Shown here: piece after piece, positions 1-64,000 of the stretch
How the letters are laid out: the number at the start of each line of letters is the position of its first letter
Numbering within the stretch: the first letter of the stretch is position 1
NCBI GenBank assembly: GCA_015065785.1
Contig: SVPR01000012.1
Location: 1 to 64,000 of the forward strand
DNA: 64,000 nt
DNA from: Oscillospiraceae bacterium
Lineage (GTDB): Bacteria; Bacillota; Clostridia; Oscillospirales; Acutalibacteraceae
Direction: 5' to 3'
Position numbers and translations under genes: made by a program
Notes under the pieces: model-generated
Seen by the model: only the letters and a program-made list of their open reading frames with translations
The model's database searches: none
Told to the model about the DNA's origin: nothing

Positions 1-1
1 C

Positions 2-91
2 GACCAGGCTGCTGCTAAAGGTCTTCTTCACAAAAACAACGCTGCTCACAAAAAGTCTGCACTTGTTACAAAGCTTAACAAAGCTAACTAA
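2..91 (+). CDS. rpsT: 30S ribosomal protein S20, C-terminal part (5' end outside the window)
   Basis: The reading frame open at the left edge encodes the last 29 residues of a short, basic, Ala/Lys-rich protein. It contains the pattern HKNNAAHKKSAL followed by VTKLNKAN and a TAA stop. This is the typical end of ribosomal protein S20, which binds 16S rRNA in the 30S subunit. A perfect terminator hairpin follows 16 bases after the stop, as expected for the usually monocistronic rpsT. Only the C-terminus is visible, so the length and start cannot be judged. Confidence 0.88.
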   Translation, partial: DQAAAKGLLHKNNAAHKKSALVTKLNKAN

Positions 92-107
92 TTTAATATT
101 AGTTCGA

Positions 108-145
108 GGAAAAGCCATAGCATAGTGCTATGGCTTTTCCTTTTT
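108..145 (+). terminator. Rho-independent terminator of rpsT
   Basis: A perfect 15-bp inverted repeat (108-122 with 126-140, 3-base loop) is followed by five T residues at 141-145. It lies directly downstream of the rpsT stop codon on the plus strand. Confidence 0.93.
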
Positions 146-149
146 ATAA

Positions 150-191
150 AACAACCCATAATGAATTTTACAGAATTCATTATGGGTTGTT
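150..191 (-). terminator. Terminator of trpS
   Basis: A perfect 18-bp inverted repeat (150-167 with 174-191, 6-base loop) sits just past the trpS stop. Reading on the minus strand, the stem runs into a T-rich stretch. It is separate from the adjacent rpsT terminator, so the two genes end back to back. Confidence 0.88.
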
Positions 192-195
192 AAAT

Positions 196-1212
196 TTATC
201 TTGGTAAGAAGCCTACCTTTTTCATTACCTTGTCGAGTGTTCTCTGAGAAAGTCTTGTTGCCATTTCTGCACCATTTCTCATACATTCTTCAAGATATTT
301 CTTTTCGTTTATAAGCTCTTTATATTTTGTCTGAATCGGCTCTAATTCCTTGACAACTGCTTCACCTACTGCAGTTTTAAAATCACCATAGCCTCTGCCG
401 TCAAATTCTTTTTCAATCTCTTCAAATGATTTACCAGTACAGCAAGAATAAATTGTCATAAGGTTATTAATGCCGTCTTTGCCGTCAGCGAAACGAACGC
501 AAGCCTCACTGTCAGTAACTGCACTTTTAATCTTCTTCATAATTATATTAGGCTCATCGAGCATTGAAATATATGATTTAGGATTCTCGTCTGATTTACT
601 CATTTTCTTGAGTGGGTCCTGAAGAGATGTTATTTTAGCACCTGCTTTGCCAATAAATGGTTCAGGCATTTTTAAAACATCGCCATAAATTGAGTTGAAC
701 CTGTCGCAGATATTTCTTGCAATTTCAAGGTGTTGCTTCTGGTCTGCACCAATCGGAACAAAGTCTGCATTATAAATAAGAATATCTGCAGCCATTAAAA
801 TTGGATAATCAAAAAGACCGACAGTAATATTATCTTTATGCTTCTGGCTTTTTTCTTTAAATTGAGTCATTCTTGCCGCTTCGCCAAACTGTGTGTAGCA
901 GTTTAAAATCCAGCCTAATTGCGCGTGTGTCGGAACATGGCTCTGAACGAAAACAATATTTTTCTCAGGGTCAATGCCTAAAGCTAAAAGCAAAGCATAA
1001 AGCTCTAATGTATTCTTTTTAAGCTGCTGTGGATTGTCACGGAATGTTGGAACTGTGATTGAGTGTAAATCAGCTACACCATAAAGACAATTATAATCAT
1101 CGCACATATTAGCCCAATTTTTAAGCGCACCTAAGTAGTTACCTAAAGTTGGTGTACCTGTAGGCTGAATACAGCTTAAAACAATCTTTTTCTTTTCTTG
1201 AGTATTCTCCAT
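196..1212 (-). CDS. trpS: Tryptophanyl-tRNA synthetase
   Basis: A 338-residue class Ic aminoacyl-tRNA synthetase that charges tRNA-Trp in the cytoplasm. The N-terminal PTGTPTLGNYLG segment (residues 18-28) carries the HIGH-equivalent signature. GADQKQHLE (155-163) lies in the catalytic fold, and KKMSKSDENP holds the KMSKS loop at about 203-207. The length is normal for bacterial TrpRS. It lies 45 bases downstream of an acetyltransferase gene on the same strand, and a possible own promoter is visible in that gap. There is no room for a T-box leader directly upstream, so any T-box control would have to act ahead of the acetyltransferase gene, where I see none. Confidence 0.97.
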   Translation of the reverse strand: MENTQEKKKIVLSCIQPTGTPTLGNYLGALKNWANMCDDYNCLYGVADLHSITVPTFRDNPQQLKKNTLELYALLLALGIDPEKNIVFVQSHVPTHAQLGWILNCYTQFGEAARMTQFKEKSQKHKDNITVGLFDYPILMAADILIYNADFVPIGADQKQHLEIARNICDRFNSIYGDVLKMPEPFIGKAGAKITSLQDPLKKMSKSDENPKSYISMLDEPNIIMKKIKSAVTDSEACVRFADGKDGINNLMTIYSCCTGKSFEEIEKEFDGRGYGDFKTAVGEAVVKELEPIQTKYKELINEKKYLEECMRNGAEMATRLSQRTLDKVMKKVGFLPR

Positions 1213-1244
1213 AATATGTAAAAACCTTTCTTAATATAGAAGCT

Positions 1245-1274
1245 ATTATATATTCTATTACAATTTCATTCCAA
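1245..1274 (-). promoter_or_regulatory. Possible trpS promoter
   Basis: On the minus strand a TTGGAA box (1269-1274), lying in the last codons of the acetyltransferase gene, is followed 18 bases later by a perfect TATAAT (1245-1250). It lies 33 bases upstream of the trpS start, suggesting trpS can be transcribed on its own. Confidence 0.45.
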
Positions 1275-1815
1275 ATGCAACATCATCTTTTGTTTCTTCC
1301 AGAACTGTGAAGCCATATTTTTTGTAGAAATTAATACCTACCTCATTTTCAGCATTGCAACAAAGCATAACTCCTTTTACGCCCTTAGCTTTGTAATGGT
1401 CAAAAAGTGCATTTATCAACTTACCACCTGCACCGAATCTCTGGTATTCAGGTAAAATATTTATATGAAAATGAGCAGGATATTCGTCTTTGAATTTTTC
1501 GTGAATATTGGTTGAAGCCAACGACCAGTTATATCTGTTTTCACCTAAAGGCTTAACAAGTGAGCAATATTCACTGTGCAGCACCTTTTTATATGGCTCA
1601 AAGCTCTCGGCAGAAATTATAAAGCCCACTGCCCTGCCGTCATCATCAACAACAAAACAATTGTCAGGTTCTCTTTCTATATAATATTCACAAAATGTAT
1701 GAAGTACAAGCTGTGCTGTTGCTTCATCGGGAATACTGTCATAACCCTCTGCATTAAGACACGCGAATTTAACATTCTCTGCATCTTTCTCTTCATATTT
1801 TCTAATTGTTACCAT
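1258..1815 (-). CDS. GNAT-family N-acetyltransferase
   Basis: A 185-residue protein with the GNAT fold. The central strand and acetyl-CoA loop read HINILPEYQRFGAGGKLI (about 116-134), matching the Q/R-x-x-G-x-G/A motif A. NFYKKYGF near 162-169 is motif B. The family transfers an acetyl group from acetyl-CoA to an amine; the substrate cannot be read from the sequence. The N-terminal half (about 1-110) is not obviously related to a named subfamily. It is co-directional with trpS. Confidence is high for the fold and low for any specific role. Confidence 0.85.
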   Translation of the reverse strand: MVTIRKYEEKDAENVKFACLNAEGYDSIPDEATAQLVLHTFCEYYIEREPDNCFVVDDDGRAVGFIISAESFEPYKKVLHSEYCSLVKPLGENRYNWSLASTNIHEKFKDEYPAHFHINILPEYQRFGAGGKLINALFDHYKAKGVKGVMLCCNAENEVGINFYKKYGFTVLEETKDDVAFGMKL

Positions 1816-1876
1816 TTGAAATCACCGCTATATATAATAATAAAAATCGAAGAAAAAAGCAATAGCAAAATAAACA

Positions 1877-1904
1877 TTGCAAGAAAATTATTATGGTGTA
1901 TAAT
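1877..1904 (+). promoter_or_regulatory. Promoter of the ceramidase-like gene
   Basis: TTGCAA (1877-1882), a 16-base spacer and a perfect TATAAT (1899-1904). Transcription would begin near 1911, which supports translation from the ATG at 1923 rather than from an upstream in-frame codon at 1893. Confidence 0.7.
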
Positions 1905-1922
1905 ATTATTCGGGTGATAAAA

Positions 1923-3401
1923 ATGAGTTCTTTTAATTTTAAGAGAAAAGCAATTGAATTTTTAGGTAAACTTATTGTAATAGCAATACCGAAAAAATCT
2001 TTAGCAAATGAAAACAATTCGAGAAAATATATGTTGTCAGGTGATGAAAAATTTGATTTTTCAAGTGGTGAATTTTTCACCTGCGGATTTTCTAAAGCAA
2101 TTTTAACACCTGATGGTGTTAAAGACGAAAAATATTTTATTGCAGGCTACGATTCAAATAATAAAGCTACTGATGTGCTTGATGATATGTATGCCCGTGT
2201 TATTTTTATTGATGACAACAAGGGCAACGGTGGTGTTATTTTTTGCAGTATTGATGCAGTTGGAATAAGCCGTAAGGATATAAATGACATAAGAAAGCTT
2301 GTTTTGGAAAATGAGGAAATGCAAAACATCAAATCAATTAATATTTGTGCTACGCACTCTCACTCTGCTATTGATACACAAGGACTCTGGGGTGAAAAGC
2401 TTTACAAAAGCGGTAGAAACGAAGAATTTATGACCGAGCTAAAAAAGAGAACTGCAAAAGCTATTATTGAGGCTTACCAAAATAAAACTAACGGAAAGTT
2501 ATATTTCAGTAGCATTGAAACAGAAGATTTGCAATATGATTGCAGAACGCCTGAAACCTTTGACAGAAACTTAAACAGAATTCATTTTAAGCCATTTGAT
2601 GAAAGCAAAAAAGAAATTTTTATGGTAAACTTTGCTTCACACGCAGAGCTTTTAGGAAGTAAAACGAAAACTGTTAGTGCAGATTTCCCCTGCTATATGA
2701 TTAAAGAAATTGAGGAAAACAATCAAAATTGCGAAGTTGCTTTCTTTAATGGTGCTATCGGTGGAATGATTTCTGCAAAAGAGATTAAAAAAGTTTACAG
2801 AAACACCATAGACTGCGAAGAATATACAAAAGAATTTGGTAAGACTTTAGGCAAGTTAGTTTTAAATTTAACTCACGAAGAAGAAATTGAGCCAATTATA
2901 AATATAAAATCAAAGCAAATAAATGTACCCGTTGAAAATTTTGTTCTCACTCTCGCAAGGTTTTTAAAGGTGCTTAATAACGATTTTATAAAACAAAAAT
3001 CAAACGCTTTTGTTATTTCGGAAGTCGGATATTTAGTTTTGGGTAAAAGTCAGGTTGCAATGTTTTTAATTCCAGGTGAATTGTTCCCTGAGCTTTATAA
3101 TGGTGAATTTTTAAGTGCAGACGAAAGTGCGAATAACTGCGAAGCAGATTACACACCACTTATCAAAATGACTGACATCAAAAACAATTTTGTTGTTGGG
3201 CTTTGCAACGATGAATTAGGTTACATAATTCCAAAAAACGATTTTATTCTCAACGAAAAAATCCCTTATATAAAATCTGCTAATGACAGATTAGGCAGAA
3301 ATCATTATGAAGAAACGAATTCTGTCGGACCGAAAACGGCAGAAGTGATTCTTGATAGTATGGCTGGTTTGGTGAGTGGGCAGAAAAATGCTGAATGCTG
3401 A
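1923..3401 (+). CDS. Neutral/alkaline ceramidase-like protein
   Basis: A 492-residue protein resembling the N-terminal domain of neutral/alkaline (non-lysosomal) ceramidases, zinc enzymes that release fatty acid from ceramide. The opening FTCGFSKAILTP and the zinc-ligand region ICATHSHSAID (H145, H147), plus NFASHAE (H240), match the family layout. The family's catalytic Ser lies in a GDVSP motif; the equivalent region reads FNGAIGGMIS (about 275-284) with no Ser in the matching place, so the activity is uncertain. It is shorter than classical bacterial ceramidases (about 650 residues), and I see no clear signal peptide. The start is set at the ATG preceded by GGGTGAT; an upstream in-frame codon would lie before the predicted transcription start. 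The last codons (AEC then TGA) fall in an intergenic repeat. Confidence 0.7.
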   Translation: MSSFNFKRKAIEFLGKLIVIAIPKKSLANENNSRKYMLSGDEKFDFSSGEFFTCGFSKAILTPDGVKDEKYFIAGYDSNNKATDVLDDMYARVIFIDDNKGNGGVIFCSIDAVGISRKDINDIRKLVLENEEMQNIKSINICATHSHSAIDTQGLWGEKLYKSGRNEEFMTELKKRTAKAIIEAYQNKTNGKLYFSSIETEDLQYDCRTPETFDRNLNRIHFKPFDESKKEIFMVNFASHAELLGSKTKTVSADFPCYMIKEIEENNQNCEVAFFNGAIGGMISAKEIKKVYRNTIDCEEYTKEFGKTLGKLVLNLTHEEEIEPIINIKSKQINVPVENFVLTLARFLKVLNNDFIKQKSNAFVISEVGYLVLGKSQVAMFLIPGELFPELYNGEFLSADESANNCEADYTPLIKMTDIKNNFVVGLCNDELGYIIPKNDFILNEKIPYIKSANDRLGRNHYEETNSVGPKTAEVILDSMAGLVSGQKNAEC

Positions 3402-3505
3402 GTGCAGAATGCAGAATGCAGAATTTCGGAACTGCGTTGGCTATTATAATTGAAAATTGAAAGTTGAAAATTGAAAATTTCGGGGCTACGCCGTAATTAT
3501 AATAA
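3393..3505 (+). repeat. Heptamer-period repeat array after the ceramidase-like gene
   Basis: Two successive modules. The first is a 7-nt-period tract of GCAGAAT type (about 3393-3423), a TTTCGG box and a mini-hairpin AAC-TGC-GTT, then ATTATAATT (3424-3451). The second is a 7-nt-period tract of TTGAAAA type (3451-3477), TTTCGG, a mini-hairpin GGC-TAC-GCC and AATTATAAT (3478-3502). The array overlaps the stop codon of the preceding gene. Similar modules occur at 3641-3720, 21331-21390, 21635-21713, 28529-28580 and 28661-28778. I do not recognise the family. Confidence 0.85.
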
Positions 3506-3570
3506 TTGGTTATAATGGTAAATTGACTTTTTCATTTATACTAATTACAAATATTAAGATTAAAATATAA

Positions 3571-3617
3571 AAATTCTATCATTTTTAGTTTATATAAAAC
3601 TTCAAATGATAGAATTT
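3571..3617. terminator. Hairpin between convergent genes (CTATCATTT family, copy 1)
   Basis: A 14-bp perfect stem (3571-3584 with 3604-3617) in the middle of a convergent intergenic region. T-rich sequence flanks it, so it may terminate transcription from both sides. The CTATCATTTTTAGTT core is shared with the hairpin at 28584-28633, with compensatory outer bases. Confidence 0.65.
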
Positions 3618-3640
3618 CTTGTTTCTATGGATTACTATTA

Positions 3641-3720
3641 CAATTGCCGACCGCAGGTCCCACAATTTTCAATTTTCCGTTTTCAATTTTCAATTCAAAA
3701 TAGCACTCAGCACGACTTTG
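3641..3720 (-). repeat. Heptamer-period repeat module after the transglutaminase gene
   Basis: Read on the minus strand, this starts about 24 bases after the stop of the upstream gene with a GTGCTGAGTGC-like sequence. It continues with a TTGAAAA-type 7-nt-period tract (about 3666-3705) and ends in a mini-hairpin GACC-TGC-GGTC followed by GGCAATTGTAAT (3641-3665). It faces the array at 3393-3505 across a central hairpin. Confidence 0.8.
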
Positions 3721-3743
3721 GCTCAGCATTTTCCTGACCACTG

Positions 3744-6440
3744 TTATCTTTTAACATTCGCACTAGCTTTATAGGTACTCGCCACCTTGCCATTGACAGC
3801 CTTTACAGTGTAGCGATATGTTACGCCTTTCTTTGCTGACTTATCTGTCCAGGTCTTTTTGGATGCAGCTGCTGTGCCCATCTTTTTCCAGCCTGACCAT
3901 TTTTTAGTCTTTGCGTTGTATTCCATTCTGTAAATTGTGTAGCCTGTTGAGCCTGCACTTTGTGTCCAGGAAACATTTATACCATTACTTACCGCTTTTA
4001 CTGTTGTCTTTGGTTGTGCTAAGTAGAGTAATGTGTTTGATGCAGTGTAGGTACTCTTTACACTTCCGTTAATTGCACGGACTGTGTAGCGATATGTTTT
4101 ACCACTACTTGCAGATTTATCTACCCAGGAAACTGTTGAGCCGTTTTTAATTGTGCCCATATTCTTCCAGCCAGACCAAGCGCCATTTACATATTCACTT
4201 CTGTAAATTGTGTAGCCCTTTGAACCTGCAATCTTGTTCCAACTAACTTTCATCCCACTTGCGTTATTTGCAATTTTTACTGTTGGTTGTGCTAAGAATA
4301 ATGTTGCTACACCATTTTTGTTATATGCACTTGCAAAGCTATTGTTTCTCGCTCTTACAGTATATCTGTACTGTGTACCACTTTTGGCATTTTTATCGAC
4401 CCAAGAGGTTGCAGTTGCTTTCGCAGTACCACGATTTGCCCAACCGCTCCACTTTTTAGTTTTTGTGTTGTAGGTTGAAGAATATACTGTATATCCTGTT
4501 GCATTTGCTGCAGTTGACCAACTAACTTTAATACCATTTGAAGCGTTTGCAACTTTTACTGTTGGGGTTACATTATATACTAAATTTGAAGTTCCTTTAT
4601 AATTACTTTTTGATTCACCATTCACCGCACGAACTGTATAACTATAGGTTGTTCCAAGTTTTACAGTTTTATCAGTGTAGCTTGTGCCTGTGTAACCACT
4701 CTTTAATGCGGTCCAGCCTGAGTATTTCTTTGTTGAAGTATTGTATGTTCTTCTGTAAACAATATAACTTTTAGCATTTGCAGTCGCAGACCAATTTATC
4801 GTAATACCCGAAGCAGAATTTTTAATTGTTGCTGTCGGAATACCGGGAATTTTAGGAACAGAAGCACTTTCCATAACAGTTTTGCATATTGTACATTTTT
4901 TAACTTTTGTACCAACGGCAGTTGCTGTAGCGTTTTTTGTAGTTTCCCAATTACCTGCTATATGCTTACCATTAGTTGGTATAGACTCAGTTTTAAGAAC
5001 ATTTTTACAAACTGTACATTCAATATGTTTAGAACCAGTGTTACTACAGTTTGGTTCTTTATCTGTAATCCAATTTGATTGTGTGTGATTGGTTTTTACA
5101 ACCTTTTTATTAGTAGATTTAGAGTCTAATGCACCAAATTCAAATATAATATACTCATAGGTAAAAGTACAGTCAATATATGAAAGTCCCCATAAAGAAC
5201 AATCAACATTATTTTTTCCTACATATTCATCTGGTGTTTTCAAAGTGTACTCAACTGTTTCTTCTTTTGTTACAGGATTCAATTTAAAAATCTGTGTAGG
5301 AGTTGAATAATATAAAAAAGCACCGTCAGTTGCGAGCTTTGTAAATGAATTTATACCAGTACCCTGCTCTTCAAACATCCAATCACAAGAAACAGTTTTA
5401 ACTAATGTCGCGTCGCTACCATCAGTTTTATTTAGTTTCATAAGTTTCTCATTAAGGTTATCGAAATAGTAAATTTCATTATTTAAAAGCTGGAAACCTG
5501 TTGAAGAATTCTGCCAGAAATAATTATCGTAAGTTGTATTCGTAGGTGTTGATGTATAGTCAATTTTTCCATTTCTGTCAGCGTGACCTGTTTCAATCAT
5601 TCCTTGTGTTGATCTCAAGAAATTTTTGTGATAAACCTTACCTTCTTCGGTATAACCAGAAGCGTCATCCCAGGTAACATCAACATGGTAAGGAATATTA
5701 TTTATATAAACAATATTCCAGCCGTGGTCAAGGTATTTTGAAGATACATATTCACTTTTAATACCAACTAAACCGAGAAGATACTGGTAAGCATTGGCAT
5801 AACCCTGACAAACTGCTTTTTTCAGTACAATTGCACTATAGGCAGTATGAGCAGAATAATTTTTATCAGCTGGATAACCATAACTACAACTAAGAGCCAA
5901 TCTGTCGTGAATTAAAAGAGCTTTTTCAACATCACTTAAAGAACTATTGCCTTTAATACCTGCTAAAAGCTTATTTGTTTCAATTTCTAATAACTTTTGC
6001 TCTTTTATTAGCTTTTCGCACTCTGCTTGAGATAAATACTCGACATAAATATGCGTAATGTATGAATTAAGACTTCTTACACTGGAAACCTTAACACCAA
6101 CTACACCCGATTCTTCACTTATATAGGTTTTTAAAGCAGAAAAAACTTGTGAATTGTACGGAATTTTTGTACTTGAATCAAGCGTAAATACGATTTTGGG
6201 ATCATTGATTTCCCACGAATACTGTTGCGCTTCTAGCAATATTTCATTAAATCCATTTAAATCTATATATTGACTCAAAATACTTGCAGCACTTGAAGCA
6301 TTATGTAATTCAGGTGATATTAAATCACTCTCAACTATTTCTTTCTCAGGTATATTTAAAGCATTTACATTTACAGGTACGCTGAAAAATATACCTATAA
6401 CAAATAAAACTGATAAAATCGAACATAAAAATCTTTTCAT
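3744..6440 (-). CDS. Secreted transglutaminase-like protein with C-terminal Fn3 repeats
   Basis: An 898-residue exported protein. Residues 1-28 form a signal peptide (basic start, hydrophobic core, cleavage near VNALN). A transglutaminase/protease-like domain follows at about 170-260, with a visible Cys-His-Asp triad: C211 in AVCQGYAN, H239 in LDHGWN and D254 in YHVDVTWDD. Residues 310-440 hold a beta-rich segment with FDNLNEKLMKLNK-type repeats. At 450-530 there are two repeats of an H-x-W...C-x-x-C pattern (ECTVCK, KCTICK), perhaps small metal sites. Four fibronectin type III repeats of about 90 residues fill 531-898, with repeated SYTVRAVNG-like strands. It probably acts at the cell surface as a protease or peptidoglycan-binding factor; the substrate is unknown. 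Confidence 0.88.
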   Translation of the reverse strand: MKRFLCSILSVLFVIGIFFSVPVNVNALNIPEKEIVESDLISPELHNASSAASILSQYIDLNGFNEILLEAQQYSWEINDPKIVFTLDSSTKIPYNSQVFSALKTYISEESGVVGVKVSSVRSLNSYITHIYVEYLSQAECEKLIKEQKLLEIETNKLLAGIKGNSSLSDVEKALLIHDRLALSCSYGYPADKNYSAHTAYSAIVLKKAVCQGYANAYQYLLGLVGIKSEYVSSKYLDHGWNIVYINNIPYHVDVTWDDASGYTEEGKVYHKNFLRSTQGMIETGHADRNGKIDYTSTPTNTTYDNYFWQNSSTGFQLLNNEIYYFDNLNEKLMKLNKTDGSDATLVKTVSCDWMFEEQGTGINSFTKLATDGAFLYYSTPTQIFKLNPVTKEETVEYTLKTPDEYVGKNNVDCSLWGLSYIDCTFTYEYIIFEFGALDSKSTNKKVVKTNHTQSNWITDKEPNCSNTGSKHIECTVCKNVLKTESIPTNGKHIAGNWETTKNATATAVGTKVKKCTICKTVMESASVPKIPGIPTATIKNSASGITINWSATANAKSYIVYRRTYNTSTKKYSGWTALKSGYTGTSYTDKTVKLGTTYSYTVRAVNGESKSNYKGTSNLVYNVTPTVKVANASNGIKVSWSTAANATGYTVYSSTYNTKTKKWSGWANRGTAKATATSWVDKNAKSGTQYRYTVRARNNSFASAYNKNGVATLFLAQPTVKIANNASGMKVSWNKIAGSKGYTIYRSEYVNGAWSGWKNMGTIKNGSTVSWVDKSASSGKTYRYTVRAINGSVKSTYTASNTLLYLAQPKTTVKAVSNGINVSWTQSAGSTGYTIYRMEYNAKTKKWSGWKKMGTAAASKKTWTDKSAKKGVTYRYTVKAVNGKVASTYKASANVKR

Positions 6441-6466
6441 TTAAACAGCTCCTTATTTAACAACTT

Positions 6467-7360
6467 TCACTTGATTTCAATATCTGCATAAACAGGAAAA
6501 TGGTCTGAAACATAGCGCTCGTCAATACCGGCAGTTACTACTTTGTATGAAAGTGCATTGAAATTATCATTTACCATTACATAGTCAATAATATCCTTAG
6601 CGTGTTTTGATGGTTTTGTGTCGTGATATGTAAGATAGTCCATTGTATCACTTGCTAAATATTTTGTATCTTTTAACTCTTTTGTAAATGCAACATAGTT
6701 GTCAGAGCCCTCTTTTACATTCATATCAGCAGTAAAAACAACAGGTAAATCTTTATATTTTTCAATGTGTGCTAAAATCATTTTAACACTTTCTTCTCTT
6801 GCTTTAATTCCAACATGGTCAAAGTGAGAATTTACGTGTACATATTGCTCTTTTGTTTCTTTATTTTCTAACACTGCCCATGTGCAAATACGAAAACATG
6901 CAGCATCCCAACCCAAAGACGGTGTGTCCGGTGTTTCTGAAAGCCAGAAAGTACCACTATCTAAAAGATTGTATTTGTCTTTAAGATAGAAAACAGCAGA
7001 ATATTCGCCCACATTTTCACCATCATCACGGGCTACGCCAACATAATCGTAATCGGTAAGAGTTTCTTTTAATGTAGCCATCCATTCAGGTGTTGCTTCC
7101 TGAACACCCACAGAATCGGCAGCACTGTTTACAATTGTATCTGTAACAATACCGATTCTGTCTTCCCAGGTATCACGACCAACATTGGTACAACGGATAT
7201 TAAAGCTCATAATTCTGATTGTTTCTTCACTTTTCTTAGGTTCAAAATCCTGAATTACATCCGGCCAATCCTTATATAAAAGAACGCCTGAAGTAACGCC
7301 AAGTGCTACAACCAAAACAATGGAAACAACGCTGATAATAATTTTTTTCTTCTTACTCAT
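6467..7360 (-). CDS. Membrane-anchored endonuclease/exonuclease/phosphatase (EEP) family hydrolase
   Basis: 297 residues. Residues 7-30 form an N-terminal membrane anchor or uncleaved signal after a KKKK start. The rest is an EEP (DNase I-like) fold: IMSFNIRC (N54), VQEAT (E88), NSHFDH (H179), ADMN (D212, N214) and the terminal SDHFPV (D285-H286). These are the usual metal and catalytic positions. This secreted subfamily often acts on phosphodiesters or phospholipid head groups; the actual substrate is unknown. It lies 26 bases upstream of the transglutaminase gene, so the two may be co-transcribed. Confidence 0.88.
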   Translation of the reverse strand: MSKKKKIIISVVSIVLVVALGVTSGVLLYKDWPDVIQDFEPKKSEETIRIMSFNIRCTNVGRDTWEDRIGIVTDTIVNSAADSVGVQEATPEWMATLKETLTDYDYVGVARDDGENVGEYSAVFYLKDKYNLLDSGTFWLSETPDTPSLGWDAACFRICTWAVLENKETKEQYVHVNSHFDHVGIKAREESVKMILAHIEKYKDLPVVFTADMNVKEGSDNYVAFTKELKDTKYLASDTMDYLTYHDTKPSKHAKDIIDYVMVNDNFNALSYKVVTAGIDERYVSDHFPVYADIEIK

Positions 7361-7377
7361 AATTCAAAACCACTTTC

Positions 7378-8877
7378 TCAGAAATTTAATTTCAGTTTTT
7401 TATAATTACTTAAAAATGCTTTTAATGTTTCAAGCATTTTTTCAGTGCCACCTACAGAATTGCTTTCACAATTTGCAACGAGTAACGGCTCGTGAAGACT
7501 AAGTCTTAAAAGAAGCCAACCGTCACCTTTTTGTTTGTCAAAGTTAGCCTTGACACCTTCAAAATTCATTTTTACTCTTTCAATGCCTTTGGCATCATCA
7601 AGTAATTTTTTGAAATCTTCTAAAACTATGTTGCCATATTTCGCAAAGTCTTCTTCATCAATTTTTATTCTGACTTCTTTTTCTTCAGCAGGCATTTTTA
7701 AATTTTTCAATATATCTTCAATTGACTTACCTTCTTTTCTCAAGGCGGCCATTAAAATAACAATTCGTGTTGCGAGATATGCACCATCATCAAGGTAAAA
7801 ATTATCTTTAAAAGCCGCGTGACCTGATGTTTCAATTGCCAAAGGTGCTGTGTTCCCCTCGTTAAAGGTAAGCCTTTTAGCTTCATCAATTACATTTTTA
7901 TAACCACGCTTAAATCTTCGGTGAATACCACCTAAGCTTTGCTCGATAAACTCAGTTAAACCATCTGATGTAACTGAATCGGTTACGATTATTCCGTTAG
8001 GACAATCTTTAAGAGCAATATATGATGCAAGTGCAACTAATTTATTACGGTTTATAGGTTCGCCGTCTTTGCCAACACAAGCAGAACGGTCGCAATCGGT
8101 ATCAAAAATTATTCCTAAATCGGCATTTGCTTTAACTGTTGCCTCTGAAACAGAACTCATTGCCGCCTGATTTTCAGGATTTGGCTGATGTGTAGGAAAA
8201 CGACCGTCAGGACTGACAGCAACACTGCCCGAAGTATCTGCTCCTAAAGGCTCTAAAACATCTGTAATATAAAATTCGCCAACACCGTTACTTGGGTCAA
8301 CGACAATTTTCAGATTTTTCAATGGGTGCTCATAATCCTCTGCATTTACACCTTTTTTAATCATTTCGCGAAGTCCCTCGCAATATGTTTCCATATTGTT
8401 AAGCTTTTGCGAATTTGATTTAAACCCACTGGAAATCCATTGCTTTGTTGAGGCACGGGTTAAGATTGCTTTGACATCATCACCCGAAAAACCACCCTCA
8501 TGGGTAAAAAATTTAAGTCCGTTCATTTCCATTGGTAGATGACTTGCGGTAATTTCAATAGCAGCATCCATATTATGATTTATAATAGACATAAACATAG
8601 ACGGAGTTGAAGAAAGACCACAATCAAAAACCTGAAAGCCCATTTCTAAAAGCACATTTTCTATTACCATTTTTATATTTCTTGATGAAATTCGTGGGTC
8701 GTAGCCAATTGCAACCTTTACATCTTCAAATTTACTGATTTTCTGCTGTAAATGATTGGCGTATGCCCAGGTGATTGCCTGAAGCCTTTCAGCAGTCAAA
8801 TCAATAGGTCTGCCGTCAGTAGAAAACGCAGTACCTCTTATATCAGTTCCACTTTTAAGATACATAATGTCATCCAA
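7378..8877 (-). CDS. Phosphomannomutase/phosphoglucomutase
   Basis: A 499-residue alpha-D-phosphohexomutase that interconverts hexose 1- and 6-phosphates. The phosphoserine loop is ITASHLP (S112; the commoner form is TASHNP). The metal loop is DTDCDR (D259, D261, D263), and the sugar-binding loop ETSGHAAFKDN is present. A TTG start at 8877 is chosen because GGAGGAG stands 8 bases upstream; an in-frame ATG at 8865 has no such site. The start overlaps the end of the methyltransferase gene by 8 bases, so the genes are translationally coupled. The substrate preference (mannose or glucose) is not decidable here. Confidence 0.92.
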   Translation of the reverse strand: MDDIMYLKSGTDIRGTAFSTDGRPIDLTAERLQAITWAYANHLQQKISKFEDVKVAIGYDPRISSRNIKMVIENVLLEMGFQVFDCGLSSTPSMFMSIINHNMDAAIEITASHLPMEMNGLKFFTHEGGFSGDDVKAILTRASTKQWISSGFKSNSQKLNNMETYCEGLREMIKKGVNAEDYEHPLKNLKIVVDPSNGVGEFYITDVLEPLGADTSGSVAVSPDGRFPTHQPNPENQAAMSSVSEATVKANADLGIIFDTDCDRSACVGKDGEPINRNKLVALASYIALKDCPNGIIVTDSVTSDGLTEFIEQSLGGIHRRFKRGYKNVIDEAKRLTFNEGNTAPLAIETSGHAAFKDNFYLDDGAYLATRIVILMAALRKEGKSIEDILKNLKMPAEEKEVRIKIDEEDFAKYGNIVLEDFKKLLDDAKGIERVKMNFEGVKANFDKQKGDGWLLLRLSLHEPLLVANCESNSVGGTEKMLETLKAFLSNYKKLKLNF

Positions 8878-9622
8878 AAGAATCGCTCCTCCCTACTATG
8901 TAAGTCACTCTTTCGGTAGTTTCTGTTGGTAAATCAAGGGTTGACTCGTGATATCTTGAAAGCACAGAAAAACCAGACTCTTCAACTGCTTTTGTAAGCT
9001 CGTTATCAGTATATGCTACCTCGTTAAAGTTTTCGCCACATCTGAAATAGTTTTCCTCATCCTTAACGAAAAAATCAAGGTTAATATTTACAGTTTTATT
9101 ATCTTCTAAAAGCTTGTTACGCCAAGCACAAAAAACATTTTTTTCATCATAAATAAAAATATTATTTGCAAGAACTTTTTGATGCTTATAAAGTGTATTA
9201 GCATCAAAAATTATAATTCCATCGGTATCAAGAAAATTTTTAAGATTTTTAAAAGTCTTTTTAACAAGCTCATAATCGGTTAAATGGTTGATGCTGTCTA
9301 ACGCACAAACAATCGCTCTTACTGAGCCGTAAAGGTCAGTTTCTTCCATTTTCTGACAAAGGAACATTATGTTCTCTTCTTCTGAAAAAGCTTTGTTCTG
9401 AGCCTCTGAAAGCATATCAAATGAAGCGTCTGTTCCTATAACCTCAAAGCCCAATTTTGAAAGCTCGATTGAGAGTGAGCCTGTACCACAAGCCAAATCG
9501 AGCAACAAGCCATCTGTAATATTATATTTTGCTAAAATTTCTTTAATATATAATGCTCTGCCTTTATAATCAACATTTTTTGTAAGCTCATCATAAACAG
9601 AAGCAAAAGAATTGTAAGACAT
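8870..9622 (-). CDS. Class I SAM-dependent methyltransferase
   Basis: 250 residues. Motif I is LLDLACGTGSLSIEL (about 40-54), followed by EVIGTDASFDML (motif II acidic residue) and VCALDSINHL (motif IV region). This is the standard Rossmann fold of small-molecule methyltransferases. It is close to the YqeM-like family of uncharacterised bacterial enzymes. No catalytic motif identifies the substrate. It is the first gene of a minus-strand group with the phosphohexomutase, the EEP hydrolase and the transglutaminase-like protein, which suggests but does not prove a surface-carbohydrate role. Confidence 0.85.
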   Translation of the reverse strand: MSYNSFASVYDELTKNVDYKGRALYIKEILAKYNITDGLLLDLACGTGSLSIELSKLGFEVIGTDASFDMLSEAQNKAFSEEENIMFLCQKMEETDLYGSVRAIVCALDSINHLTDYELVKKTFKNLKNFLDTDGIIIFDANTLYKHQKVLANNIFIYDEKNVFCAWRNKLLEDNKTVNINLDFFVKDEENYFRCGENFNEVAYTDNELTKAVEESGFSVLSRYHESTLDLPTETTERVTYIVGRSDSFG

Positions 9623-9708
9623 AAAATCACTCTTTTCTTAGATGATTTTAACACATTTTACTCTATATTAAAAGATGGAAAATACATAAATTTCCAAAAG
9701 TTATTTTG

Positions 9709-9737
9709 TTGTATTTACATATTAAAACAAATATGTT
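9709..9737 (+). promoter_or_regulatory. Possible promoter of the lipase-like gene
   Basis: TTGTAT (9709-9714), a 17-base spacer and TATGTT (9732-9737), 38 bases before the ATG. AGGGGG lies at the normal ribosome-binding distance from the start. The -10 box is imperfect. Confidence 0.5.
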
Positions 9738-9774
9738 AAAATCAGGTAAGAAATTTTTATAGGGGGTTCATATT

Positions 9775-11301
9775 ATGAAAAAAGTTCTTTCTGTAATTTT
9801 AGCAATTATAATTACTTCACTCACCTGCTTACCTGCTCTTGCAGTCGATGAAAAATGTAATTGTGGCGAGCCGCCAATAATTTATGTTGCGGCACTTGGT
9901 AGCGGTACACTTACACTTGATGCAGGTACAGAGAACGAAAGAGTGTTGTTCAGACCTGATATAGGCTACATTTTGGGCGAATTAGCACCTGTTATTCCGG
10001 CTGCAGGTAATTTAATCAGCACAGGCGATTATGATGCATTCGGTGATGTGCTCGTTGAATGTATTAATAAAATTTTTGGTGATTTAGCACTTGACCAGGA
10101 TGGCAATTCATCAGACAGAGTTACTTGTGAAGAATTTCACCCGACAGATGAAGTAGAACACAGCTTAGACCACAACTATTACTTTGGTTATGACTTCAGA
10201 CTTGACCCGATTGAAAATGCTAAAGGTCTTTATCAATACATTCAGGAAGTTAAAGCATTAACAAAACACGACACAGTTCAGCTCCGTGCTTCAAGCATGG
10301 GCGGTGTTACTACAATGAGTTACATTCGCCTTTATGGCACAGAGGATATTGAAACAATTATTTTCCAGTGCTGTCCGCTTTTAGGCACTGCTGTTGCAGG
10401 TGAGCTTTACACAGGTAAAGTAATGCTTAACGCCGGTGCTATTGAACGCTATGCGGCTCAAGCAATGCCAGAGCTTGAAAACGACTTTTTGGGTGGCATT
10501 GTTTATATGCTTTTAGAAATGCTCACAACCGCAGGGCTTTTAGATTTAATTGTTGAAATTGGCGACAATTTAATTCTCAATTTAAAAGACAAAATATTTA
10601 ATGAATGTCTTATTCCGATTTTCGCTACAATGCCCGGTATCTGGAGCTTTGTTCCGCACGAGTATTATGAAGAAGCTAAAATCTTTATGCAGCTCGACCC
10701 TGTAAAAAATGCAAAGCTTATTGAAAGAATTGATTTTTATCATTACGAAGTTCAGCAAAGTGCAGAAGAGTTAATTGCTGAATCAAAAGCAAATGGCACA
10801 ACATTCTATAATGTAGTTGGCTACAATATGCAAAGAACTCCGCTTGTTTCTGCTTATTTAAATGATTCTGACGGTACAGTTGACACAAAATATGCTTCTC
10901 TTGGTGCTACTTGTGCAAATGTAAACAACTTGCTTCCGTCTGATTACCGTCAACAAAAGCACACAGACAAAGACTTTATGTCACCTGACTGGAGAATTGA
11001 CGCTTCAACTTCAATTATGCCGGAAAGCACCTGGTTTGTAAAAGATATGATGCACTCCTCTACTCACGATGGTCACGGTGAAATGTATAAATGGATGTTC
11101 AGTAGCGAAGAGCAGTTAACTGTTTTTGATAACCCGGACTACCCACAATTTATGCAGAATGATGTTAAAAACCAGACATTTATTCCTGTAGTTGAAGAAA
11201 AAGGCACAATCGGTACTTCATTTGATAACTTCTTCAGAATGCCGTCGTTTATTCATTTAATTGATTTGCTTGCGAAGCTTATCAAGTATTTTTTGTCATA
11301 A
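9775..11301 (+). CDS. Secreted alpha/beta hydrolase, LCAT/lipase-like
   Basis: 508 residues with a signal peptide (1-23, ending near LPALA). IIYVAALGSGTL (35-46) looks like the first strand and oxyanion region of lipase-type hydrolases. The nucleophile elbow is LRASSMGGV, with S174 in the x-S-x-G-G position. Later NDSDGTVDTKYASLG and SSTHDGHGEM provide plausible Asp and His partners. The overall design (PGIxGS-like start, long insert, late D/H) resembles lecithin:cholesterol acyltransferase-like or PGAP1-like esterases. The protein ends with a hydrophobic stretch that may associate with the membrane. Lipid or ester hydrolysis outside the cell is the likely role. Confidence 0.75.
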   Translation: MKKVLSVILAIIITSLTCLPALAVDEKCNCGEPPIIYVAALGSGTLTLDAGTENERVLFRPDIGYILGELAPVIPAAGNLISTGDYDAFGDVLVECINKIFGDLALDQDGNSSDRVTCEEFHPTDEVEHSLDHNYYFGYDFRLDPIENAKGLYQYIQEVKALTKHDTVQLRASSMGGVTTMSYIRLYGTEDIETIIFQCCPLLGTAVAGELYTGKVMLNAGAIERYAAQAMPELENDFLGGIVYMLLEMLTTAGLLDLIVEIGDNLILNLKDKIFNECLIPIFATMPGIWSFVPHEYYEEAKIFMQLDPVKNAKLIERIDFYHYEVQQSAEELIAESKANGTTFYNVVGYNMQRTPLVSAYLNDSDGTVDTKYASLGATCANVNNLLPSDYRQQKHTDKDFMSPDWRIDASTSIMPESTWFVKDMMHSSTHDGHGEMYKWMFSSEEQLTVFDNPDYPQFMQNDVKNQTFIPVVEEKGTIGTSFDNFFRMPSFIHLIDLLAKLIKYFLS

Positions 11302-11305
11302 ACCA

Positions 11306-11342
11306 AAAACCGTTGCAATTCAAATGAATTGCAACGGTTTTT
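11306..11342. terminator. Bidirectional terminator
   Basis: A 15-bp perfect stem (AAAACCGTTGCAATT and its complement, 6-base loop) with A- and T-runs on both sides, between two convergent genes (stops at 11301 and 11346). Confidence 0.92.
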
Positions 11343-11345
11343 AAA

Positions 11346-11966
11346 TTACAGCTCAAAATAATCAGGGAATTCAGGCATAATAACTGTTTTTACAAGGCTG
11401 AACATCAAAATGCTTTCGCCCATAGAGCAACCTACACAGCCTATGCCTGTTTTGGTTGCAATGTTTATATTTTTCTCTAAATCAATCTGATAAAGTTTTT
11501 TCAAATCTTTTGGTTTTCTGCTATAACCTTTACTTGTTTTGCTGAATTCCAGAACAAAGTTGTTACCCTTATCAGGCACTGCATAAATTGCAACTAATGC
11601 CTCAGGGTCAACATCATATTCCTCTGCAATTAGCTTTATAAACTCATTTTCAGGGTCATCTGAAATTAAGTTATCACCTGTTTTTTCAGGTAACTCAACC
11701 AAATCAATTGAAAGAGCTAATACTGCACGGGCGTCACTTAATGACACAATTCCGTCAGCATCCATATCTGCTTTAGAAACATCAGGCTCGGTGATTCCTG
11801 CCGCCATTGAAAGAACAATTCTTGCATCGACAATTTTTACCTCACCATCGCCATCAATATCGCCAAAAACAACATTTTGTTCTTCAGCAAATACAGAAAA
11901 CGACAAACAAGTGAAAAGCAAAAGCACAGAAAGGCTTAACGCTAAAATCTTTTTAATAGTTTTCAT
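11346..11966 (-). CDS. Secreted protein with N-terminal dockerin-like domain
   Basis: 206 residues. A signal peptide (1-27, ending VFA-EE) is followed directly by two dockerin type I calcium-binding repeats: GDIDGDGEVKIVDARIVLSMAAG (about 35-57) and ADMDADGIVSLSDARAVLALS (67-87). Both have Asp/Asn at the loop positions and the DAR helix start. Dockerins bind cohesins in cellulosome-like complexes. Here the module is N-terminal, which is less usual. The C-terminal 110 residues (to PDYFEL) match nothing I recognise; they include GIGCVGCSMGE with a C-x-x-C pair. No cohesin gene is in the window. It lies 10 bases past the aminopeptidase gene, at the end of that operon. Confidence 0.75.
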   Translation of the reverse strand: MKTIKKILALSLSVLLLFTCLSFSVFAEEQNVVFGDIDGDGEVKIVDARIVLSMAAGITEPDVSKADMDADGIVSLSDARAVLALSIDLVELPEKTGDNLISDDPENEFIKLIAEEYDVDPEALVAIYAVPDKGNNFVLEFSKTSKGYSRKPKDLKKLYQIDLEKNINIATKTGIGCVGCSMGESILMFSLVKTVIMPEFPDYFEL

Positions 11967-11975
11967 TTTTACCTC

Positions 11976-13373
11976 TTATTGTTTAAAGAATTCACAGAAT
12001 GCTCTGTAAGCCATATATAAATCGAGCTTTGAAATAACCTCGTAGGGTGCGTGCATTGAGAGAACAGGCACACCCAAGTCAACTACATCAACATCAAGTG
12101 ACGCGATATACTTTGCAACAGTTCCGCCACCGCCTGCATCAACTTTACCGAGTTCGCCAATTTGCCATACAACATTTGCTTTTTCTAACATACCACGGAT
12201 TTTGCCCATATATTCAGCACTTGCATCGCTTGTGCCTGATTTACCACGAGCACCGGTGTATTTCGTAATAACAACGCCCTTGTTGATTTCTGAGCAGTTA
12301 TTTTTTTCAAATACATCACAGAATGTCGGGTCAAGTGCAGAATTAACATCTGCAGAAAGACATTCGCTCTTTGCTAAAATGTCATAACCCGCTACGCCTT
12401 CAATTTCACCTAATTTATAAATAAAGTTTTCAAGATAATCTGAGTTAAGACCAGTGTTACCATCTGAGCCTGTTTCTTCTTTATCGGCAAGAACTGTAAT
12501 TGTTGTGTAATTTGGTTTTTCTACTGCTAATGAAGCCATTACTGCAGGGTAAGCACAAACTCTGTCGTCGTGACCATAAGAGCCGATTAAGCTTCTGTCA
12601 AAGCCGATATCTGATGCTTTGAATGCAGGAACTGCTTCGAGCTCTGCACTTAAAAAGTCTGCTTCAACAATGCCGTATTTTTCATTTATGAGCTTCATAA
12701 TATTAAGCTTTACAAGCTCACTTCCCTCGCCATCTTTAAAAGGACGGCTACCAACTAAAATGTTTAACTCTTCACCCTTGATGCCTTCAGACAATGTTCT
12801 TTTGCCTTGCTCTGCACCTAAGTGAGGTAAAATATCTGTAATTACAAATTTAGGCTCATTATCTTCTTCACCAAGGCAGATTTCAACAACAGTACCATCT
12901 TTTTTTACTACAACACCGTGAAGTGCAAGCGGAATTGTAACCCATTGATATTTTTTAATGCCACCATAATAGTGTGTTTTAAAGAGTGCTAATTCATCCT
13001 TTTCATAAAGCGGATTCGGCTTTAAGTCAAGGCGTGGTGAGTCAATGTGCGCAGCAGAAATTTTAACGCCCTCTTTTAATGACTTTTTACCCATTACTGT
13101 AAGAATAATTGACTTATTACGGTTTACATAATAAAGCTTGTCACCTGCTTTGTATTTTTTTGTATCATCATATTTCTTATAGCCGTTCTTCTCGGCAATT
13201 GCTATAACAGATTTTACTGCTTCTCTTTCTGTCTTAGATGAATCAAGGAATTTTTTATAATCTTCAGCGAATTTGTCAGCTTTTTTAATTTCTGCATCTT
13301 TTAACACTTCGCCTGCATTTTCTGATTTATAAAATAAATCCTTTTTTAAATCGTCTGTTTTTTTATTTGCCAT
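11976..13373 (-). CDS. M18-family aminopeptidase
   Basis: A 465-residue cytoplasmic zinc aminopeptidase. AAHIDSPRLDLKP (H109, D111) is the first metal/catalytic motif. GYGHDDRVCAYP (D268/D269) bridges the two metals, and ADKEETGSDGN carries the catalytic Glu pair near 298-299. SMHAPYEVISK near the C-terminus supplies the last His ligand. The family removes N-terminal residues, often acidic ones, from peptides. The start ATG is 12 bases after the coaE stop, so it is the last housekeeping gene of the yyzM-prfA-tsaC-coaE operon. Confidence 0.95.
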   Translation of the reverse strand: MANKKTDDLKKDLFYKSENAGEVLKDAEIKKADKFAEDYKKFLDSSKTEREAVKSVIAIAEKNGYKKYDDTKKYKAGDKLYYVNRNKSIILTVMGKKSLKEGVKISAAHIDSPRLDLKPNPLYEKDELALFKTHYYGGIKKYQWVTIPLALHGVVVKKDGTVVEICLGEEDNEPKFVITDILPHLGAEQGKRTLSEGIKGEELNILVGSRPFKDGEGSELVKLNIMKLINEKYGIVEADFLSAELEAVPAFKASDIGFDRSLIGSYGHDDRVCAYPAVMASLAVEKPNYTTITVLADKEETGSDGNTGLNSDYLENFIYKLGEIEGVAGYDILAKSECLSADVNSALDPTFCDVFEKNNCSEINKGVVITKYTGARGKSGTSDASAEYMGKIRGMLEKANVVWQIGELGKVDAGGGGTVAKYIASLDVDVVDLGVPVLSMHAPYEVISKLDLYMAYRAFCEFFKQ

Positions 13374-13385
13374 TTATAACACCTC

Positions 13386-13970
13386 TTAAAAAATATCTTT
13401 TATTAATTGAGTCATTTCATTTTCAAGTGAAAAAGGCTCATAATTTTTTATTACATAATCTGCCTTACTTAAATAAAAATTGTCATCTTTTTGACCATTT
13501 ATACGAATAAGAGCATCTTTTTCTGAGATTTTATCTCTTTTCATTATTCGTTCTTTTCTTATTTCTTCGGGTGCAGTTACTACAATCAGCTTGTCGCAAG
13601 CATCTGCATAGCCCGACTCTATAATTGCAGCCGCATCAACTATTACTACATCACAAGTTTTAAATGCTTCTTCGGCTTGTAGCTGTATTTTGTCATTTAT
13701 TGCAGGGTGCATTATAGAATTTAAAAGTTTAGTTTTTTCAGGTGTAGAAAATGCTTTCTCTGCAAGTTTTTTGCGATTTAATACACCATTTTCTAAAATA
13801 TCGTGCCCGAAATTTTCAGCAAGAGTATTCAGCAATGTCGGATTATCAACTAAAATCTCTCGTGCAACAATATCGCCATCTATTACATAAGCACCTTTTT
13901 CCTTTAAATACCTTGAAACAGTTGACTTACCTGCACCGGTTTTGCCTGTAAGACCTAATAATCTTTTCAT
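13386..13970 (-). CDS. coaE: Dephospho-CoA kinase
   Basis: A 194-residue P-loop kinase that makes CoA by phosphorylating dephospho-CoA, the last step of CoA synthesis. The Walker A motif is GLTGKTGAGKST (6-17), with the following DGD at 32-34 typical of CoaE. VDAAAIIESG and the RIMKRDKIS lid segment also fit. The length is normal. Its ATG overlaps the TGA of tsaC (ATGA), so translation is coupled. Confidence 0.96.
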   Translation of the reverse strand: MKRLLGLTGKTGAGKSTVSRYLKEKGAYVIDGDIVAREILVDNPTLLNTLAENFGHDILENGVLNRKKLAEKAFSTPEKTKLLNSIMHPAINDKIQLQAEEAFKTCDVVIVDAAAIIESGYADACDKLIVVTAPEEIRKERIMKRDKISEKDALIRINGQKDDNFYLSKADYVIKNYEPFSLENEMTQLIKDIF

Positions 13971-15007
13971 TTTTTATCACCTAAATCAATGACTCTGAAT
14001 GCTGCGGCTCTTAAAAGTCGGTTAAGAACAGCTAAATCGTCTGTATTTTCTTCAGGACAACGAACAAAGCACTTTTTTGCACCGATTGTGTCAAGCTCTC
14101 TGAGACAATCAAAAAGCCTGTTGCTTAAAGAGCGATAATCATTTTTATTGCCGTATGTAAAATATTTTACTTCTAAATTTTCACCCTCGCCATCAAACAC
14201 CATAGCATAGGTTTCATCGGATTTATTTTCATTAACATAATCACAAAATGATTTGTAGTCACCTTTTAAAATAGTTGCTTCGGCATTCGGTGAATAGTGC
14301 TTATATTTCATACCGGGTGAAGAAACCTTTTCACCCTCTTTAAGTGGGTTTAAAACCGCATCATCAACAAGCACTTTACCACAAACCATTTCAAGTTCTG
14401 TCAAAGTAACATTACCCGGTCTTAAAAGCTTTGGTATTTCACCGCAAAGTGAAATTACAGTTGACTCAACGCCCTCTTCACTTTCGCCACCATCTATTAC
14501 GAGTGGGATTTTACCATTCAAATCAGAAAAAACATGTTCTGCTTTTGTGGGGCTTGGTTTACCCGAAATGTTTGCAGAGGGTGCGGCAATTGGTAAACCG
14601 CAGTTTTTTATTAAATTTCTTGCAACCGGGTGTGACGGGCATCTTACAGCGACGGAATCGAGCCCCGCAGTTACACACATCGGTACTTTTTCACTTTTAG
14701 GTAAAATCATTGTAAGCGGACCGGGCCAGAATTTTTCTGATAATTTCTTTGCTATGTCAGGCACTTCGCTTACTAAATCGTATATTTCAGAAAATTCTGA
14801 AATATGTACTATCAGTGGGTTATCCTGCGGTCTGCCCTTTGCTTCAAATATTCTTTTAACCGCTAACTCAGAATAAGCATTTCCTGCTAAACCGTAAACA
14901 GTTTCAGTTGGCATACCGACAACCTGATTATTTTTTAATAGCTCTACGGCATATTCATATTTTTCTGCACTATCATCTGCAGATATTTTAACTATTTCTG
15001 TATTCAA
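13967..15007 (-). CDS. Threonylcarbamoyl-AMP synthase, Sua5 type
   Basis: A 346-residue enzyme that makes threonylcarbamoyl-AMP for the t6A37 modification of ANN-decoding tRNAs. The YrdC domain (about 10-195) shows GMPTETVYGLAGNA, KGRPQDNPL and APSANISGKPSPT. The C-terminal Sua5 domain (about 225-346) marks the long form. It starts with TTG at 15007, supported by GAGGGG five bases upstream, and this overlaps nothing: prfA stops at 15010. The coupling with prfA is common in Firmicutes. Confidence 0.95.
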   Translation of the reverse strand: MNTEIVKISADDSAEKYEYAVELLKNNQVVGMPTETVYGLAGNAYSELAVKRIFEAKGRPQDNPLIVHISEFSEIYDLVSEVPDIAKKLSEKFWPGPLTMILPKSEKVPMCVTAGLDSVAVRCPSHPVARNLIKNCGLPIAAPSANISGKPSPTKAEHVFSDLNGKIPLVIDGGESEEGVESTVISLCGEIPKLLRPGNVTLTELEMVCGKVLVDDAVLNPLKEGEKVSSPGMKYKHYSPNAEATILKGDYKSFCDYVNENKSDETYAMVFDGEGENLEVKYFTYGNKNDYRSLSNRLFDCLRELDTIGAKKCFVRCPEENTDDLAVLNRLLRAAAFRVIDLGDKK

Positions 15008-15009
15008 AA

Positions 15010-16083
15010 TTACCCCTCGGATGCTTGTAATTTTCTTGCTGTATCAGCAGTTACGAGCGCATCAACAAGCTCGTCAATATCACCATTCATAATTGCTTCA
15101 ATTTTATAAAGTGTAAGACCAATTCTATGGTCAGAAACTCTGCCCTGTGGGAAGTTATAAGTTCTTATTCTTTCGCTTCTGTCACCTGTTCCTACTTGTG
15201 AACGGCGTTCATCTGCAATTTCAGAATCCTGCTTTTCTCTTTCAACCTCAAGAAGTCTTGAACGAAGAATTTTTAAAGCTCTGTCTTTATTTTTGTACTG
15301 ACTTCTTTCATCCTGACACTCAACCACTGTACCTGTAGGAATATGAGTAACACGAATTGCGGATTCAGTTTTATTAACATGCTGACCACCTGCACCGCTT
15401 GCACGGAAAGTATCAATTTGCAAATCGCTTGGGTCAATTGCAATGTCAACCTCTTCTGCCTCAGGCAAAACTGCAACTGTAACTGTTGAAGTGTGAATTC
15501 TGCCACCTGACTCCGTTTCAGGCACACGCTGAACGCGGTGAACACCGCTTTCAAACTTAAAGCGAGAATATGCGCCCTCACCCTCAATCATAAAGCTGAT
15601 TTCTTTAATTCCACCAAGACCGGTTTCGTTTATATTCATAACATCGGTTTTCCAACCACGGCTTTCAGCGTACATTGAGTACATTCTGAAAAGTGAGCCT
15701 GCAAAAAGTGCGGCTTCATCGCCACCTGCACCACCACGAATTTCAATAATAACATTCTTATAGTCATTCGGGTCTTTAGGTAAAAGAAGTGTTTTAAGCT
15801 CACTATAAAGCTCTTCCTTTTTTGCTTTTGACTCTTTATATTCTTCCTCTAAAAGTTCTTTAAAATCTTTATCCTGTGAACTGTCAGAAAGCAACTCGAA
15901 TGCCTCTTTTTCTGTTTTATCAGCTTCTTTATATGCTCTGAAGCATTCAACAACAGGCGTAAGATTTTTAAGCTCTCTCATAAGCTCTTTATACTGATTC
16001 TGGTCGCTGACTACTTCGGGTAAGCAAATAAGCTCGTTTACCTTTTCAAATCTTAATTCTACTTGTTCTAATTTATCAATCAT
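15010..16083 (-). CDS. prfA: Peptide chain release factor 1
   Basis: A 357-residue RF1 that terminates translation at UAA/UAG. The codon-recognition PxT motif is RVPETESGG (P188-E189-T190), which separates it from RF2 (SPF). [12 protein letters not shown] places the peptidyl-hydrolysis GGQ at 232-234. The length and domain order are normal and there is no RF2-type frameshift. It overlaps the upstream small yyzM-like gene by 8 bases. Confidence 0.97.
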
Positions 16084-16270
16084 TATTCTCGTTCTCTCTG
16101 ATTACTTTCTTAATATTTTTTTCGGCTTTAACTCTCGGAATTAAAAATTCTCTACCGCAATTGTCACAACGAAGACGAAAGTCGATACCTGAGCGCAAAA
16201 CTGTAAAAAGCTTCTCGCCACAAGGGTGTGTTTTTTTCATTTCTAATTTATCACCAACACGAATATCCAA
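16076..16270 (-). CDS. DUF951 family protein (YyzM-like)
   Basis: A 64-residue protein with the family pattern [14 protein letters not shown]...[20 protein letters not shown] and C-x-x-C suggest a small metal or nucleic-acid binding fold, but the function is unknown. The start is TTG at 16270, with GGAG five bases upstream; no ATG is available before the conserved region. It begins the operon leading into prfA, with which it overlaps by 8 bases. Confidence 0.88.
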
Positions 16271-16381
16271 CCTGACTCCGTCCTTTCAAATAAAAAATTA
16301 CAATTATTTGAAATATTATAACACAATCTAACATAAAATTAAAGAGTAAACATTAAAATAAATGGAAACAGGTGATAATAA

Positions 16382-17308
16382 ATGTCGTTATATTTACCAG
16401 AGGGATTTTTAATTAAAAGCGAAGAGAACATAAAAGCACTTTCATCTTTTGAAAATTTCAAGGAAGCATATCAAAAAGGCGTAGCACTCGAAGCAAGAGC
16501 TTCTACCTGTGACAAAGACCACAACCTACATATAGATTTTGGGTTTATTGAGGGAATAATTCCCCGTTCTGAATGTGCAGTCGGCATTGACGAGGGCACT
16601 ACAAGGGATATTGCAATAATTGCAAGGGTAAATAAACCCGTTAAATTTATAATAACAGATATTAAAGAAATAAACGGAAAACTGACTGCAATTTTAAGCA
16701 GAAAGATTTTGCAGAACAGATTTTACCAATTAAAGCTACCTGAATTTAAGGTTGGCGATATTATAAGTGCATCTGTCACACACCTTGAGAATTTTGGTGT
16801 GTTTTGTGACATTGGTTGCGGAATAAATGCACTTTTACCAATTGACAACATTTCTGTTTCACGAATTCCGCATCCTAATGTAAGGTTTAATGTCGGTGAT
16901 GAAATAAAGGTAATAATTAAAGATATTGACGAGGATAACAGAGTGACTCTTTCTCATAAAGAATTGCTTGGCACCTGGGAAGAAAATGCAGAGGATTTCA
17001 GCATTGGTGAAACAGTAAGCGGAATTATAAGAAGTGTTGAAAATTACGGGATTTTTATTGAGCTAACACCGAATTTAGCAGGTCTTGCAGAATACACTTC
17101 TAATGTTGAAGTGGGACAGCAGGCAAGTGTATATATTAAAAGCATTATACCTGAAAAAATGAAGTTCAAGCTTATAATTGTTGAAGCCTTTAATGCAGAT
17201 TACCCGACACCAAAGCCCAATTACTTTTATGACGGTAACCACATTGATTATTTCAAATATTCACCCGACTGTTCAGAAAGAATAATAGAAACAAATTTCT
17301 CTAATTAA
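16382..17308 (+). CDS. S1-domain RNA-binding protein
   Basis: 308 residues built from three S1-like OB folds. The first is degenerate (about 30-107), the second canonical (122-193, VGDIISASVTHLENFGVFCDIGCG...ALLP) and the third intact (206-270, IGETVSGIIRSVENYGIFIELTPN). The proteins resemble the short S1-like proteins of Clostridia rather than full-length ribosomal protein S1 (four to six domains). It probably binds mRNA or assists translation in the cytoplasm. It is divergent from the prfA operon and has a GGTGATAA-type ribosome binding site. Confidence 0.85.
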   Translation: MSLYLPEGFLIKSEENIKALSSFENFKEAYQKGVALEARASTCDKDHNLHIDFGFIEGIIPRSECAVGIDEGTTRDIAIIARVNKPVKFIITDIKEINGKLTAILSRKILQNRFYQLKLPEFKVGDIISASVTHLENFGVFCDIGCGINALLPIDNISVSRIPHPNVRFNVGDEIKVIIKDIDEDNRVTLSHKELLGTWEENAEDFSIGETVSGIIRSVENYGIFIELTPNLAGLAEYTSNVEVGQQASVYIKSIIPEKMKFKLIIVEAFNADYPTPKPNYFYDGNHIDYFKYSPDCSERIIETNFSN

Positions 17309-17311
17309 CTA

Positions 17312-17340
17312 TTGTAATTAAAAACGCTGTATTGTATAAT
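17312..17340 (+). promoter_or_regulatory. Promoter of the aldo/keto reductase-galactosidase-esterase operon
   Basis: TTGTAA (17312-17317), a 17-base spacer and perfect TATAAT (17335-17340). The reductase ATG follows 31 bases later with AGGAG upstream. Confidence 0.78.
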
Positions 17341-17371
17341 ATTACTATCTATTTTTTAAGGAGTAATATTT

Positions 17372-18496
17372 ATGAAATACAGCGTTTTTCCGTCTATTGA
17401 TGGCAAGGTTTCAAAATTAGGCTTTGGTCTTATGAGGCTTCCTAAGCTTTATGAGGGCAAGGAAGATATTGACTTTAAAGAAGCTGAAAGACTTGTTGAT
17501 TTAGCATATAAATCAGGTGTTAACTATTTTGATACTGCTTATGTTTACCATAACGGTGAATCTGAAATTTTCGCAGGTAAAATTTTAAAGAAATACCCAA
17601 GAGAAACCTATAACCTCGCAACTAAATTACCCGGTTGGGCTATTAAAAACGACGGCAAAACTGTTGACGAGTTATTTGATGAGCAGTTAAAAAAATGTGA
17701 TGTTGAATATTTCGACTATTATCTTCTTCATAGTGTAAACAGAGATATCTGGAAAACATTCAGCTCTGTAAATGCTTACGAGAATTTAAAAGAAAAGAAA
17801 GCACAGGGTAAAATAAAACATTTAGGCTTTTCATTCCACGGGGATATGGAATTATTTAAAGAGCTTTTAGAAAATTACGAGTGGGATTTTGTTCAGTTAC
17901 AAATAAACTACTACGATTGGGAAGCAGATAACGCAAAGGATTTTTATAAATTACTTGAAGATAAAAATATTCCTTGTGTTGTTATGGAGCCGGTCCGTGG
18001 TGGCTCTTTACAAAAACTTAATGATGAAGCAGTAGAAGTATTCAAGAAACTTTCAGATAACTCCCCTGCTTCTTATGCATTGAGATTTGTAGCACAGTTA
18101 CCAAATGTTTTAACAACTTTAAGCGGTATGTCAACCTATGAACAGGTTGAAGACAATATAAACACATTTAATGAATGCAAACCACTTTCAGATGAAGAAA
18201 TGAAAGCAATCAATGAAGCAAACATTTTGTTCAGAAAGAATTTTTCAATTCCTTGTACTGCTTGTAAATATTGTGTTACAGAATGTCCTAAACTAATAGA
18301 CATTCCGTCTTGCTTCAGTGCATTTAACGAATACAACGCAACAAGAGAAATTCAAGATTTGAATAAAACATACCTTCTCATTCCAGAAGAAAAAAGAGCA
18401 CACAATTGCATTGGTTGTAAAAAGTGTATGGAGCATTGTCCGCAAGAGATAAATATTCCGAGAAAGCTTTCAAATATTAAAGACTTAGCAAAATAA
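17372..18496 (+). CDS. Aldo/keto reductase with C-terminal 2x[4Fe-4S] domain
   Basis: 374 residues. The TIM-barrel AKR domain has the tetrad D54, Y59 (FDTAYVYHNGE), K85 and H120. The C-terminal domain has two ferredoxin motifs: C295/C298/C301/C305 and C346/C349/C352/C356, each with the CxxCxxCxxxCP layout. Such fused reductases probably take electrons from ferredoxin-like carriers in anaerobes; the substrate is unknown. It is the first gene of an operon with a GH36 galactosidase and an SGNH esterase, so a sugar-derived carbonyl is a plausible substrate. Confidence 0.92.
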   Translation: MKYSVFPSIDGKVSKLGFGLMRLPKLYEGKEDIDFKEAERLVDLAYKSGVNYFDTAYVYHNGESEIFAGKILKKYPRETYNLATKLPGWAIKNDGKTVDELFDEQLKKCDVEYFDYYLLHSVNRDIWKTFSSVNAYENLKEKKAQGKIKHLGFSFHGDMELFKELLENYEWDFVQLQINYYDWEADNAKDFYKLLEDKNIPCVVMEPVRGGSLQKLNDEAVEVFKKLSDNSPASYALRFVAQLPNVLTTLSGMSTYEQVEDNINTFNECKPLSDEEMKAINEANILFRKNFSIPCTACKYCVTECPKLIDIPSCFSAFNEYNATREIQDLNKTYLLIPEEKRAHNCIGCKKCMEHCPQEINIPRKLSNIKDLAK

Positions 18497-18511
18497 AGGT
18501 TGGTAAAAATT

Positions 18512-20689
18512 ATGTCTATTATTTTTGATGAACAAAACAAAGTATTTAAACTTGATACCAGAACATCTACATATATTTTCGGTATTTTTACAGGTAATTA
18601 TTTAGTTCACTATTATTATGGTGCACCAATTCCTGACACTAATGTTGAAAAATTAAGATACAGAAGCCATTATGCTTCATTCTGCCCTGATTCACCAACT
18701 GCAAGAGAAAAGAACTTTTCACCTGATGTTACACCAATGGAATACTCAACAAATGGTGCCGGTGACTTCAGAATTTCTGCATTCGCAGTAAAAAATGCTA
18801 ATGGTGACACAGTTACAGATTTAAGATATGTAAGTCATAAAATTTATAAAGGTAAAAAGGCTTTAAAGGGACTTCCGTCACTTTATCTTAATAATGACGA
18901 TGAAGCAGACACACTTGAAGTTTTAACCTGTGACAAGGTAACAGGTGCAGAGGTTACTCTTGTTTACACAGTATTTAAAGATTATGGTGCAATCACAAGA
19001 AGTGTTATTGTCAAAAACAATTCTGATAAAGCGTTTTCTATTGAATCAGTTCACTCATTATGTGTTGATTTACCTGGTGCCGATTTTGAAATGCTCAATT
19101 TATATGGTAAGTGGGCAAAAGAGCGTTCATTAGGTCGCCACCCACTTCACACAGGTATTCAATCTATTAAGAGTAAACGCGGTTCTTCAAGCCATAACCA
19201 CAATCCATTCACTGCTATTGTAAGCAAAAATGCAACTGAGACTTATGGTGAATGCTATGGTTTTAATTTAGTTTACAGCAGTAACTTCTCAATTGATGTT
19301 GAAGTTGACTCATTCTTCCAGACAAGAGTTTTAATGGGTATTAACCCTGAAACTTTCAGTTGGATTTTAGAGCCACAAGAGGAATTCTATTCACCTGAAG
19401 CAGTTATGGTTTACACAAATGAAGGCCTCGGTGAAATGAGCAGAATTTTCCACAAGTTATATTCTAACAACCTTATTCGTGGTGAATGGAAGAAAAAGAA
19501 AAGACCTCTCCTTATAAACAACTGGGAAGGTACAGGAATGGACTTTGACACAGACAAATTAGTTTCATTCGCTCGTCACGCTAAAAATATGGGCTTTGAG
19601 ATGCTCGTTATGGACGATGGTTGGTTTGGTCACAGAGACAGTGATGACTCTTCACTCGGTGACTGGTATGTTGCAGAATATAAATTACCAGGTGGACTTT
19701 CAAATCTTATAAGTCAGGTTAAGGCTATGGGACTTAAATTTGGTATATGGTTTGAGCCTGAAATGATTTCACCTGATTCAGATATTTTCCGTGCTCACCC
19801 TGACTGGCATCTTCATGTAACAGGCAGAGACAGTTCAATTGCAAGAAATCAATATGTAATTGACTATTCAAGAAAAGAAGTCCGTGACTACATTTACTCA
19901 CAGATGTATAAAATTCTTTCAGAAAATGACATTGACTATGTAAAATGGGACTTTAACCGTAACTTAACAGAAGTTGCAAACGCTGATTTACCACCTGAAA
20001 GACAAGGTGAAGTCTTCCACAGATTCGTGCTTGGTACTTACGAGATTATGGACAGACTTACAACTGACTTCCCTCACCTTCTTTTAGAAAACTGTTCAGG
20101 CGGTGGCGGTCGATTTGACGCTGGTATGCTCTACTACTCACCACAAATCTGGACAAGTGATGACACAGACCCGATTGAAAGACTTACAATTCAGTTTGGT
20201 ACCTCTCTTGTGTACCCGGCATCAACTATGGGAGCTCACATTTCTGCAAGTAAAAGAACAAGCTACGAAACAAAGACAAATGTTGCTTTGTGGGGTACAT
20301 TCGGTTATGAATTAGACCCTGACAAATTAACAGAAGAAGAAATCAAGGAAATAAAAGAACAAGCAAAGCTTTACCATAAATATTATGATGTAATTCACTA
20401 TGGTGACCTTTACAGATTAGAGTCACCATTTGAAAATTATGACAGATGTGCATGGCAGTTTGTTTCTGAAGATAAAAAAGAAGCACTTGTTACTGTTGTT
20501 CAGATTAAAAAGGTTATTCACGGCTTTAAAATGCTTAAATTACAAGGGCTTAAACCTGACAGCATTTATAAAGACGAAGCAACCGGTGACACATACAGTG
20601 GTGCTTACCTTATGAATGCAGGTCTTAATCTTTACGATATTTTAGATGAAGACGGCGACTCATATCTTCTTCACTTAACCGAGGTTTAA
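18512..20689 (+). CDS. Alpha-galactosidase, GH36
   Basis: A 725-residue cytoplasmic retaining alpha-galactosidase. KWDFNRNLTE holds the nucleophile (D480) and IWTSDDTDPIER the acid/base (D550); the spacing matches well-known 730-residue GH36 enzymes. The N-terminal beta-supersandwich, LVMDDGWFGHRDSD and GIWFEPEMISPDSD are all present. The ATG at 18512 is preferred; an in-frame TTG at 18500 would add four residues. There is no signal peptide, so it cleaves imported raffinose- or melibiose-type oligosaccharides. It is 15 bases from the reductase and 2 bases from the esterase. Confidence 0.95.
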   Translation: MSIIFDEQNKVFKLDTRTSTYIFGIFTGNYLVHYYYGAPIPDTNVEKLRYRSHYASFCPDSPTAREKNFSPDVTPMEYSTNGAGDFRISAFAVKNANGDTVTDLRYVSHKIYKGKKALKGLPSLYLNNDDEADTLEVLTCDKVTGAEVTLVYTVFKDYGAITRSVIVKNNSDKAFSIESVHSLCVDLPGADFEMLNLYGKWAKERSLGRHPLHTGIQSIKSKRGSSSHNHNPFTAIVSKNATETYGECYGFNLVYSSNFSIDVEVDSFFQTRVLMGINPETFSWILEPQEEFYSPEAVMVYTNEGLGEMSRIFHKLYSNNLIRGEWKKKKRPLLINNWEGTGMDFDTDKLVSFARHAKNMGFEMLVMDDGWFGHRDSDDSSLGDWYVAEYKLPGGLSNLISQVKAMGLKFGIWFEPEMISPDSDIFRAHPDWHLHVTGRDSSIARNQYVIDYSRKEVRDYIYSQMYKILSENDIDYVKWDFNRNLTEVANADLPPERQGEVFHRFVLGTYEIMDRLTTDFPHLLLENCSGGGGRFDAGMLYYSPQIWTSDDTDPIERLTIQFGTSLVYPASTMGAHISASKRTSYETKTNVALWGTFGYELDPDKLTEEEIKEIKEQAKLYHKYYDVIHYGDLYRLESPFENYDRCAWQFVSEDKKEALVTVVQIKKVIHGFKMLKLQGLKPDSIYKDEATGDTYSGAYLMNAGLNLYDILDEDGDSYLLHLTEV

Positions 20690-20691
20690 TT

Positions 20692-21345
20692 ATGATTAAA
20701 ATTAAAGAAAATGATGTAATTCTCTTTCAGGGTGACTCTATAACAGACGGAAACCGTGGCAGAAATAGTGACCCTAACCATATTCACGGACACGGTTACC
20801 AGTACATTTTAGCAAGTGAGATTTTAGCTGATAATTTAGGCAAGAATGTTACTGTATATAACCGCGGTATAAGTGGCAACAGAATTGCAGATTTATATGC
20901 AAGATGGATTGAAGATTGTCTTAATTTGGAACCTACCATCCTGAGCATTTTAATAGGTGCAAATGAGCTTATATTCCAATATGACCACAACTGCGGTGCT
21001 TCACCTGAAAGATTTAAAAAGACATACCGCACTCTGATAGAAGAAGTTTTAGAAAGAAATCCTGACACTAAAATTGTAATTATGGAGCCATTCTTCGGTA
21101 AACACAGAGAAGCTGAACCTGGTGAATACATCAAAAGCAATATTGGTTTCTATCAGAAGGCTTCAAAAGAAATTGCAGAGGAATTCGGGTTAATTTTTGT
21201 ACCACTTCAGGAAGTTTTTGATGAAGCAAGTAAAAACTGCGACATTTTTGAGCTTTTGTGGGACGGCGTTCACCCGACGACTGCAGGGCATCAGCTTATT
21301 GCAAGGCAGTGGAAGAAATGCGTCTTTGGTAGTGCTGAATGCTGA
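20692..21345 (+). CDS. SGNH/GDSL-family esterase
   Basis: A 217-residue SGNH hydrolase. FQGDSITDG carries the catalytic Ser (S16). NRGISGNR gives block II Gly, LIGANEL block III Asn and WDGVHPT block V Asp/His. Such intracellular enzymes often remove acetyl groups from sugars, which suits its place directly after the alpha-galactosidase. The last residues (SAEC) and the TGA stop are encoded by the intergenic repeat that begins there, and the same AEC ending occurs in the ceramidase-like protein. Confidence 0.9.
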   Translation: MIKIKENDVILFQGDSITDGNRGRNSDPNHIHGHGYQYILASEILADNLGKNVTVYNRGISGNRIADLYARWIEDCLNLEPTILSILIGANELIFQYDHNCGASPERFKKTYRTLIEEVLERNPDTKIVIMEPFFGKHREAEPGEYIKSNIGFYQKASKEIAEEFGLIFVPLQEVFDEASKNCDIFELLWDGVHPTTAGHQLIARQWKKCVFGSAEC

Positions 21346-21390
21346 GTGCAGAATGCAGAATTTCGGGACCTGCGGTCGGCAATTATAATT
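21331..21390 (+). repeat. Heptamer-period repeat module after the SGNH gene
   Basis: TGCTGAATGCTGAG and a GCAGAAT-type 7-nt tract (21331-21360) overlap the stop codon. TTTCGGGACC-TGC-GGTC and GGCAATTATAATT follow (21361-21390). The core matches, almost base for base, the minus-strand cores at 3641-3665 and 28661-28685. Confidence 0.85.
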
Positions 21391-21420
21391 TAATAACAAA
21401 AAGAGGTTTTTACATCGTAT

Positions 21421-21559
21421 GGGCAGACCTGGAGTCGCCCAGCAAAATGCATTGTGTATCAAAACAACTTATAAATTAAACAATAAACATTATTACACCC
21501 AATTAAATTATCAAAAAAGAAAACTACTCCCACTACTTCGGGCGACCAAAGGTCTGCCC
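21421..21559. repeat. Inverted pair of GGGCAGACC...GTCGCCC repeats
   Basis: GGGCAGACCTGGAGTCGCCC at 21421-21440 recurs in inverted form at 21540-21559 (GGGCGACCAAAGGTCTGCCC). The second copy lies in the loop of a terminator-like hairpin, as if a repeat had inserted there. Confidence 0.7.
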
Positions 21560-21586
21560 CTACAATAGTGGGAGTAAGTTTTTTGT
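21520..21586. terminator. Terminator-like hairpin with a repeat in its loop
   Basis: ACTACTCCCACTA (about 21523-21535) pairs with TAGTGGGAGTAAG (21566 onward) with one bulge. It is followed by a T-run, with an A-run before it, so it could stop transcription from both convergent genes. The 30-base loop holds a GGGCGACC/GGTCTGCCC repeat. Confidence 0.6.
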
Positions 21587-21634
21587 TTCATTTGTAACGC
21601 ATTTTAATATTTACTGTATATTTAGAAATACAAC

Positions 21635-21713
21635 ATTACAATGCCAACGCAGTTCCGAAATTTTCAATTTTCAACTTTCAATTTTCAATTTCTAACACCT
21701 AAAACCTAACAAT
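21635..21713 (-). repeat. Heptamer-period repeat module after rqcH
   Basis: Read on the minus strand, about seven consecutive 7-nt units begin in the rqcH stop codon, first TTAGGTT-like and then TTGAAAA-like (21661-21713). TTTCGG, the AAC-TGC-GTT mini-hairpin and GGCATTGTAAT follow (21635-21660). The type of heptamer changes within one uninterrupted tract. Confidence 0.85.
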
Positions 21714-23445
21714 TCGGATTCTTCGGTTTCACATTAACCGAATAATAGGTGTAATAAACAACAAAGCCGGGTTTTGCGCCGTTTGGCTTTTTGATATTTT
21801 TAACATCGGTGTAATCAATAGTAGCAATAGTTGATTCTTTGACCGAACTGAAATAAGCGGCAATTTCTGCTGCTTCTACTATTGCATCGTCTGGCACTTC
21901 GTTACCGTCACTGACTAAAAGCACATGAGAGCCGGGTGCTTTTTGTGCGTGTAGCCATATATCACCTTTTCTACCTGTTTTAAAGGTCAGTTTATCGTTA
22001 CAGGTATTGTTTCTGCCAACAAGCACAGTAAGACCTTGCGAGGTTTTAAACTCAAGTGGTGGCAAAGATGCTTTTTTAATTTGTTTTTTACCGTTATTTT
22101 TAGATTTTAAAAAGCCTTGTGATGCTAATTCTTCTTTTATTTCGTTGAATTCTCTTTCTAAAGAAGAACGAAGAAGCAAATCTTTAACACTTTCTAAATA
22201 TTCTAACTCGCTCTCGCCTTCTTCTACAAGCTTTATGAGCATATTTTCAGCAGTACACGCTTTTTTATATTCTTTATAATACTTCTGTGCGTTCTGAGAC
22301 GGTGTTAAAGCAGGGTCAGCCTCAATTTTCATAAGAGCATTATTGTCATAATAATTATAAACCTCATAAACACTATCTCCCTTATTTAACATATATTGCG
22401 AAGCAGTTATAAGCTCTGCTTTAATTTTAATTTCTTCTCTGTCGGCACATTTTTTGAGTTCTTCTCGTCTGTTGCTTAACTTTCTGACAGTTCTTTCAAT
22501 TAAACTGTCAAGCTGTTTAAATAATTCGGATGCCTTAGAACGAGTACGGTTTACTCTGTCTTTTTCAGAATAAAACCCATCAAGCAATTCGCTTAAGGAG
22601 TTTTTCTTTATAGATTTATACTCAGCACCATACTGTAAAATCGGCAAGAATGAAAATTCAAGCGGTTTTTCAGTTTTATCAAGAATTATTGTAGGCTCTG
22701 CTATTTTAGCATTTACCATAACTTTAATTTTGCCAAGCACTTCGACTAACTTTTCTTTTTCAAGTGAAGTTAATTCACTAATAAATTTATCCTCTTCGGT
22801 AACTCTTAATGCAATTTCTCTTGAAAGTAATGGCGAAACACCCTGCAAGGTTTTTAAAATTGCAGAAGAAAGTCGTGTAGAATGAAGATTAAAAATTAAA
22901 TCCGCAATAACAGTTTCTTTTTCGTTTCTGATATCCAATTTATTTTGTTCCGGTGGTAATTTATAAATTGCACCGGGTAAAACAAGACGATACGAAGATT
23001 TTTCAGCATCTACCCTTTTAATTGCATCTATAACCTTGTTTTCTTCGTTAATTAAAATAATGTTACTGTGCTGTGCCATTATTTCAACTGCAAGTGTTAA
23101 TTTTACTTTATCACCAATTTCGTTAGTAGCGTTAAACTTAAAAAGCACAACTCTGTCAAGACCATATTGCTCAATTTCGGTTAAAGTTGCACCTACTAAC
23201 TTTTTTCTTAAAAGCATACAAAGCATTGGCGGAGTCTGCGGGTTTTCAGGTGCATTTTTAATTTCGTGAAAACGAGGTGCGTTAGCATCAGCAGTCATAA
23301 ACAATTTAAACATTCCTTGTTTTGAACGCATTATTAACACCAACTCATTTTTTGTGGGTTGGTGTACCTTATCTACCTTAGAGCCTATTAAATTTTTAGA
23401 AATTTCATCAACTAAAAAATTTATAAAAATTCCGTCAAGTGCCAT
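21706..23445 (-). CDS. rqcH: RqcH/NFACT ribosome-quality-control protein
   Basis: A 579-residue NFACT protein. The bacterial homologue of Rqc2 binds stalled 50S-peptidyl-tRNA complexes and drives C-terminal Ala tailing. NFACT-N contains the functional D97-R98 pair (QYGLDRVV). Helix-rich HhH/coiled-coil regions lie at about 180-430, and the NFACT-R domain at about 455-575 has LVGRNNTCNDKLTF and IWLHAQKAPGSHVLL. It was earlier annotated as fibronectin-binding protein. It is the last gene of the DUF1858-trmK-ygjV-nif3-rqcH run. The final NPNC codons and TAG run into a 7-nt repeat tract. Confidence 0.95.
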   Translation of the reverse strand: MALDGIFINFLVDEISKNLIGSKVDKVHQPTKNELVLIMRSKQGMFKLFMTADANAPRFHEIKNAPENPQTPPMLCMLLRKKLVGATLTEIEQYGLDRVVLFKFNATNEIGDKVKLTLAVEIMAQHSNIILINEENKVIDAIKRVDAEKSSYRLVLPGAIYKLPPEQNKLDIRNEKETVIADLIFNLHSTRLSSAILKTLQGVSPLLSREIALRVTEEDKFISELTSLEKEKLVEVLGKIKVMVNAKIAEPTIILDKTEKPLEFSFLPILQYGAEYKSIKKNSLSELLDGFYSEKDRVNRTRSKASELFKQLDSLIERTVRKLSNRREELKKCADREEIKIKAELITASQYMLNKGDSVYEVYNYYDNNALMKIEADPALTPSQNAQKYYKEYKKACTAENMLIKLVEEGESELEYLESVKDLLLRSSLEREFNEIKEELASQGFLKSKNNGKKQIKKASLPPLEFKTSQGLTVLVGRNNTCNDKLTFKTGRKGDIWLHAQKAPGSHVLLVSDGNEVPDDAIVEAAEIAAYFSSVKESTIATIDYTDVKNIKKPNGAKPGFVVYYTYYSVNVKPKNPNC

Positions 23446-23463
23446 AATTTGCCTTTCTTTTTA

Positions 23464-24210
23464 TTACCTGCAAGAAATAATATTTTTTTGATTTGCTTTT
23501 AAAAATTCAATATCAGGAAATTCTTTTTCTAATTTTTCTTTTAAAGTGTCAATTACTACGATTTCTGTTTCAAAATGCCCGCAAGCAAAAATTGTAATGT
23601 TATTAAAAGCTGCATCTAAAAACTCGTGATATTTTGCTTCACCGGTAAGAAGTGCATCGGCACCTTTTTCTTTTGCTAAATTAAAGAGGTCGCCACCTGC
23701 ACCACTGCAAAATGCTATCTTTTTAATATTGTTACCCGCACTGTTATATAAAACATTGCAGTTTAATTTTTCTTTTAAAAGCGAAACAAATTCTTCCTCT
23801 GTTTTTTCTTCTGTTTCACCGAATTTTAAAAATGGCTCTTCTTCAATTGAAGTAATATTTTTAATTCCTACTGCTTTTGCAAGACAGTCATTCACGCCGT
23901 TTTTTGCAATATCTAATGAGGTGTGACTACTGATAAATGCAATGCCCGAAGAAACTGCTTTATAAAGAAGTGAGTTTGCAGTAACACTTTTTACACCCTC
24001 AAAAATCAGTGGATGATGTGTAACAACTAAATCGACATTTTCTTTAATTGCTTCGTCAATTACTTCTTTTGTGACATCAAGAGAAAGCATAACCTTTTTA
24101 ACTTCTTTGTTAAGGTCACCTACTGAAAGACCTGTATTATCCCAAGGAGCAGCAGAAGAAAAAGGTGCAAAAGTGTCTAAAAAAGAATAAATATCCTTAA
24201 CTGTTGACAT
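23464..24210 (-). CDS. Nif3-like dinuclear metal-centre protein (YqfO family)
   Basis: A 248-residue short Nif3 protein. APWDNTGLSVG, VVTHHPLIF (metal His pair), SSHTSLDIAKNGVNDCLA and CGHFETE near the C-terminus supply the usual metal ligands. The family forms hexameric toroids; it is sometimes labelled GTP cyclohydrolase type 2 homologue, but the role is unsettled. It overlaps the preceding membrane gene by 14 bases and lies two genes downstream of trmK, an association common in Firmicutes. Confidence 0.93.
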   Translation of the reverse strand: MSTVKDIYSFLDTFAPFSSAAPWDNTGLSVGDLNKEVKKVMLSLDVTKEVIDEAIKENVDLVVTHHPLIFEGVKSVTANSLLYKAVSSGIAFISSHTSLDIAKNGVNDCLAKAVGIKNITSIEEEPFLKFGETEEKTEEEFVSLLKEKLNCNVLYNSAGNNIKKIAFCSGAGGDLFNLAKEKGADALLTGEAKYHEFLDAAFNNITIFACGHFETEIVVIDTLKEKLEKEFPDIEFLKANQKNIISCR

Positions 24211-24739
24211 TAGCTACATCCTCCTCTTTTTTCTTAGGCTTTCTGAGGTCAAATCTTATAATTGCAATAATTAAAGAACTCATAACGAAAATCTCTGTAA
24301 TAATACCCGCATAAGATGCATTTAAAATGTTATAAACAAGCCAGCAAGGTGAGCTTGGGAATGTTAAAAATCTGATTTTCTTTTCACTTTGGAACCAATT
24401 GCTTACAGTTGTTAAAAGCATTGCAATAAGCGGTAAAACGGAATACCACTTTTCCCATGTAGCAATACAAGCAACCGTGTAAATAACCATAAATACCGCT
24501 ACCCAGATTTTACTCTTTGCCCATTTCTTTGTGTTATTCATAAACACTAATGAACGGGTACCTGCAAGTATATTCATAATTGCACCGGTATAAGCTCCTA
24601 AAATTATGTAATGAATTGCAAAAAGTGCCGCTGATATTACTGTGCAGCCTAAAATATTTTTTCTTTTATTTTGTTGGTAAGCAATAATCGTTAATGCAGT
24701 ACCACCAAAACCTATTAACTGTGCCAATAAATTATCCAT
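24197..24739 (-). CDS. YgjV-like inner membrane protein
   Basis: A 180-residue hydrophobic protein with about five or six predicted membrane segments. The N-terminus LIGFGGTALTIIAYQQNKRKNILGC and ALFAIHYIILGAYTGAIMNILAGTRSLVF match the Imp-YgjV family pattern. The C-terminus is basic and polar (RFDLRKPKKKEED). The function is unknown. It sits between trmK and nif3 with overlapping reading frames on both sides, so it is certainly part of the operon. Confidence 0.85.
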   Translation of the reverse strand: MDNLLAQLIGFGGTALTIIAYQQNKRKNILGCTVISAALFAIHYIILGAYTGAIMNILAGTRSLVFMNNTKKWAKSKIWVAVFMVIYTVACIATWEKWYSVLPLIAMLLTTVSNWFQSEKKIRFLTFPSSPCWLVYNILNASYAGIITEIFVMSSLIIAIIRFDLRKPKKKEEDVANVNS

Positions 24740-25421
24740 AAATAAAACCTTTTATATCTTCTATTAAAAACTCTAAAGACTTAACCTCTTCAGCCTTGTC
24801 TTCTCTGCGTCTTAACGCGTTGTATTTTTTCTCTAATCGGTTAAGTTGATTTCTGAGATGTGCTTTTGCTTCAAGTGTTTGTGGTAATTCGCCAATAAAA
24901 CAATCACTCAGTGTAAATGGTTTAATTTCGCCGGTGTAGTAAGCGTCAAAAGTTATGTAATATCTGTTACCTTCACTTACTGCCAATTCTTTATTTATCC
25001 TGAAACCATTTGAATATAAATATTCTCTTAAATCCTCTGCCTTGCTCTGTGGTTGAAAAATAAAGTGATGTTTTTTTGATTTTACCCACGAACATTCTTT
25101 TAATTTTTCAGCAATAAGAGTGCCACCCATACCTGCAAAGACAATTTCTTCTACTTCGTCGGGGCTGATTTCTTTGAGACCATCTGAAAGGCGTAAATCA
25201 ACTTTGTTTTGTAGTTTATATTTAATAACAGTATCCCTTGCATTATCGAGAGGACTTCTTCTTACATCAGAAGCAATTGCAAACGGAATTTTTTTAGTTA
25301 AAATTAAGTGAGCCGGTAAATATGCGTGGTCGGTGCCAACATCAACAATATTGCCGCCACCTACTACAAGTGAAGCGGTAGCGGCAAGTCTTGGTGAAAG
25401 AGTTATTCTACGAATTAACAT
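24732..25421 (-). CDS. trmK: tRNA (adenine(22)-N1)-methyltransferase
   Basis: A 229-residue SAM enzyme that methylates A22 in the D-arm of tRNAs. NIVDVGTDHAYLPAHLI is motif I, followed by ASDVRRSPLDNARDTV, VDLRLSDGL and IVFAGMGGTLIAEKL. FIFQPQSKAEDLREYLYSNGF is family-typical. A C-terminal coiled-coil segment is seen at about 185-220. It overlaps the DUF1858 stop by one base (TAATG). Confidence 0.95.
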   Translation of the reverse strand: MLIRRITLSPRLAATASLVVGGGNIVDVGTDHAYLPAHLILTKKIPFAIASDVRRSPLDNARDTVIKYKLQNKVDLRLSDGLKEISPDEVEEIVFAGMGGTLIAEKLKECSWVKSKKHHFIFQPQSKAEDLREYLYSNGFRINKELAVSEGNRYYITFDAYYTGEIKPFTLSDCFIGELPQTLEAKAHLRNQLNRLEKKYNALRRREDKAEEVKSLEFLIEDIKGFIYG

Positions 25422-25624
25422 TATTTGTTATCTGCAAGGAATGCATTGATTTTTGAAACAAGGTCATCTGCATTAACGCCGTGAACCATACAAGCCTGTG
25501 CTACTGTTTCACTACGAGCAGAAGGACAACCTAAGCAATGCATACCCATTTCTAAAAAGAATGGTGCTGTTTCCGGTGCAGAATCAAGAATTGTACCAAT
25601 AACTGTATCTTTTGAAATTTGCAT
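25421..25624 (-). CDS. DUF1858 domain protein
   Basis: A 67-residue protein with the DUF1858 signature: an N-terminal ISKDTVIGTIL, then FFLEMGMHCLGCPSARSETV, where the C-x-x-C could bind metal or form a disulfide. It is related to hybrid-cluster-associated small proteins of anaerobes; the role is unknown. It is the first gene of the trmK-rqcH operon, whose upstream region also holds a divergent promoter. Confidence 0.88.
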   Translation of the reverse strand: MQISKDTVIGTILDSAPETAPFFLEMGMHCLGCPSARSETVAQACMVHGVNADDLVSKINAFLADNK

Positions 25625-25746
25625 TTTTAACGCTCCTTAAATTTTAATAAATAACAGTCATAGTATAACATATCAAACTAAAAAAATAAATATGTTTTAT
25701 GAAACTTTTTACTAAATTTTAATATTATAATTCTACGCTTTTACAG

Positions 25747-25775
25747 TTGTAATATTTTTACTTAAATGTTATAAT
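25747..25775 (+). promoter_or_regulatory. Promoter of the metallophosphoesterase/GH5 operon
   Basis: TTGTAA (25747-25752), a 17-base spacer and perfect TATAAT (25770-25775), 30 bases before an ATG that has AGGAGG at the right distance. Confidence 0.8.
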
Positions 25776-25804
25776 TGTTTTGATATGTTCAGGAGGTTTT
25801 AACT

Positions 25805-27031
25805 ATGTTACAAAAAGATTTTAACCCAACCTTAAGATTTATGGTTGTAAGTGATGTTCACTATAAAGATGAGGAATGCATTGAAGAGAAAAGAATGAAA
25901 CGCGGTATTGAACTTGCTTATGAAATAGCAGAAAGCTCAGAAACTTATAAAAAGTTAGACGCAATTTATGTTGTTGGTGACTTCGCAAACAGTGGTACTG
26001 AAACACAAATGAGAAAATTCAAGAAAACACTTGACGACAATAAAAAACCTGAAACACAGTATTGCCTTACACTTGCAAGTCACGAATTTAACCGTGATAA
26101 TGGCGGTGAAGAAGCGGCACTTAAAAGATTTACTGAAATATTTGACTTACCACACGATGACCACAGAGTTATTAACGGCTTTCACTTTATAAGCCTTACA
26201 ACTACAAATGGTTGTGACTTTAATGACGCTAAAAGAGATTACGCAAGAAGAGAGCTTAAAAAAGCCCGTGAAGATGCACCAAATAAGCCTATTTTCTTCT
26301 TCCAGCACCCACATATTACAGACACAGTTTCAGGTAGTATTTACTGGGGTGACGAATCACTCTACCCTATTCTTATGAACTACCCTCAGGTGTTTGACTT
26401 TTCAGGTCACTCTCATGTGCCGGTTAACGACCCTCGTTCAATTTTCCAAAAGCACTTTACTGCGCTTGGTACAGGCTCTTTAAGCTACTTTGAGCTTGAT
26501 GAATTTGACAAATATTACGGAACAGTTCCACCACAGGATAACAACTGTGCACAGATGCTTATAGTTGAAGCAAATGACAAGGGTCAGGTAAGAATTTACC
26601 CTTACGACATTCTTACAGAAAACTTCTTCCCTTTGGTGTGGGAGGTTGACGAGCCTTGCAACCCTGATTCTTTCAGATATACAGACGCTTTGCGTTATAA
26701 AAATTCGAAAGCACCTTATTTCCCTGACGATTTCAAAGCAGAATTTTCAGATGTTACCTCTAATCAGTTTACACTTACATTCTCACAGGCAAAACCATCT
26801 GATGAATATTATGTAAACGATTACATAATTACAGTTAAAGAAAGTGCAACTGATTTAATTGTAAAGAGAATTGGACTCTGGTCTGAATATTATTTCTACA
26901 ATATGCCTGAAACACTTTCAGTTACAGTAGATGATTTAAAACCGGACACAAAATACACAGTAATAATTAAAGCAAACAATTTCTTTGAAAGTGGCACTTC
27001 TTATAAACCACTCTTTGTTGAAACAAAATAA
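25805..27031 (+). CDS. Calcineurin-like metallophosphoesterase with C-terminal Fn3-like domain
   Basis: A 408-residue protein. VVSDVHY (D17, H19), VVGDFANSG (D59), FFFQHPHI and FSGHSHVP mark the two-metal phosphoesterase site. The usual GNH(E/D) motif reads LASHEF (S92-H93), so the metal/catalytic Asn is replaced by Ser. The C-terminus (about 315-408) is a beta-sandwich ending in LKPDTKYTVIIKANN, like fibronectin type III. There is no signal peptide. It is 18 bases upstream of the endoglycoceramidase-like GH5 and likely works on the same substrate family. Confidence 0.87.
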   Translation: MLQKDFNPTLRFMVVSDVHYKDEECIEEKRMKRGIELAYEIAESSETYKKLDAIYVVGDFANSGTETQMRKFKKTLDDNKKPETQYCLTLASHEFNRDNGGEEAALKRFTEIFDLPHDDHRVINGFHFISLTTTNGCDFNDAKRDYARRELKKAREDAPNKPIFFFQHPHITDTVSGSIYWGDESLYPILMNYPQVFDFSGHSHVPVNDPRSIFQKHFTALGTGSLSYFELDEFDKYYGTVPPQDNNCAQMLIVEANDKGQVRIYPYDILTENFFPLVWEVDEPCNPDSFRYTDALRYKNSKAPYFPDDFKAEFSDVTSNQFTLTFSQAKPSDEYYVNDYIITVKESATDLIVKRIGLWSEYYFYNMPETLSVTVDDLKPDTKYTVIIKANNFFESGTSYKPLFVETK

Positions 27032-27049
27032 CTTTTACAGGAGCTTATT

Positions 27050-28528
27050 ATGGATAAAATTTTTACCGAAAATTTAAGATTTGTTGACGAACACGGCAGA
27101 GAAAGAATTTTTAATGGTATGAATGTATGTGACAAATCAACATTCCAGGAAATGGATGATTACTGTCATAACCCCGACACATTCCCATTCGAAGAATTCA
27201 AAGCGCGTGGCTTTAATATGATAAGACTCGGCTTTACCTGGGCAAAAATTGAGCCAAAGCCTGAAAATTATAACGACAAAGCTATAGACACACTCGCGAA
27301 ATTTATGGACAAGTGTGCAGAGAATGACATTTATGTTTATTTAGACGGGCACCAGGACTTATATTCAGGTGAAAACCCAGGCGGTGGCGATGGTGCACCA
27401 AAATGGGCTACACTTTATGACCAGTACACACCTAAAAAGCCTATTGCCGTATGGGCAGAGGGTTATTTCTGGGGCAAGGCTTGTCACAGAGCATTTGACA
27501 ATTTCTGGGCAAATAAAAAGTATAACGGCAAGGGTCTTCAGGACTACCACGCAAATATGTGGCAATATGTTGCAAGCAAGCTCTCTGACAAAGAGGCGTT
27601 CTTTGGTTTTGACTTTTTAAATGAGCCGTTCCCTGGCTCCGATGGTGGTAAAATCTTTAAAAAGCTTGTTGGTAATGTTGTTAAAACTTCAATTTTTGAT
27701 AAACGAGTTAAGCTTACAGAAATGGCAAAAGAAGCATTAGGTAAAGACAAACCAAAAGCACTTGACCAATTTGAAGCAGAAGTAATGGCAGATATTGTTA
27801 AACCCGGCAGTGACCTTGTTAAAAAGTTTGATGAAGAAAAATACTCCCCGTACCTTTGCAAAATGGCAGAAGCAGTAAGAGAGGTTACTGACAAGGGTAT
27901 TATGTTTGTTGATAACTGCTACTTCTCAAATATGGGTATTCCCTGCTATAACACACCAATTACTGTTAATGGTAAAAGAGAGCAGCAATGCTTTGCTCCG
28001 CACGCTTATGACTTAATGGTTGACACCCCTGCTTATAAATATGCTAACAACTCAAGAACAGGTATGATTTTTGACGAGCACAGAAGAACTCAGGAAAGAC
28101 TTAATGTTCCTTGTATTGTTGGTGAATGGGGCTCTCACGCTGAGGGTGACGGCTGGTACCCACATTTCAGATTTTTACTTGATAAATTTAACGCTTACAA
28201 ATGGAGCAATACATACTGGTGCTACTTTGAGGGTATTTTAAATGAAGACTTTATTAAGCTTCTTACAAGACCTTACCCGAAAGCAGTTACAGGCTTCATT
28301 GATGAATTCAAGTACGATTATGTAAATAATGTATTTACATTAGAATACACACAAGAAAAGGAATTTACAGCACCTAACATTGTTTACATCCCGTCAGATG
28401 CTAAAAAGATTTTAATTGACGGCGTTGAAGCAACAGATATTGAAATTGTAAAACACGACGGAAATATCGGCTCTGATGTCATTTTCAATACCGGTGTTGG
28501 TAGTCATACAGTTGAGATACAACTATAA
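27050..28528 (+). CDS. GH5 glycosidase, endoglycoceramidase-like
   Basis: 492 residues. A (beta/alpha)8 domain holds N191-E192 (FDFLNEP, acid/base), H318 (APHAY) and E359 (VGEWGSH, nucleophile). LDGHQDLYSGEN and GDGAPKWAT resemble the DMHQDVYS and GAPxWA signatures of endoglycoceramidases, which cut the glycan from ceramide in glycosphingolipids. A beta-sandwich domain (about 405-492) follows, as in that subfamily. No signal peptide is seen, unusual for an enzyme with a membrane-lipid substrate. A related aryl- or steryl-glucosidase activity is possible. Confidence 0.85.
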   Translation: MDKIFTENLRFVDEHGRERIFNGMNVCDKSTFQEMDDYCHNPDTFPFEEFKARGFNMIRLGFTWAKIEPKPENYNDKAIDTLAKFMDKCAENDIYVYLDGHQDLYSGENPGGGDGAPKWATLYDQYTPKKPIAVWAEGYFWGKACHRAFDNFWANKKYNGKGLQDYHANMWQYVASKLSDKEAFFGFDFLNEPFPGSDGGKIFKKLVGNVVKTSIFDKRVKLTEMAKEALGKDKPKALDQFEAEVMADIVKPGSDLVKKFDEEKYSPYLCKMAEAVREVTDKGIMFVDNCYFSNMGIPCYNTPITVNGKREQQCFAPHAYDLMVDTPAYKYANNSRTGMIFDEHRRTQERLNVPCIVGEWGSHAEGDGWYPHFRFLLDKFNAYKWSNTYWCYFEGILNEDFIKLLTRPYPKAVTGFIDEFKYDYVNNVFTLEYTQEKEFTAPNIVYIPSDAKKILIDGVEATDIEIVKHDGNIGSDVIFNTGVGSHTVEIQL

Positions 28529-28580
28529 AACTCAGGAACCAGGAAACAGAAAACAGAAAACAGTGCTTCGCTATGAATTA
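28529..28580 (+). repeat. Heptamer-period repeat module after the GH5 gene
   Basis: Directly after the TAA stop, a 7-nt-period tract of CAGGAAA/CAGAAAA type runs for about four and a half units (28531-28562). It ends in a TGCTTCGC mini-hairpin (GC-TTC-GC) and TATGAATT. It lacks the TTTCGG box of the other modules. Confidence 0.75.
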
Positions 28581-28583
28581 AAA

Positions 28584-28633
28584 TATCCTATCATTTTTAG
28601 TTGATATTAAAACCAACTTTAAATGATAGGATA
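28584..28633. terminator. Hairpin between convergent genes (CTATCATTT family, copy 2)
   Basis: A 13-bp stem, TATCCTATCATTT (28584-28596) with its complement (28621-28633), plus an inner AGTTG/CAACT pairing. It is flanked by A/T-rich runs between convergent genes and shares its core with the hairpin at 3571-3617. Confidence 0.65.
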
Positions 28634-28660
28634 AATTTGTTTTTAAAATTATTAAATTAT

Positions 28661-28778
28661 AAATTGCTGACCGCAGGTCCCAAAATTCCGAATTACGCAT
28701 TACGAATTCCGAATTATAATAGCCAACGCAGTTCCGAAATTCTGCATTCTGCACTCTGAATTCTGCATTCTTAAATGC
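28661..28778 (-). repeat. Double heptamer-period repeat array after uvrD
   Basis: On the minus strand, from the uvrD stop: a GCAGAAT-type tract (about 28740-28775), then a TTTCGG core with AAC-TGC-GTT and CTATTATAATT (28714-28740). A second tract of CGGAATT/CGTAATG type (28685-28713) ends in the GACC-TGC-GGTC core (28661-28685). The order of modules mirrors 3393-3505. Confidence 0.85.
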
Positions 28779-31229
28779 TCAGCACTTTGTCAGCTTCGCC
28801 ATTTTCGCCATAAGCTTTTTGGTGCCTACATCTTCAAAAGCAACTTCTAAGAGCATATCGCCACCCATTGCTTTTGCGCTGACAATAAGACCTTTACCGA
28901 ATGCTTTATGCTCTACTGAATCGCCAACCTTAAAGTCAAGAGTAACATTAGTAGTACTTGCAGTTTTGTTACCCATACCGCTGAAGCCTCTTGAATATTT
29001 CGGGTCCGGTACAGATTTTGATGGGATAGAAGTCGGTTTACTCTGTGAAGCACTTCTTGTATTTGAAGAAGCACCACGAGAAAATCCACCACCATACGAT
29101 GAGCCACCATAGGTACTGCCAAATGAGGTTGCAGTTCTTTGTGGTTGGTTAAACGGTGATTTTTCATCCATTAACTCAGTCGGGATTTCTGTTAAAAATC
29201 TTGACGGACGAGTGAAAGATGTATTACCGAAAATCATTCTTGAACGGGCATTTGTAATTAAAAGCTTTTCTTTAGCTCTTGTAATGCCAACATAGCAAAG
29301 TCTTCTTTCTTCTTCAACCTCGCTTGGGTCATACATTACCTGATTTCCCGGGAAAAGTCCCTCTTCCATACCGACAATGAATACAACCGGGAATTCAAGT
29401 CCTTTTGCAGAGTGCAGGGTCATCATAACAACAGATTCTGCATCCTGATTGTAGTTATCAATATCGGTCATTAAAGCAACTTCTTCAAGGAAGCCTGTAA
29501 GAGTGCCGTCTTCGTTTTCTTCCATATATCTGAGTAAGTTCGCAAGAAGCTCCATAACATTGGCTTTGCGTTCTTCTGCAGTTTCTTTGTCAAGCTCTAA
29601 TGAACTCATATAGCCGGTTTCATTTATGACATCATCAAAGAAATCTGCCATTGGCTTTGTTTCAAGGGACTCAATAAGTCTATTTATAAGTGCGGTAAAA
29701 TCATTTAATTTTGCACTTGCACGAGAAAGCATTGGGTATTCACTTGCATTAGAAATGACCTCAAAAAGAGTCATTCCTAAATTATCGGCAATAGAAGCGG
29801 CATTGTTAATTGTTGTGTCGCCTATTCCCCTTTTTGGCTCGTTTATAATTCTACGAAGCCTTACTGTATCTGACGGGTTTGCAATAACGCTTAAATATGC
29901 TAAAACATCTTTAATTTCTTTACGCTCATAGAAACGGTGACCGCCTACAACCTTATATGGTACGGCATTATAAACTAAAGCTCGTTCAATACTGCTTGAC
30001 TGTGCATTAGTTCTGTAAAGAATTGCAAAGTCTGAAAATCTTCTGCCAACTGCAACAGAGTTTAAAATTTCATCGGCAACAAAACGACCCTCGTCGCGTT
30101 CGTCATTAAGAATTCTGACAACGATTTTGTCGCCACCCTCTTTTTCTGTCCAGAGAGTTTTACCCTTTCTGCCCTGGTTATTTTTAATAACGGCATTTGC
30201 CGCATCAAGAATAACCGAGGTTGAACGGTAGTTTTGTTCAAGACGGATTACTCGTGTGTCTTCATACTGATTTTCAAAAGAAAGAATATTCTCAATAGTA
30301 GCACCACGGAATTTATAAATACTCTGGTCATCATCACCAACAACACAGATATTTTTGTAACCACCTGCAAGTAAAGAAGTGAGCATATACTGTGCCTGGT
30401 TAGTGTCCTGATACTCGTCAACCATTACATAACGGAAGCGGTTCTGATAATATGAAAGAACATCAGGGTTGTTTTTAAGTAATTTAACAGTGTTTACAAT
30501 AATATCGTCAAAGTCCATAGCATCGGCATTCTGAAGCATAGCTTCATACTTCTGGAAGGCTTGTCCTATTAACTTTTTATTGTTATCGTACCCTGCACTG
30601 TTAATGTAATCTTCAGGTGTCAAAAGTGAATCCTTTGCCTTGCTGATTTCAGAAAGCACAAATTTTACAGGAAGTCTTTTTTCGTCAATATCTAAAACTC
30701 TTAAAACCTCTTTCATAACTCTTTTAGAGTCGTCTGTATCATAAATTGTGAAGTGCTTTGAGAAGCCGATTCTGTCGCTATCTCGTCTTAAAATTCTTAC
30801 ACAGCAGGAGTGGAACGTACTCGCCCATATATCGTTACCATCTTCACCAAGCATTGCAACAAGTCTGTCTTTTAACTCATTAGCCGCTTTGTTGGTGAAA
30901 GTAATTGCAAGAATCTGCCACGGCTTTGGTGCATCAACAGAGAGAAGTGGTTTGAGTGAAAATGATGGTTCGCCACCATTTTCAATTAAATCCTCTAATT
31001 CCTTACAATCATCTTCTGTCGGAACTCTGTATGTAAATGAAGATTCATAAGCATTGCCGTATTTAATCATATAAGCAATTCTGTTTACAAGAACGGTAGT
31101 TTTACCACTACCCGCACCTGCAAGAATGAGCGTTGCACCGTTTATGCCGAAAACAGCTCTTTTTTGCACATCATTCATTCTTGAAAATTCTTTTAAAATG
31201 AGTTTTCGTCTTAATTCTGTAAATTCCAT
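28779..31229 (-). CDS. UvrD/PcrA-type DNA helicase
   Basis: An 816-residue SF1A 3'-5' helicase for repair and removal of bound proteins. Walker A is ILAGAGSGKTT (about 35-45). VDEYQDTNQAQ is motif II, DDDQSIYKFRGA motif III, LEQNYRS motif IV, VVMMTLHSAKGLEFPVVFI motif V and VGITRAKEKL motif VI. A Gly/Ser-rich low-complexity linker (about 690-760) precedes a Tudor-like C-terminal domain (VGDSVEHKAFGKGLIVS) typical of PcrA. An ATG at 31229 is chosen over a GTG six codons earlier. The terminal TGC-TGA lies at the edge of a repeat array. Confidence 0.95.
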   Translation of the reverse strand: MEFTELRRKLILKEFSRMNDVQKRAVFGINGATLILAGAGSGKTTVLVNRIAYMIKYGNAYESSFTYRVPTEDDCKELEDLIENGGEPSFSLKPLLSVDAPKPWQILAITFTNKAANELKDRLVAMLGEDGNDIWASTFHSCCVRILRRDSDRIGFSKHFTIYDTDDSKRVMKEVLRVLDIDEKRLPVKFVLSEISKAKDSLLTPEDYINSAGYDNNKKLIGQAFQKYEAMLQNADAMDFDDIIVNTVKLLKNNPDVLSYYQNRFRYVMVDEYQDTNQAQYMLTSLLAGGYKNICVVGDDDQSIYKFRGATIENILSFENQYEDTRVIRLEQNYRSTSVILDAANAVIKNNQGRKGKTLWTEKEGGDKIVVRILNDERDEGRFVADEILNSVAVGRRFSDFAILYRTNAQSSSIERALVYNAVPYKVVGGHRFYERKEIKDVLAYLSVIANPSDTVRLRRIINEPKRGIGDTTINNAASIADNLGMTLFEVISNASEYPMLSRASAKLNDFTALINRLIESLETKPMADFFDDVINETGYMSSLELDKETAEERKANVMELLANLLRYMEENEDGTLTGFLEEVALMTDIDNYNQDAESVVMMTLHSAKGLEFPVVFIVGMEEGLFPGNQVMYDPSEVEEERRLCYVGITRAKEKLLITNARSRMIFGNTSFTRPSRFLTEIPTELMDEKSPFNQPQRTATSFGSTYGGSSYGGGFSRGASSNTRSASQSKPTSIPSKSVPDPKYSRGFSGMGNKTASTTNVTLDFKVGDSVEHKAFGKGLIVSAKAMGGDMLLEVAFEDVGTKKLMAKMAKLTKC

Positions 31230-31252
31230 ACGCTTTCCACTTTCCACGATTT

Positions 31253-31738
31253 TTAATTATTATTTAAAATTATTCTTTCAATTTCACAATAAAGAGAAAA
31301 AATTTTTTCAGTTAATTCTTTAAAAATGCAAAAAACCTTAATATCATCTTCAAAATTTACAAGTGAAAACAAAAGATTTTTACATTGTTTTTCATTTTCC
31401 TTTAATAGCTTTAAAAGTTTTTTAGGCGTTTTTAAATACTTCAGCTCTGAAAAAATCAAAACACTTTCATTTAATAAATTACTTATTTCTTCGGAGAAAA
31501 AATTTTTATTTTGTGATTTTAAAAGGCTAAAGGAACAAATTGCAAGAAATTCTTCCTCAAGCCTTTTTTGTAATATAAAAATATCTTCTCTTTCTATTGG
31601 TGAAATGAATTCACTTAAAAGGTTATTATAGATTTCTTCCTGTAATGAATTAAAATCTATTTTCTCTTTGCTGATTGGTTGATTTTTTATTGACTTGCAA
31701 AACATCTCATAATTTAAAGACGATAAATTTTTTAACAT
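31253..31738 (-). CDS. DUF47/PhoU-like protein, short
   Basis: 161 residues, almost entirely helical, rich in Lys, Glu and Leu. The segment LSEFISPIEREDIFILQKRLEE (about 41-62) resembles the FxTPIDREDI...L signature of the DUF47 (PhoU-like) family, which accompanies Pit-type phosphate transporters. The protein is about 40-50 residues shorter than usual for the family and no Pit gene is adjacent. The codon content is extremely A/T-rich. It lies 23 bases upstream of uvrD. The assignment rests on one motif and the helical character, so it is moderate. Confidence 0.55.
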   Translation of the reverse strand: MLKNLSSLNYEMFCKSIKNQPISKEKIDFNSLQEEIYNNLLSEFISPIEREDIFILQKRLEEEFLAICSFSLLKSQNKNFFSEEISNLLNESVLIFSELKYLKTPKKLLKLLKENEKQCKNLLFSLVNFEDDIKVFCIFKELTEKIFSLYCEIERIILNNN

Positions 31739-31768
31739 CTCAAAATAATTAAATGCTTTAATAAAAAT

Positions 31769-32299
31769 TCACCTTTCAAAAAGTGATGAGCCCTTGCTAT
31801 CAATAGCAACAGTTAAAGGAAAATCCTTAACAATCAGTCGTTTTACGGATTCGCAGCCTAATTCTTCAAACGCAATAACCTGACAATCGGTAACTGCGCC
31901 TGAATAAAGAGCACCTGCACCACCAACTGCCGCAAAATAAACAGCCTTATTTTTTACCATTGAAGTGACTACCTCTGCACTTCTGCCACCTTTACCAATC
32001 ATACCTTTAAGACCATTGTCTAAAAGTAATGGTGCGAATTTATCCATTCTTGAGGATGTTGTAGGACCAATACTGCCAATAGCAAGGTTGTTTTTTGCAG
32101 GTGTAGGGCCTGCATAATAAATGATAGAATTCTTGAGTTCAAAGGGCAAAGTCTTTTTTTCTTCCATTAGTGCAACTATTTTTTTGTGAGCAGCATCTCG
32201 TGCTGTGTAAATAGTGCCGGTTAAATAAACTCTGTCGCCCTTTTCAAGTTTTTCTACCCATTCATTTATATTATTGGTATCAAGATAATATTCTTTCAT
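31769..32299 (-). CDS. Fumarate hydratase class I beta-type subunit (Fe-S hydro-lyase)
   Basis: A 176-residue protein of the fumarase/tartrate dehydratase beta family, which works with a separate [4Fe-4S] alpha subunit to hydrate fumarate to malate. GDRVYLTGTIYTARDAAHKK, IYYAGPTP, SIGPTTSSRMD and MIGKGGRS are family hallmarks. YFAAVGGAGALYSGAV is also typical. The start is set at the ATG at 32299, immediately after the DivIVA-like stop; a GTG four codons earlier would overlap that gene. No alpha subunit gene is next to it, although the pair is normally adjacent. Confidence 0.92.
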   Translation of the reverse strand: MKEYYLDTNNINEWVEKLEKGDRVYLTGTIYTARDAAHKKIVALMEEKKTLPFELKNSIIYYAGPTPAKNNLAIGSIGPTTSSRMDKFAPLLLDNGLKGMIGKGGRSAEVVTSMVKNKAVYFAAVGGAGALYSGAVTDCQVIAFEELGCESVKRLIVKDFPLTVAIDSKGSSLFER

Positions 32300-32300
32300 A

Positions 32301-33191
32301 TTATTCGTCACTTACCGGTTTGGCTTTAATTTTAATTTTTGTTTTATGCTCTTCATCATTAAATGAATCTTTTACACTTTCAAGCTCTTGCTCTGCTTCA
32401 GCAACAGAATCTGAAATGCTCTGCTCAACATCACTTACTAAATCATTATAAGTAACTGTTGATTCTTCAGCAGTTGAATTGTGAATTCTTAAAGGGGTTT
32501 CTAAATTATTTGAAATAAGAGCCTGTGCAGTTTTGCTCATATTACCTGTAAGAACGCTTATTCTCATTTCAACCTCACTGACTGCCTTTGTGAAATTACG
32601 GGCAATTTCTGCAATACCGCCTGAAAGCTCGTCAATTTTTAAAGCTGTGTCACCAATAGCGTCATAAACATCTTTTCTTACAAGATTAGCTTTTTCTTCT
32701 GCTTCTTTAACAAGCTCATCTGAGCGAAGTCTTGCGTCAAGCATTGCAGCACCAACCTGTTGCTCCATTGCCTTTAATTTGTCGCATTCATTCTTTAATT
32801 TTGCATTTTCCGCTTTTATGAGTTCAGCATCTTCTTCGCTTAAAACAGGTTTGCTTTTGAGTTCAGTAATTTCTTTGTTAAGCTTTAAAATCTCAACATT
32901 AAATTCTTCTTTTTCGTTATAAATAGCAGCACTGACTTCTCTTTCAGCTTCTAAAATTTTAAGAATATCTTCATATTCTTCTTTTGATTTTTCAGCCTTT
33001 TCTTCGGCTTCTTTCAATTTTTCCGAATTTTCTGACGCTTGATTTTTTAAGCTATTATTTTCGTCAGTAAGCTCTTTGCATTTAGTTTCAAGTGCCTCTT
33101 TCTCTGAAATAAGGCGGTTTATGTAGGTCATAACCTCTTCCTTATTAAAACCACCGAATGCTTTTGTTTTAAAAATTACATCGTTTGCCAT
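32301..33191 (-). CDS. DivIVA-like coiled-coil protein
   Basis: A 296-residue protein. The N-terminus FKTKAFGGFNKEEVMTYINRLISE (about 7-30) fits the DivIVA lipid-binding domain. A long coiled coil follows (about 30-150: KEALETKCKELTDEN, EAEEKAEKSKEEYED). A second conserved helical part lies at about 150-235, and the tail is acidic then basic. DivIVA proteins mark curved membrane and recruit division or cell-wall factors. It is the first gene upstream of the fumarase-like subunit. The exact role (division site, pole or cell wall) cannot be read. Confidence 0.8.
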   Translation of the reverse strand: MANDVIFKTKAFGGFNKEEVMTYINRLISEKEALETKCKELTDENNSLKNQASENSEKLKEAEEKAEKSKEEYEDILKILEAEREVSAAIYNEKEEFNVEILKLNKEITELKSKPVLSEEDAELIKAENAKLKNECDKLKAMEQQVGAAMLDARLRSDELVKEAEEKANLVRKDVYDAIGDTALKIDELSGGIAEIARNFTKAVSEVEMRISVLTGNMSKTAQALISNNLETPLRIHNSTAEESTVTYNDLVSDVEQSISDSVAEAEQELESVKDSFNDEEHKTKIKIKAKPVSDE

Positions 33192-33582
33192 AGGACAACC
33201 CCCATTCCAAGTTATTTTATCACACTACATATAAAAAAGCAATCAAATTTTTAGTAAGTTGAATTGGTATGTCAGTGAGTCAGAACAATCAGAACAATCA
33301 AGGGGCAGTTCTGTGTCTTAGTCTCAGTTTCAAGTAGCAAGTGTGCAAGTTGCAAGTAAAATTAACAACAACTCAGATAATCGATTTCGGTCAATTATCT
33401 GAGTTGTTGTTATTACACATTTGACTAATTCTGTAGAAAATTTCAGAATTGCTTGATTTAATTTGAAAAATTTGGTATATTGAAGTTAAGAAAAGACAAC
33501 GGACGGCGCAGGACGCAGAACCGTCCCCTGTCTTAGTCCCCTGTCTTACAATAAATTTCTAATAACGAAAGGGGCTAATGTT
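33192..33582. repeat. Gene-free stretch with repeat remnants
   Basis: It holds a 19-bp perfect inverted repeat (33363-33381 with 33394-33412). It also has two degenerate ends of the GGGGACGGTTCTG-type element (33296-33312, and 33516-33530 in inverse), a doubled CAGAACAAT and an approximately 7-nt-period CAAGTTG-like tract (33328-33357). No promoter with good boxes is obvious. It separates the DivIVA-like gene from the divergent accessory patch. Confidence 0.6.
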
Positions 33583-34137
33583 TTGAATTGTATTAAATTT
33601 GATGTAATGCCAATTGGTATTAAAAGTTTTATAAGAATAAGAAAAAAGGTATGTATCTTTGCAGAGTTTTTTTCAATTTTATGGGTAATTGCTATGGTGG
33701 CAACAGGTTTAATTCGTAATTTATCAGATTGTGTTGCTTTTTTTGTAGCTTTACAAATAGTAATGATGATAATGGTTACTCCTTGGATTTTTTATTGCAA
33801 ATTGAGTCAATCTATTTTAATTTTTCTGGAAGACCATTTAAATGTTTGTTATGAAAACGGGAAATGTTGGAGAACAATTAAATACAGTGAAATAACAGAT
33901 GTACGAGTAAAAGAAGTTCCTGGGTTTTTTTATGGAGAAAATCAAAATATGGAAAAAAACAACTATATTTGTATTTTTTTGAATGGTACCACTGATATTC
34001 CAGACAATTCTTTTGCTAAATTATTTAAAGAAGAAAACTTTTTTATGTTTGCATTTCAAGAACAAGCATTATTGGAGTTGGAGGCGGCAATCAAAAGACA
34101 ATCAAAGGACGGCGACAATCAGGGGACGGTTCTATGA
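33583..34137 (+). CDS. Unrecognised membrane protein, accessory patch gene 1
   Basis: 184 residues starting with TTG, supported by AAAGGGG eight bases upstream. Two membrane segments (about 22-45 and 47-70) are followed by a soluble beta-rich part (about 80-165) with WRTIKYSEITDVRV, resembling the PH-like cytoplasmic domains of small bacterial membrane proteins. No catalytic motif is seen. The last residues, DNQGTVL, and the stop are encoded by the left end of the 138-bp repeat at 34117-34254. The gene upstream is divergent. I do not recognise a family. Confidence 0.65.
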   Translation: MNCIKFDVMPIGIKSFIRIRKKVCIFAEFFSILWVIAMVATGLIRNLSDCVAFFVALQIVMMIMVTPWIFYCKLSQSILIFLEDHLNVCYENGKCWRTIKYSEITDVRVKEVPGFFYGENQNMEKNNYICIFLNGTTDIPDNSFAKLFKEENFFMFAFQEQALLELEAAIKRQSKDGDNQGTVL

Positions 34138-34254
34138 TTGACACCAAAAAGCCTTGATTATCAACGGTTTTAGCGTTATTCAAGTTTAATTTAACAAGAA
34201 AATCAGGGGTTGGTTGATTGGAAAACAACCCAATCATAGAACCGTCCCCTGATT
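34117..34254. mobile_element. 138-bp inverted-repeat element, copy A (MITE/REP-like)
   Basis: The two 24-base ends (34117-34140 and 34231-34254) are exact inverted repeats; each contains GGGGACGGTTCTATG or its complement. The interior (about 90 bases) has AAGCCTTGATTATCAACGG and a second AATCAGGGG-like half end. Copy B (34887-35025) is nearly identical. No reading frame or transposase is inside, so it would move only with help from elsewhere. GGGGACGGTTCT-type repeats are, from memory, associated with REP-type transposases in other Firmicutes. Confidence 0.85.
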
Positions 34255-34313
34255 TTCTATACATGATCACGCAAACGGTGCTCATGTGTGGTATTTATTT
34301 TAGGAGGTATTTC

Positions 34314-34907
34314 ATGATAGAAATTTATTCTGAAATAATCGATAAAGAAATATATATAAAACTATTAGAGTTCTTATTAAAAAAATGTGATACTGTAGCT
34401 TTTGCCATTCCAAATTATGGAACAGTCTTCGGTTTCAATAGTTCTAAAACTATTCTTGATGAATACAATAAAATTAAGTTTCAACTTGAAAGAGATAATC
34501 AACAGTATAAGGAATACTACCAAAATATTGACCCTTTATTGAAAAAAATAGATACACAATTAATAAAAAAATGTGTCGATATTCAATATTTTGACCAGAT
34601 ATATAACTATGAACACGAAACGCGTATTTATAATTATAATAGTGATGTTTTTGAAGTTTTAAAAAAAGCAGATGGTTTGTATAAATGGAGATACCCCAAT
34701 TATCCTGAAGATCTATATTTTTTCTCAAATGGTAAGTGTTATTTTAAATCAATAACACATGAAAAAGAATCTTGGCTTTTTGATGACAGAGAAGAAATCA
34801 TTGATTTTGTTGAAAATTTAGATTTAGATTATTATATTTCTTCCTCTAACAATCCACCATTATTGACCCGAAATGACAATCAAGACAATCAGGGGACGGT
34901 TCTATGA
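34314..34907 (+). CDS. Unrecognised soluble protein, accessory patch gene 2
   Basis: 197 residues, starting at the ATG preceded by AGGAGG at normal spacing; upstream in-frame codons lie in the repeat element. It is a mixed alpha/beta protein without signal or membrane segments. The recurring small-protein feature is the C-terminal YPEDLYFFSNGKCYFKS followed by HEKESWLF and an acidic helix, a style seen in immunity-type or regulatory accessory proteins. That resemblance is only an impression. The last seven residues (DNQGTVL) again come from a 139-bp repeat (copy B). Confidence 0.7.
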   Translation: MIEIYSEIIDKEIYIKLLEFLLKKCDTVAFAIPNYGTVFGFNSSKTILDEYNKIKFQLERDNQQYKEYYQNIDPLLKKIDTQLIKKCVDIQYFDQIYNYEHETRIYNYNSDVFEVLKKADGLYKWRYPNYPEDLYFFSNGKCYFKSITHEKESWLFDDREEIIDFVENLDLDYYISSSNNPPLLTRNDNQDNQGTVL

Positions 34908-35025
34908 TTGACACCGAAAAGCCTTGATTATCAACGGTTTTAGCGTTATTCAAATTTAATTTAACAAGAAAATCAGGGGCTGGTTGATTGGAAAAACAAC
35001 CCAATCACAGAACCGTCCCCTGATT
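34887..35025. mobile_element. 139-bp inverted-repeat element, copy B (MITE/REP-like)
   Basis: Left end 34887-34910 is identical to copy A; right end 35002-35025 differs by one base from the perfect complement. The interior differs from copy A at only a few positions (for example GACACCGAAAA for GACACCAAAAA). The near identity suggests recent duplication. It overlaps the end of gene 2 exactly as copy A overlaps gene 1. Confidence 0.85.
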
Positions 35026-35120
35026 TTCCTTTGGGATCCTATTAACACATTTAAAATTGGTGTAGTTGAAGGCTTTCGAGCTAATGATACACTTATAGAG
35101 TGAACAGGAGAGTTTTTGAC

Positions 35121-36113
35121 ATGAAAAAATTTTTAATCACTATTTCTATTTCAATTATGGGTATTTTAATTGGTTTTTTGTGTCTATTTTTTGTTGGCTT
35201 AAATACTGATTCGAATTCTTTAGAATTAGAAGATGTATACATAGAAACACAATCAACTCAAGACTTATACAATCTTTGTACCGCATTGCAAGAATCTAAT
35301 TATCATGATAAAATCTCTATGTATTATCCATTATTATTGAATGATTCTAATTTTGAAGATTTTATAAAATGTGATCCATATTGGGAAAGTACATTAGGAG
35401 ATTTAGAGCCAATAGAAATAAAATCTATATACATTTTGGCATATCTTGATTCTGTTTTTGAGAATTCAGGGAAAGAAAAATACGAAAGAGTTTTTGATGA
35501 ATATATAAACCAAGTAGAATTCAACATGCATGGAAATAGTATACCAATTTTATCTGTAGTTGAACTTTATTACTTTAATGAAACAGGAATGGAAATTTCA
35601 GGATTAGATAAAAAAAAGACTGAAATATATCTAGATAAACTGTCTGAATACATAAACAACGCGAATTTAGAACAGGAAAATAAAAATTATATAAACTTAT
35701 TTGTATATAACTGGTATTCTAAAATTAATAATATTGATAAAATGAATCAACAAAGAACTTTTGTATCCAAAATGTTTACTAACAGAGATTTTTTTAAATG
35801 GGAATTCGAATTAATTAATGGATATATATTAGCTTTAAACTCAGCAGATAATAAAGTTTTGTTAGGTCAGTTAAGCTATGATAACTATTTTCTTATTGAT
35901 ATTGGCTATAATATAGAAAAATATGCCTATAACGATAAATATATTTGTGTTTTGCAAAGCAAAGAAAACAAAGAAAATTATTATATAGTTAATACCGAAA
36001 CATATGAGGTTTTAGGTGCATTTGAAAAAAATATGTACCAGCAAAAATGCAAAGAATTAAGTATTAAACTTGAATTAAGAAACATAGATAACAATCAGGG
36101 GACGGCTGATTGA
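35121..36113 (+). CDS. Unrecognised membrane-anchored protein, accessory patch gene 3
   Basis: 330 residues. The ATG at 35121 follows AGGAG by 10 bases. A single N-terminal membrane helix (about 5-28) leads to an outside domain of about 300 mainly helical residues with acidic, Asn- and Tyr-rich composition. There is no lipobox Cys and no recognisable catalytic motif. The C-terminus NNQGTAD and the stop come from a truncated copy of the same repeat end (36093-36112). Composition is very A/T-rich. The function is unknown. Confidence 0.7.
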   Translation: MKKFLITISISIMGILIGFLCLFFVGLNTDSNSLELEDVYIETQSTQDLYNLCTALQESNYHDKISMYYPLLLNDSNFEDFIKCDPYWESTLGDLEPIEIKSIYILAYLDSVFENSGKEKYERVFDEYINQVEFNMHGNSIPILSVVELYYFNETGMEISGLDKKKTEIYLDKLSEYINNANLEQENKNYINLFVYNWYSKINNIDKMNQQRTFVSKMFTNRDFFKWEFELINGYILALNSADNKVLLGQLSYDNYFLIDIGYNIEKYAYNDKYICVLQSKENKENYYIVNTETYEVLGAFEKNMYQQKCKELSIKLELRNIDNNQGTAD

Positions 36114-36150
36114 GGTAAGAAGTAATAGTGAATAGTTAAGAAGTAAAATT
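36093..36150 (+). repeat. Truncated element end plus 7-nt-period tract
   Basis: CAATCAGGGGACGG followed by CTGATTG (36092-36112) is a shortened left end of the 138-bp element, including the stop of gene 3. Directly after the stop, a tract with units like AAGAAGT, AATAGTG and AATAGTT keeps a 7-nt period (about 36114-36148). A GGTAGGGG/CCCCTACC hairpin follows at about 36165-36197. Confidence 0.7.
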
Positions 36151-36221
36151 CTGATTCACGGGTAGGGGCTGTTGATTCATTCACTCCCCTACCTTACCTT
36201 AAAAAGAGACAATATTTTCAA

Positions 36222-36263
36222 CAAAAACCATTCTCATTTGAGAATGGTTTTTGTTTGTTTTTT
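36222..36263 (+). terminator. Terminator before the BlaI-like gene
   Basis: A 15-bp perfect stem CAAAAACCATTCTCA (36222-36236) with its complement (36239-36253), a 2-base loop, then TTTGTTTTTT. It closes the accessory patch transcription unit. Confidence 0.88.
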
Positions 36264-36361
36264 CAAAGTTTTAAAAAAAGACAAAATTTTATGTAACCTT
36301 TTGCGATTTTTGTCATATATAAATGAGCCCTAAAAAAGATTAAGGAGGTAAAAGGTAAGCT

Positions 36362-36688
36362 ATGCAAAGGTCAAATATGACAATACCCAAAATATCTGAC
36401 AGCGAATTTAACTTTTGTCTTGTTTTATGGGAATACGAACCAATCACAGCAGCAGCTCTTTCAAAAATCTGTAAAGAGAAATTCATCTGGTCACGGACTA
36501 CTACTTACACAGTAATCCGCAGATTAGAAAGTCGTGGAGTTGTAAAAAGAACAGACTCCGTTGTAACTTCTCTTTACTCAAAAGAACAATTTCAATTGTC
36601 GGCTATAGAAGAATTACTCGAAAAACGGTTTAACAACTCTATCCCCGACTTTATAAATGCAATCAGAAAATCCCAGATTAATTCTTAA
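36362..36688 (+). CDS. BlaI/MecI/CopY-family transcriptional repressor
   Basis: 108 residues. A winged helix with ISDSEFNFCLVLWEYEPITAAAL, then the recognition helix RTTTYTVIRRLESRGVVKR, which is the conserved BlaI/MecI DNA-reading segment. A short C-terminal helix (IEELLEKRF) would form the dimer. Members repress beta-lactamase, mecA or metal genes and are released by a BlaR-type sensor protease. No sensor or beta-lactamase gene lies beside it, so it is likely an orphan or acts elsewhere. AGGAGG is 13 bases before the ATG. Confidence 0.88.
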   Translation: MQRSNMTIPKISDSEFNFCLVLWEYEPITAAALSKICKEKFIWSRTTTYTVIRRLESRGVVKRTDSVVTSLYSKEQFQLSAIEELLEKRFNNSIPDFINAIRKSQINS

Positions 36689-36706
36689 TTTTTATACAAT
36701 TTCTAT

Positions 36707-36734
36707 TTGAAATGGAGAAATTATATTGTATAAT
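36707..36734 (+). promoter_or_regulatory. Promoter of the alpha/beta hydrolase gene
   Basis: TTGAAA (36707-36712), a 16-base spacer and perfect TATAAT (36729-36734). The ATG at 36767 follows with AAAGGGTG upstream. Confidence 0.75.
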
Positions 36735-36766
36735 AGAATTGATAACTAAAAATAAAGGGTGATTTT

Positions 36767-37690
36767 ATGAGTAAAAAGAAAACGCTTTTAAAGATTGGGG
36801 CGGCAGCCGGTGCGGTTTATGCTATAACCGGTGCGGCATTTACAGGTTTTGTATTAACCCGTGCGCACAAGCATTTTTCAAAATTTGCTGACAAGGTAAA
36901 AGGTAACGAGCCAGAGCCACCTGCAGACACAAGCAAAACACAAGAAAAAGCTGACCATATTGTTATAAAAAACCGTAGCAACAAGTCTATTCACGGATTT
37001 ATGATTAAAAACCCTGTAGAGAGTGACAAATGGGCAATTTTAATTCACGGCTTTAACTGCGAGCCTTTTTATATGGCAAATTTAGCAGAAAAATATTATG
37101 AATGGGGTTATAATATAATTATGCCTGCGTTACGAGGTCACGACCACAGCGAGCATAATGCAGTTTCTATGGGTTGGCTTGACAGACTTGATATGGTTGA
37201 CTGGATTAATTATTTAGTAAAACTCTACCCTGAATGTCAGATTCTTCTTCACGGCATTTCTATGGGTGGTGCTACTGTTATGATGACAGTCGGTGAAGAT
37301 TTACCGAAAAATGTTAAATGTGCGGTTGAAGACTGTGGCTACACAAGTGTGTGGGACGAATTCAAATATGAATTAAAGAAAACTTATAAATTACATGCAT
37401 TCCCTACCCTTTACGCTTCAAGTAATATTCATTCTGTTTTTAAAGGCCACAGCTTAAAAAAAGCTTCTTCAATTGAGCAATTAAAAAAGAGTAAAACTCC
37501 TGTTCTTTTCATTCACGGCGAAGAGGATGACTATGTACCTTTTTATATGCTTCAGCAGAATTTTGACGCAGCAGAGTGCGAAAAAGACATTTTGGTTGTG
37601 CCCGGAGCAGCACACGCTGATTCTTATAAAGTTAATCCTGAACTTTATTGGAATAAAGTAGAAGAATTTACAAATAAATATATTAAATAA
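36767..37690 (+). CDS. Membrane-anchored alpha/beta hydrolase
   Basis: 307 residues. An N-terminal membrane segment (about 8-32) precedes an S33-like hydrolase domain. WAILIHGFNC (oxyanion loop), ALRGHDHSE, LLHGISMGGATVM (nucleophile Ser in GISMGG), EDDYVPF (Asp) and GAAHADSY (His) make a full triad. It resembles Firmicute YqkD-like proteins of unknown substrate, perhaps an esterase, peptidase or acyltransferase facing outward. It has its own promoter. Confidence 0.9.
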   Translation: MSKKKTLLKIGAAAGAVYAITGAAFTGFVLTRAHKHFSKFADKVKGNEPEPPADTSKTQEKADHIVIKNRSNKSIHGFMIKNPVESDKWAILIHGFNCEPFYMANLAEKYYEWGYNIIMPALRGHDHSEHNAVSMGWLDRLDMVDWINYLVKLYPECQILLHGISMGGATVMMTVGEDLPKNVKCAVEDCGYTSVWDEFKYELKKTYKLHAFPTLYASSNIHSVFKGHSLKKASSIEQLKKSKTPVLFIHGEEDDYVPFYMLQQNFDAAECEKDILVVPGAAHADSYKVNPELYWNKVEEFTNKYIK

Positions 37691-37712
37691 TTTTATGCTT
37701 TGCTATTGAATT

Positions 37713-37741
37713 TTGACACAGAATAGTGTAAAATGTTAAAT
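37713..37741 (+). promoter_or_regulatory. Promoter of pckG
   Basis: A perfect TTGACA (37713-37718), a 17-base spacer and TTAAAT (37736-37741), 44 bases before the ATG. Confidence 0.65.
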
Positions 37742-37785
37742 GTACAAAATTGGTGAATTTTGGATTTCACAGGAGGTATTTTACT

Positions 37786-39567
37786 ATGTCCGCATTAACA
37801 ACAAACAAAAGCGTTCTTTCTTGGATTGACGAGAAAGTAGAGCTTGTTAAGCCAGACAAAATTGTTTGGATTGACGGTTCTAAAGAACAAATCGAAGAAC
37901 TCAGAGCTACTGCTTGTTCAACCGGCGAGCTTGTTAAGCTCAACCAGGATCTTCTTCCTAACTGCTATCTTCACAGAACTGCAGTTAACGATGTTGCTCG
38001 TGTTGAAGGTCGTACATTCATTTGTGCACCTACAAAAGAAGAAGCAGGCCCTACAAATAACTGGATGGAACCATCTGAAGCATACAATATGCTTTATGAT
38101 ATAGCTCGTGATAGCTACAAAGGCAGAACAATGTATGTTATCCCTTACTCAATGGGTCCTGTTGGCTCACCTTTTGCAAAAATCGGTATTGAGCTTACTG
38201 ACTCAATCTATGTTGTTCTCAACATGGTTATTATGACAAGAGTCGGAAAGGCTGTTTTAGACGTTCTCGGCGACAGCAATGACTGGGTTCGTGGTCTTCA
38301 CTGCCGTTGCTCAATTGATGAAGAAAAGAGATATATCTGCCAGTTCCCACAGGATAACACAATTATCTCTGTTAACTCAGGTTACGGCGGAAATGTTCTT
38401 CTCGGTAAAAAGTGCTTTGCACTTCGTATTGCTTCTTACCAGGGCTGGAAAGAGGGCTGGCAAGCAGAGCATATGCTCATTCTTGGTATTGAAAATCCAC
38501 AAGGTGAAGTTAAATATATCTGCGCTGCTTTCCCATCAGCTTGCGGTAAAACTAACCTTGCTATGCTTATTCCACCAGAAAGCTACAAGAAAAAGGGCTA
38601 CAAAGTATGGTGCGTAGGTGACGATATTGCATGGATCAGAAAAGGTCCTGACGGCAGACTTTACGCTATCAACCCAGAAAATGGCTTCTTCGGCGTTGCT
38701 CCTGGTACTAACGAAAAATCTAACCCTAACGCTCTTGCAACAACAAAAGAAGGCACAATCTTCACAAATGTTGCTCATAACCTTGACAACAACACTGTTT
38801 GGTGGGAAGGTCTTGACAAAAACCCACCTGCTAATGCAGTTGAATGGAAAGGCAGCAAATGGAATGGTCAGGAAAGCGAAGAAAAAGGCGCTCATCCAAA
38901 CAGCCGTTTCACAGCTCCTGCTAAAAACTGCCCATGCTTAAGCTCTGAATTTGAAAATCCAAACGGTGTGCCGATTTCTGCTATTGTATTCGGTGGCAGA
39001 CGCGCAAAGCTTGCTCCACTTGTTTACCAATCAAGAGATTGGAACCACGGTGTATTCGTAGGCTCAATTATGGCTTCTGAAACAACTGCTGCTGCAGCCG
39101 GTGCAGTTGGTGTTGTTCGTCGTGACCCAATGGCTATGTTACCATTCTGCGGTTACAATATGGCTGATTACTGGCAACACTGGATTGACATTGGTAAGAC
39201 TCTTGATGCTGATAAAGCTCCAAAAATCTTCAATGTTAACTGGTTCCGTAAGGATGACGAGGGCAACTTTATGTGGCCAGGTTTCGGCGATAACCTTCGT
39301 GTTCTCGACTGGATTATTGACCGTTGCGAAGGCAAGGTTGGTGCTAAAGAAACTGAAATCGGTTTCATTCCAAATGCTGAAGATATCAACATTGAAGGTC
39401 TTGAGGGTGAAGTTACTCTTGACTCACTCAAGAGCATTCTTGAAGTTGAAAAAGAACTCTGGCAAGAAGATGCTAAAGGTATTGAAGAATTCTACGCTAA
39501 ATTCGGTGACAGAATTCCACCTGTACTCGCAGAAGAGCTTGCTACTCTTAAAAAGAACGTTCAATAA
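37786..39567 (+). CDS. pckG: Phosphoenolpyruvate carboxykinase (GTP)
   Basis: A 593-residue GTP-type PEPCK that interconverts oxaloacetate and PEP. In gut anaerobes it often runs in the carboxylating direction. FPSACGKTNLAML is the kinase P-loop, VGDDIAWI the second metal motif, and NSRFTAPAKNCP and FGGRRAKLAPLVYQ are family markers. The start at 37786 follows AGGAGG; an in-frame codon 36 bases earlier lies close to the promoter. The sequence is codon-biased and well conserved, suggesting high expression. Confidence 0.97.
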   Translation: MSALTTNKSVLSWIDEKVELVKPDKIVWIDGSKEQIEELRATACSTGELVKLNQDLLPNCYLHRTAVNDVARVEGRTFICAPTKEEAGPTNNWMEPSEAYNMLYDIARDSYKGRTMYVIPYSMGPVGSPFAKIGIELTDSIYVVLNMVIMTRVGKAVLDVLGDSNDWVRGLHCRCSIDEEKRYICQFPQDNTIISVNSGYGGNVLLGKKCFALRIASYQGWKEGWQAEHMLILGIENPQGEVKYICAAFPSACGKTNLAMLIPPESYKKKGYKVWCVGDDIAWIRKGPDGRLYAINPENGFFGVAPGTNEKSNPNALATTKEGTIFTNVAHNLDNNTVWWEGLDKNPPANAVEWKGSKWNGQESEEKGAHPNSRFTAPAKNCPCLSSEFENPNGVPISAIVFGGRRAKLAPLVYQSRDWNHGVFVGSIMASETTAAAAGAVGVVRRDPMAMLPFCGYNMADYWQHWIDIGKTLDADKAPKIFNVNWFRKDDEGNFMWPGFGDNLRVLDWIIDRCEGKVGAKETEIGFIPNAEDINIEGLEGEVTLDSLKSILEVEKELWQEDAKGIEEFYAKFGDRIPPVLAEELATLKKNVQ

Positions 39568-39577
39568 AATAAATTTA

Positions 39578-39602
39578 AGGGCTGTGCTTATAGTACAGCC
39601 CT
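39578..39602 (+). terminator. Hairpin between pckG and the DapA-family gene
   Basis: AGGGCTGTGCT (39578-39588) pairs with AGTACAGCCCT (39592-39602) with one mismatch and a 3-base loop. There is no clear T-run, so it may be a weak terminator, a processing site or an mRNA 3'-end stabiliser. Confidence 0.45.
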
Positions 39603-39645
39603 ATAACTCTATATTAAAATTCATATATAAAGGAAGTCATTAAAA

Positions 39646-40548
39646 ATGGCACAGTTAACTAAAGAAACAAAAGACGGTATTTATTCCCTTATGCTCACTC
39701 CTTTTAATGAGGACAGAAGCATCGACTATAACACCTATGAAAAATATGCTGATTGGCAAGTTTCACAAGGCGTTGACCACCTTTTTGCAGTTTGCGGTAG
39801 TTCAGAAATGACACAATTAACTCTTGAAGAAAGACTTAAGCTTGCTACTCTTACTGCAAAGCACAAAGGCAACACAACTATTGTTGCTACTGCTAACATT
39901 GAAGCAACTCTTGAAGGTAATCTTGAAGAAATCAAAAAAATGGAACAAACAGGCGTTGATGGTCTTGTTTTCACTACTAAAGGCTTTGGCGACGATGATG
40001 ACAAATTAGTTGAATACATAAACAAGCTTTTAGATGTTGCTACTCTCCCCGTTTTCCTTTATGAATTCCCCGGTTTCCAACCACACAAAATAAGTGGCAA
40101 AGCGTATGGCGAGCTTGCAAAAACAGGTCGTATCTGGGGTATTAAAGATACAACTTGTACTATGGAAGGCATTCAAGCTAAAATTGACAACAAATATGAT
40201 TCAACAATTATCCAGGCAAATATGCCTTTCCTTTTTGATTCTTATGTAGCAGGCGCACGCGGTGTTATGGCTACACCAACCTCTTGCGGTGGCGCTTTCT
40301 TCCAGAGATTCCACGAGGCTTTTGTTTCCGGTGATATGGCACTTGCTGAACAGCGTTACAATGAAATTATTCTTCTTGATAACGCAATTGACAGTGGCTT
40401 TAACGCATCTGCTAAAGAGCTTATCAGACTCCAGGGTGTTGATACATTTAACTGGTACACCCGTGGAAGTCACGACCTTTCAAGCGCAAGACTTCGTTCA
40501 CTCAAGTCTTTCCACGATTGGTGCGTTGCGAATGGATTGATGAAATAA
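39646..40548 (+). CDS. DapA/NanA-family aldolase or lyase
   Basis: A 300-residue TIM-barrel protein of the dihydrodipicolinate synthase/N-acetylneuraminate lyase superfamily. The Schiff-base Lys is in GIKDTT (about 166-171). FLYEFPG takes the place of the Y-N-x-P motif, and CGSSEMTQLTLEER replaces the usual GTTGE pattern, so it is not a standard DapA. The substrate is probably another 2-keto acid (sugar acid or amino-sugar derived). It is 78 bases from pckG, linking it to pyruvate/PEP metabolism. The exact reaction is unknown. Confidence 0.85.
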   Translation: MAQLTKETKDGIYSLMLTPFNEDRSIDYNTYEKYADWQVSQGVDHLFAVCGSSEMTQLTLEERLKLATLTAKHKGNTTIVATANIEATLEGNLEEIKKMEQTGVDGLVFTTKGFGDDDDKLVEYINKLLDVATLPVFLYEFPGFQPHKISGKAYGELAKTGRIWGIKDTTCTMEGIQAKIDNKYDSTIIQANMPFLFDSYVAGARGVMATPTSCGGAFFQRFHEAFVSGDMALAEQRYNEIILLDNAIDSGFNASAKELIRLQGVDTFNWYTRGSHDLSSARLRSLKSFHDWCVANGLMK

Positions 40549-40560
40549 GCGTACAATAAA

Positions 40561-40603
40561 AAATTCCCGAGAATTCCAGAAATTCTCGGGAATTTTTGTT
40601 TTT
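40561..40603. terminator. Bidirectional terminator
   Basis: A 15-bp perfect stem (40561-40575 with 40581-40595) with an A-run before and a T-run after, between convergent genes. Confidence 0.92.
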
Positions 40604-42087
40604 TAATCTCTTGTTAATTCTTTAATGTATCTCTTAAAGAACACAACGCCGTCGCCTAATGCAGAAACAGGGATTCTTTCGTTTGTACCGTGAGTAGTTA
40701 AAAGAAGCGCTGTTGATACCGGGAATGGTGAATAACGATAAATATTATCGCAAACCGGCTCGTACTGACGGGAGTCTGTACCACCCATAACAAGATATGG
40801 AGCAATAATATTATCTTCATCCATTGATTTACAGATTTTAGAAATAGCTTTGAATGCTCTTGAATCTGTTGGTGAAATTTTTGAAGGATTATTACCCTTA
40901 ACTAATTTAATTTCTGCCTTTTCACCTGCACATTTACGAAGATGCTGTTCAACTGTTTCAATAGTCTGACCAGGCATAATTCTTAAGTTTACATTAATTG
41001 TAGCCTTTTGTGGAAGCACATTTGGTGCAGGGCTACCCTTAGCCATAGTAACAGCAGTTGTTGTTCTTGTCATACAAGCTGCAGGTGGAATCTGAATCAT
41101 AATTTTCTTGATAATCGGCTTTAAAATAGGTGTGTTACACATAACACATCTTACAGGGTAGGTTGCATTTTTACCAATTTCGGTAAACAATGCTGACATC
41201 ATTGGTGTAATTTCTTCTTTAAACTGATTTTTTTCAAGCTTACAGATAATTTTAGCAAGCTCACCTAAAGCAGTATTCTTTGGTGGTTGTGAAGAGTGTC
41301 CACCTTTTGCGTTAACTGAAATTTCAAAGTCAACATGACCTTTTTCAGCAACACCAACACCTGCTAATTTCTTGTTGATAACACCTTTAACATTAACAGG
41401 AAGAATGGCGCCACCCTCATCAATTACGCTATCGAGCTTAATGCCCTTTTCTTTGAAATATTCCATAATGCAGTAAGCGCCTGAGTGTTTACCCTCTGCC
41501 ATAACCTCTTCGTTATGACCAAAGCAAAGGTAAATATCTCTTTCAGGAACATAACCCTCTTCAAGAAGAGTTTCAACTGCTTCCATAACACCGATAAGGT
41601 GGTTTTTAATATCGAGAGCACCACGACCCCAAACAAAACCGTCTGCAACTGTACCACTGAATGCTGGATATTTCCAATCGCCCTCTGTACCAGGTGAAAC
41701 AGGCACAACATCCTGGTGAGCGAGCATACAAATAGGCTCTTTTTCAGGATGAGCACTCTTCCAATGGAAAACTAAGCTACGAGTTGAAATAATTTGCTTG
41801 TCGAGCTTTGAATGGATAAGTGGATATGCCTCTTCTAAAAAAGCGTGGAATTCGTCAAACTTTGACCAATCAACAAGGTTATCATCAAAATTTGAGATTG
41901 TCGGAATTTGAATTGCTTTTGAAAGATTATTTACATATCTTTCAACATCTGCGTTTTCAACAGGATATTGCTCTGCATCCTTCGCCGGCTTTACTTTATA
42001 AGTAGTAGCAGCACGAAGCATACTAACACCTACACCTGCAGCAGCTGCGATACCAACACCGCCTGCTATCATTGAACCGATTGACAT
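40603..42087 (-). CDS. M20-family metallopeptidase, membrane-anchored
   Basis: 494 residues. A hydrophobic glycine/alanine-rich N-terminal segment (about 3-28) probably anchors it. MLAHQDVVPV, WGRGALDIKNH, GHNEEVMAEG and DEGGAILP give the binuclear zinc site, and a lid/dimerisation domain (about 250-390) is inserted. It resembles PM20D1-like carboxypeptidases or N-acyl amino acid hydrolases. ATG at 42087 is preferred because AGGAG stands 10 bases before it; a GTG 9 bases earlier would touch the ribosome binding site. It follows polC by 40 bases. Confidence 0.9.
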   Translation of the reverse strand: MSIGSMIAGGVGIAAAAGVGVSMLRAATTYKVKPAKDAEQYPVENADVERYVNNLSKAIQIPTISNFDDNLVDWSKFDEFHAFLEEAYPLIHSKLDKQIISTRSLVFHWKSAHPEKEPICMLAHQDVVPVSPGTEGDWKYPAFSGTVADGFVWGRGALDIKNHLIGVMEAVETLLEEGYVPERDIYLCFGHNEEVMAEGKHSGAYCIMEYFKEKGIKLDSVIDEGGAILPVNVKGVINKKLAGVGVAEKGHVDFEISVNAKGGHSSQPPKNTALGELAKIICKLEKNQFKEEITPMMSALFTEIGKNATYPVRCVMCNTPILKPIIKKIMIQIPPAACMTRTTTAVTMAKGSPAPNVLPQKATINVNLRIMPGQTIETVEQHLRKCAGEKAEIKLVKGNNPSKISPTDSRAFKAISKICKSMDEDNIIAPYLVMGGTDSRQYEPVCDNIYRYSPFPVSTALLLTTHGTNERIPVSALGDGVVFFKRYIKELTRD

Positions 42088-42127
42088 AATAAACACACTC
42101 CTATATTAAAACTATAAATTATTAACA

Positions 42128-45100
42128 TCAGAATAATGACATCTGGTCACTTTCAGGTAAATTACCGAAAGCGCCACATTTTCTGAGAATTTCGATTGTT
42201 GATTTACCTGCTCTTGCACGGTCTTCGAAATCTTCAATTGAAGAGAATTCCGGACCACCGTCATTTCTTGCATTTGCAAGTGCTTCTGCAGCAGCATCGC
42301 CTACACCAGGTAATGCGGCAAACGGCATTCTTATTTTTCCGTTTTCAGGCACATAAGAATGGGCAGTAGATTTATAAATATCAATAGGTAAAAATTCTAC
42401 ACCACGAGCCATAGCCTCGTGAACAATCATCATAATTGTTTGCCTGTCCTTTTCAACATTCGAAGCTGTGCCCTCTTTAACCTTTGCTTCAATTGATTTA
42501 AGAAGCATTTTAACTGCATCTTTACCCTTTGACATTGACTCTGCATCAACATCACCGCCACGAACTGTGAGATATGCACAGTAATATTCAAGCTTATAAT
42601 AAATCTTGAACCACGCAAGTCTTAATGATGCAATAATATATGCAGCGGCGTGAGCCTTAGGGAACATATATTGAATTTTATCGCAAGACTCAATATACCA
42701 CGCAGGAACATCATGAGATTTCATAATCTCAATCATTTCAGGGGTTAAGTACTTATTTTTTTTACGAACAGTTTCCATTATATTAAACGCATCTTTTGGC
42801 TCAAGACCACAGTGCATTAAGTAAACCATAATACTGTCACGAGTACCTATAACCTCTGAAATTGTACAAGTACCTGCCTTAATAAGCTCCTGAGCATTGC
42901 CAAGCCACACATCAGTACCGTGTGAAAGACCTGCAATCTGAATAAGGTCAGCAAAGGTCTGTGGTTTTGCTTCAAGAAGCATTCCCTTTGTAAAGTCAGT
43001 ACCCATTTCAGGAATGGAAAGTGTACCGGTAGGCCATAAAATATCTTCTTCAGTAACACCTAACGGTGCCGGTGAAGTACAAAGCTCGTAAAGCTTTCGG
43101 TCACTTATATCAATATCCATAACATCTACACCGGTCAAGTCATAAAGGTGCTTGTAAATTGTAGGAACATCGTGCCCAAGTTCGTCAAGCTTTAAAAGTG
43201 TATCGTGCATTGAGTTGAAGTCAAAGTGCGTTGTAATAATACCCTTTGAACCATCCTCAGCTGGATGCTGAACAGGTGTAAAATCTTCAACATCATAAGT
43301 ATTAGGAACAACAACCATACCACCGGGGTGCTGACCGGTTGTTCTTTTAACACCCGTACAGCCTAAAGTAAGACGGTCAATTTCAGCCTTTGTATAAGTA
43401 AGCCCACGCTCATCGAGATATTTTTTAACATAACCATAAGCAGTTTTTTCAGCAACACCTGAAATTGTACCTGCTTTAAACACATGGGTTTTGCCGAATA
43501 AATCTTCAGTATACCTGTGTGACTGGCTCTGATATTCACCTGCAAAGTTAAGGTCGATATCAGGTGATTTATCACCAAAGAAGCCTAAGAATGTTTCAAA
43601 TGGAATTTCGTGACCATCTCTTACCAATGGTTCACCACATTCAGGACAATTTTTAGGTGGTAAATCGAAGCCCGAACCAACTTCACCGTGCAGGAAAAAT
43701 TCTGTATAACGGCATTTTGGACAACGGTAATGTGGCTGAAGTGGGTTAACCTCTGAAATACCAGCCATAATAGCAACGAAAGAAGAACCAACAGAACCAC
43801 GGGAACCGACATAATAACCACATTCTTCTGAATGCTTAACAAGAAGTCTTGCAATCATATAAAGACCGGCGAAACCGTTCTTAATAATTGACTGTAGCTC
43901 TTTTTCAAGTCGTTCTGAAACAACCTCAGGTAAATCGTCACCGTACCATTCTCTTGCTCTTTCCCAACAGAACTTTGTTAAATCTTCTTCTGCACCCTTT
44001 ACATCAGGGTTGAAAGTACCCTGTGGAATTGGCAAGATACCAGGTTCAATCATATCTGCAATTAAGTTTGTATTTGTAATAACAACCTCTTTTGCGGTTT
44101 CTTCACCGAGATATGCAAAATCTTCGAGCATCTCTTTAGTTGTTTTAAAGTAAAGCGGTGCCTGATTGTCAGCATCTTTATACCCTTGCCCTGCTTGTAA
44201 AATTGCTCTGAATTTTGAGTCACCCTCATTTAAGAAGTGAACATCACCGGTAGCAACAGTTTTCTTACCTAATTTATCACCTAACGCGATAATTTCACGG
44301 TTGATTTGCTCTAAATCTTCAAAAGAGTTTACTCTGTCATACTCTTCGTCATTTTTAGCAATCATAAAGCTGTTGTTACCGTTTGGTTGAATTTCAAGGT
44401 AATCATAAAATTCTGCAATTTTTATAAGCTCTTCAGGGCTTTTTCGTTCAAGAAATGCTTTATAAAGCTCGCCTGCTTCACAAGCACTACCAATAATTAA
44501 GCCCTCGCGTAATTCTTCTATAAGGCTTTTCGGCATTCTTGGTCTTTTGTAGAAATAATCTAAATTAGATGCCGAAATAAGCTTATAAAGATTTTTTAAA
44601 CCAACCTTATTTTTAACAAGTAAAATGCAGTGGTAGCTCTGAGATTTTTTGATTTCTTCTGCATCTTTTTTAGTGCCATCTGAATTGTAGTCATCCACAA
44701 GATAGCATTCACAGCCATAAATGATTTTGAAATCTGTTCCCCTTGCGGTGTTACAAGCTTCAGGGAATGCTTGTACGCAACCGTGGTCGGTAATAGCAAT
44801 TGCCTTGTGACCCCAGCTCATTGCTCGTTTAACTAATGACTTTGCACTGCTCATTGCATCCATTGCTGACATATTGGTATGAAGATGAAGCTCTACTCTT
44901 TTCTCTTCTGCATCGTCAGTAGTTTCAAATTTCTGAACTGTTGACATTGCTCTCGGACGGATTATGTAATCCTTTTTATAATCGTCGTAAATAATAGTAC
45001 CACGAATTATAACTGTTAAACCATCTTTGAGTTTTGTTTTAAGTGATTCTAAATTTTCTTTTTCATCAAAGAATTTTACACCATAAGAATAAGTGTAGTC

Positions 45101-45853
45101 TGTTATATTAAATTCAAGAATAAGACGCTTGCCGTCTTTAGTTTCTTTACTTTCTAATTTAAAGACATCGCCCCATACAACAACCTCACCATCTTCAGGT
45201 GAAATTTCTTTCATATTAACAGGGTCTTTTTTAATTGCATTACCAAAAATTGGTGTTGCAGTTTCTAAGTAAAGAGGAATGCCTTCAATAATTCTTCTTT
45301 CTTTTGGCTGAGATAAATCTACAACAGGATTATTTTCTGCATCTATCTCTTCTTGCCTTTTAAGAAAATCTTCTAAATTACTGTTTTCACCCTCAAGCTG
45401 AACTGTAATTCTACGATTGAAATGCTCAAAAATATAATTCTCTAAAAATGTATCTGCAGCAGCATTTTTACAAATATCACAGCCACCTGCTAAGAATTTA
45501 ATAGTCAGAACATCATCCTCAAATGTATATTCTGAATTATCTAAAAAACCGTTTGTTTGCGGAACATTTACCTTTAAAACCTTTAAAAGCATAGGGAAAC
45601 AGCTATATTCTAATGCTTCGGGCGGTAAGGTAAAATTAAATTCAACTGTCTTAAATCTTAATGCAATTTTGACTTCATTTGCAGTTGCCTTAAGACACAT
45701 AATATTTTTAAATTCTTTAAAATGAAGATTTGCAGTAAGCTTTAAATCTTCCTTATGTATATACAGGTCAGAGAATGTTGTATCCTTCAACATATCCCTG
45801 TATTTCGGTTCGCTTATATACTCACCGAACACATCTAAAAATAAATTGCTCAT
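42128..45853 (-). CDS. polC: DNA polymerase III PolC-type alpha subunit, lacking the exonuclease domain
   Basis: 1241 residues without interruption. An N-terminal domain (1-200) is followed by an OB fold (about 220-300) and a PHP domain with ELHLHTN, ITDHG, YGCE, SYHC and ATGDVHF. Polymerase motifs include SPDIDLNFAGEYQ (catalytic Asps at 765-767), a zinc motif CPKC...CPEC (711-739), and C-terminal helix-hairpin-helix LPGVGDAAAEAL. The terminal QMSLF (1237-1241) fits a sliding-clamp-binding motif. In standard PolC (about 1430-1450 residues), a DEDDh 3'-5' exonuclease of about 190 residues interrupts the PHP domain. Here YGCECYLVDD (379-388) joins SYHCILL (406-412) by a charged 17-residue linker, and no DxExTG motif exists. 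The ATG overlaps the ispG stop. Confidence 0.96.
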   Translation of the reverse strand: MSNLFLDVFGEYISEPKYRDMLKDTTFSDLYIHKEDLKLTANLHFKEFKNIMCLKATANEVKIALRFKTVEFNFTLPPEALEYSCFPMLLKVLKVNVPQTNGFLDNSEYTFEDDVLTIKFLAGGCDICKNAAADTFLENYIFEHFNRRITVQLEGENSNLEDFLKRQEEIDAENNPVVDLSQPKERRIIEGIPLYLETATPIFGNAIKKDPVNMKEISPEDGEVVVWGDVFKLESKETKDGKRLILEFNITDYTYSYGVKFFDEKENLESLKTKLKDGLTVIIRGTIIYDDYKKDYIIRPRAMSTVQKFETTDDAEEKRVELHLHTNMSAMDAMSSAKSLVKRAMSWGHKAIAITDHGCVQAFPEACNTARGTDFKIIYGCECYLVDDYNSDGTKKDAEEIKKSQSYHCILLVKNKVGLKNLYKLISASNLDYFYKRPRMPKSLIEELREGLIIGSACEAGELYKAFLERKSPEELIKIAEFYDYLEIQPNGNNSFMIAKNDEEYDRVNSFEDLEQINREIIALGDKLGKKTVATGDVHFLNEGDSKFRAILQAGQGYKDADNQAPLYFKTTKEMLEDFAYLGEETAKEVVITNTNLIADMIEPGILPIPQGTFNPDVKGAEEDLTKFCWERAREWYGDDLPEVVSERLEKELQSIIKNGFAGLYMIARLLVKHSEECGYYVGSRGSVGSSFVAIMAGISEVNPLQPHYRCPKCRYTEFFLHGEVGSGFDLPPKNCPECGEPLVRDGHEIPFETFLGFFGDKSPDIDLNFAGEYQSQSHRYTEDLFGKTHVFKAGTISGVAEKTAYGYVKKYLDERGLTYTKAEIDRLTLGCTGVKRTTGQHPGGMVVVPNTYDVEDFTPVQHPAEDGSKGIITTHFDFNSMHDTLLKLDELGHDVPTIYKHLYDLTGVDVMDIDISDRKLYELCTSPAPLGVTEEDILWPTGTLSIPEMGTDFTKGMLLEAKPQTFADLIQIAGLSHGTDVWLGNAQELIKAGTCTISEVIGTRDSIMVYLMHCGLEPKDAFNIMETVRKKNKYLTPEMIEIMKSHDVPAWYIESCDKIQYMFPKAHAAAYIIASLRLAWFKIYYKLEYYCAYLTVRGGDVDAESMSKGKDAVKMLLKSIEAKVKEGTASNVEKDRQTIMMIVHEAMARGVEFLPIDIYKSTAHSYVPENGKIRMPFAALPGVGDAAAEALANARNDGGPEFSSIEDFEDRARAGKSTIEILRKCGAFGNLPESDQMSLF

Positions 45854-46899
45854 ATTTTCTCAATTTCCTTTAACAATTCACTAACAATATCTTTTTCTTC
45901 TACTTTTCTCAATATTTCACCCTTTTTAAATATGAGACCAACTCCGTCGCCACCTGCGACGCCTATATCAGCTTCTTTTGCTTCACCGGGGCCATTCACC
46001 GCACAGCCCATCACTGCAATTTTAATCGGCTTTTTAATATCTTTTACAGCATCTTCTACTTTATTTGCAAGTGAAACTAAATCAATTTTTGTTCTGCCAC
46101 AAGTGGGGCAAGAAACAATTCTTGGTGTTTCAACTCTTAATTCAAGTGCTTTTAAAATATCGAAGCCTGCATACACTTCCTTAATTGGTGTATCTGTAAT
46201 CGAAACACGGATTGTGTCACCAATTCCATCTAAAAGAAGCGAGCCAATACCAATTGAAGATTTAATTAAAGAGCCACGCTCGGTACCAGCTTCAGTAACG
46301 CCTAAATGTAAAGGATAGTCGCATTTTTGGGCAACTAATTTATATGCCTTGACCATTTTGGTTACATCTGATGACTTAATAGAAACAACTGTATCGTAAA
46401 ACTCGCATTTTTCAAGAAGTGCTATATGTCTGAATGCACTTTCAGCCATTGCTTCAGGTGTTGCACCACCGTATTTTTTTAGTAAATCTTTTTCTACAGA
46501 GCCTGAATTAACGCCAATTCTTATTGGAACTTGTTTTTTTGCACAAGCATTGGCAACCTTTTCAACATTAGAAAAATCGCCAATATTACCGGGGTTAATT
46601 CTGATTTTATCTACCCCTGCTTCAAGACTTTCTAAAGCAAGCTTATAATCAAAGTGAATATCTGCAACAAGCGGTACATTGGTATTTTCTTTTAACTTTC
46701 CTAACACCTTAACCGCATCAGAATTCGGAACAGCCATTCTGACAATTTCACAACCCGCTTTTTCTAAAGCTAAAGTTTGTTCTAAATTCTTCTCGTAATC
46801 TTCAGCGGGTGCATTAAGCATAGATTGAACTAACACAGGCGCACCGCCACCGATTACCTTGTTACCGATTTTAACTTGTCTTGAAGCTCGCTTATTCAT
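45850..46899 (-). CDS. ispG: 4-hydroxy-3-methylbut-2-en-1-yl diphosphate synthase
   Basis: A 349-residue iron-sulfur enzyme of the MEP isoprenoid pathway that converts MEcPP to HMBPP. VQSMLNAPAEDY, ADIHFDYKLAL and RINPGNIG are TIM-barrel signatures. CPTCGRTKIDL and MGCAVNGPGEAKEADIG carry the three Cys and the Glu that hold the [4Fe-4S] cluster. The length suits the two-domain bacterial form. It lies 14 bases after rseP and overlaps polC by 4 bases. Confidence 0.97.
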   Translation of the reverse strand: MNKRASRQVKIGNKVIGGGAPVLVQSMLNAPAEDYEKNLEQTLALEKAGCEIVRMAVPNSDAVKVLGKLKENTNVPLVADIHFDYKLALESLEAGVDKIRINPGNIGDFSNVEKVANACAKKQVPIRIGVNSGSVEKDLLKKYGGATPEAMAESAFRHIALLEKCEFYDTVVSIKSSDVTKMVKAYKLVAQKCDYPLHLGVTEAGTERGSLIKSSIGIGSLLLDGIGDTIRVSITDTPIKEVYAGFDILKALELRVETPRIVSCPTCGRTKIDLVSLANKVEDAVKDIKKPIKIAVMGCAVNGPGEAKEADIGVAGGDGVGLIFKKGEILRKVEEKDIVSELLKEIEKI

Positions 46900-46913
46900 A
46901 TAAATTCACTATC

Positions 46914-47999
46914 CTAAAAAACTTTTACAATATCACTGATTGAAACAACCAACATAAATAAGAGCAATAACACTAAACCTACTGTGTGAATAATACCCTC
47001 TTTTTTAGGGCTTATTGGCTTTCTTCTTATCATTTCAATAAATATAAAGAACAATCTGCCACCGTCAAGCGCCGGAACAGGAAGAAGGTTAAACACACCA
47101 ACATTTATTGTTATATATGAAAGAAGTGTTAAAGCGGTAAACAACTTATCTTTTGCGGTTGGACCTTGTGCAGTTGAGTCTGCAATTGCAGAAATTGTAC
47201 CAATTGGTCCTGAAACATCCTTCATTCCGTATTTGCCTGTGCAAAGGTCAACTAAACTCAAACGCACCATCTGAACAATAGAAGCTGAATCGAGAACAGA
47301 ATTTTTTAGTACATTTAAAAATGTATGCTCTTCACCAATAATATAAAAATCCTGCTCAACATACATTTTGCCATCAAGCTCAAATTGTCTGAACTGAACA
47401 TCTTTAAGCTCTACCTTTTTGCCATCACGAATAACAGTTAAATTGAGCTTATTGTCAGTATCTCGAACCATATTAAAACCAATACCGCGACTTGAATAAA
47501 CATGAGTATCGTTAATTTTAATAATTTCGTCGCCAGCCTGAAGACCATATTGCGAGCTGACAGCATTCTCGTCAAAGCTGTGAATAACTCTTGTACCTAC
47601 AAGGTTTTGCATAGAAATACAGACTGCAACAACAATAATGCCCAATATTAAATTAAGAATAGCACCTGCCGCAACGATTATAAATCTCTGATACGGCTTT
47701 TTCTTATTAAATGCTCTGTCATCATCACTTTCTGAGTCCTCGCCCTCCATACTAACGAAGCCACCAATAGGAAAAAGACGAAGTGCATATTGTGTTTCGC
47801 CTATCTTCTTTTTAAAAATTGCCGGACCCATACCGAGTGCAAATTCATTAACCCTTACTTTGAATAACTTTGCAAAAAAGAAATGACCGAACTCGTGAAT
47901 AGCAATAATTACACCAAAAAGCAAAATTGCTACTAAATAGGGCCAGACATTACCCCAGACACTTGCAATACTAAGAGTATTTATTGAAAACACCTCCAA
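46914..47999 (-). CDS. rseP: Site-2 zinc metalloprotease RseP family
   Basis: A 361-residue intramembrane protease that cleaves regulatory membrane substrates. The zinc motif HEFGH (about 35-39) lies in the first membrane helix. A PDZ domain (about 130-210) has YGLQAGDEIIKIND, and VPALDGGRLFF near residue 315 is the third-ligand LDG motif. Four membrane helices are seen. The start is awkward: TTG at 47999 falls in the GGAGG itself; a normal ribosome-binding distance would point to an in-frame ATA codon six codons in. It is 6 bases after dxr. Confidence 0.95.
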   Translation of the reverse strand: MEVFSINTLSIASVWGNVWPYLVAILLFGVIIAIHEFGHFFFAKLFKVRVNEFALGMGPAIFKKKIGETQYALRLFPIGGFVSMEGEDSESDDDRAFNKKKPYQRFIIVAAGAILNLILGIIVVAVCISMQNLVGTRVIHSFDENAVSSQYGLQAGDEIIKINDTHVYSSRGIGFNMVRDTDNKLNLTVIRDGKKVELKDVQFRQFELDGKMYVEQDFYIIGEEHTFLNVLKNSVLDSASIVQMVRLSLVDLCTGKYGMKDVSGPIGTISAIADSTAQGPTAKDKLFTALTLLSYITINVGVFNLLPVPALDGGRLFFIFIEMIRRKPISPKKEGIIHTVGLVLLLLFMLVVSISDIVKVF

Positions 48000-48005
48000 A
48001 AAAAT

Positions 48006-49154
48006 TTAAGAGCTTGCTAATTTTCTAACAGTTTCACGCATTAAAATATCAGTATTATAAACATCCTCTAAAACATAGTCCTGTTTATTTACTAAAGTAG
48101 CTGATGCTTCTTTAATAAGTCTTGGAATATCGTTAAAAGATATTTTATCTTGCCTGAAGAGAAGATTTGCCTCTTCATTAGCACAATTTACTGCAGCAGG
48201 CATTAAACCGCCTGCTTTGATTGCAGTTTTACAAATATCCATACAGGGAAAGTTTTCGTAATCGGGTTTAAAGAATGTAAGGTTACCTACTTCCCACAAA
48301 TCGAGTTGCTTTTCAGGTGACTCGTATCTTTCAGGATAAGTCAATGCAAATTGTATTGGCAAACGCATATCCGGATGACCTAACTGTGCTATAACTGAGT
48401 TATCATCATACTCAATAAGCGAATGAACAATACTTTCTCTATGAACAACAATGTCAATCATATCGGGTGAAACATTGAAAAGCCAAACTGCTTCGATTAA
48501 TTCAAGCCCTTTGTTGAACATTGTAGCACTGTCTATGGTAATTTTTTGTCCCATTGACCAGCTGGGATGCTTTAAAGCATCCTTTAAAGTAACATTCTTT
48601 AATTCTTCTTTTGTTTTGCCAAAAAATGGGCCACCGGAAGCGGTTAAAATAATTCTTTTTAACGCTTTATTGCTGGGCTTCCCTAAAAGGCATTGAAAAA
48701 TTGCAGAATGCTCACTGTCAACAGGAAGAATAGAAACACCTTTTTTCTTTGCAGCATCAGTAACAAGTCTGCCACCAGCTACGAGTGTTTCTTTATTAGC
48801 AAGAGCAATTGTTTTACCTGCTTCGATTGCGGCGAGTGTAGGGCCTAAGCCTGCCATACCAACAACTGAGTTAAGAGTAATTTCACCCTTTGCCTCAGCA
48901 CCGCAAGCGGTTACACCCTCTACACCCGAAAGAACCTTTGTTGATGTATCTTTTACTCTCACTTTTAAATCTGCCGCCGCTTTTTCATCTACTAATGCGG
49001 CGTATTCGGGTTTAAATTCTCTGATTTGTTGTTCAATTTTTTCAACATCTGAGAAAGCGGCAAGAGCCTCGACCTTATAATTTCGGGCTCTCGCAACATC
49101 TAAACTCTGAACACCTATTGAACCAGTTGAACCTAATAAATTAATAGTTTTCAT
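48006..49154 (-). CDS. dxr: 1-deoxy-D-xylulose 5-phosphate reductoisomerase
   Basis: A 382-residue enzyme for the first committed MEP step (DXP to MEP with NADPH). LGSTGSIGVQSLDV is the nucleotide-binding start. LPVDSEHSAIFQCL holds catalytic metal residues, and TASGGPFFGKTKEEL and HPSWSMGQKITIDSATMFNKGLE are family markers. The length is normal. It is in the cdsA-dxr-rseP-ispG-polC operon. Confidence 0.97.
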   Translation of the reverse strand: MKTINLLGSTGSIGVQSLDVARARNYKVEALAAFSDVEKIEQQIREFKPEYAALVDEKAAADLKVRVKDTSTKVLSGVEGVTACGAEAKGEITLNSVVGMAGLGPTLAAIEAGKTIALANKETLVAGGRLVTDAAKKKGVSILPVDSEHSAIFQCLLGKPSNKALKRIILTASGGPFFGKTKEELKNVTLKDALKHPSWSMGQKITIDSATMFNKGLELIEAVWLFNVSPDMIDIVVHRESIVHSLIEYDDNSVIAQLGHPDMRLPIQFALTYPERYESPEKQLDLWEVGNLTFFKPDYENFPCMDICKTAIKAGGLMPAAVNCANEEANLLFRQDKISFNDIPRLIKEASATLVNKQDYVLEDVYNTDILMRETVRKLASS

Positions 49155-49180
49155 ATTACACTGTCACTTTATATTTTATC

Positions 49181-50020
49181 TTAAAAAATATTGATTATGT
49201 AAACTAACGAATAAAGTACCGGTAAAACAAATAATAAGCTGTCGCATCTGTCCATTATTCCACCGTGACCGGGAAGAAGCTTGCCAAAATCCTTAATACC
49301 AAAGTTTCTTTTGATTGTAGAAGCTGCAAGGTCACCAAACATACTGATAACAGAAAGACAAAGGCTCATTATTACTACTGAAGCATAAGTTAAGCCTGTT
49401 CCACCCTCAAAGAAGAATTTTTTAAATACAAAAAGTAACGCTACATTTAAAAGAACTGCACCTACAACGCCACCTATTGCACCCTCTACACTCTTTTTAG
49501 GACTGATTTTAGGGCAAAGCTTGTGTTTACCGAGCTTACTACCAACAAAATAAGCAAACACATCAGTAAGCCAGGCAGAGAAGCAAGCGAAAAGAATGAG
49601 GAAAATGCCGTCTATCTTGGTATATGATGAAAAACGCTCATTTATGTCGCGGAACACAAGGAATAATGAGAACGAATAAGGAATAGCTACCGAAGCGAAA
49701 ATTGCAGTAACTGCTTCCTCAAACTTTGTTTTCTCAAATTGCACAAGCATAAATATAAATATTAAAACTACATAAATGCCACCAACAGCCGCAACAGGTA
49801 CACTGATATTAAAATGTACTAAAATAGGAATTGCAACTGAAAGTGCTAAGCTTAAAACCATTATCGGTATATTTTTTAATGATACAGCTTTTTCAACCTC
49901 ATAAACCGCAATTGCAGACATAAGTGACAAAACAATCGGGAAGAAAATTGTATCCATTAAAAACAGACAACCTATAAAAAGAATTGCACAAATTACACCG
50001 GTTATTATTCTCTGTTTCAT
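49181..50020 (-). CDS. cdsA: Phosphatidate cytidylyltransferase
   Basis: A 279-residue integral membrane enzyme that makes CDP-diacylglycerol from phosphatidate and CTP. It has about eight hydrophobic segments. The C-terminal signature [29 protein letters not shown] (about 234-262) contains the conserved S-x-x-K-R, KD and GHGG-x-x-DRxD. It lies 26 bases upstream of dxr. Confidence 0.96.
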
Positions 50021-50063
50021 TTAAAAACCCACTCTCAAAATCAGAAACTATAATTTCTAAAAA

Positions 50064-50789
50064 TCAGACACCACCAAAGCGTCTGTGACGCTTCTGGTAA
50101 TCTTCTAAAACCGCATCTACATCGTCGGTTGTAAAATCAGGCCACAAAATATCTGAAAACCAGAATTCTGAATATGCAGACTGCCATGTGAGAAAATTAG
50201 AAAGTCTGTATTCACCGCTTGGTCTTACAATAATATCCGGGTCAGGCTGACCGCTTGTGTAGATGTTTTGTGAAATTAAATCTTCGTTAATATCATCTAT
50301 AGCAATTTCGCCACCTTTAACCTTTTCGGCAATAGCTTTTACAGAGTGAACTAATTCTGCTCTGCCACCATAGTTTAAAGCGATATTAACTGTGATTTTA
50401 TTATAATTTTCGGTTTCTTTTTCCGCTTTTTCTATAAGTTCTAAAAGCTCACTGGGAAGACCGTTTCTTTCGCCAATGAATTTAAGCTTCATCTGACGCT
50501 CTTTGTTTTCTTCTAAACGAGTATCGCCTTCCATTAAATAATCAATGAATAAATCCATAAGGCCATCGACTTCTTCTTGTGGTCGTGACCAATTTTCAGT
50601 TGAAAAAGCATAGAAAGTTACGCACTCAATGCCTAAATCGGCACAGTACTCACCTATTTTTTTGAACACCTTAGCACCGGCAATATGACCTTCACCGCGT
50701 TTAAGACCACGATTTTTTGCCCATCTGCCGTTACCGTCCATAATAAAGCCTATATGCCTTGGTAAAACTTCAAACTTTTTATTTTCCAT
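50064..50789 (-). CDS. uppS: Undecaprenyl diphosphate synthase (isoprenyl transferase)
   Basis: A 241-residue cis-prenyltransferase making the lipid carrier for cell-wall synthesis. GFIMDGNGRWAKNRG carries the catalytic Asp. FYAFSTENWSRP and NIALNYGGRAELV, plus RPSGEYRLSNFLTWQSAYSEFWF and LWPDF, are conserved. The ATG at 50789 is 7 bases after the frr stop and has no strong ribosome binding site, so translation may depend on frr; a GTG inside frr is a less likely start. Confidence 0.96.
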   Translation of the reverse strand: MENKKFEVLPRHIGFIMDGNGRWAKNRGLKRGEGHIAGAKVFKKIGEYCADLGIECVTFYAFSTENWSRPQEEVDGLMDLFIDYLMEGDTRLEENKERQMKLKFIGERNGLPSELLELIEKAEKETENYNKITVNIALNYGGRAELVHSVKAIAEKVKGGEIAIDDINEDLISQNIYTSGQPDPDIIVRPSGEYRLSNFLTWQSAYSEFWFSDILWPDFTTDDVDAVLEDYQKRHRRFGGV

Positions 50790-50796
50790 AACTAAA

Positions 50797-51351
50797 TCAG
50801 ATTTCAAGAATTTCTGCTGATTTTGCAGCACAGATTTCGTCGATTTTCTTTACATATTCGTCAGTAATTTTCTGAAGCTTTTCTTCAGCTTTCTTCTGGT
50901 CATCTTCTGTGATTTCAGAATTCTTTTTCATTGTCTTAACCTTTTCGATTGAATCACGACGAATCTGACGAACTGCAACCTTGCTGTCTTCAGCAATTTT
51001 TGAAACATCTTTGCTTAATTGTTTTCTTCTTTCTTCTGTAAGTGCAGGGAAAACAAGACGGATTGTGTGACCATCGTTTGATGGGTTAATGCCGATATCT
51101 GAAGCTAAAATAGCTTTTTCAATAAGACCTAAAGCACTACCATCCCAAGGTTGAATTGCAAGGATTCTTGCTTCTGGAACAGAAATAGCAGCCATTTGGT
51201 TAATAGGTGTTTGTGTTCCATAGTAATCAACTAAAACCTTGTCAAGAATAGCAGCGTTTGCTCTGCCTGCTCTGATTGAGTTGTACTCATATTTTAATGA
51301 AGAAATTGATTTTTCCATTCTTTCTTTTGTGTTAGCGTAAATTGTTTCCAT
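50797..51351 (-). CDS. frr: Ribosome recycling factor
   Basis: A 184-residue factor that splits post-termination ribosomes with EF-G. SIRAGRANAAILDKVLVDYYGTQTP and LTEERRKQLSKDVSKIAEDSKVAVRQIRRD are invariant blocks. The length matches the family (about 185). It is 40 bases downstream of pyrH. Confidence 0.97.
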   Translation of the reverse strand: METIYANTKERMEKSISSLKYEYNSIRAGRANAAILDKVLVDYYGTQTPINQMAAISVPEARILAIQPWDGSALGLIEKAILASDIGINPSNDGHTIRLVFPALTEERRKQLSKDVSKIAEDSKVAVRQIRRDSIEKVKTMKKNSEITEDDQKKAEEKLQKITDEYVKKIDEICAAKSAEILEI

Positions 51352-51391
51352 AATAAAAGCCTCCGTAAATTTATTTTATGTATTTTATTGA

Positions 51392-52096
51392 TTATTTAAC
51401 AACTGTTCCTGTATTTTCACCGCACATTGCTTTACCAATATTTTCGGGGTTATTAAGGTTAAATACAAGAATAGGAATGTTATTTTCCTGACAGATAGCA
51501 GCTGCGGCTGTATCCATAACTGCAAGGTGTCTTTCTAAAAGCTCGTTGTGAGAAATCTCTGTGAATTTAACTGCATCACTGAACTTGTTAGGGTCTTTGT
51601 CGTAAACACCGTCAACATTTGTTGCTTTTAAGAGAACATCTGCACCAATCTGAGCAGCTCTTAAAGCAGCGCCTGAATCAGTTGAAAAGAATGGGTTACC
51701 TGTACCGCCTGCAAAGATAACTAATCTGCCCTTTTCTAAATGTCTTACAGCACTGTCTTTATTAAATGTTTCAACAACACCGGTAATCTGAACTGCAGAC
51801 TGAACACGAGCGTCAATGCCTAACTGTAAAAATGTTTCTTGTAATGCTAAAGAATTCATAACAGTAGCAAGCATACCAATGCTGTCAGCACGAGTTCTGT
51901 CCATATCGCCACTTGAACGACCACGCCAGAAGTTACCGCCACCAACAACAATGCCAACTTCTGCACCAGCATCTACAACAGTTTTAATAGCCGAACAGAT
52001 ATTGTTCATAACATTAAAATCGAAGCCGTGACCTTTTTCACCGGAAAGCACTTCACCGCTTAATTTGAGAAGCACTCTTTTGTACTTTAAGTCCAT
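51392..52096 (-). CDS. pyrH: UMP kinase
   Basis: A 234-residue amino-acid-kinase-fold enzyme that phosphorylates [43 protein letters not shown] and [15 protein letters not shown] are all present. The ATG at 52096 has AGGAG 8 bases before it, and an upstream in-frame codon (52117) lies before that site. It heads the pyrH-frr-uppS-cdsA-dxr-rseP-ispG-polC cluster. Confidence 0.97.
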
Positions 52097-52158
52097 AAAT
52101 ACAACTCCTTTTTGCACTTGTTTTTATATGACAAATGCACCTAAATATTCCACATTAC

Positions 52159-52187
52159 ATTTTACTATATACAGAGAAAAAAGTAAA
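52159..52187 (-). promoter_or_regulatory. Promoter of the pyrH operon
   Basis: On the minus strand, TTTACT (52182-52187), a 17-base spacer and TAAAAT (52159-52164). It is the only promoter-like signal in the gap before pyrH. Confidence 0.55.
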
Positions 52188-52227
52188 GAGTTATTTTGTG
52201 AAATAAAAGTGAATTTAAAGAAATAAA

Positions 52228-52268
52228 AAGCCCAAAACTGTTCATGTTGAATGAACAGTTTTGGGCTT
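52228..52268 (-). terminator. Terminator after the zinc-ribbon genes
   Basis: An 18-bp perfect stem (52228-52245 with 52251-52268, 5-base loop). On the minus strand it is followed by a T-rich stretch. It isolates the zinc-ribbon genes from the pyrH operon. Confidence 0.9.
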
Positions 52269-52289
52269 AATAAATTTCGAATTATTATT

Positions 52290-52796
52290 TTAAATCATTT
52301 CCGAATCCAGACTTTGAAAAACTGCTTTATTTTCCATTACATAGCTTCTTATAGCTACAAAATAGTAAATAGAGCCAATTACGCCAATAACACCACCAAT
52401 AACAACATTGTAAACCAATGTTATTATAGGACCTGTTAATTGCTCAAATTTAGATACAATCCCTTTTGGATTTTCGAGCAATGTTTTGCTGTAATTCATA
52501 TCTTGAATTGACGAAACAACATTTAGAACACCAACAATAAGTAAAAGCCAATTAATAAAAATGCCACCTAAAATTTGAAGTATTCCTATAATTAGCCATA
52601 TTATTCCATTCGTGTTAACCCTTTGTGATAAAGTATTTAACAGAATTGATATATCAACATAAGAATTGGCATTATTGTTTTGAAATGAATTCATATTATT
52701 TTGTTGGAAAGAATTTGCTTGAGCAGGACAACCACAACCCGGACAAATTACAGCTTCATCTAACAATTCTTTTCCGCAATAAGAGCAATATTTCAT
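52290..52796 (-). CDS. Zinc-ribbon membrane protein 2
   Basis: 168 residues. An N-terminal zinc ribbon CSYCGKEL...CPGCGCP (about 4-25), an Asn/Gln-rich linker (27-50), then two membrane-helix pairs (about 65-95 and 140-160) with a proline-containing loop. The ATG at 52796 lies just past the preceding gene's stop. The ribbon is nearly identical to that of zinc-ribbon protein 1, so the two probably arose by duplication. The role is unknown; such proteins are common accessory membrane factors in Firmicutes. Confidence 0.8.
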   Translation of the reverse strand: MKYCSYCGKELLDEAVICPGCGCPAQANSFQQNNMNSFQNNNANSYVDISILLNTLSQRVNTNGIIWLIIGILQILGGIFINWLLLIVGVLNVVSSIQDMNYSKTLLENPKGIVSKFEQLTGPIITLVYNVVIGGVIGVIGSIYYFVAIRSYVMENKAVFQSLDSEMI

Positions 52797-52797
52797 A

Positions 52798-53115
52798 TTA
52801 GATACCACTCATAAACATAATAAGTGAAAATCCCCACCAGCATAAACCGACTATACCGCATATTAAACCAGCTTTAGCTTGTTTACACATAACACCACCT
52901 GTTTCTGCTTTACTCTTGTTTGCAAGAATAATTGCCGGTATCCCAAATGGTGCTAAAAGAAGAATAGCTAAAATGCCGAAAATCTTAGCGTTTTTAGCAC
53001 TTTTCGGTACTTCGAATTCAACAGGTGCTGTCTCATTTTTAACAGAACAACCGCAACCTGGGCAAACTACTGCCTCATCCATAATTTCTTTTCCGCATTT
53101 TTGACAAAATCTCAT
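52798..53115 (-). CDS. Zinc-ribbon membrane protein 1
   Basis: 105 residues. CQKCGKEIMDEAVVCPGCGCS (4-24) is a zinc ribbon. Two membrane segments (about 45-65 and 85-103) follow, with KAGLICGIVGL typical of DUF4190-like small membrane proteins. It is transcribed from a near-consensus promoter overlapped by operator palindromes and is divergent from an XRE repressor gene, so that repressor probably controls it. Confidence 0.82.
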   Translation of the reverse strand: MRFCQKCGKEIMDEAVVCPGCGCSVKNETAPVEFEVPKSAKNAKIFGILAILLLAPFGIPAIILANKSKAETGGVMCKQAKAGLICGIVGLCWWGFSLIMFMSGI

Positions 53116-53136
53116 AAATTGTCACTCCTTTAATTT

Positions 53137-53157
53137 TTTTGTCGTTTTTCGACAAAA
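53137..53157 (-). other. Hairpin in the leader of the zinc-ribbon operon
   Basis: TTTTGTCG (53137-53144) and CGACAAAA (53150-53157) form an 8-bp stem with a 5-T loop between the promoter and the gene start. It may shape the mRNA 5' end; no T-run follows on the minus strand. Confidence 0.4.
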
Positions 53158-53159
53158 TC

Positions 53160-53188
53160 ATTATATCTGTATTACAGATAAATGTCAA
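53160..53188 (-). promoter_or_regulatory. Consensus promoter of the zinc-ribbon operon
   Basis: On the minus strand, perfect TTGACA (53183-53188), exactly 17 bases, and perfect TATAAT (53160-53165). It is the best promoter in the window. A perfect palindrome lies within its spacer, so an unrepressed promoter of this strength would be strong. Confidence 0.9.
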
Positions 53189-53205
53189 TATCTTTATTAC
53201 AGATA
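53164..53205. promoter_or_regulatory. Two operator palindromes, probably bound by the divergent XRE protein
   Basis: O1 is a perfect palindrome TATCTGTATTACAGATA (53164-53180). O2 is TATCTTTATTACAGATA (53189-53205) with one mismatch. Their centres are 25 bases apart. O1 occupies the spacer of the minus-strand promoter and O2 covers the region upstream of its -35 and upstream of the XRE gene. This suits repression of the zinc-ribbon genes and control of the repressor itself. Confidence 0.8.
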
Positions 53206-53233
53206 TTGCATAATAATTATGAGGTGATTTTTT

Positions 53234-53449
53234 ATGCAATTCAGAAATTTAAGAAGCATTAGAGAAGATAAAGATATTAAACAAAAAGATATTGCACAAT
53301 ATTTAAATGTGTCACAAAACACATACTCTCAATATGAAACAGGTGTTATATCTTTAACAGCAGAAGTTTTAATTAAATTATCAGATTATTATAATGTTAG
53401 TATTGATTTTTTACTTGACAGAACAAATAACCCTGAAATAAAAAAATGA
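53234..53449 (+). CDS. Small XRE-family repressor
   Basis: 71 residues, almost only a helix-turn-helix domain: LRSIREDKDIKQKDIAQYLNVSQNTYSQYETGVISLTAEVLIKLSDYYNVSIDFLLDRT. This is the Cro/C1 form with recognition helix SQNTYSQYE. No effector domain is present, so it may respond by level or by a partner protein. It is divergent from the zinc-ribbon genes with twin palindromes between them. The ribosome binding site is GAGGTG, 9 bases before the ATG. Confidence 0.9.
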   Translation: MQFRNLRSIREDKDIKQKDIAQYLNVSQNTYSQYETGVISLTAEVLIKLSDYYNVSIDFLLDRTNNPEIKK

Positions 53450-53476
53450 GCCGTGAATTTCACGACTCATTTTTTA
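53443..53476. terminator. Bidirectional terminator
   Basis: AAAAATGAG...CGTGAA pairs with TTCACG...CTCATTTTTT with a single mismatched pair in the stem. It is located between the convergent XRE and YcxB-like genes. Confidence 0.88.
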
Positions 53477-54019
53477 TTATTTTGCAAACGCCTGTCTTTT
53501 CTCGCTTATAAACTTAAGAAATGTAATTAATTGCTCATTTGACTCAAAGCAAGAAACAGGCAAAATATATGCTTGAATTTTACTAATAAAAATAACAACA
53601 AATTTTCCATTCACAAAAACATCGTCAATTGCTGAATATTTAACTTCATTTTTATTATCTTCTGAAATCTCTACAAAGACATCATCGTAAAACTCAATAA
53701 CAGAATGCTCTGTAAAAGGCATTTTACCTTTTGTTTTAGACATTGATTTAATGCTTACTTTCAAAAACACATTTAAGAAAGGCTTTAACAAGAGTTGTAC
53801 TAAAACAGTTGCAATCAGAAATAACCCTACGGCAACAAAACCTACAAGTGAAAGCTTATAATAAAGCAATATAGCTACAATAGCAATTGCACAAAACACT
53901 GCAAAAAATATTCTTTCGCCCTTAACAAGTTTTTTGCCTGCCGACATTTCATACATAGCAACCTTATTAAATTCAATATAATCCTCTTGTGTTAAATTAA
54001 CATTAAACTTAAATTTCAT
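53477..54019 (-). CDS. YcxB-like membrane protein
   Basis: 180 residues. An N-terminal strand MKFKFNVNLTQEDYIEFNKVAMY leads to two membrane helices (about 33-50 and 55-75). A soluble C-terminal domain follows, with HSVIEFYDDVFVEI, KYSAIDDVFVNGKFVVIFI and ILPVSCF, matching the YcxB-like family. The function is unknown. The ATG at 54019 has GGGGTGG upstream. It lies 19 bases after the lipoprotein gene and is probably co-transcribed. Confidence 0.8.
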   Translation of the reverse strand: MKFKFNVNLTQEDYIEFNKVAMYEMSAGKKLVKGERIFFAVFCAIAIVAILLYYKLSLVGFVAVGLFLIATVLVQLLLKPFLNVFLKVSIKSMSKTKGKMPFTEHSVIEFYDDVFVEISEDNKNEVKYSAIDDVFVNGKFVVIFISKIQAYILPVSCFESNEQLITFLKFISEKRQAFAK

Positions 54020-54038
54020 AATACCACCCCAAAATGTG

Positions 54039-54911
54039 CTAATTATTATCAGGAATAAATTCAGCTTCAATTACCTCGAATGCTTTAACTTTATTATTAT
54101 ATTTTAAAATACTTATTGCTTCACCTATAAAATCAGAATGCCCAATAAGCGAAGTGTATTGACGGGTTTGTATTTCGTACACACCATCGTTGTCAATATC
54201 AACTGGTTTAAACTTAAGAAAACTATCAACCCAGAGTTCCCTGTCATTTATAGGTACACCGTTTTCATCGTACCACCATTTTTTATAATAATCTTCACTT
54301 CTATCGTTTAAAACAAAAGCTTCACTATATTGAGTAAATCTGTTTTTAATTAAAAATTCATTGTTTTCTAATATTTCTATTTCAAAACCAGTGTCAAAAT
54401 GTTTTGATTCAGGTGAAGCGAAAAGTTTAATAAATTCGCCATCATTGAAATCGAAAACTGCAGAATAATAACCACCTGCACCACCTGTTATACTGGTAGT
54501 TTCATGCAACAAAATTTCTGAATCACCATCTCCATCAAAATCGCACAATTCAATTTTACCACTGTAAGCAGGACCACCTAAATCTTTCACGAAAACTTTA
54601 TCAACAGTTACTAATACAAGATAATGGTCGGCAACAAATCTATCGGAACCAAACCGGTCATCCCCCAACAAAAATACCTGACCATATAATTTCTCTTCAA
54701 CCAAAACGCTGGCAGAAACATCTCTTATAAAAAGATTTTTAAGTCCTGCTTCTTCAAAGGAAATACGCATATCACTATTATTAAAATCAAATTCATCGGT
54801 TAAAAGTTCCTGGTGGTCAGGGTACAATTCACCATCATTCATTTGAATATCGCAAGAAGATAAAAGAAAAGTGAAAATCAGTAAGAATATTAAGATAAAC
54901 TTTGTTTTCAT
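54039..54911 (-). CDS. Lipoprotein with a DxDxDG-type repeat
   Basis: 290 residues. The signal ends in a lipobox, LLSSC (C20 would be lipidated). Two calcium-loop-like or FG-GAP-like pieces are visible: CDFDGDGDSEILL (about 124-136) and VDIDNDGVYEI. The rest is beta-rich, as in VCBS/FG-GAP-type surface proteins that report a value. No enzyme motif is visible. It is likely on the outer face of the membrane; the role is unknown. Confidence 0.8.
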   Translation of the reverse strand: MKTKFILIFLLIFTFLLSSCDIQMNDGELYPDHQELLTDEFDFNNSDMRISFEEAGLKNLFIRDVSASVLVEEKLYGQVFLLGDDRFGSDRFVADHYLVLVTVDKVFVKDLGGPAYSGKIELCDFDGDGDSEILLHETTSITGGAGGYYSAVFDFNDGEFIKLFASPESKHFDTGFEIEILENNEFLIKNRFTQYSEAFVLNDRSEDYYKKWWYDENGVPINDRELWVDSFLKFKPVDIDNDGVYEIQTRQYTSLIGHSDFIGEAISILKYNNKVKAFEVIEAEFIPDNN

Positions 54912-55025
54912 TAAAAATCCCTCAAAAAATTACTTTTATCTATTCTATCACATTAGAATTTGAATTGCAACAGTTTGCGCTTTGTCCCCAATTCAGCAAC
55001 AGCTCAAGAAATTGGAATTTGTCGA

Positions 55026-55610
55026 TTATATTTTTTGTTTCATCAAACCGTGCTTATTACAGTAAACATACAGATAACCTTTGCCACGGAGCTGAAGTCT
55101 TGTTTCGGCATTGCCTTCCGGATAAAACTTCACAAACTGCACTCTATCGCAAGTGACAAAGGCGACAAAAGAAATAAAATGTTTTTTAGTCATCTCGTGA
55201 TTAACAGTAATAAAATGCTCATCTTCGACAGTTTCAATAGTTACGGTATGCTCACCATCAAACTCTTCAGCTTCGAGAGGTGGCAAAGTAATTCCGCAAC
55301 AACTGATAACTGTTTCACCTGTTGTATGTATAGCATTTCCACACACAGGGCAAACATAAAATTTTGAAAATAAAATATTTGAAGATATGTTTTTATTGAT
55401 AACAGTATCACCTGACATCAGTTCCATAACAGATACACCGAGAATCAGACTTAACGGCTCAATGAGTGAAATGTCAGGCAAGCCTTTGGCTGTTTCCCAT
55501 TTTGAAACCGCCTTGCAGCTTACGCCAATTTGTTCTGCAAGCTGAGTTTGCGTAATTCCTTTTGCTTCTCGCAGTCTTTTTATTGTAGAACCGGTTATGT
55601 AAGTATTCAT
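55026..55610 (-). CDS. XRE-type regulator fused to a desulfoferrodoxin-like domain
   Basis: 194 residues. An N-terminal helix-turn-helix (7-63: IKRLREAKGITQTQLAEQIGVSCKAVSKWE). It is followed by CPVCGNAI...SCCG (C87, C90, C104, C105), the rubredoxin-like centre I of desulfoferrodoxin. A superoxide-reductase-like domain follows: H121 (GEHTVTIE), H138 (NHEMT), H144 (KKHFI), C184 and H187 (CNKHGL), matching the five iron ligands (four His, one Cys). The Lys of the usual EKH motif is replaced (GEH). It could sense superoxide, oxygen or iron state and change DNA binding. It is divergent from nothing; its own promoter is upstream. Confidence 0.9.
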   Translation of the reverse strand: MNTYITGSTIKRLREAKGITQTQLAEQIGVSCKAVSKWETAKGLPDISLIEPLSLILGVSVMELMSGDTVINKNISSNILFSKFYVCPVCGNAIHTTGETVISCCGITLPPLEAEEFDGEHTVTIETVEDEHFITVNHEMTKKHFISFVAFVTCDRVQFVKFYPEGNAETRLQLRGKGYLYVYCNKHGLMKQKI

Positions 55611-55641
55611 AATATCAACTCCTATTACTTGCTATGGGTAC

Positions 55642-55670
55642 ATTATAACCGTACTCTGACTGAATGACAA
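55642..55670 (-). promoter_or_regulatory. Promoter of the XRE-desulfoferrodoxin gene
   Basis: On the minus strand, TTGTCA (55665-55670), a 17-base spacer and perfect TATAAT (55642-55647). A CTACG-CTT-CGTAG palindrome (55672-55684) lies immediately upstream of the -35 box and may be an operator. Confidence 0.78.
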
Positions 55671-55710
55671 CCTACGCTTCGTAGAATTATAATATTCTCT
55701 TTTCGATGGG

Positions 55711-55760
55711 TAAAAAATCAGGGAACAGACTGACACTAAAAAGTATCATTTGTTCCCTGT
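55711..55760 (-). terminator. Terminator of the carbohydrate operon
   Basis: CAGGGAACA (55719-55727) pairs with TGTTCCCTG (55751-55759), with further inner pairing. On the minus strand it is followed by a T-run (complement of 55712-55717). It ends the operon running from 63778. Confidence 0.85.
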
Positions 55761-55811
55761 GCATTTAATTAGATAAATTGGAATTCGTTAAAACAATCAA
55801 GCCATTAAAAA

Positions 55812-56957
55812 TTATAATTTTGCATATTCAGCAAGCAACGCATGGTCATTCATCGGTTTACAGCAAATTTCTGTTCTGACAGATGACCATTTGCGTTCAA
55901 TTTCTGTGGCTGAGTCATTGTTTATATCAACAACGATGTCCTCGTCATCTGAACCAAACATAAACCATTGGCTTGTTTTTCCTTTAGCACAATGACCTTT
56001 ATAGGTCCATGTCAGCCAGTTATAAGAACATTCGTTGAAAAGCTTCAATATATATTCCCAGGTTGCAGTTCCACGACAAGGAGAAAATTCGCCGACAAGC
56101 ACAGGCACATTGAAGCCTCGGCTTGCATGGTGCAAGGTAACTTCCTTGAAGCTATCGTTCGAATCGTCATAGAGGTGATACTGATACATAACATTTTCCC
56201 ATCCCCGTTCTTCCGGGTGTGGTATGTCATCTGGTGTCCAGATTGCTTCAAGTGTTATTATATGCTCAGGGTCGTTTCTTCTTACTGCATCATAAAGCAA
56301 AGAATAAACATCGTGATACTTGCTGTTGACCTTATCCTCACCTTCGTAATCGCACATCGGCTCATTCATCAGGTCATAGGCAGCAACTGTTCCGTTACCT
56401 GCAAAATGACAGGCTATTTCACTCCACAATTCACAGGCAAGTGTACGAAAATGAGCACCCTCTTCGGTTTCATCATAAAGTCTGCAATGGTTCACACGAC
56501 AGCTGTGGTGAGCAATGCTCTGATGTCCTGGTACACCGTGCATATCAAGTATGACATACATCCCCCTTTTTTCGCATTCCTCAACAATCCAATCAAGGCG
56601 TGAGAAATCAATTTCACCGTTTTCCTTGCGTTTCCATGTGCCACAATCATCTGTCTGAAAATTACGATACCAGAATGGTACGCGCACACAGGTGTAGCCG
56701 AGTGACTGAAGATAGTCAAGGTCGTATTCAGTTATGTAATTGTCTTCACGGATTTTTATAAGTCTTTCGGCTTCATCCTTACCAAAGCGTTTTTCAAGAG
56801 TAGTTACTATATCCCATTGTGCTTCTCCACCCTTGAAAAATCCCTGCCATAATTCATCAAGCAACCATCCACCGAGATTTGTTCCTCTCAAAAATACCTG
56901 TTTCCCCTCGGCATTTATGATTTTTTCACCATCACAATGAAGCATACTGAGGCTCAT
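55812..56957 (-). CDS. GH5 beta-glycosidase (cellulase/exo-beta-glucanase type)
   Basis: A 381-residue (beta/alpha)8 enzyme. The opening IINAEGKQVFLRGTNLGGWL is typical. AAYDLMNEP holds the acid/base E199 and PVLVGEFS the nucleophile E290; LDMHGVPGHQ and NVMYQYHLYDD are conserved. The family cuts beta-1,4- or beta-1,3-glucans and mannans; the exact bond is unknown. There is no signal peptide. It is the last gene of the six-gene minus-strand operon. Confidence 0.92.
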   Translation of the reverse strand: MSLSMLHCDGEKIINAEGKQVFLRGTNLGGWLLDELWQGFFKGGEAQWDIVTTLEKRFGKDEAERLIKIREDNYITEYDLDYLQSLGYTCVRVPFWYRNFQTDDCGTWKRKENGEIDFSRLDWIVEECEKRGMYVILDMHGVPGHQSIAHHSCRVNHCRLYDETEEGAHFRTLACELWSEIACHFAGNGTVAAYDLMNEPMCDYEGEDKVNSKYHDVYSLLYDAVRRNDPEHIITLEAIWTPDDIPHPEERGWENVMYQYHLYDDSNDSFKEVTLHHASRGFNVPVLVGEFSPCRGTATWEYILKLFNECSYNWLTWTYKGHCAKGKTSQWFMFGSDDEDIVVDINNDSATEIERKWSSVRTEICCKPMNDHALLAEYAKL

Positions 56958-57002
56958 ACTTTATCCTCCTGTTACAATAAATTTCAGATTGATATTAATA
57001 TA

Positions 57003-58268
57003 TCATACATTTATTCCTATAATTTCTCTGATTTCTTTTGCATCAACATCATTCAGACTGCAATTTCGTGAAACAGAGATGTACGCCGCAACACCTGCAG
57101 CCTCACCAATCCCTATACAGATAGGCATTACCCTGAAATTTGAATGTGCCATATGTGTACCCGAAATGTTTCTTCCACAAAGTAAAAGATTTTCTTTGGT
57201 TTTTGGTAACAAACACCGATAAGGAATTGTATAACCTTTCTCCTGAGAAAAATGCTTTTGTACACCTGTTTTATCAAGACCTGCTCCCGTAATATTATGT
57301 ACATCAAAATTGAAGTAAGCATCTTTTACAACATAATCGTCAAAAACTTTCGCTTCTAAAATATCCTGCTCATTCAAGGTGTATTTCCCCTTGAAATGTC
57401 TTGTTTCACGAATGCCCATAAGAGAAGCGGAGCTGATAACATAACAACTTTCGTAACCGGGAACAAATTCACGCAGATATTTAACAATGTCCTCCATCTG
57501 TCTGCGGCATGTAAGCGTAGCTTTTGTTAAATCCTCTGCATCTGTACCGTCAATATCGATTGCATTTGTCATATTGCAAGTCACAACACCGGGGAGAGTT
57601 GATTCATAAGTGAGAATATGCCCTGCAGGATAAGGTATGTGCTCTTTTGCAAGAGCCTGCAGCTCACCTTGTGGTGTTTCATAAGTAGATTCAAACGAGC
57701 CTAAAAATACTGCCCGGTCATAGTCAACACCGCCGATTTTGAACATAAGCGTTGCAGGTTGCATTTTGTTATCGCTTTCTCTGCCGAGAACAAATTCTGC
57801 TCCTGCTCTTGCGGCAATATCACCGTCACCCGTAGCATCAATAGTGATTTTGGCAAAAATATCTGTTTTACCTGATTTATTGATAACGGTTGCACCGAGA
57901 ATTTTATCTCCATCGCAGATTGCATCCTCAGCAAAAGTATAAAGCATAACCTTGCAACCAACCTCACAGAGCATTTCAAGATAGAGTGTTTTCAGCTTTT
58001 CAGGGTCTATAAGATTGGTGATTTTGTTTTTGAATTCACCTTCATTGTTTTCAGATGTTCTTTTGAGAATTTCATAATACAAAGGGCTCCCGCAACTGCC
58101 GGTCCAGTGGCTCATAAGACCTGAAGTTGAAATTCCACCCACATCTCCGTTTTGCTCGACAAGTATTACCTTCGCACCATTTTTTGCAGCACTATATGCC
58201 GCCGCAAATCCGGAAGGACCACTTCCGAGAACAAGAACATCGGTATATATTTCAAACTTTTCAATCAT
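57003..58268 (-). CDS. FAD-dependent oxidoreductase (FAD_oxidored type)
   Basis: 421 residues. VLVLGSGPSGFAAAYSAAKNGAKVILVEQ is the N-terminal FAD dinucleotide fold. GGISTSGLMSHWTG, TIDATGDGDIAARAGAEFV and the late NLLLCGRNISGTHMAHSNFRVMPICIGIGEAAGVAA are family marks. The family is seen in polysaccharide loci with unknown substrates, often thought to oxidise sugar hydroxyls. ATG at 58268 is preferred because GGGGTG stands 6 bases before it, rather than a GTG 9 bases upstream. It is 45 bases from the GH5 gene. Confidence 0.9.
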   Translation of the reverse strand: MIEKFEIYTDVLVLGSGPSGFAAAYSAAKNGAKVILVEQNGDVGGISTSGLMSHWTGSCGSPLYYEILKRTSENNEGEFKNKITNLIDPEKLKTLYLEMLCEVGCKVMLYTFAEDAICDGDKILGATVINKSGKTDIFAKITIDATGDGDIAARAGAEFVLGRESDNKMQPATLMFKIGGVDYDRAVFLGSFESTYETPQGELQALAKEHIPYPAGHILTYESTLPGVVTCNMTNAIDIDGTDAEDLTKATLTCRRQMEDIVKYLREFVPGYESCYVISSASLMGIRETRHFKGKYTLNEQDILEAKVFDDYVVKDAYFNFDVHNITGAGLDKTGVQKHFSQEKGYTIPYRCLLPKTKENLLLCGRNISGTHMAHSNFRVMPICIGIGEAAGVAAYISVSRNCSLNDVDAKEIREIIGINV

Positions 58269-58347
58269 ATTTAGCACCCCAATAAATTCTCTTTTATCTG
58301 CTCTCTTACATTTTTACAAAAATTATTCTGCTTCGCATTCACAAACA

Positions 58348-59985
58348 CTAATCCGAAGTTACTTCACAATACTTACCGATTTTGAACATCATTTTCGGGA
58401 ATGGCTGTTTCTTTCCGTGAACGGTTATACCTTCAAGCTCTACTTGAACTGTGTTTGTGTTGCTGTCTGTGCCTGCGATTTTCGGTTTCATATACGAAGT
58501 GTAAGAAATGTTTCTGAATACAACATTTTTAATCTCAAAATTTTCTGCTTCTTCATCATAAATCTTCACGAGCATAGGTCTGCCTTCATCACGGAATATT
58601 TCAATATTTTCAAAAAGAACTCCGTCTATACTGCCTTCGGTCTGCTCTGCTACAACAACAAGTGAGCCGATTCTGTCGTTATTCCATATACCGTCACGGT
58701 AAATTACAGCACAGTCACGGAAAGCTACATCGGAAATCTTCTTGTTAACTTCACCCGTAATGCCAAAGCACCTTGCATAACCGCCCCAGGCAATGCAGTT
58801 TGTGAATGTGATATTTTTGCTGTCCATTGTACCGCCGAGAGTCTTTACTTCAAAGGTATCGTCTGCCACTCTTGCAAAGCAGTTATCGACGGTTACATTG
58901 TGGCTGTTGCAGATTACAAAGCCGTCGCAGTTGCCACGGTTACCGATTATATCTACATTGTCGATGCTGACATCGGTGCAACAATAGGAGATAAACGACC
59001 ATTCGGGCGAGTTTATGATTTTAACATCGCTGACATTGACATTGTTGCAACTTGTAAACACAACACCGCGACGCTCTCTTCTGTCTAGACGGGTCATATC
59101 TATTACACCTCGACCCGTCAGGGTGATATTGTTGCAGTTGTAAAAATTCAGGAAAGGATATCTTGTAAGTCCGAAAGCATTGTCTCCAGGTGCGCTTGGT
59201 TCAAGATATTTGTTTTCATCTTCTGCACAGTCTATATCAAAAAGATGATTTGCTATAACATAAGCACCTTCACGGAGATAAATTACCAGATTATTGTGTG
59301 CAACAAGGTTGACATAGTCGTATTGATACACGCCCTTATCAATAACCCAGACATTATCCTCTCCGTATTTCTCTATGTAGGCCGCGATTTCTTTATCCTC
59401 ATCAACCTTTTCACGCACTGTAAGGGTATAGCCATAATATTGGTTTGCATTGTTGAAAAGAAATGTATAAATACCCGTTTTGTTGATAGATGCGGTTACA
59501 GTGTTGTCTTCACACTGTGCCTTTACGCCGTGTGATTCAGGCAAAACAACAGCATTTTCAAGTACCACATCAGCACCTGTTATCTCGATATTGAATGAAA
59601 AATCTTCGCTTGAATCAACATAAATTTCGGAGAATGAATGTAGCGTGCCCGTATCATCAACCCGTATGAAAACCACTGAGGCATAAACGGGGATTTCCTC
59701 TCCGCTTACCTTGGCAGTGTAATAAGGCGATATTGTTATACCGTTTATATCGTCATATCCGCCGGACTGCACATATTCAGGCAGTTGAGCCGAGGCTCTG
59801 CCTACAAGCTCCTGCTCAGTAAGCCCTGCCTCTTCAAGAGTGATTATTGCCTCATCCGGATATTCAAGAAAGGAAAAATCAAAATTCTCAGTTTCAGGAT
59901 AAACCGTTGCAGGAAACAACAGATTTGAACAAAGAATTGAAACTGTTGTGAAAATTGTATAGAAAAATTTAACGATAGCTTGCAT
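58348..59985 (-). CDS. Secreted GH28-like right-handed beta-helix protein
   Basis: 545 residues with a signal peptide (1-26). Residues about 45-175 form beta-sandwich-like regions. About 215-470 is a parallel beta helix with GVIDMTRLDRRERRGVVFTSCNNVNVSDVKIINSP and NRGNCDGFVICNSHNVTVDNCFARVADDTFEVKT. The DG and ADD acidic pairs lie where GH28 polygalacturonases and related GH49/GH87 enzymes have catalytic Asp residues. It likely attacks pectin or another acidic or branched glycan outside the cell. The exact family needs profile comparison. Confidence 0.8.
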   Translation of the reverse strand: MQAIVKFFYTIFTTVSILCSNLLFPATVYPETENFDFSFLEYPDEAIITLEEAGLTEQELVGRASAQLPEYVQSGGYDDINGITISPYYTAKVSGEEIPVYASVVFIRVDDTGTLHSFSEIYVDSSEDFSFNIEITGADVVLENAVVLPESHGVKAQCEDNTVTASINKTGIYTFLFNNANQYYGYTLTVREKVDEDKEIAAYIEKYGEDNVWVIDKGVYQYDYVNLVAHNNLVIYLREGAYVIANHLFDIDCAEDENKYLEPSAPGDNAFGLTRYPFLNFYNCNNITLTGRGVIDMTRLDRRERRGVVFTSCNNVNVSDVKIINSPEWSFISYCCTDVSIDNVDIIGNRGNCDGFVICNSHNVTVDNCFARVADDTFEVKTLGGTMDSKNITFTNCIAWGGYARCFGITGEVNKKISDVAFRDCAVIYRDGIWNNDRIGSLVVVAEQTEGSIDGVLFENIEIFRDEGRPMLVKIYDEEAENFEIKNVVFRNISYTSYMKPKIAGTDSNTNTVQVELEGITVHGKKQPFPKMMFKIGKYCEVTSD

Positions 59986-60051
59986 TGTCTTTCCTCCTGT
60001 TCTTTACGCAAACATTTTAGTTGTAAGTTCGATTGCTTTCTTAATTAATTA

Positions 60052-61863
60052 TTACTTACATATTATCGGCATTTCTGTCATTCTGAGTCTTGCACAGCCG
60101 TATGGACAAAGTTCTATTTCCTGCACTTCAGTTATCGGCTCTGTTGATTTCGGTGTTTTTCTTGCAATACTTCTGTACGGGAATTTAAGTCCCCAGTTGA
60201 TTTGCTGCATATTTGCTTTTATGGTTACCGGTGGATTTTTCTGTGAGAATGGAATATCGCTGATTCCATTAAAGCTCACTTCAAAATCCGCATTTGAATA
60301 GCCATAATTCCAAGCTGTTTTTGGTATGAACTGATAATCACAATAAGGGAATTTTCGTTCAACACCTTTTTCTGTGTATTCTCTCATTTGCTTTTCATAT
60401 TCAATAGGCACAGAGAAAAGTAATGAGCCCATTTGCAAAGCATAAAGATTATTTGGTCTTTCTTTCAAAAATGGTGTTGCAGAAAACTCTATTTCGATTT
60501 CTGTTTTACCAATGTTTATTGCGATTTCAAGGTCTTTAACTTCTGCATTTTCGCCGTTTACCTTAAGATTTTTTGCAAAGGCTGGAATACGGATTACAAA
60601 GTCAAAATCCCTTTCTGCATCTATGTAATAATGCATTTTATTCTCAAAAGGATAGTTAGTTTCGAGCTTGATTGTAACACCATTATCATTCAAAACAGAT
60701 GGCAACATAACAGAATTTATTATTGTGTTTCCATTATGCATAAATGCTGAAAGTGCAAATTTAGGCCAGCCCTGATTAAAGTTTGCAGTACAACAGCCAA
60801 AATTCGGCTCAAGTCCGAATGTATGTGCATAAGGGCCGTTTGTACTCCACGGAGCCATAATCATAGTTTTCTGACAGGCAATCTGATTTACCTGCTGAAC
60901 ATACTGATGAGTCCACATATCCTCGCTGAGTGTGGCAGGAAGAGCGTTGAAGCTGAGAACTTCAAGACGCTCTGCCCATTTGTTATCACCTGTGTGGGCA
61001 AACAGCTCCTCATAAGAATACATCTGCTCCACTACTGCGCAGCATTCAGTTCCCCTCGTAGGGTCTAAACCAGAAAGCACTTCGTCACCTGTAAAGCCCT
61101 CAAAAGCAGTACCATTGTACTTATCAAGGATTTCGCGGAGCTTTTCTGCGTTATCCGTATATTCTTCACCCAACAAATCGTGAGAAACTGCTTCACTTTT
61201 AAGCATCATGGCGATGTTTACTATGTGGGTATTATGACGCCATATATGGCTGGGTTTCTTCCACGAATCAATTGCAGTGTTATAATCAAAGCCTTGTTTT
61301 TTTATGATTTTTGCAAGGTCTTTAATCCAGTCTTCCCGATATTTTTCATATAAAAAATTAAGAGAAATAAAGGTTTCAAACCATCTGCTCTTGCCCCACC
61401 TAAGCAAGCTGATTTCTCCGCTTTTAAGCATTTCGTAATAGTTTTTAAGCACTCTGTAAATGACAGCAGGAATTCTTTCATCTCCTGAACAATCGTAATA
61501 AACCTTGAGAGTTTTGCAAATAAGCTGTACTGCCCAAGTATCGTATTTTTCTCTTTCTTCCTTTTTACAGGGACAAATCCAACCGTCATCCTCTTGTGCT
61601 GAAATAATTGCATCAATATATTTCTTTACAACGGAAATCATTTCTTCATTCTGCAACAAATAAGCAAGTGGAATAAAGCCGTCAAGCCAGTAAGGTACTC
61701 TTTCCCAGCCTTCACGGTCTCCTCCTATCCAAGCGCTGTCACGGATGTCCGGCCATATCTTATGAAGATTTCCGCTGAGTCCCTCAGCCTGAATTTCAAG
61801 CTGACGGCGAAGCCAGCCCTCAGGCTTTATCTCTTTTGATGTGTAAAAACTCCATTTATTCAT
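60052..61863 (-). CDS. GH127-like beta-L-arabinofuranosidase family protein
   Basis: 603 residues. The alpha-alpha barrel opens with GWLRRQLEIQAEGLSGN, then REGWERVPYWLDGFIPLAYLL (DUF1680 signature). The metal/nucleophile region shows GTECCAVVEQMYSYEELF and FGCCTANFNQGWPKF with paired Cys, like the Glu-Cys cluster of HypBA1-type enzymes. C-terminal beta sandwiches complete the fold. The ATG at 61863 follows GAGGTG; an in-frame codon further upstream would overlap the MFS gene. It lacks a signal peptide, so it acts on imported oligosaccharides. Confidence 0.88.
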   Translation of the reverse strand: MNKWSFYTSKEIKPEGWLRRQLEIQAEGLSGNLHKIWPDIRDSAWIGGDREGWERVPYWLDGFIPLAYLLQNEEMISVVKKYIDAIISAQEDDGWICPCKKEEREKYDTWAVQLICKTLKVYYDCSGDERIPAVIYRVLKNYYEMLKSGEISLLRWGKSRWFETFISLNFLYEKYREDWIKDLAKIIKKQGFDYNTAIDSWKKPSHIWRHNTHIVNIAMMLKSEAVSHDLLGEEYTDNAEKLREILDKYNGTAFEGFTGDEVLSGLDPTRGTECCAVVEQMYSYEELFAHTGDNKWAERLEVLSFNALPATLSEDMWTHQYVQQVNQIACQKTMIMAPWSTNGPYAHTFGLEPNFGCCTANFNQGWPKFALSAFMHNGNTIINSVMLPSVLNDNGVTIKLETNYPFENKMHYYIDAERDFDFVIRIPAFAKNLKVNGENAEVKDLEIAINIGKTEIEIEFSATPFLKERPNNLYALQMGSLLFSVPIEYEKQMREYTEKGVERKFPYCDYQFIPKTAWNYGYSNADFEVSFNGISDIPFSQKNPPVTIKANMQQINWGLKFPYRSIARKTPKSTEPITEVQEIELCPYGCARLRMTEMPIICK

Positions 61864-61873
61864 ATTTTTCACC

Positions 61874-62479
61874 TCAGGCAACAATTTCATTTTCCGTAGT
61901 CTTACTCTCTTTAATATCAAAACCTTTTTTGATAAGTAAATAGAGAGGCGGCAGTGCAAATATACATACTATACCCGCCCAAAGGAACATATTCTTAGCA
62001 GGTACTATTACCTCTGCACCAACTTCATTTATAATAGTCTGTGCTGCTTTCTGACAAGCCATATCACCTATAACAGGACCGATAACCATAGGAATAAGCA
62101 CGGTGAATATCATTCTTATACCTTGGAAAAGACCTGCCTTGCCATCGGGAATAAAGTCCTTGACAGCGGCACCGAAGAGAATATTTACAAGAGCATTGCC
62201 AAGTACAACCGGCAATAAGCTTAAGAGAATGATATAGATACTTGTGCTTGTTGAAAGCAGGAAGAAGCCTAATGTCATTACAACAACACCCAGTACGAGG
62301 CATATGCCTTTTTTCTCAACTGAGAACTTGAGAAGCTTTACAATGCAGAAGAGAAGTATCGCTACAACAATCACAGCGGTTATTATAACAGAGGGTTTGA
62401 GAATATTGCTTACACCGCCCATAAAGCAGAACAAGGTAATTATAAACCAGTTCTTTTTGCTTAATTTGTCTCTAACCAT
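61874..62479 (-). pseudogene. Truncated MFS transporter, possible internal deletion
   Basis: 201 residues, about half of the normal 420-470. The opening DKLSKKNWFIITLFCFMGGVSN looks like the start of a sugar MFS/GPH transporter. PSVIITAVIVVAILLFCIVKLLKF and the following segments (DFIPDGKAGLFQGIRMIFTVLIPMVIGP) look like the second half. Together they suggest that helices 1-6 are deleted and the frame kept. About six membrane segments remain. It is 42 bases from the metallophosphoesterase gene and 10 from the GH127-like gene, so it is still in the operon. A functional half-transporter cannot be excluded. Confidence 0.6.
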
Positions 62480-62521
62480 ACCTTAACATTCCTTTTATAG
62501 AAAAATTTCATACAGGATTTT

Positions 62522-63778
62522 TTATTCAGGTATAACCTGATATTTAACATCTTCAAACTGCATTGTTACTTCTTCTCGGTTGAAGCCTTCGAGGTCATAT
62601 CTGTCTGAATAGAAATTATATTTATCAATAGTAAAAGTAGTATCAGGCTTGCAGGTAATCATAGTGCAACCTCTCTGTGAGCCGAGCTTATCAATGCTCG
62701 AATATGCAAAGTAGTCAATACTGTAGCTATAACTAAAGGTGATTCCCTTATATTCAAAGGTTGTATTGTTAACATGGTCGTGACCGTTGAACATTGCCTT
62801 TGTTGACCCAAACTCAAGCATCTTTTCAAACATATCGTCTTCGCCGTAACCGCAACAGACCTGTCTGCCAAGTTCGCCGATTATACCTTCAACATATTTG
62901 AAATTCTCTGTGTCTTTATAGCCGTTTTCACGGAATTCGGTCCATGCATCGTCCATTTCGACAAGAGGGATATGGAAGAAAGCAAGAGATTTAACAGGCA
63001 CTGCTTCTTCACTGATTTTCTCATTTTCAGCGTTCATTCTGAGTATTTCAGATTCATACCATTCAACCTGATTGGGATGAATATTATCATATGTACCCTT
63101 GATGCTTTCAGTGATGTTGTCTTTAATATAAGCCTGAGAGTCAATTAAAATGATAGCCTGAGTAATAATACCCTTTGAGTTTTTAACTTCAATTGTGTGG
63201 TTTCCATAACCGTCAATGTCTTCAGGACCTGCCTGGAATAAGCAATACTGAAACTCTTCATCGGAATAAATCTCAGCCATTGCTTCTCTGTCGAAATATG
63301 AGTACGCTTCAGCATCGTGGTTACCGAAGGTAACATCCCAATAGACGCCGAGTCTTTCCATAAGATTGCCGAATGCTTTCGCACCGCTGTAGTTGTTGAA
63401 TGTACCTGCAGTATAGGGTACAGGAAAAGTGATGTCACCTGTTGCAATAACAAGGTCAGGTTTTTCTTTAATTATCATGGCTGCAACTGCATTAAGAGCT
63501 TTTTCATCCACAGTCTTTGACATGAAACCGCCACCAATGTGAATATCCGTAAGTTGCATTATCTTAAAATCTCTGTCGGTAGTAAAATACCAATTTCCGT
63601 TTTCATCTTTTTCAGGCACAAGTTGATTTTCAATTTCAACTTTGCTGTAAGAACTTCCCAGTTCCAGAAGATTCTGAACTGATAAAACATTAACACCTGT
63701 AATTACAATTGCAATAACTGCCACTAAAGCAATGGTAATTAAAGCTATTTTTCCTTTTTTATGTTTTACTCTTGCCAT
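62522..63778 (-). CDS. Membrane-anchored metallophosphoesterase
   Basis: 418 residues with one N-terminal membrane helix (about 11-32). The calcineurin-like domain has FKIMQLTDIHIGG (Asp/His), IATGDITFP (Asp), VTFGNHDAE (Asn/His), LAFFHIP (His) and AMFNGHDHVN (His-x-His), all metal motifs present. It is related to purple-acid-phosphatase-like exported hydrolases. It is the first gene of the operon and has a promoter at 63806-63834 and a strong AAAGGAG site. The substrate is unknown. Confidence 0.9.
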   Translation of the reverse strand: MARVKHKKGKIALITIALVAVIAIVITGVNVLSVQNLLELGSSYSKVEIENQLVPEKDENGNWYFTTDRDFKIMQLTDIHIGGGFMSKTVDEKALNAVAAMIIKEKPDLVIATGDITFPVPYTAGTFNNYSGAKAFGNLMERLGVYWDVTFGNHDAEAYSYFDREAMAEIYSDEEFQYCLFQAGPEDIDGYGNHTIEVKNSKGIITQAIILIDSQAYIKDNITESIKGTYDNIHPNQVEWYESEILRMNAENEKISEEAVPVKSLAFFHIPLVEMDDAWTEFRENGYKDTENFKYVEGIIGELGRQVCCGYGEDDMFEKMLEFGSTKAMFNGHDHVNNTTFEYKGITFSYSYSIDYFAYSSIDKLGSQRGCTMITCKPDTTFTIDKYNFYSDRYDLEGFNREEVTMQFEDVKYQVIPE

Positions 63779-63805
63779 AATCTCACTCTCCTTTCAATAT
63801 TTTTG

Positions 63806-63834
63806 ATTATATCACACTAAATATAAAAATACAA
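63806..63834 (-). promoter_or_regulatory. Promoter of the carbohydrate operon
   Basis: On the minus strand TTGTAT (63829-63834), a 17-base spacer and perfect TATAAT (63806-63811). It lies 28 bases upstream of the metallophosphoesterase ATG. Confidence 0.72.
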
Positions 63835-63859
63835 TCGGGTGCGGGTGTCCCGCCCACAA

Positions 63860-63958
63860 TTATTCATCAGCGAAGCGACTTCAATATTCATTATTCATTG
63901 AAAATCCGTTCTTCACTAAATGAATAATGAATGATGAATATTGAAGAATGAATAATAC
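63860..63958. repeat. Inverted 7-nt-period tracts of TGAATAA type
   Basis: ATTCATTA-type units on the left (about 63879-63900) face AATGAAT/GATGAAT units on the right (63920-63955), with 7-nt spacing. A GC-GAA-GC mini-hairpin (about 63870-63878) lies at the left. It belongs by period and by mini-hairpin to the repeat family seen at 3.4, 21.4, 21.7 and 28.6 kb. Confidence 0.7.
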
Positions 63959-63962
63959 AAAC

Positions 63963-63993
63963 AAAAATCCGCCCACTTGCGTGAACGGATTTT
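63963..63993. terminator. Terminator-like hairpin at the right edge
   Basis: AAAATCCG pairs with CGGATTTT, with an inner CAC/GTG pairing. A/T runs are on both sides. It may close a plus- or minus-strand gene beyond the window edge. Confidence 0.55.
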
Positions 63994-64000
63994 CGTTTGG

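Follow-up and report, generated by a model that had tools for sequence, protein, structure and literature searches.

A clade of Clostridia with PolC-type DNA polymerase III lacking the exonuclease insert, and a probable role of the PHP site in proofreading

The window analysed here is a stretch of 64,000 nucleotides, with no N letters, from the genome of an Oscillospiraceae bacterium (assembly GCA_015065785.1, contig SVPR01000012.1). The genome is a 2.24 Mb draft in 37 contigs that is 83.55% complete, and for this reason absences from it carry little weight. The minus strand of the window holds a same-strand run of genes, pyrH-frr-uppS-cdsA-like-dxr-rseP-ispG-polC, with polC as the last gene. 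We take this run to be the usual chromosomal surroundings of polC, and the window gene is therefore regarded as the orthologue and not as a spare copy; a search for a second PolC in the window genome, at the completeness given above, found none. The genes of the run and the parts of the polC product are located as follows.

46914..52117, minus strand: rseP, dxr, a cdsA-like gene (below cut-off), uppS, frr and pyrH, upstream of polC
45850..46899, minus strand: ispG, directly upstream of polC in the same run
42128..45853, minus strand: polC, DNA polymerase III alpha subunit without exonuclease (exo-less), 1241 aa, a single open frame with an ATG start
45335..45577, minus strand: PolC N-terminal domain II (residues 93-173), a weak Pfam match of 24 bits, below the curated cut-off of 26.3
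44909..45268, minus strand: OB region (residues ~196-315), inferred from the alignment with 3f2b, without a Pfam hit
44690..44902, minus strand: first half of the PHP domain (residues 318-388) with metal ligands H323, H325, D332, H357 and E382, from Pfam and alignment
44639..44689, minus strand: 17-residue linker (residues 389-405) in the slot of the DEDDh exonuclease of other PolCs, from alignment
44078..44638, minus strand: second half of the PHP domain (residues 406 to ~592) with metal ligands H408, C458, D537 and H539, from alignment
43637..43723, minus strand: presumed zinc motif CPKC...CPEC (residues 711-739), a sequence motif
43544..43561, minus strand: presumed catalytic motif DIDLNF (residues 765-770), from alignment
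42131..42145, minus strand: clamp-binding motif QMSLF (residues 1237-1241) at the C-terminus of the protein

The encoded protein is a PolC-type DNA polymerase III from which the exonuclease hallmark is absent. It scored above the cut-offs of two NCBIfam PolC equivalogs (NF001688, 1454.7 bits versus 873; TIGR01405, 1327.2 bits versus 1043.45) and could be aligned with Geobacillus PolC (3f2b) across residues 210-1241. Pfam returned an unbroken PHP domain at residues 321-483, the polymerase and finger domains and HhH_6 at residues 1151-1234, together with N-terminal domain II below its curated cut-off; no match to RNase_T (DEDDh) was obtained in the protein. A preliminary description of the locus had reported a single 1241-residue frame in which a 17-residue linker stands in place of the whole exonuclease domain and all other parts look intact, and re-reading of the sequence bore this out. 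YGCECYLVDD (379-388) is followed by 17 residues (389-405) and then by SYHCILL (406-412), and the aligned slot is short. A motif scan of the protein gave 0 DxExTG and 0 H[NS]xx[FY]D motifs, and [FVIL]DxExTG occurs in none of the six frames of the whole window. The remaining parts of a PolC are present, namely the OB region (by alignment), all nine PHP ligands (H323 H325 D332 H357 E382 H408 C458 D537 H539), DIDLNF, CPKC...CPEC and QMSLF. The published consensus of the clamp-binding motif is QL[S/D]LF (PMC3919608).

Forty genomes of relatives were searched, 22 of which, the window genome included, belong to the same genus. The PolC match crosses the junction without an insert in 21 of the 22, one of them (G003) with a TAG inside a fragmentary PolC frame; from the remaining genome, G004, the C-terminal part of PolC alone is assembled, which makes it uninformative. 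An assembly error, a strain-specific deletion or sister genomes with the full exonuclease had been named beforehand as the cases that would undo the claim. The draft state of the window genome, with its 37 contigs, leaves some room for an artefact. On the other hand, no sister genome with the insert was found in the genus, and the records of named relatives stem, by their titles, from several isolate series; the nearest of these (best 80 of 198) are uncultured Oscillospiraceae or Clostridia, many from the gut of sheep, deer, cattle and goat, together with Clostridiales bacterium DTU089. Since the absence of the exonuclease is common to the genus, assembly error and strain deletion are excluded for practical purposes, with next to no probability left to them. 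The loss is real and clade-wide, being shared by the genus as far as the genus is assembled. Elsewhere in the family, exo-less PolCs are found in G024 and G198, and G022, G023, G181, G215, G232, G340 and G370 have long PolCs in frames of 1445-1486 aa.

The PHP region (residues 310-480) then served as query in a search of 393 genomes of the class Clostridia. At least 62 of these gave a single unbroken PHP match, which corresponds to an exo-less PolC; the unbroken matches sit in frames of 449-1323 aa, and their scores are clearly separate from those of the broken matches of exo-bearing PolCs. The C-terminal half of PolC was found in at least 363 of the 393 genomes. With G024 and G025 added, exo-less PolC occurs in at least 14 families by family code, including every one of the 22 genomes sampled from family f23 and seven of nine in family f29, the other two being unresolved.

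Trees of residues 420-1234 were used to count the changes of the exonuclease state. For FastTree the 207 aligned rows were thinned to 104 by leaving out near-copies, both mini-PolCs described below and the majority of the named exo-bearing rows; row L031 fills 16% of the columns only. This tree gave 12 changes, and IQ-TREE (LG+G4, quick) with 76 rows gave 10; in both trees at least eight changes are forced by starred branches, and the window genus is placed among the exo-bearing relatives L026 and L059. By themselves the trees are compatible with gain or loss. The position of the insert is identical in the solved PolC 9qpc and in exo-bearing Clostridia, which makes repeated loss the natural reading, and as 10-12 changes are needed, eight of them forced, we regard repeated loss of the exonuclease as likely.

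Two further kinds of PolC gene were encountered in the class. G392 and G364 each carry an extra short PolC-like gene beside another PolC match (L185 in G392, frame from 1171, plus strand; L186 in G364, minus strand; 768-781 aa). These mini-PolCs are without the N-terminal and OB region, the exonuclease, the C-terminal HhH and the clamp motif, and their PHP site is degenerate (HHDHEPANH) while the catalytic Asp pair is retained; they are possibly an accessory PolC. Genome G301 contains two exo-less PolC genes (on C20 and C243; L173 and L174), which might be the result of binning of two strains.

Exo-bearing PolCs have 192-221 residues in the aligned slot, the value of 192 coming from a truncated row, versus 12-22 in exo-less PolCs, and both flanking PHP strands are retained around the linkers of the latter. 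The linkers were also viewed with a patch derived from DnaE1 in mind; several of them resemble a trimmed C-terminal flank of the exonuclease insert (xDxK before YH), which suits a deletion. By this comparison, the lineage has cut the DEDDh insert cleanly from the PHP loop. The corresponding loop of M. tuberculosis DnaE1 borders the groove, or primer path, into the PHP exonuclease site, and in Geobacillus PolC it is the loop into which the DEDD exonuclease is inserted (PMC5636811). The spacing between E382 and H408 is 25 residues in the window PolC and 13-25 in the exo-less rows; the equivalent loop has 20 residues in the DnaE1 of the window genome and 18-22 in the DnaE1s examined. Because the insert occupies the loop that lines the primer path in M. 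tuberculosis DnaE1, its removal would leave a DnaE-like loop, of which the length is observed and the consequence is what we infer.

The nine PHP ligands (HHDHEHCDH) are intact in all 53 exo-less and all 51 exo-bearing PolCs of the tree set. In a wider set that includes near-copies, 86 of 88 exo-less PolCs have the ligands intact and the mini-PolCs are the two that do not; of 117 exo-bearing rows, 116 are intact and one is truncated, and two fragments are without the region. The equivalent of D537 is an Asp in the 53 exo-less and 51 exo-bearing rows, and both 3f2b and 9qpc read ATGNVH, with Asn where the window PolC has D537. The D226N variant of M. tuberculosis DnaE1 has no exonuclease activity left, and for Geobacillus PolC one mutated PHP ligand and no PHP exonuclease activity are reported (PMC5636811); by our reading of the motif order, D226 would be the counterpart of D537. 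Residue 436, perhaps the equivalent of the primer-path Lys of the M. tuberculosis enzyme, is basic (K/R) in 48 of 51 exo-less and 49 of 51 exo-bearing rows and hence does not discriminate between them.

Exo-bearing Clostridia have the site just as complete; its conservation is thus independent of whether the exonuclease was lost and could instead reflect a structural or other catalytic role. The mean entropy of PHP columns was 1.21 and 1.26 in exo-less versus 1.07 and 1.15 in exo-bearing rows, and that of the polymerase core 1.29 versus 1.12; the PHP domain is thus slightly more variable in exo-less rows, as is the core, and there is no sign of a tightened PHP constraint after the loss. On balance, the best explanation that sequence comparison offers, and one we hold to be somewhat more probable than its opposite, is that the PHP site proofreads in exo-less PolC. 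It would edit misincorporated 3' ends by analogy with the PHP site of mycobacterial DnaE1, and the exonuclease may have been lost because PHP editing, by PolC itself and by the DnaE1 present beside it, made it superfluous. The repeated change of the exonuclease state fits a redundant domain.

Replacement of the domain in trans by a separate DnaQ-like exonuclease was assessed with a genome-wide RNase_T search, a loose first pass that can miss very divergent members. At E <= 0.001, no match was present in 38 of 61 exo-less genomes, among them G204, a single contig that is 100% complete, and 23 had a match, that of G252 being very weak. A match besides PolC was found in 16 of 40 exo-bearing control genomes, which were hand-chosen from the listed hits. 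By these hand counts, standalone RNase_T proteins are not enriched class-wide in exo-less genomes, neither overall (23/61 versus 16/40, Fisher p = 0.84) nor at 70 bits or more (13/61 versus 7/40, Fisher p = 0.80). Within the genus, strong standalone matches of 197-359 aa in nine of the 22 genomes (G004-G009, G012, G017 and G020; the match in G013 is more divergent) speak for replacement, as does a standalone RNase_T protein of 177 aa in the independently exo-less G025. Against this, only a weaker, divergent type of match is present in G018 (the closest relative, 97% complete), G016 (96%), G019 and G011 (both 95%) and the window genome, and the strong-type gene of G009 directly precedes a beta-galactosidase gene. 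The window genome has one divergent RNase_T protein of 307 aa, which we take to be ERI-1/KapD-like, and proteins of the same size and similar score are also found in exo-bearing relatives. In a FastTree tree of 95 exonuclease domains, which has stars on 18 of its 92 inner branches and in which long branches come together, the standalone exonucleases mostly fall outside the PolC exonuclease domains, with L225 as a weak exception; on the same placement, the idea that they represent the excised PolC domain found no support. Replacement in trans is accordingly improbable, and the search for a separate DnaQ-like protein, which the preliminary description had put forward, yielded the 307-aa protein and no class-wide enrichment.

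Two of the strong-type genes could be viewed with their surroundings (L283:5046-5663 in G009 and L284:4794-5411 in G007). Each encodes a standalone DnaQ-like exonuclease of 205 aa and is followed by a gene for a protein of about 1000 aa, which in G009 is the beta-galactosidase; the exonuclease is patchy across the window genus.

A further possibility is a genuine reduction of proofreading that the cell tolerates, mismatch repair (MutS) then taking over the work. The 38 of 61 exo-less genomes that are without an RNase_T replacement would agree with this, as would the MutS-type genes found in 39 of 40 genomes searched, the window genome included, but the exo-bearing relatives in that search have MutS just as well, and the PHP site is fully retained. 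Moreover, exo-less PolC spans entire families, such as f23, with which a lasting strong mutator state is hard to reconcile, and we therefore consider reduced proofreading unlikely.

A different explanation places the burden on DnaE1, which would either do the bulk of replication with its own PHP editing or edit PolC errors in trans, and PolC could for that reason lose its exonuclease. The window genome has one DnaE (1174 aa frame, contig C15) with an intact PHP site, here labelled DnaE1 following PMC3919608 for Clostridia, and with both genes found the window organism fits the type of Clostridia with exo-less PolC plus DnaE1. Timinskas et al. (PMC3919608) asked whether DnaE1 might be the main replicase, and the idea gains some support from the DnaE1 proteins themselves. 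Of 50 exo-less genomes searched 49 gave a match, the 30 best-scoring loci and the window genome's own DnaE1 were examined, and the PHP site was intact in 31 of 31. In addition, 30 of the 393 class genomes were without a match to the C-terminal half of PolC at 1e-100 among the matches listed. In at least one of these (G222) PolC is only fragmented, and some have split genes; the 30 also include genomes that are almost complete and have just one PHP match, for example in family f22, and some lineages thus seem able to do without PolC. Families f22, f75 and f84 are among those with genomes that gave no PolC match at this threshold, and G033 (98% complete) has a DnaE match only, with no PolC match and no RNase_T protein.

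The strand bias of genes points the other way. It was determined from 20 stretches of 20 kb per genome in two exo-less and two exo-bearing genomes that are not sister pairs. The leading-strand coding share was 84% in G204 and 85% in G373, exo-less single-contig genomes from separate clades, versus 70% in G385 and 57% in G032, which are exo-bearing (62% and 48% by GC-skew arcs). The amplitude of the GC skew was 0.135 and 0.138 versus 0.053 and 0.050, respectively, and both GC and A/T skew are strong in G204 and G373. Strong leading-strand gene bias accompanies PolC (PMC3814617). The stronger bias in the two exo-less genomes, in this comparison of two versus two, argues against DnaE1 as main replicase, which we judge to be a rather unlikely explanation, and the loss of the exonuclease is not tied to a weaker replication asymmetry in these two. 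G032 has a full-length PolC (1467 aa frame) yet a near-absent coding-strand bias, unexpected for a PolC bacterium.

The preliminary description had left a separate DnaQ-like protein, the PHP domain and reduced proofreading side by side; the PHP domain is now the best supported of these, the DnaQ-like protein found no support, without enrichment in the class, and reduced proofreading is a less likely candidate. The observations can tentatively be read together, in a combination that is plausible but that we would not quite call probable. Accordingly worded with caution, a sizeable part of the Clostridia would have shed the DEDDh exonuclease, probably at least eight times, two C-family polymerases would both be PHP-editing, many of the genomes would manage without a DEDDh exonuclease of this family, and PHP editing alone would suffice for strongly strand-asymmetric replication by PolC. 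The exonuclease would under the same reading be losable in Clostridia and not in Bacilli, because one PHP ligand is damaged in the Bacilli-type PolC, of which that of Geobacillus is an example.

As domain deletions that arose in nature, exo-less PolCs bear on the question of which active site proofreads in bacteria with PolC and DnaE1. Most notable among the new results, many exo-less genomes are without a detectable DEDDh exonuclease of this family, and for that reason they are good material for a direct test; the genomes without detectable RNase_T offer a clean test case for PHP-only proofreading in a PolC replicase.

Whether such a PolC had been described before was left open by the preliminary description, and it had: exo-less PolC was reported in Clostridia and Negativicutes in 2013/14 by Timinskas et al. 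(Nucleic Acids Res, PMC3919608). According to that paper, 6% of PolCs are without the Exo insertion, and all of these belong to Clostridia or Negativicutes save for one extra copy in Thermotogae; 16% of PolC plus DnaE1 systems are also without it, and exo-less PolC is paired with DnaE1, not DnaE3. A follow-up appeared in 2026 (PMC12926913). The available part of PMC3774996 does not mention exo-less PolC, and no further account of a natural exo-less PolC was recognised in the titles and abstract starts of the literature matches listed. The window PolC is of the kind already known, with the same absence of Exo and the same pairing with DnaE1; the window genus is not named in the available text of PMC3919608. 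New relative to that text are the counts of changes on trees, the survey of whole genomes for RNase_T and the examination of the PHP site in exo-less members. In 2013/14 no PolC plus DnaE1 system appeared to have been experimentally characterised (PMC3919608).

In the Geobacillus PolC structure 3f2b the exonuclease is absent from the structure (PMC3919608), and in the 9qpc chain it is present. With these canonical PolCs (Geobacillus kaustophilus 3f2b; 9qpc) the window PolC shares the OB region, the PHP domain, the polymerase core and HhH. It differs in having a linker where canonical PolC carries a DEDDh exonuclease in the PHP loop, and in having Asp (D537) at the PHP ligand that is Asn in 3f2b and 9qpc. 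With M. tuberculosis DnaE1, of which we take 5lew and 7pu7 to be structures, it has in common a complete nine-ligand PHP site and a loop into which no exonuclease is inserted. The mycobacterial enzyme is of the DnaE type, its loop of 29 residues (in the numbering of the paper) is longer than that of the window PolC, and PHP editing, which for the window PolC is predicted from sequence, has there been measured (PMC5636811).
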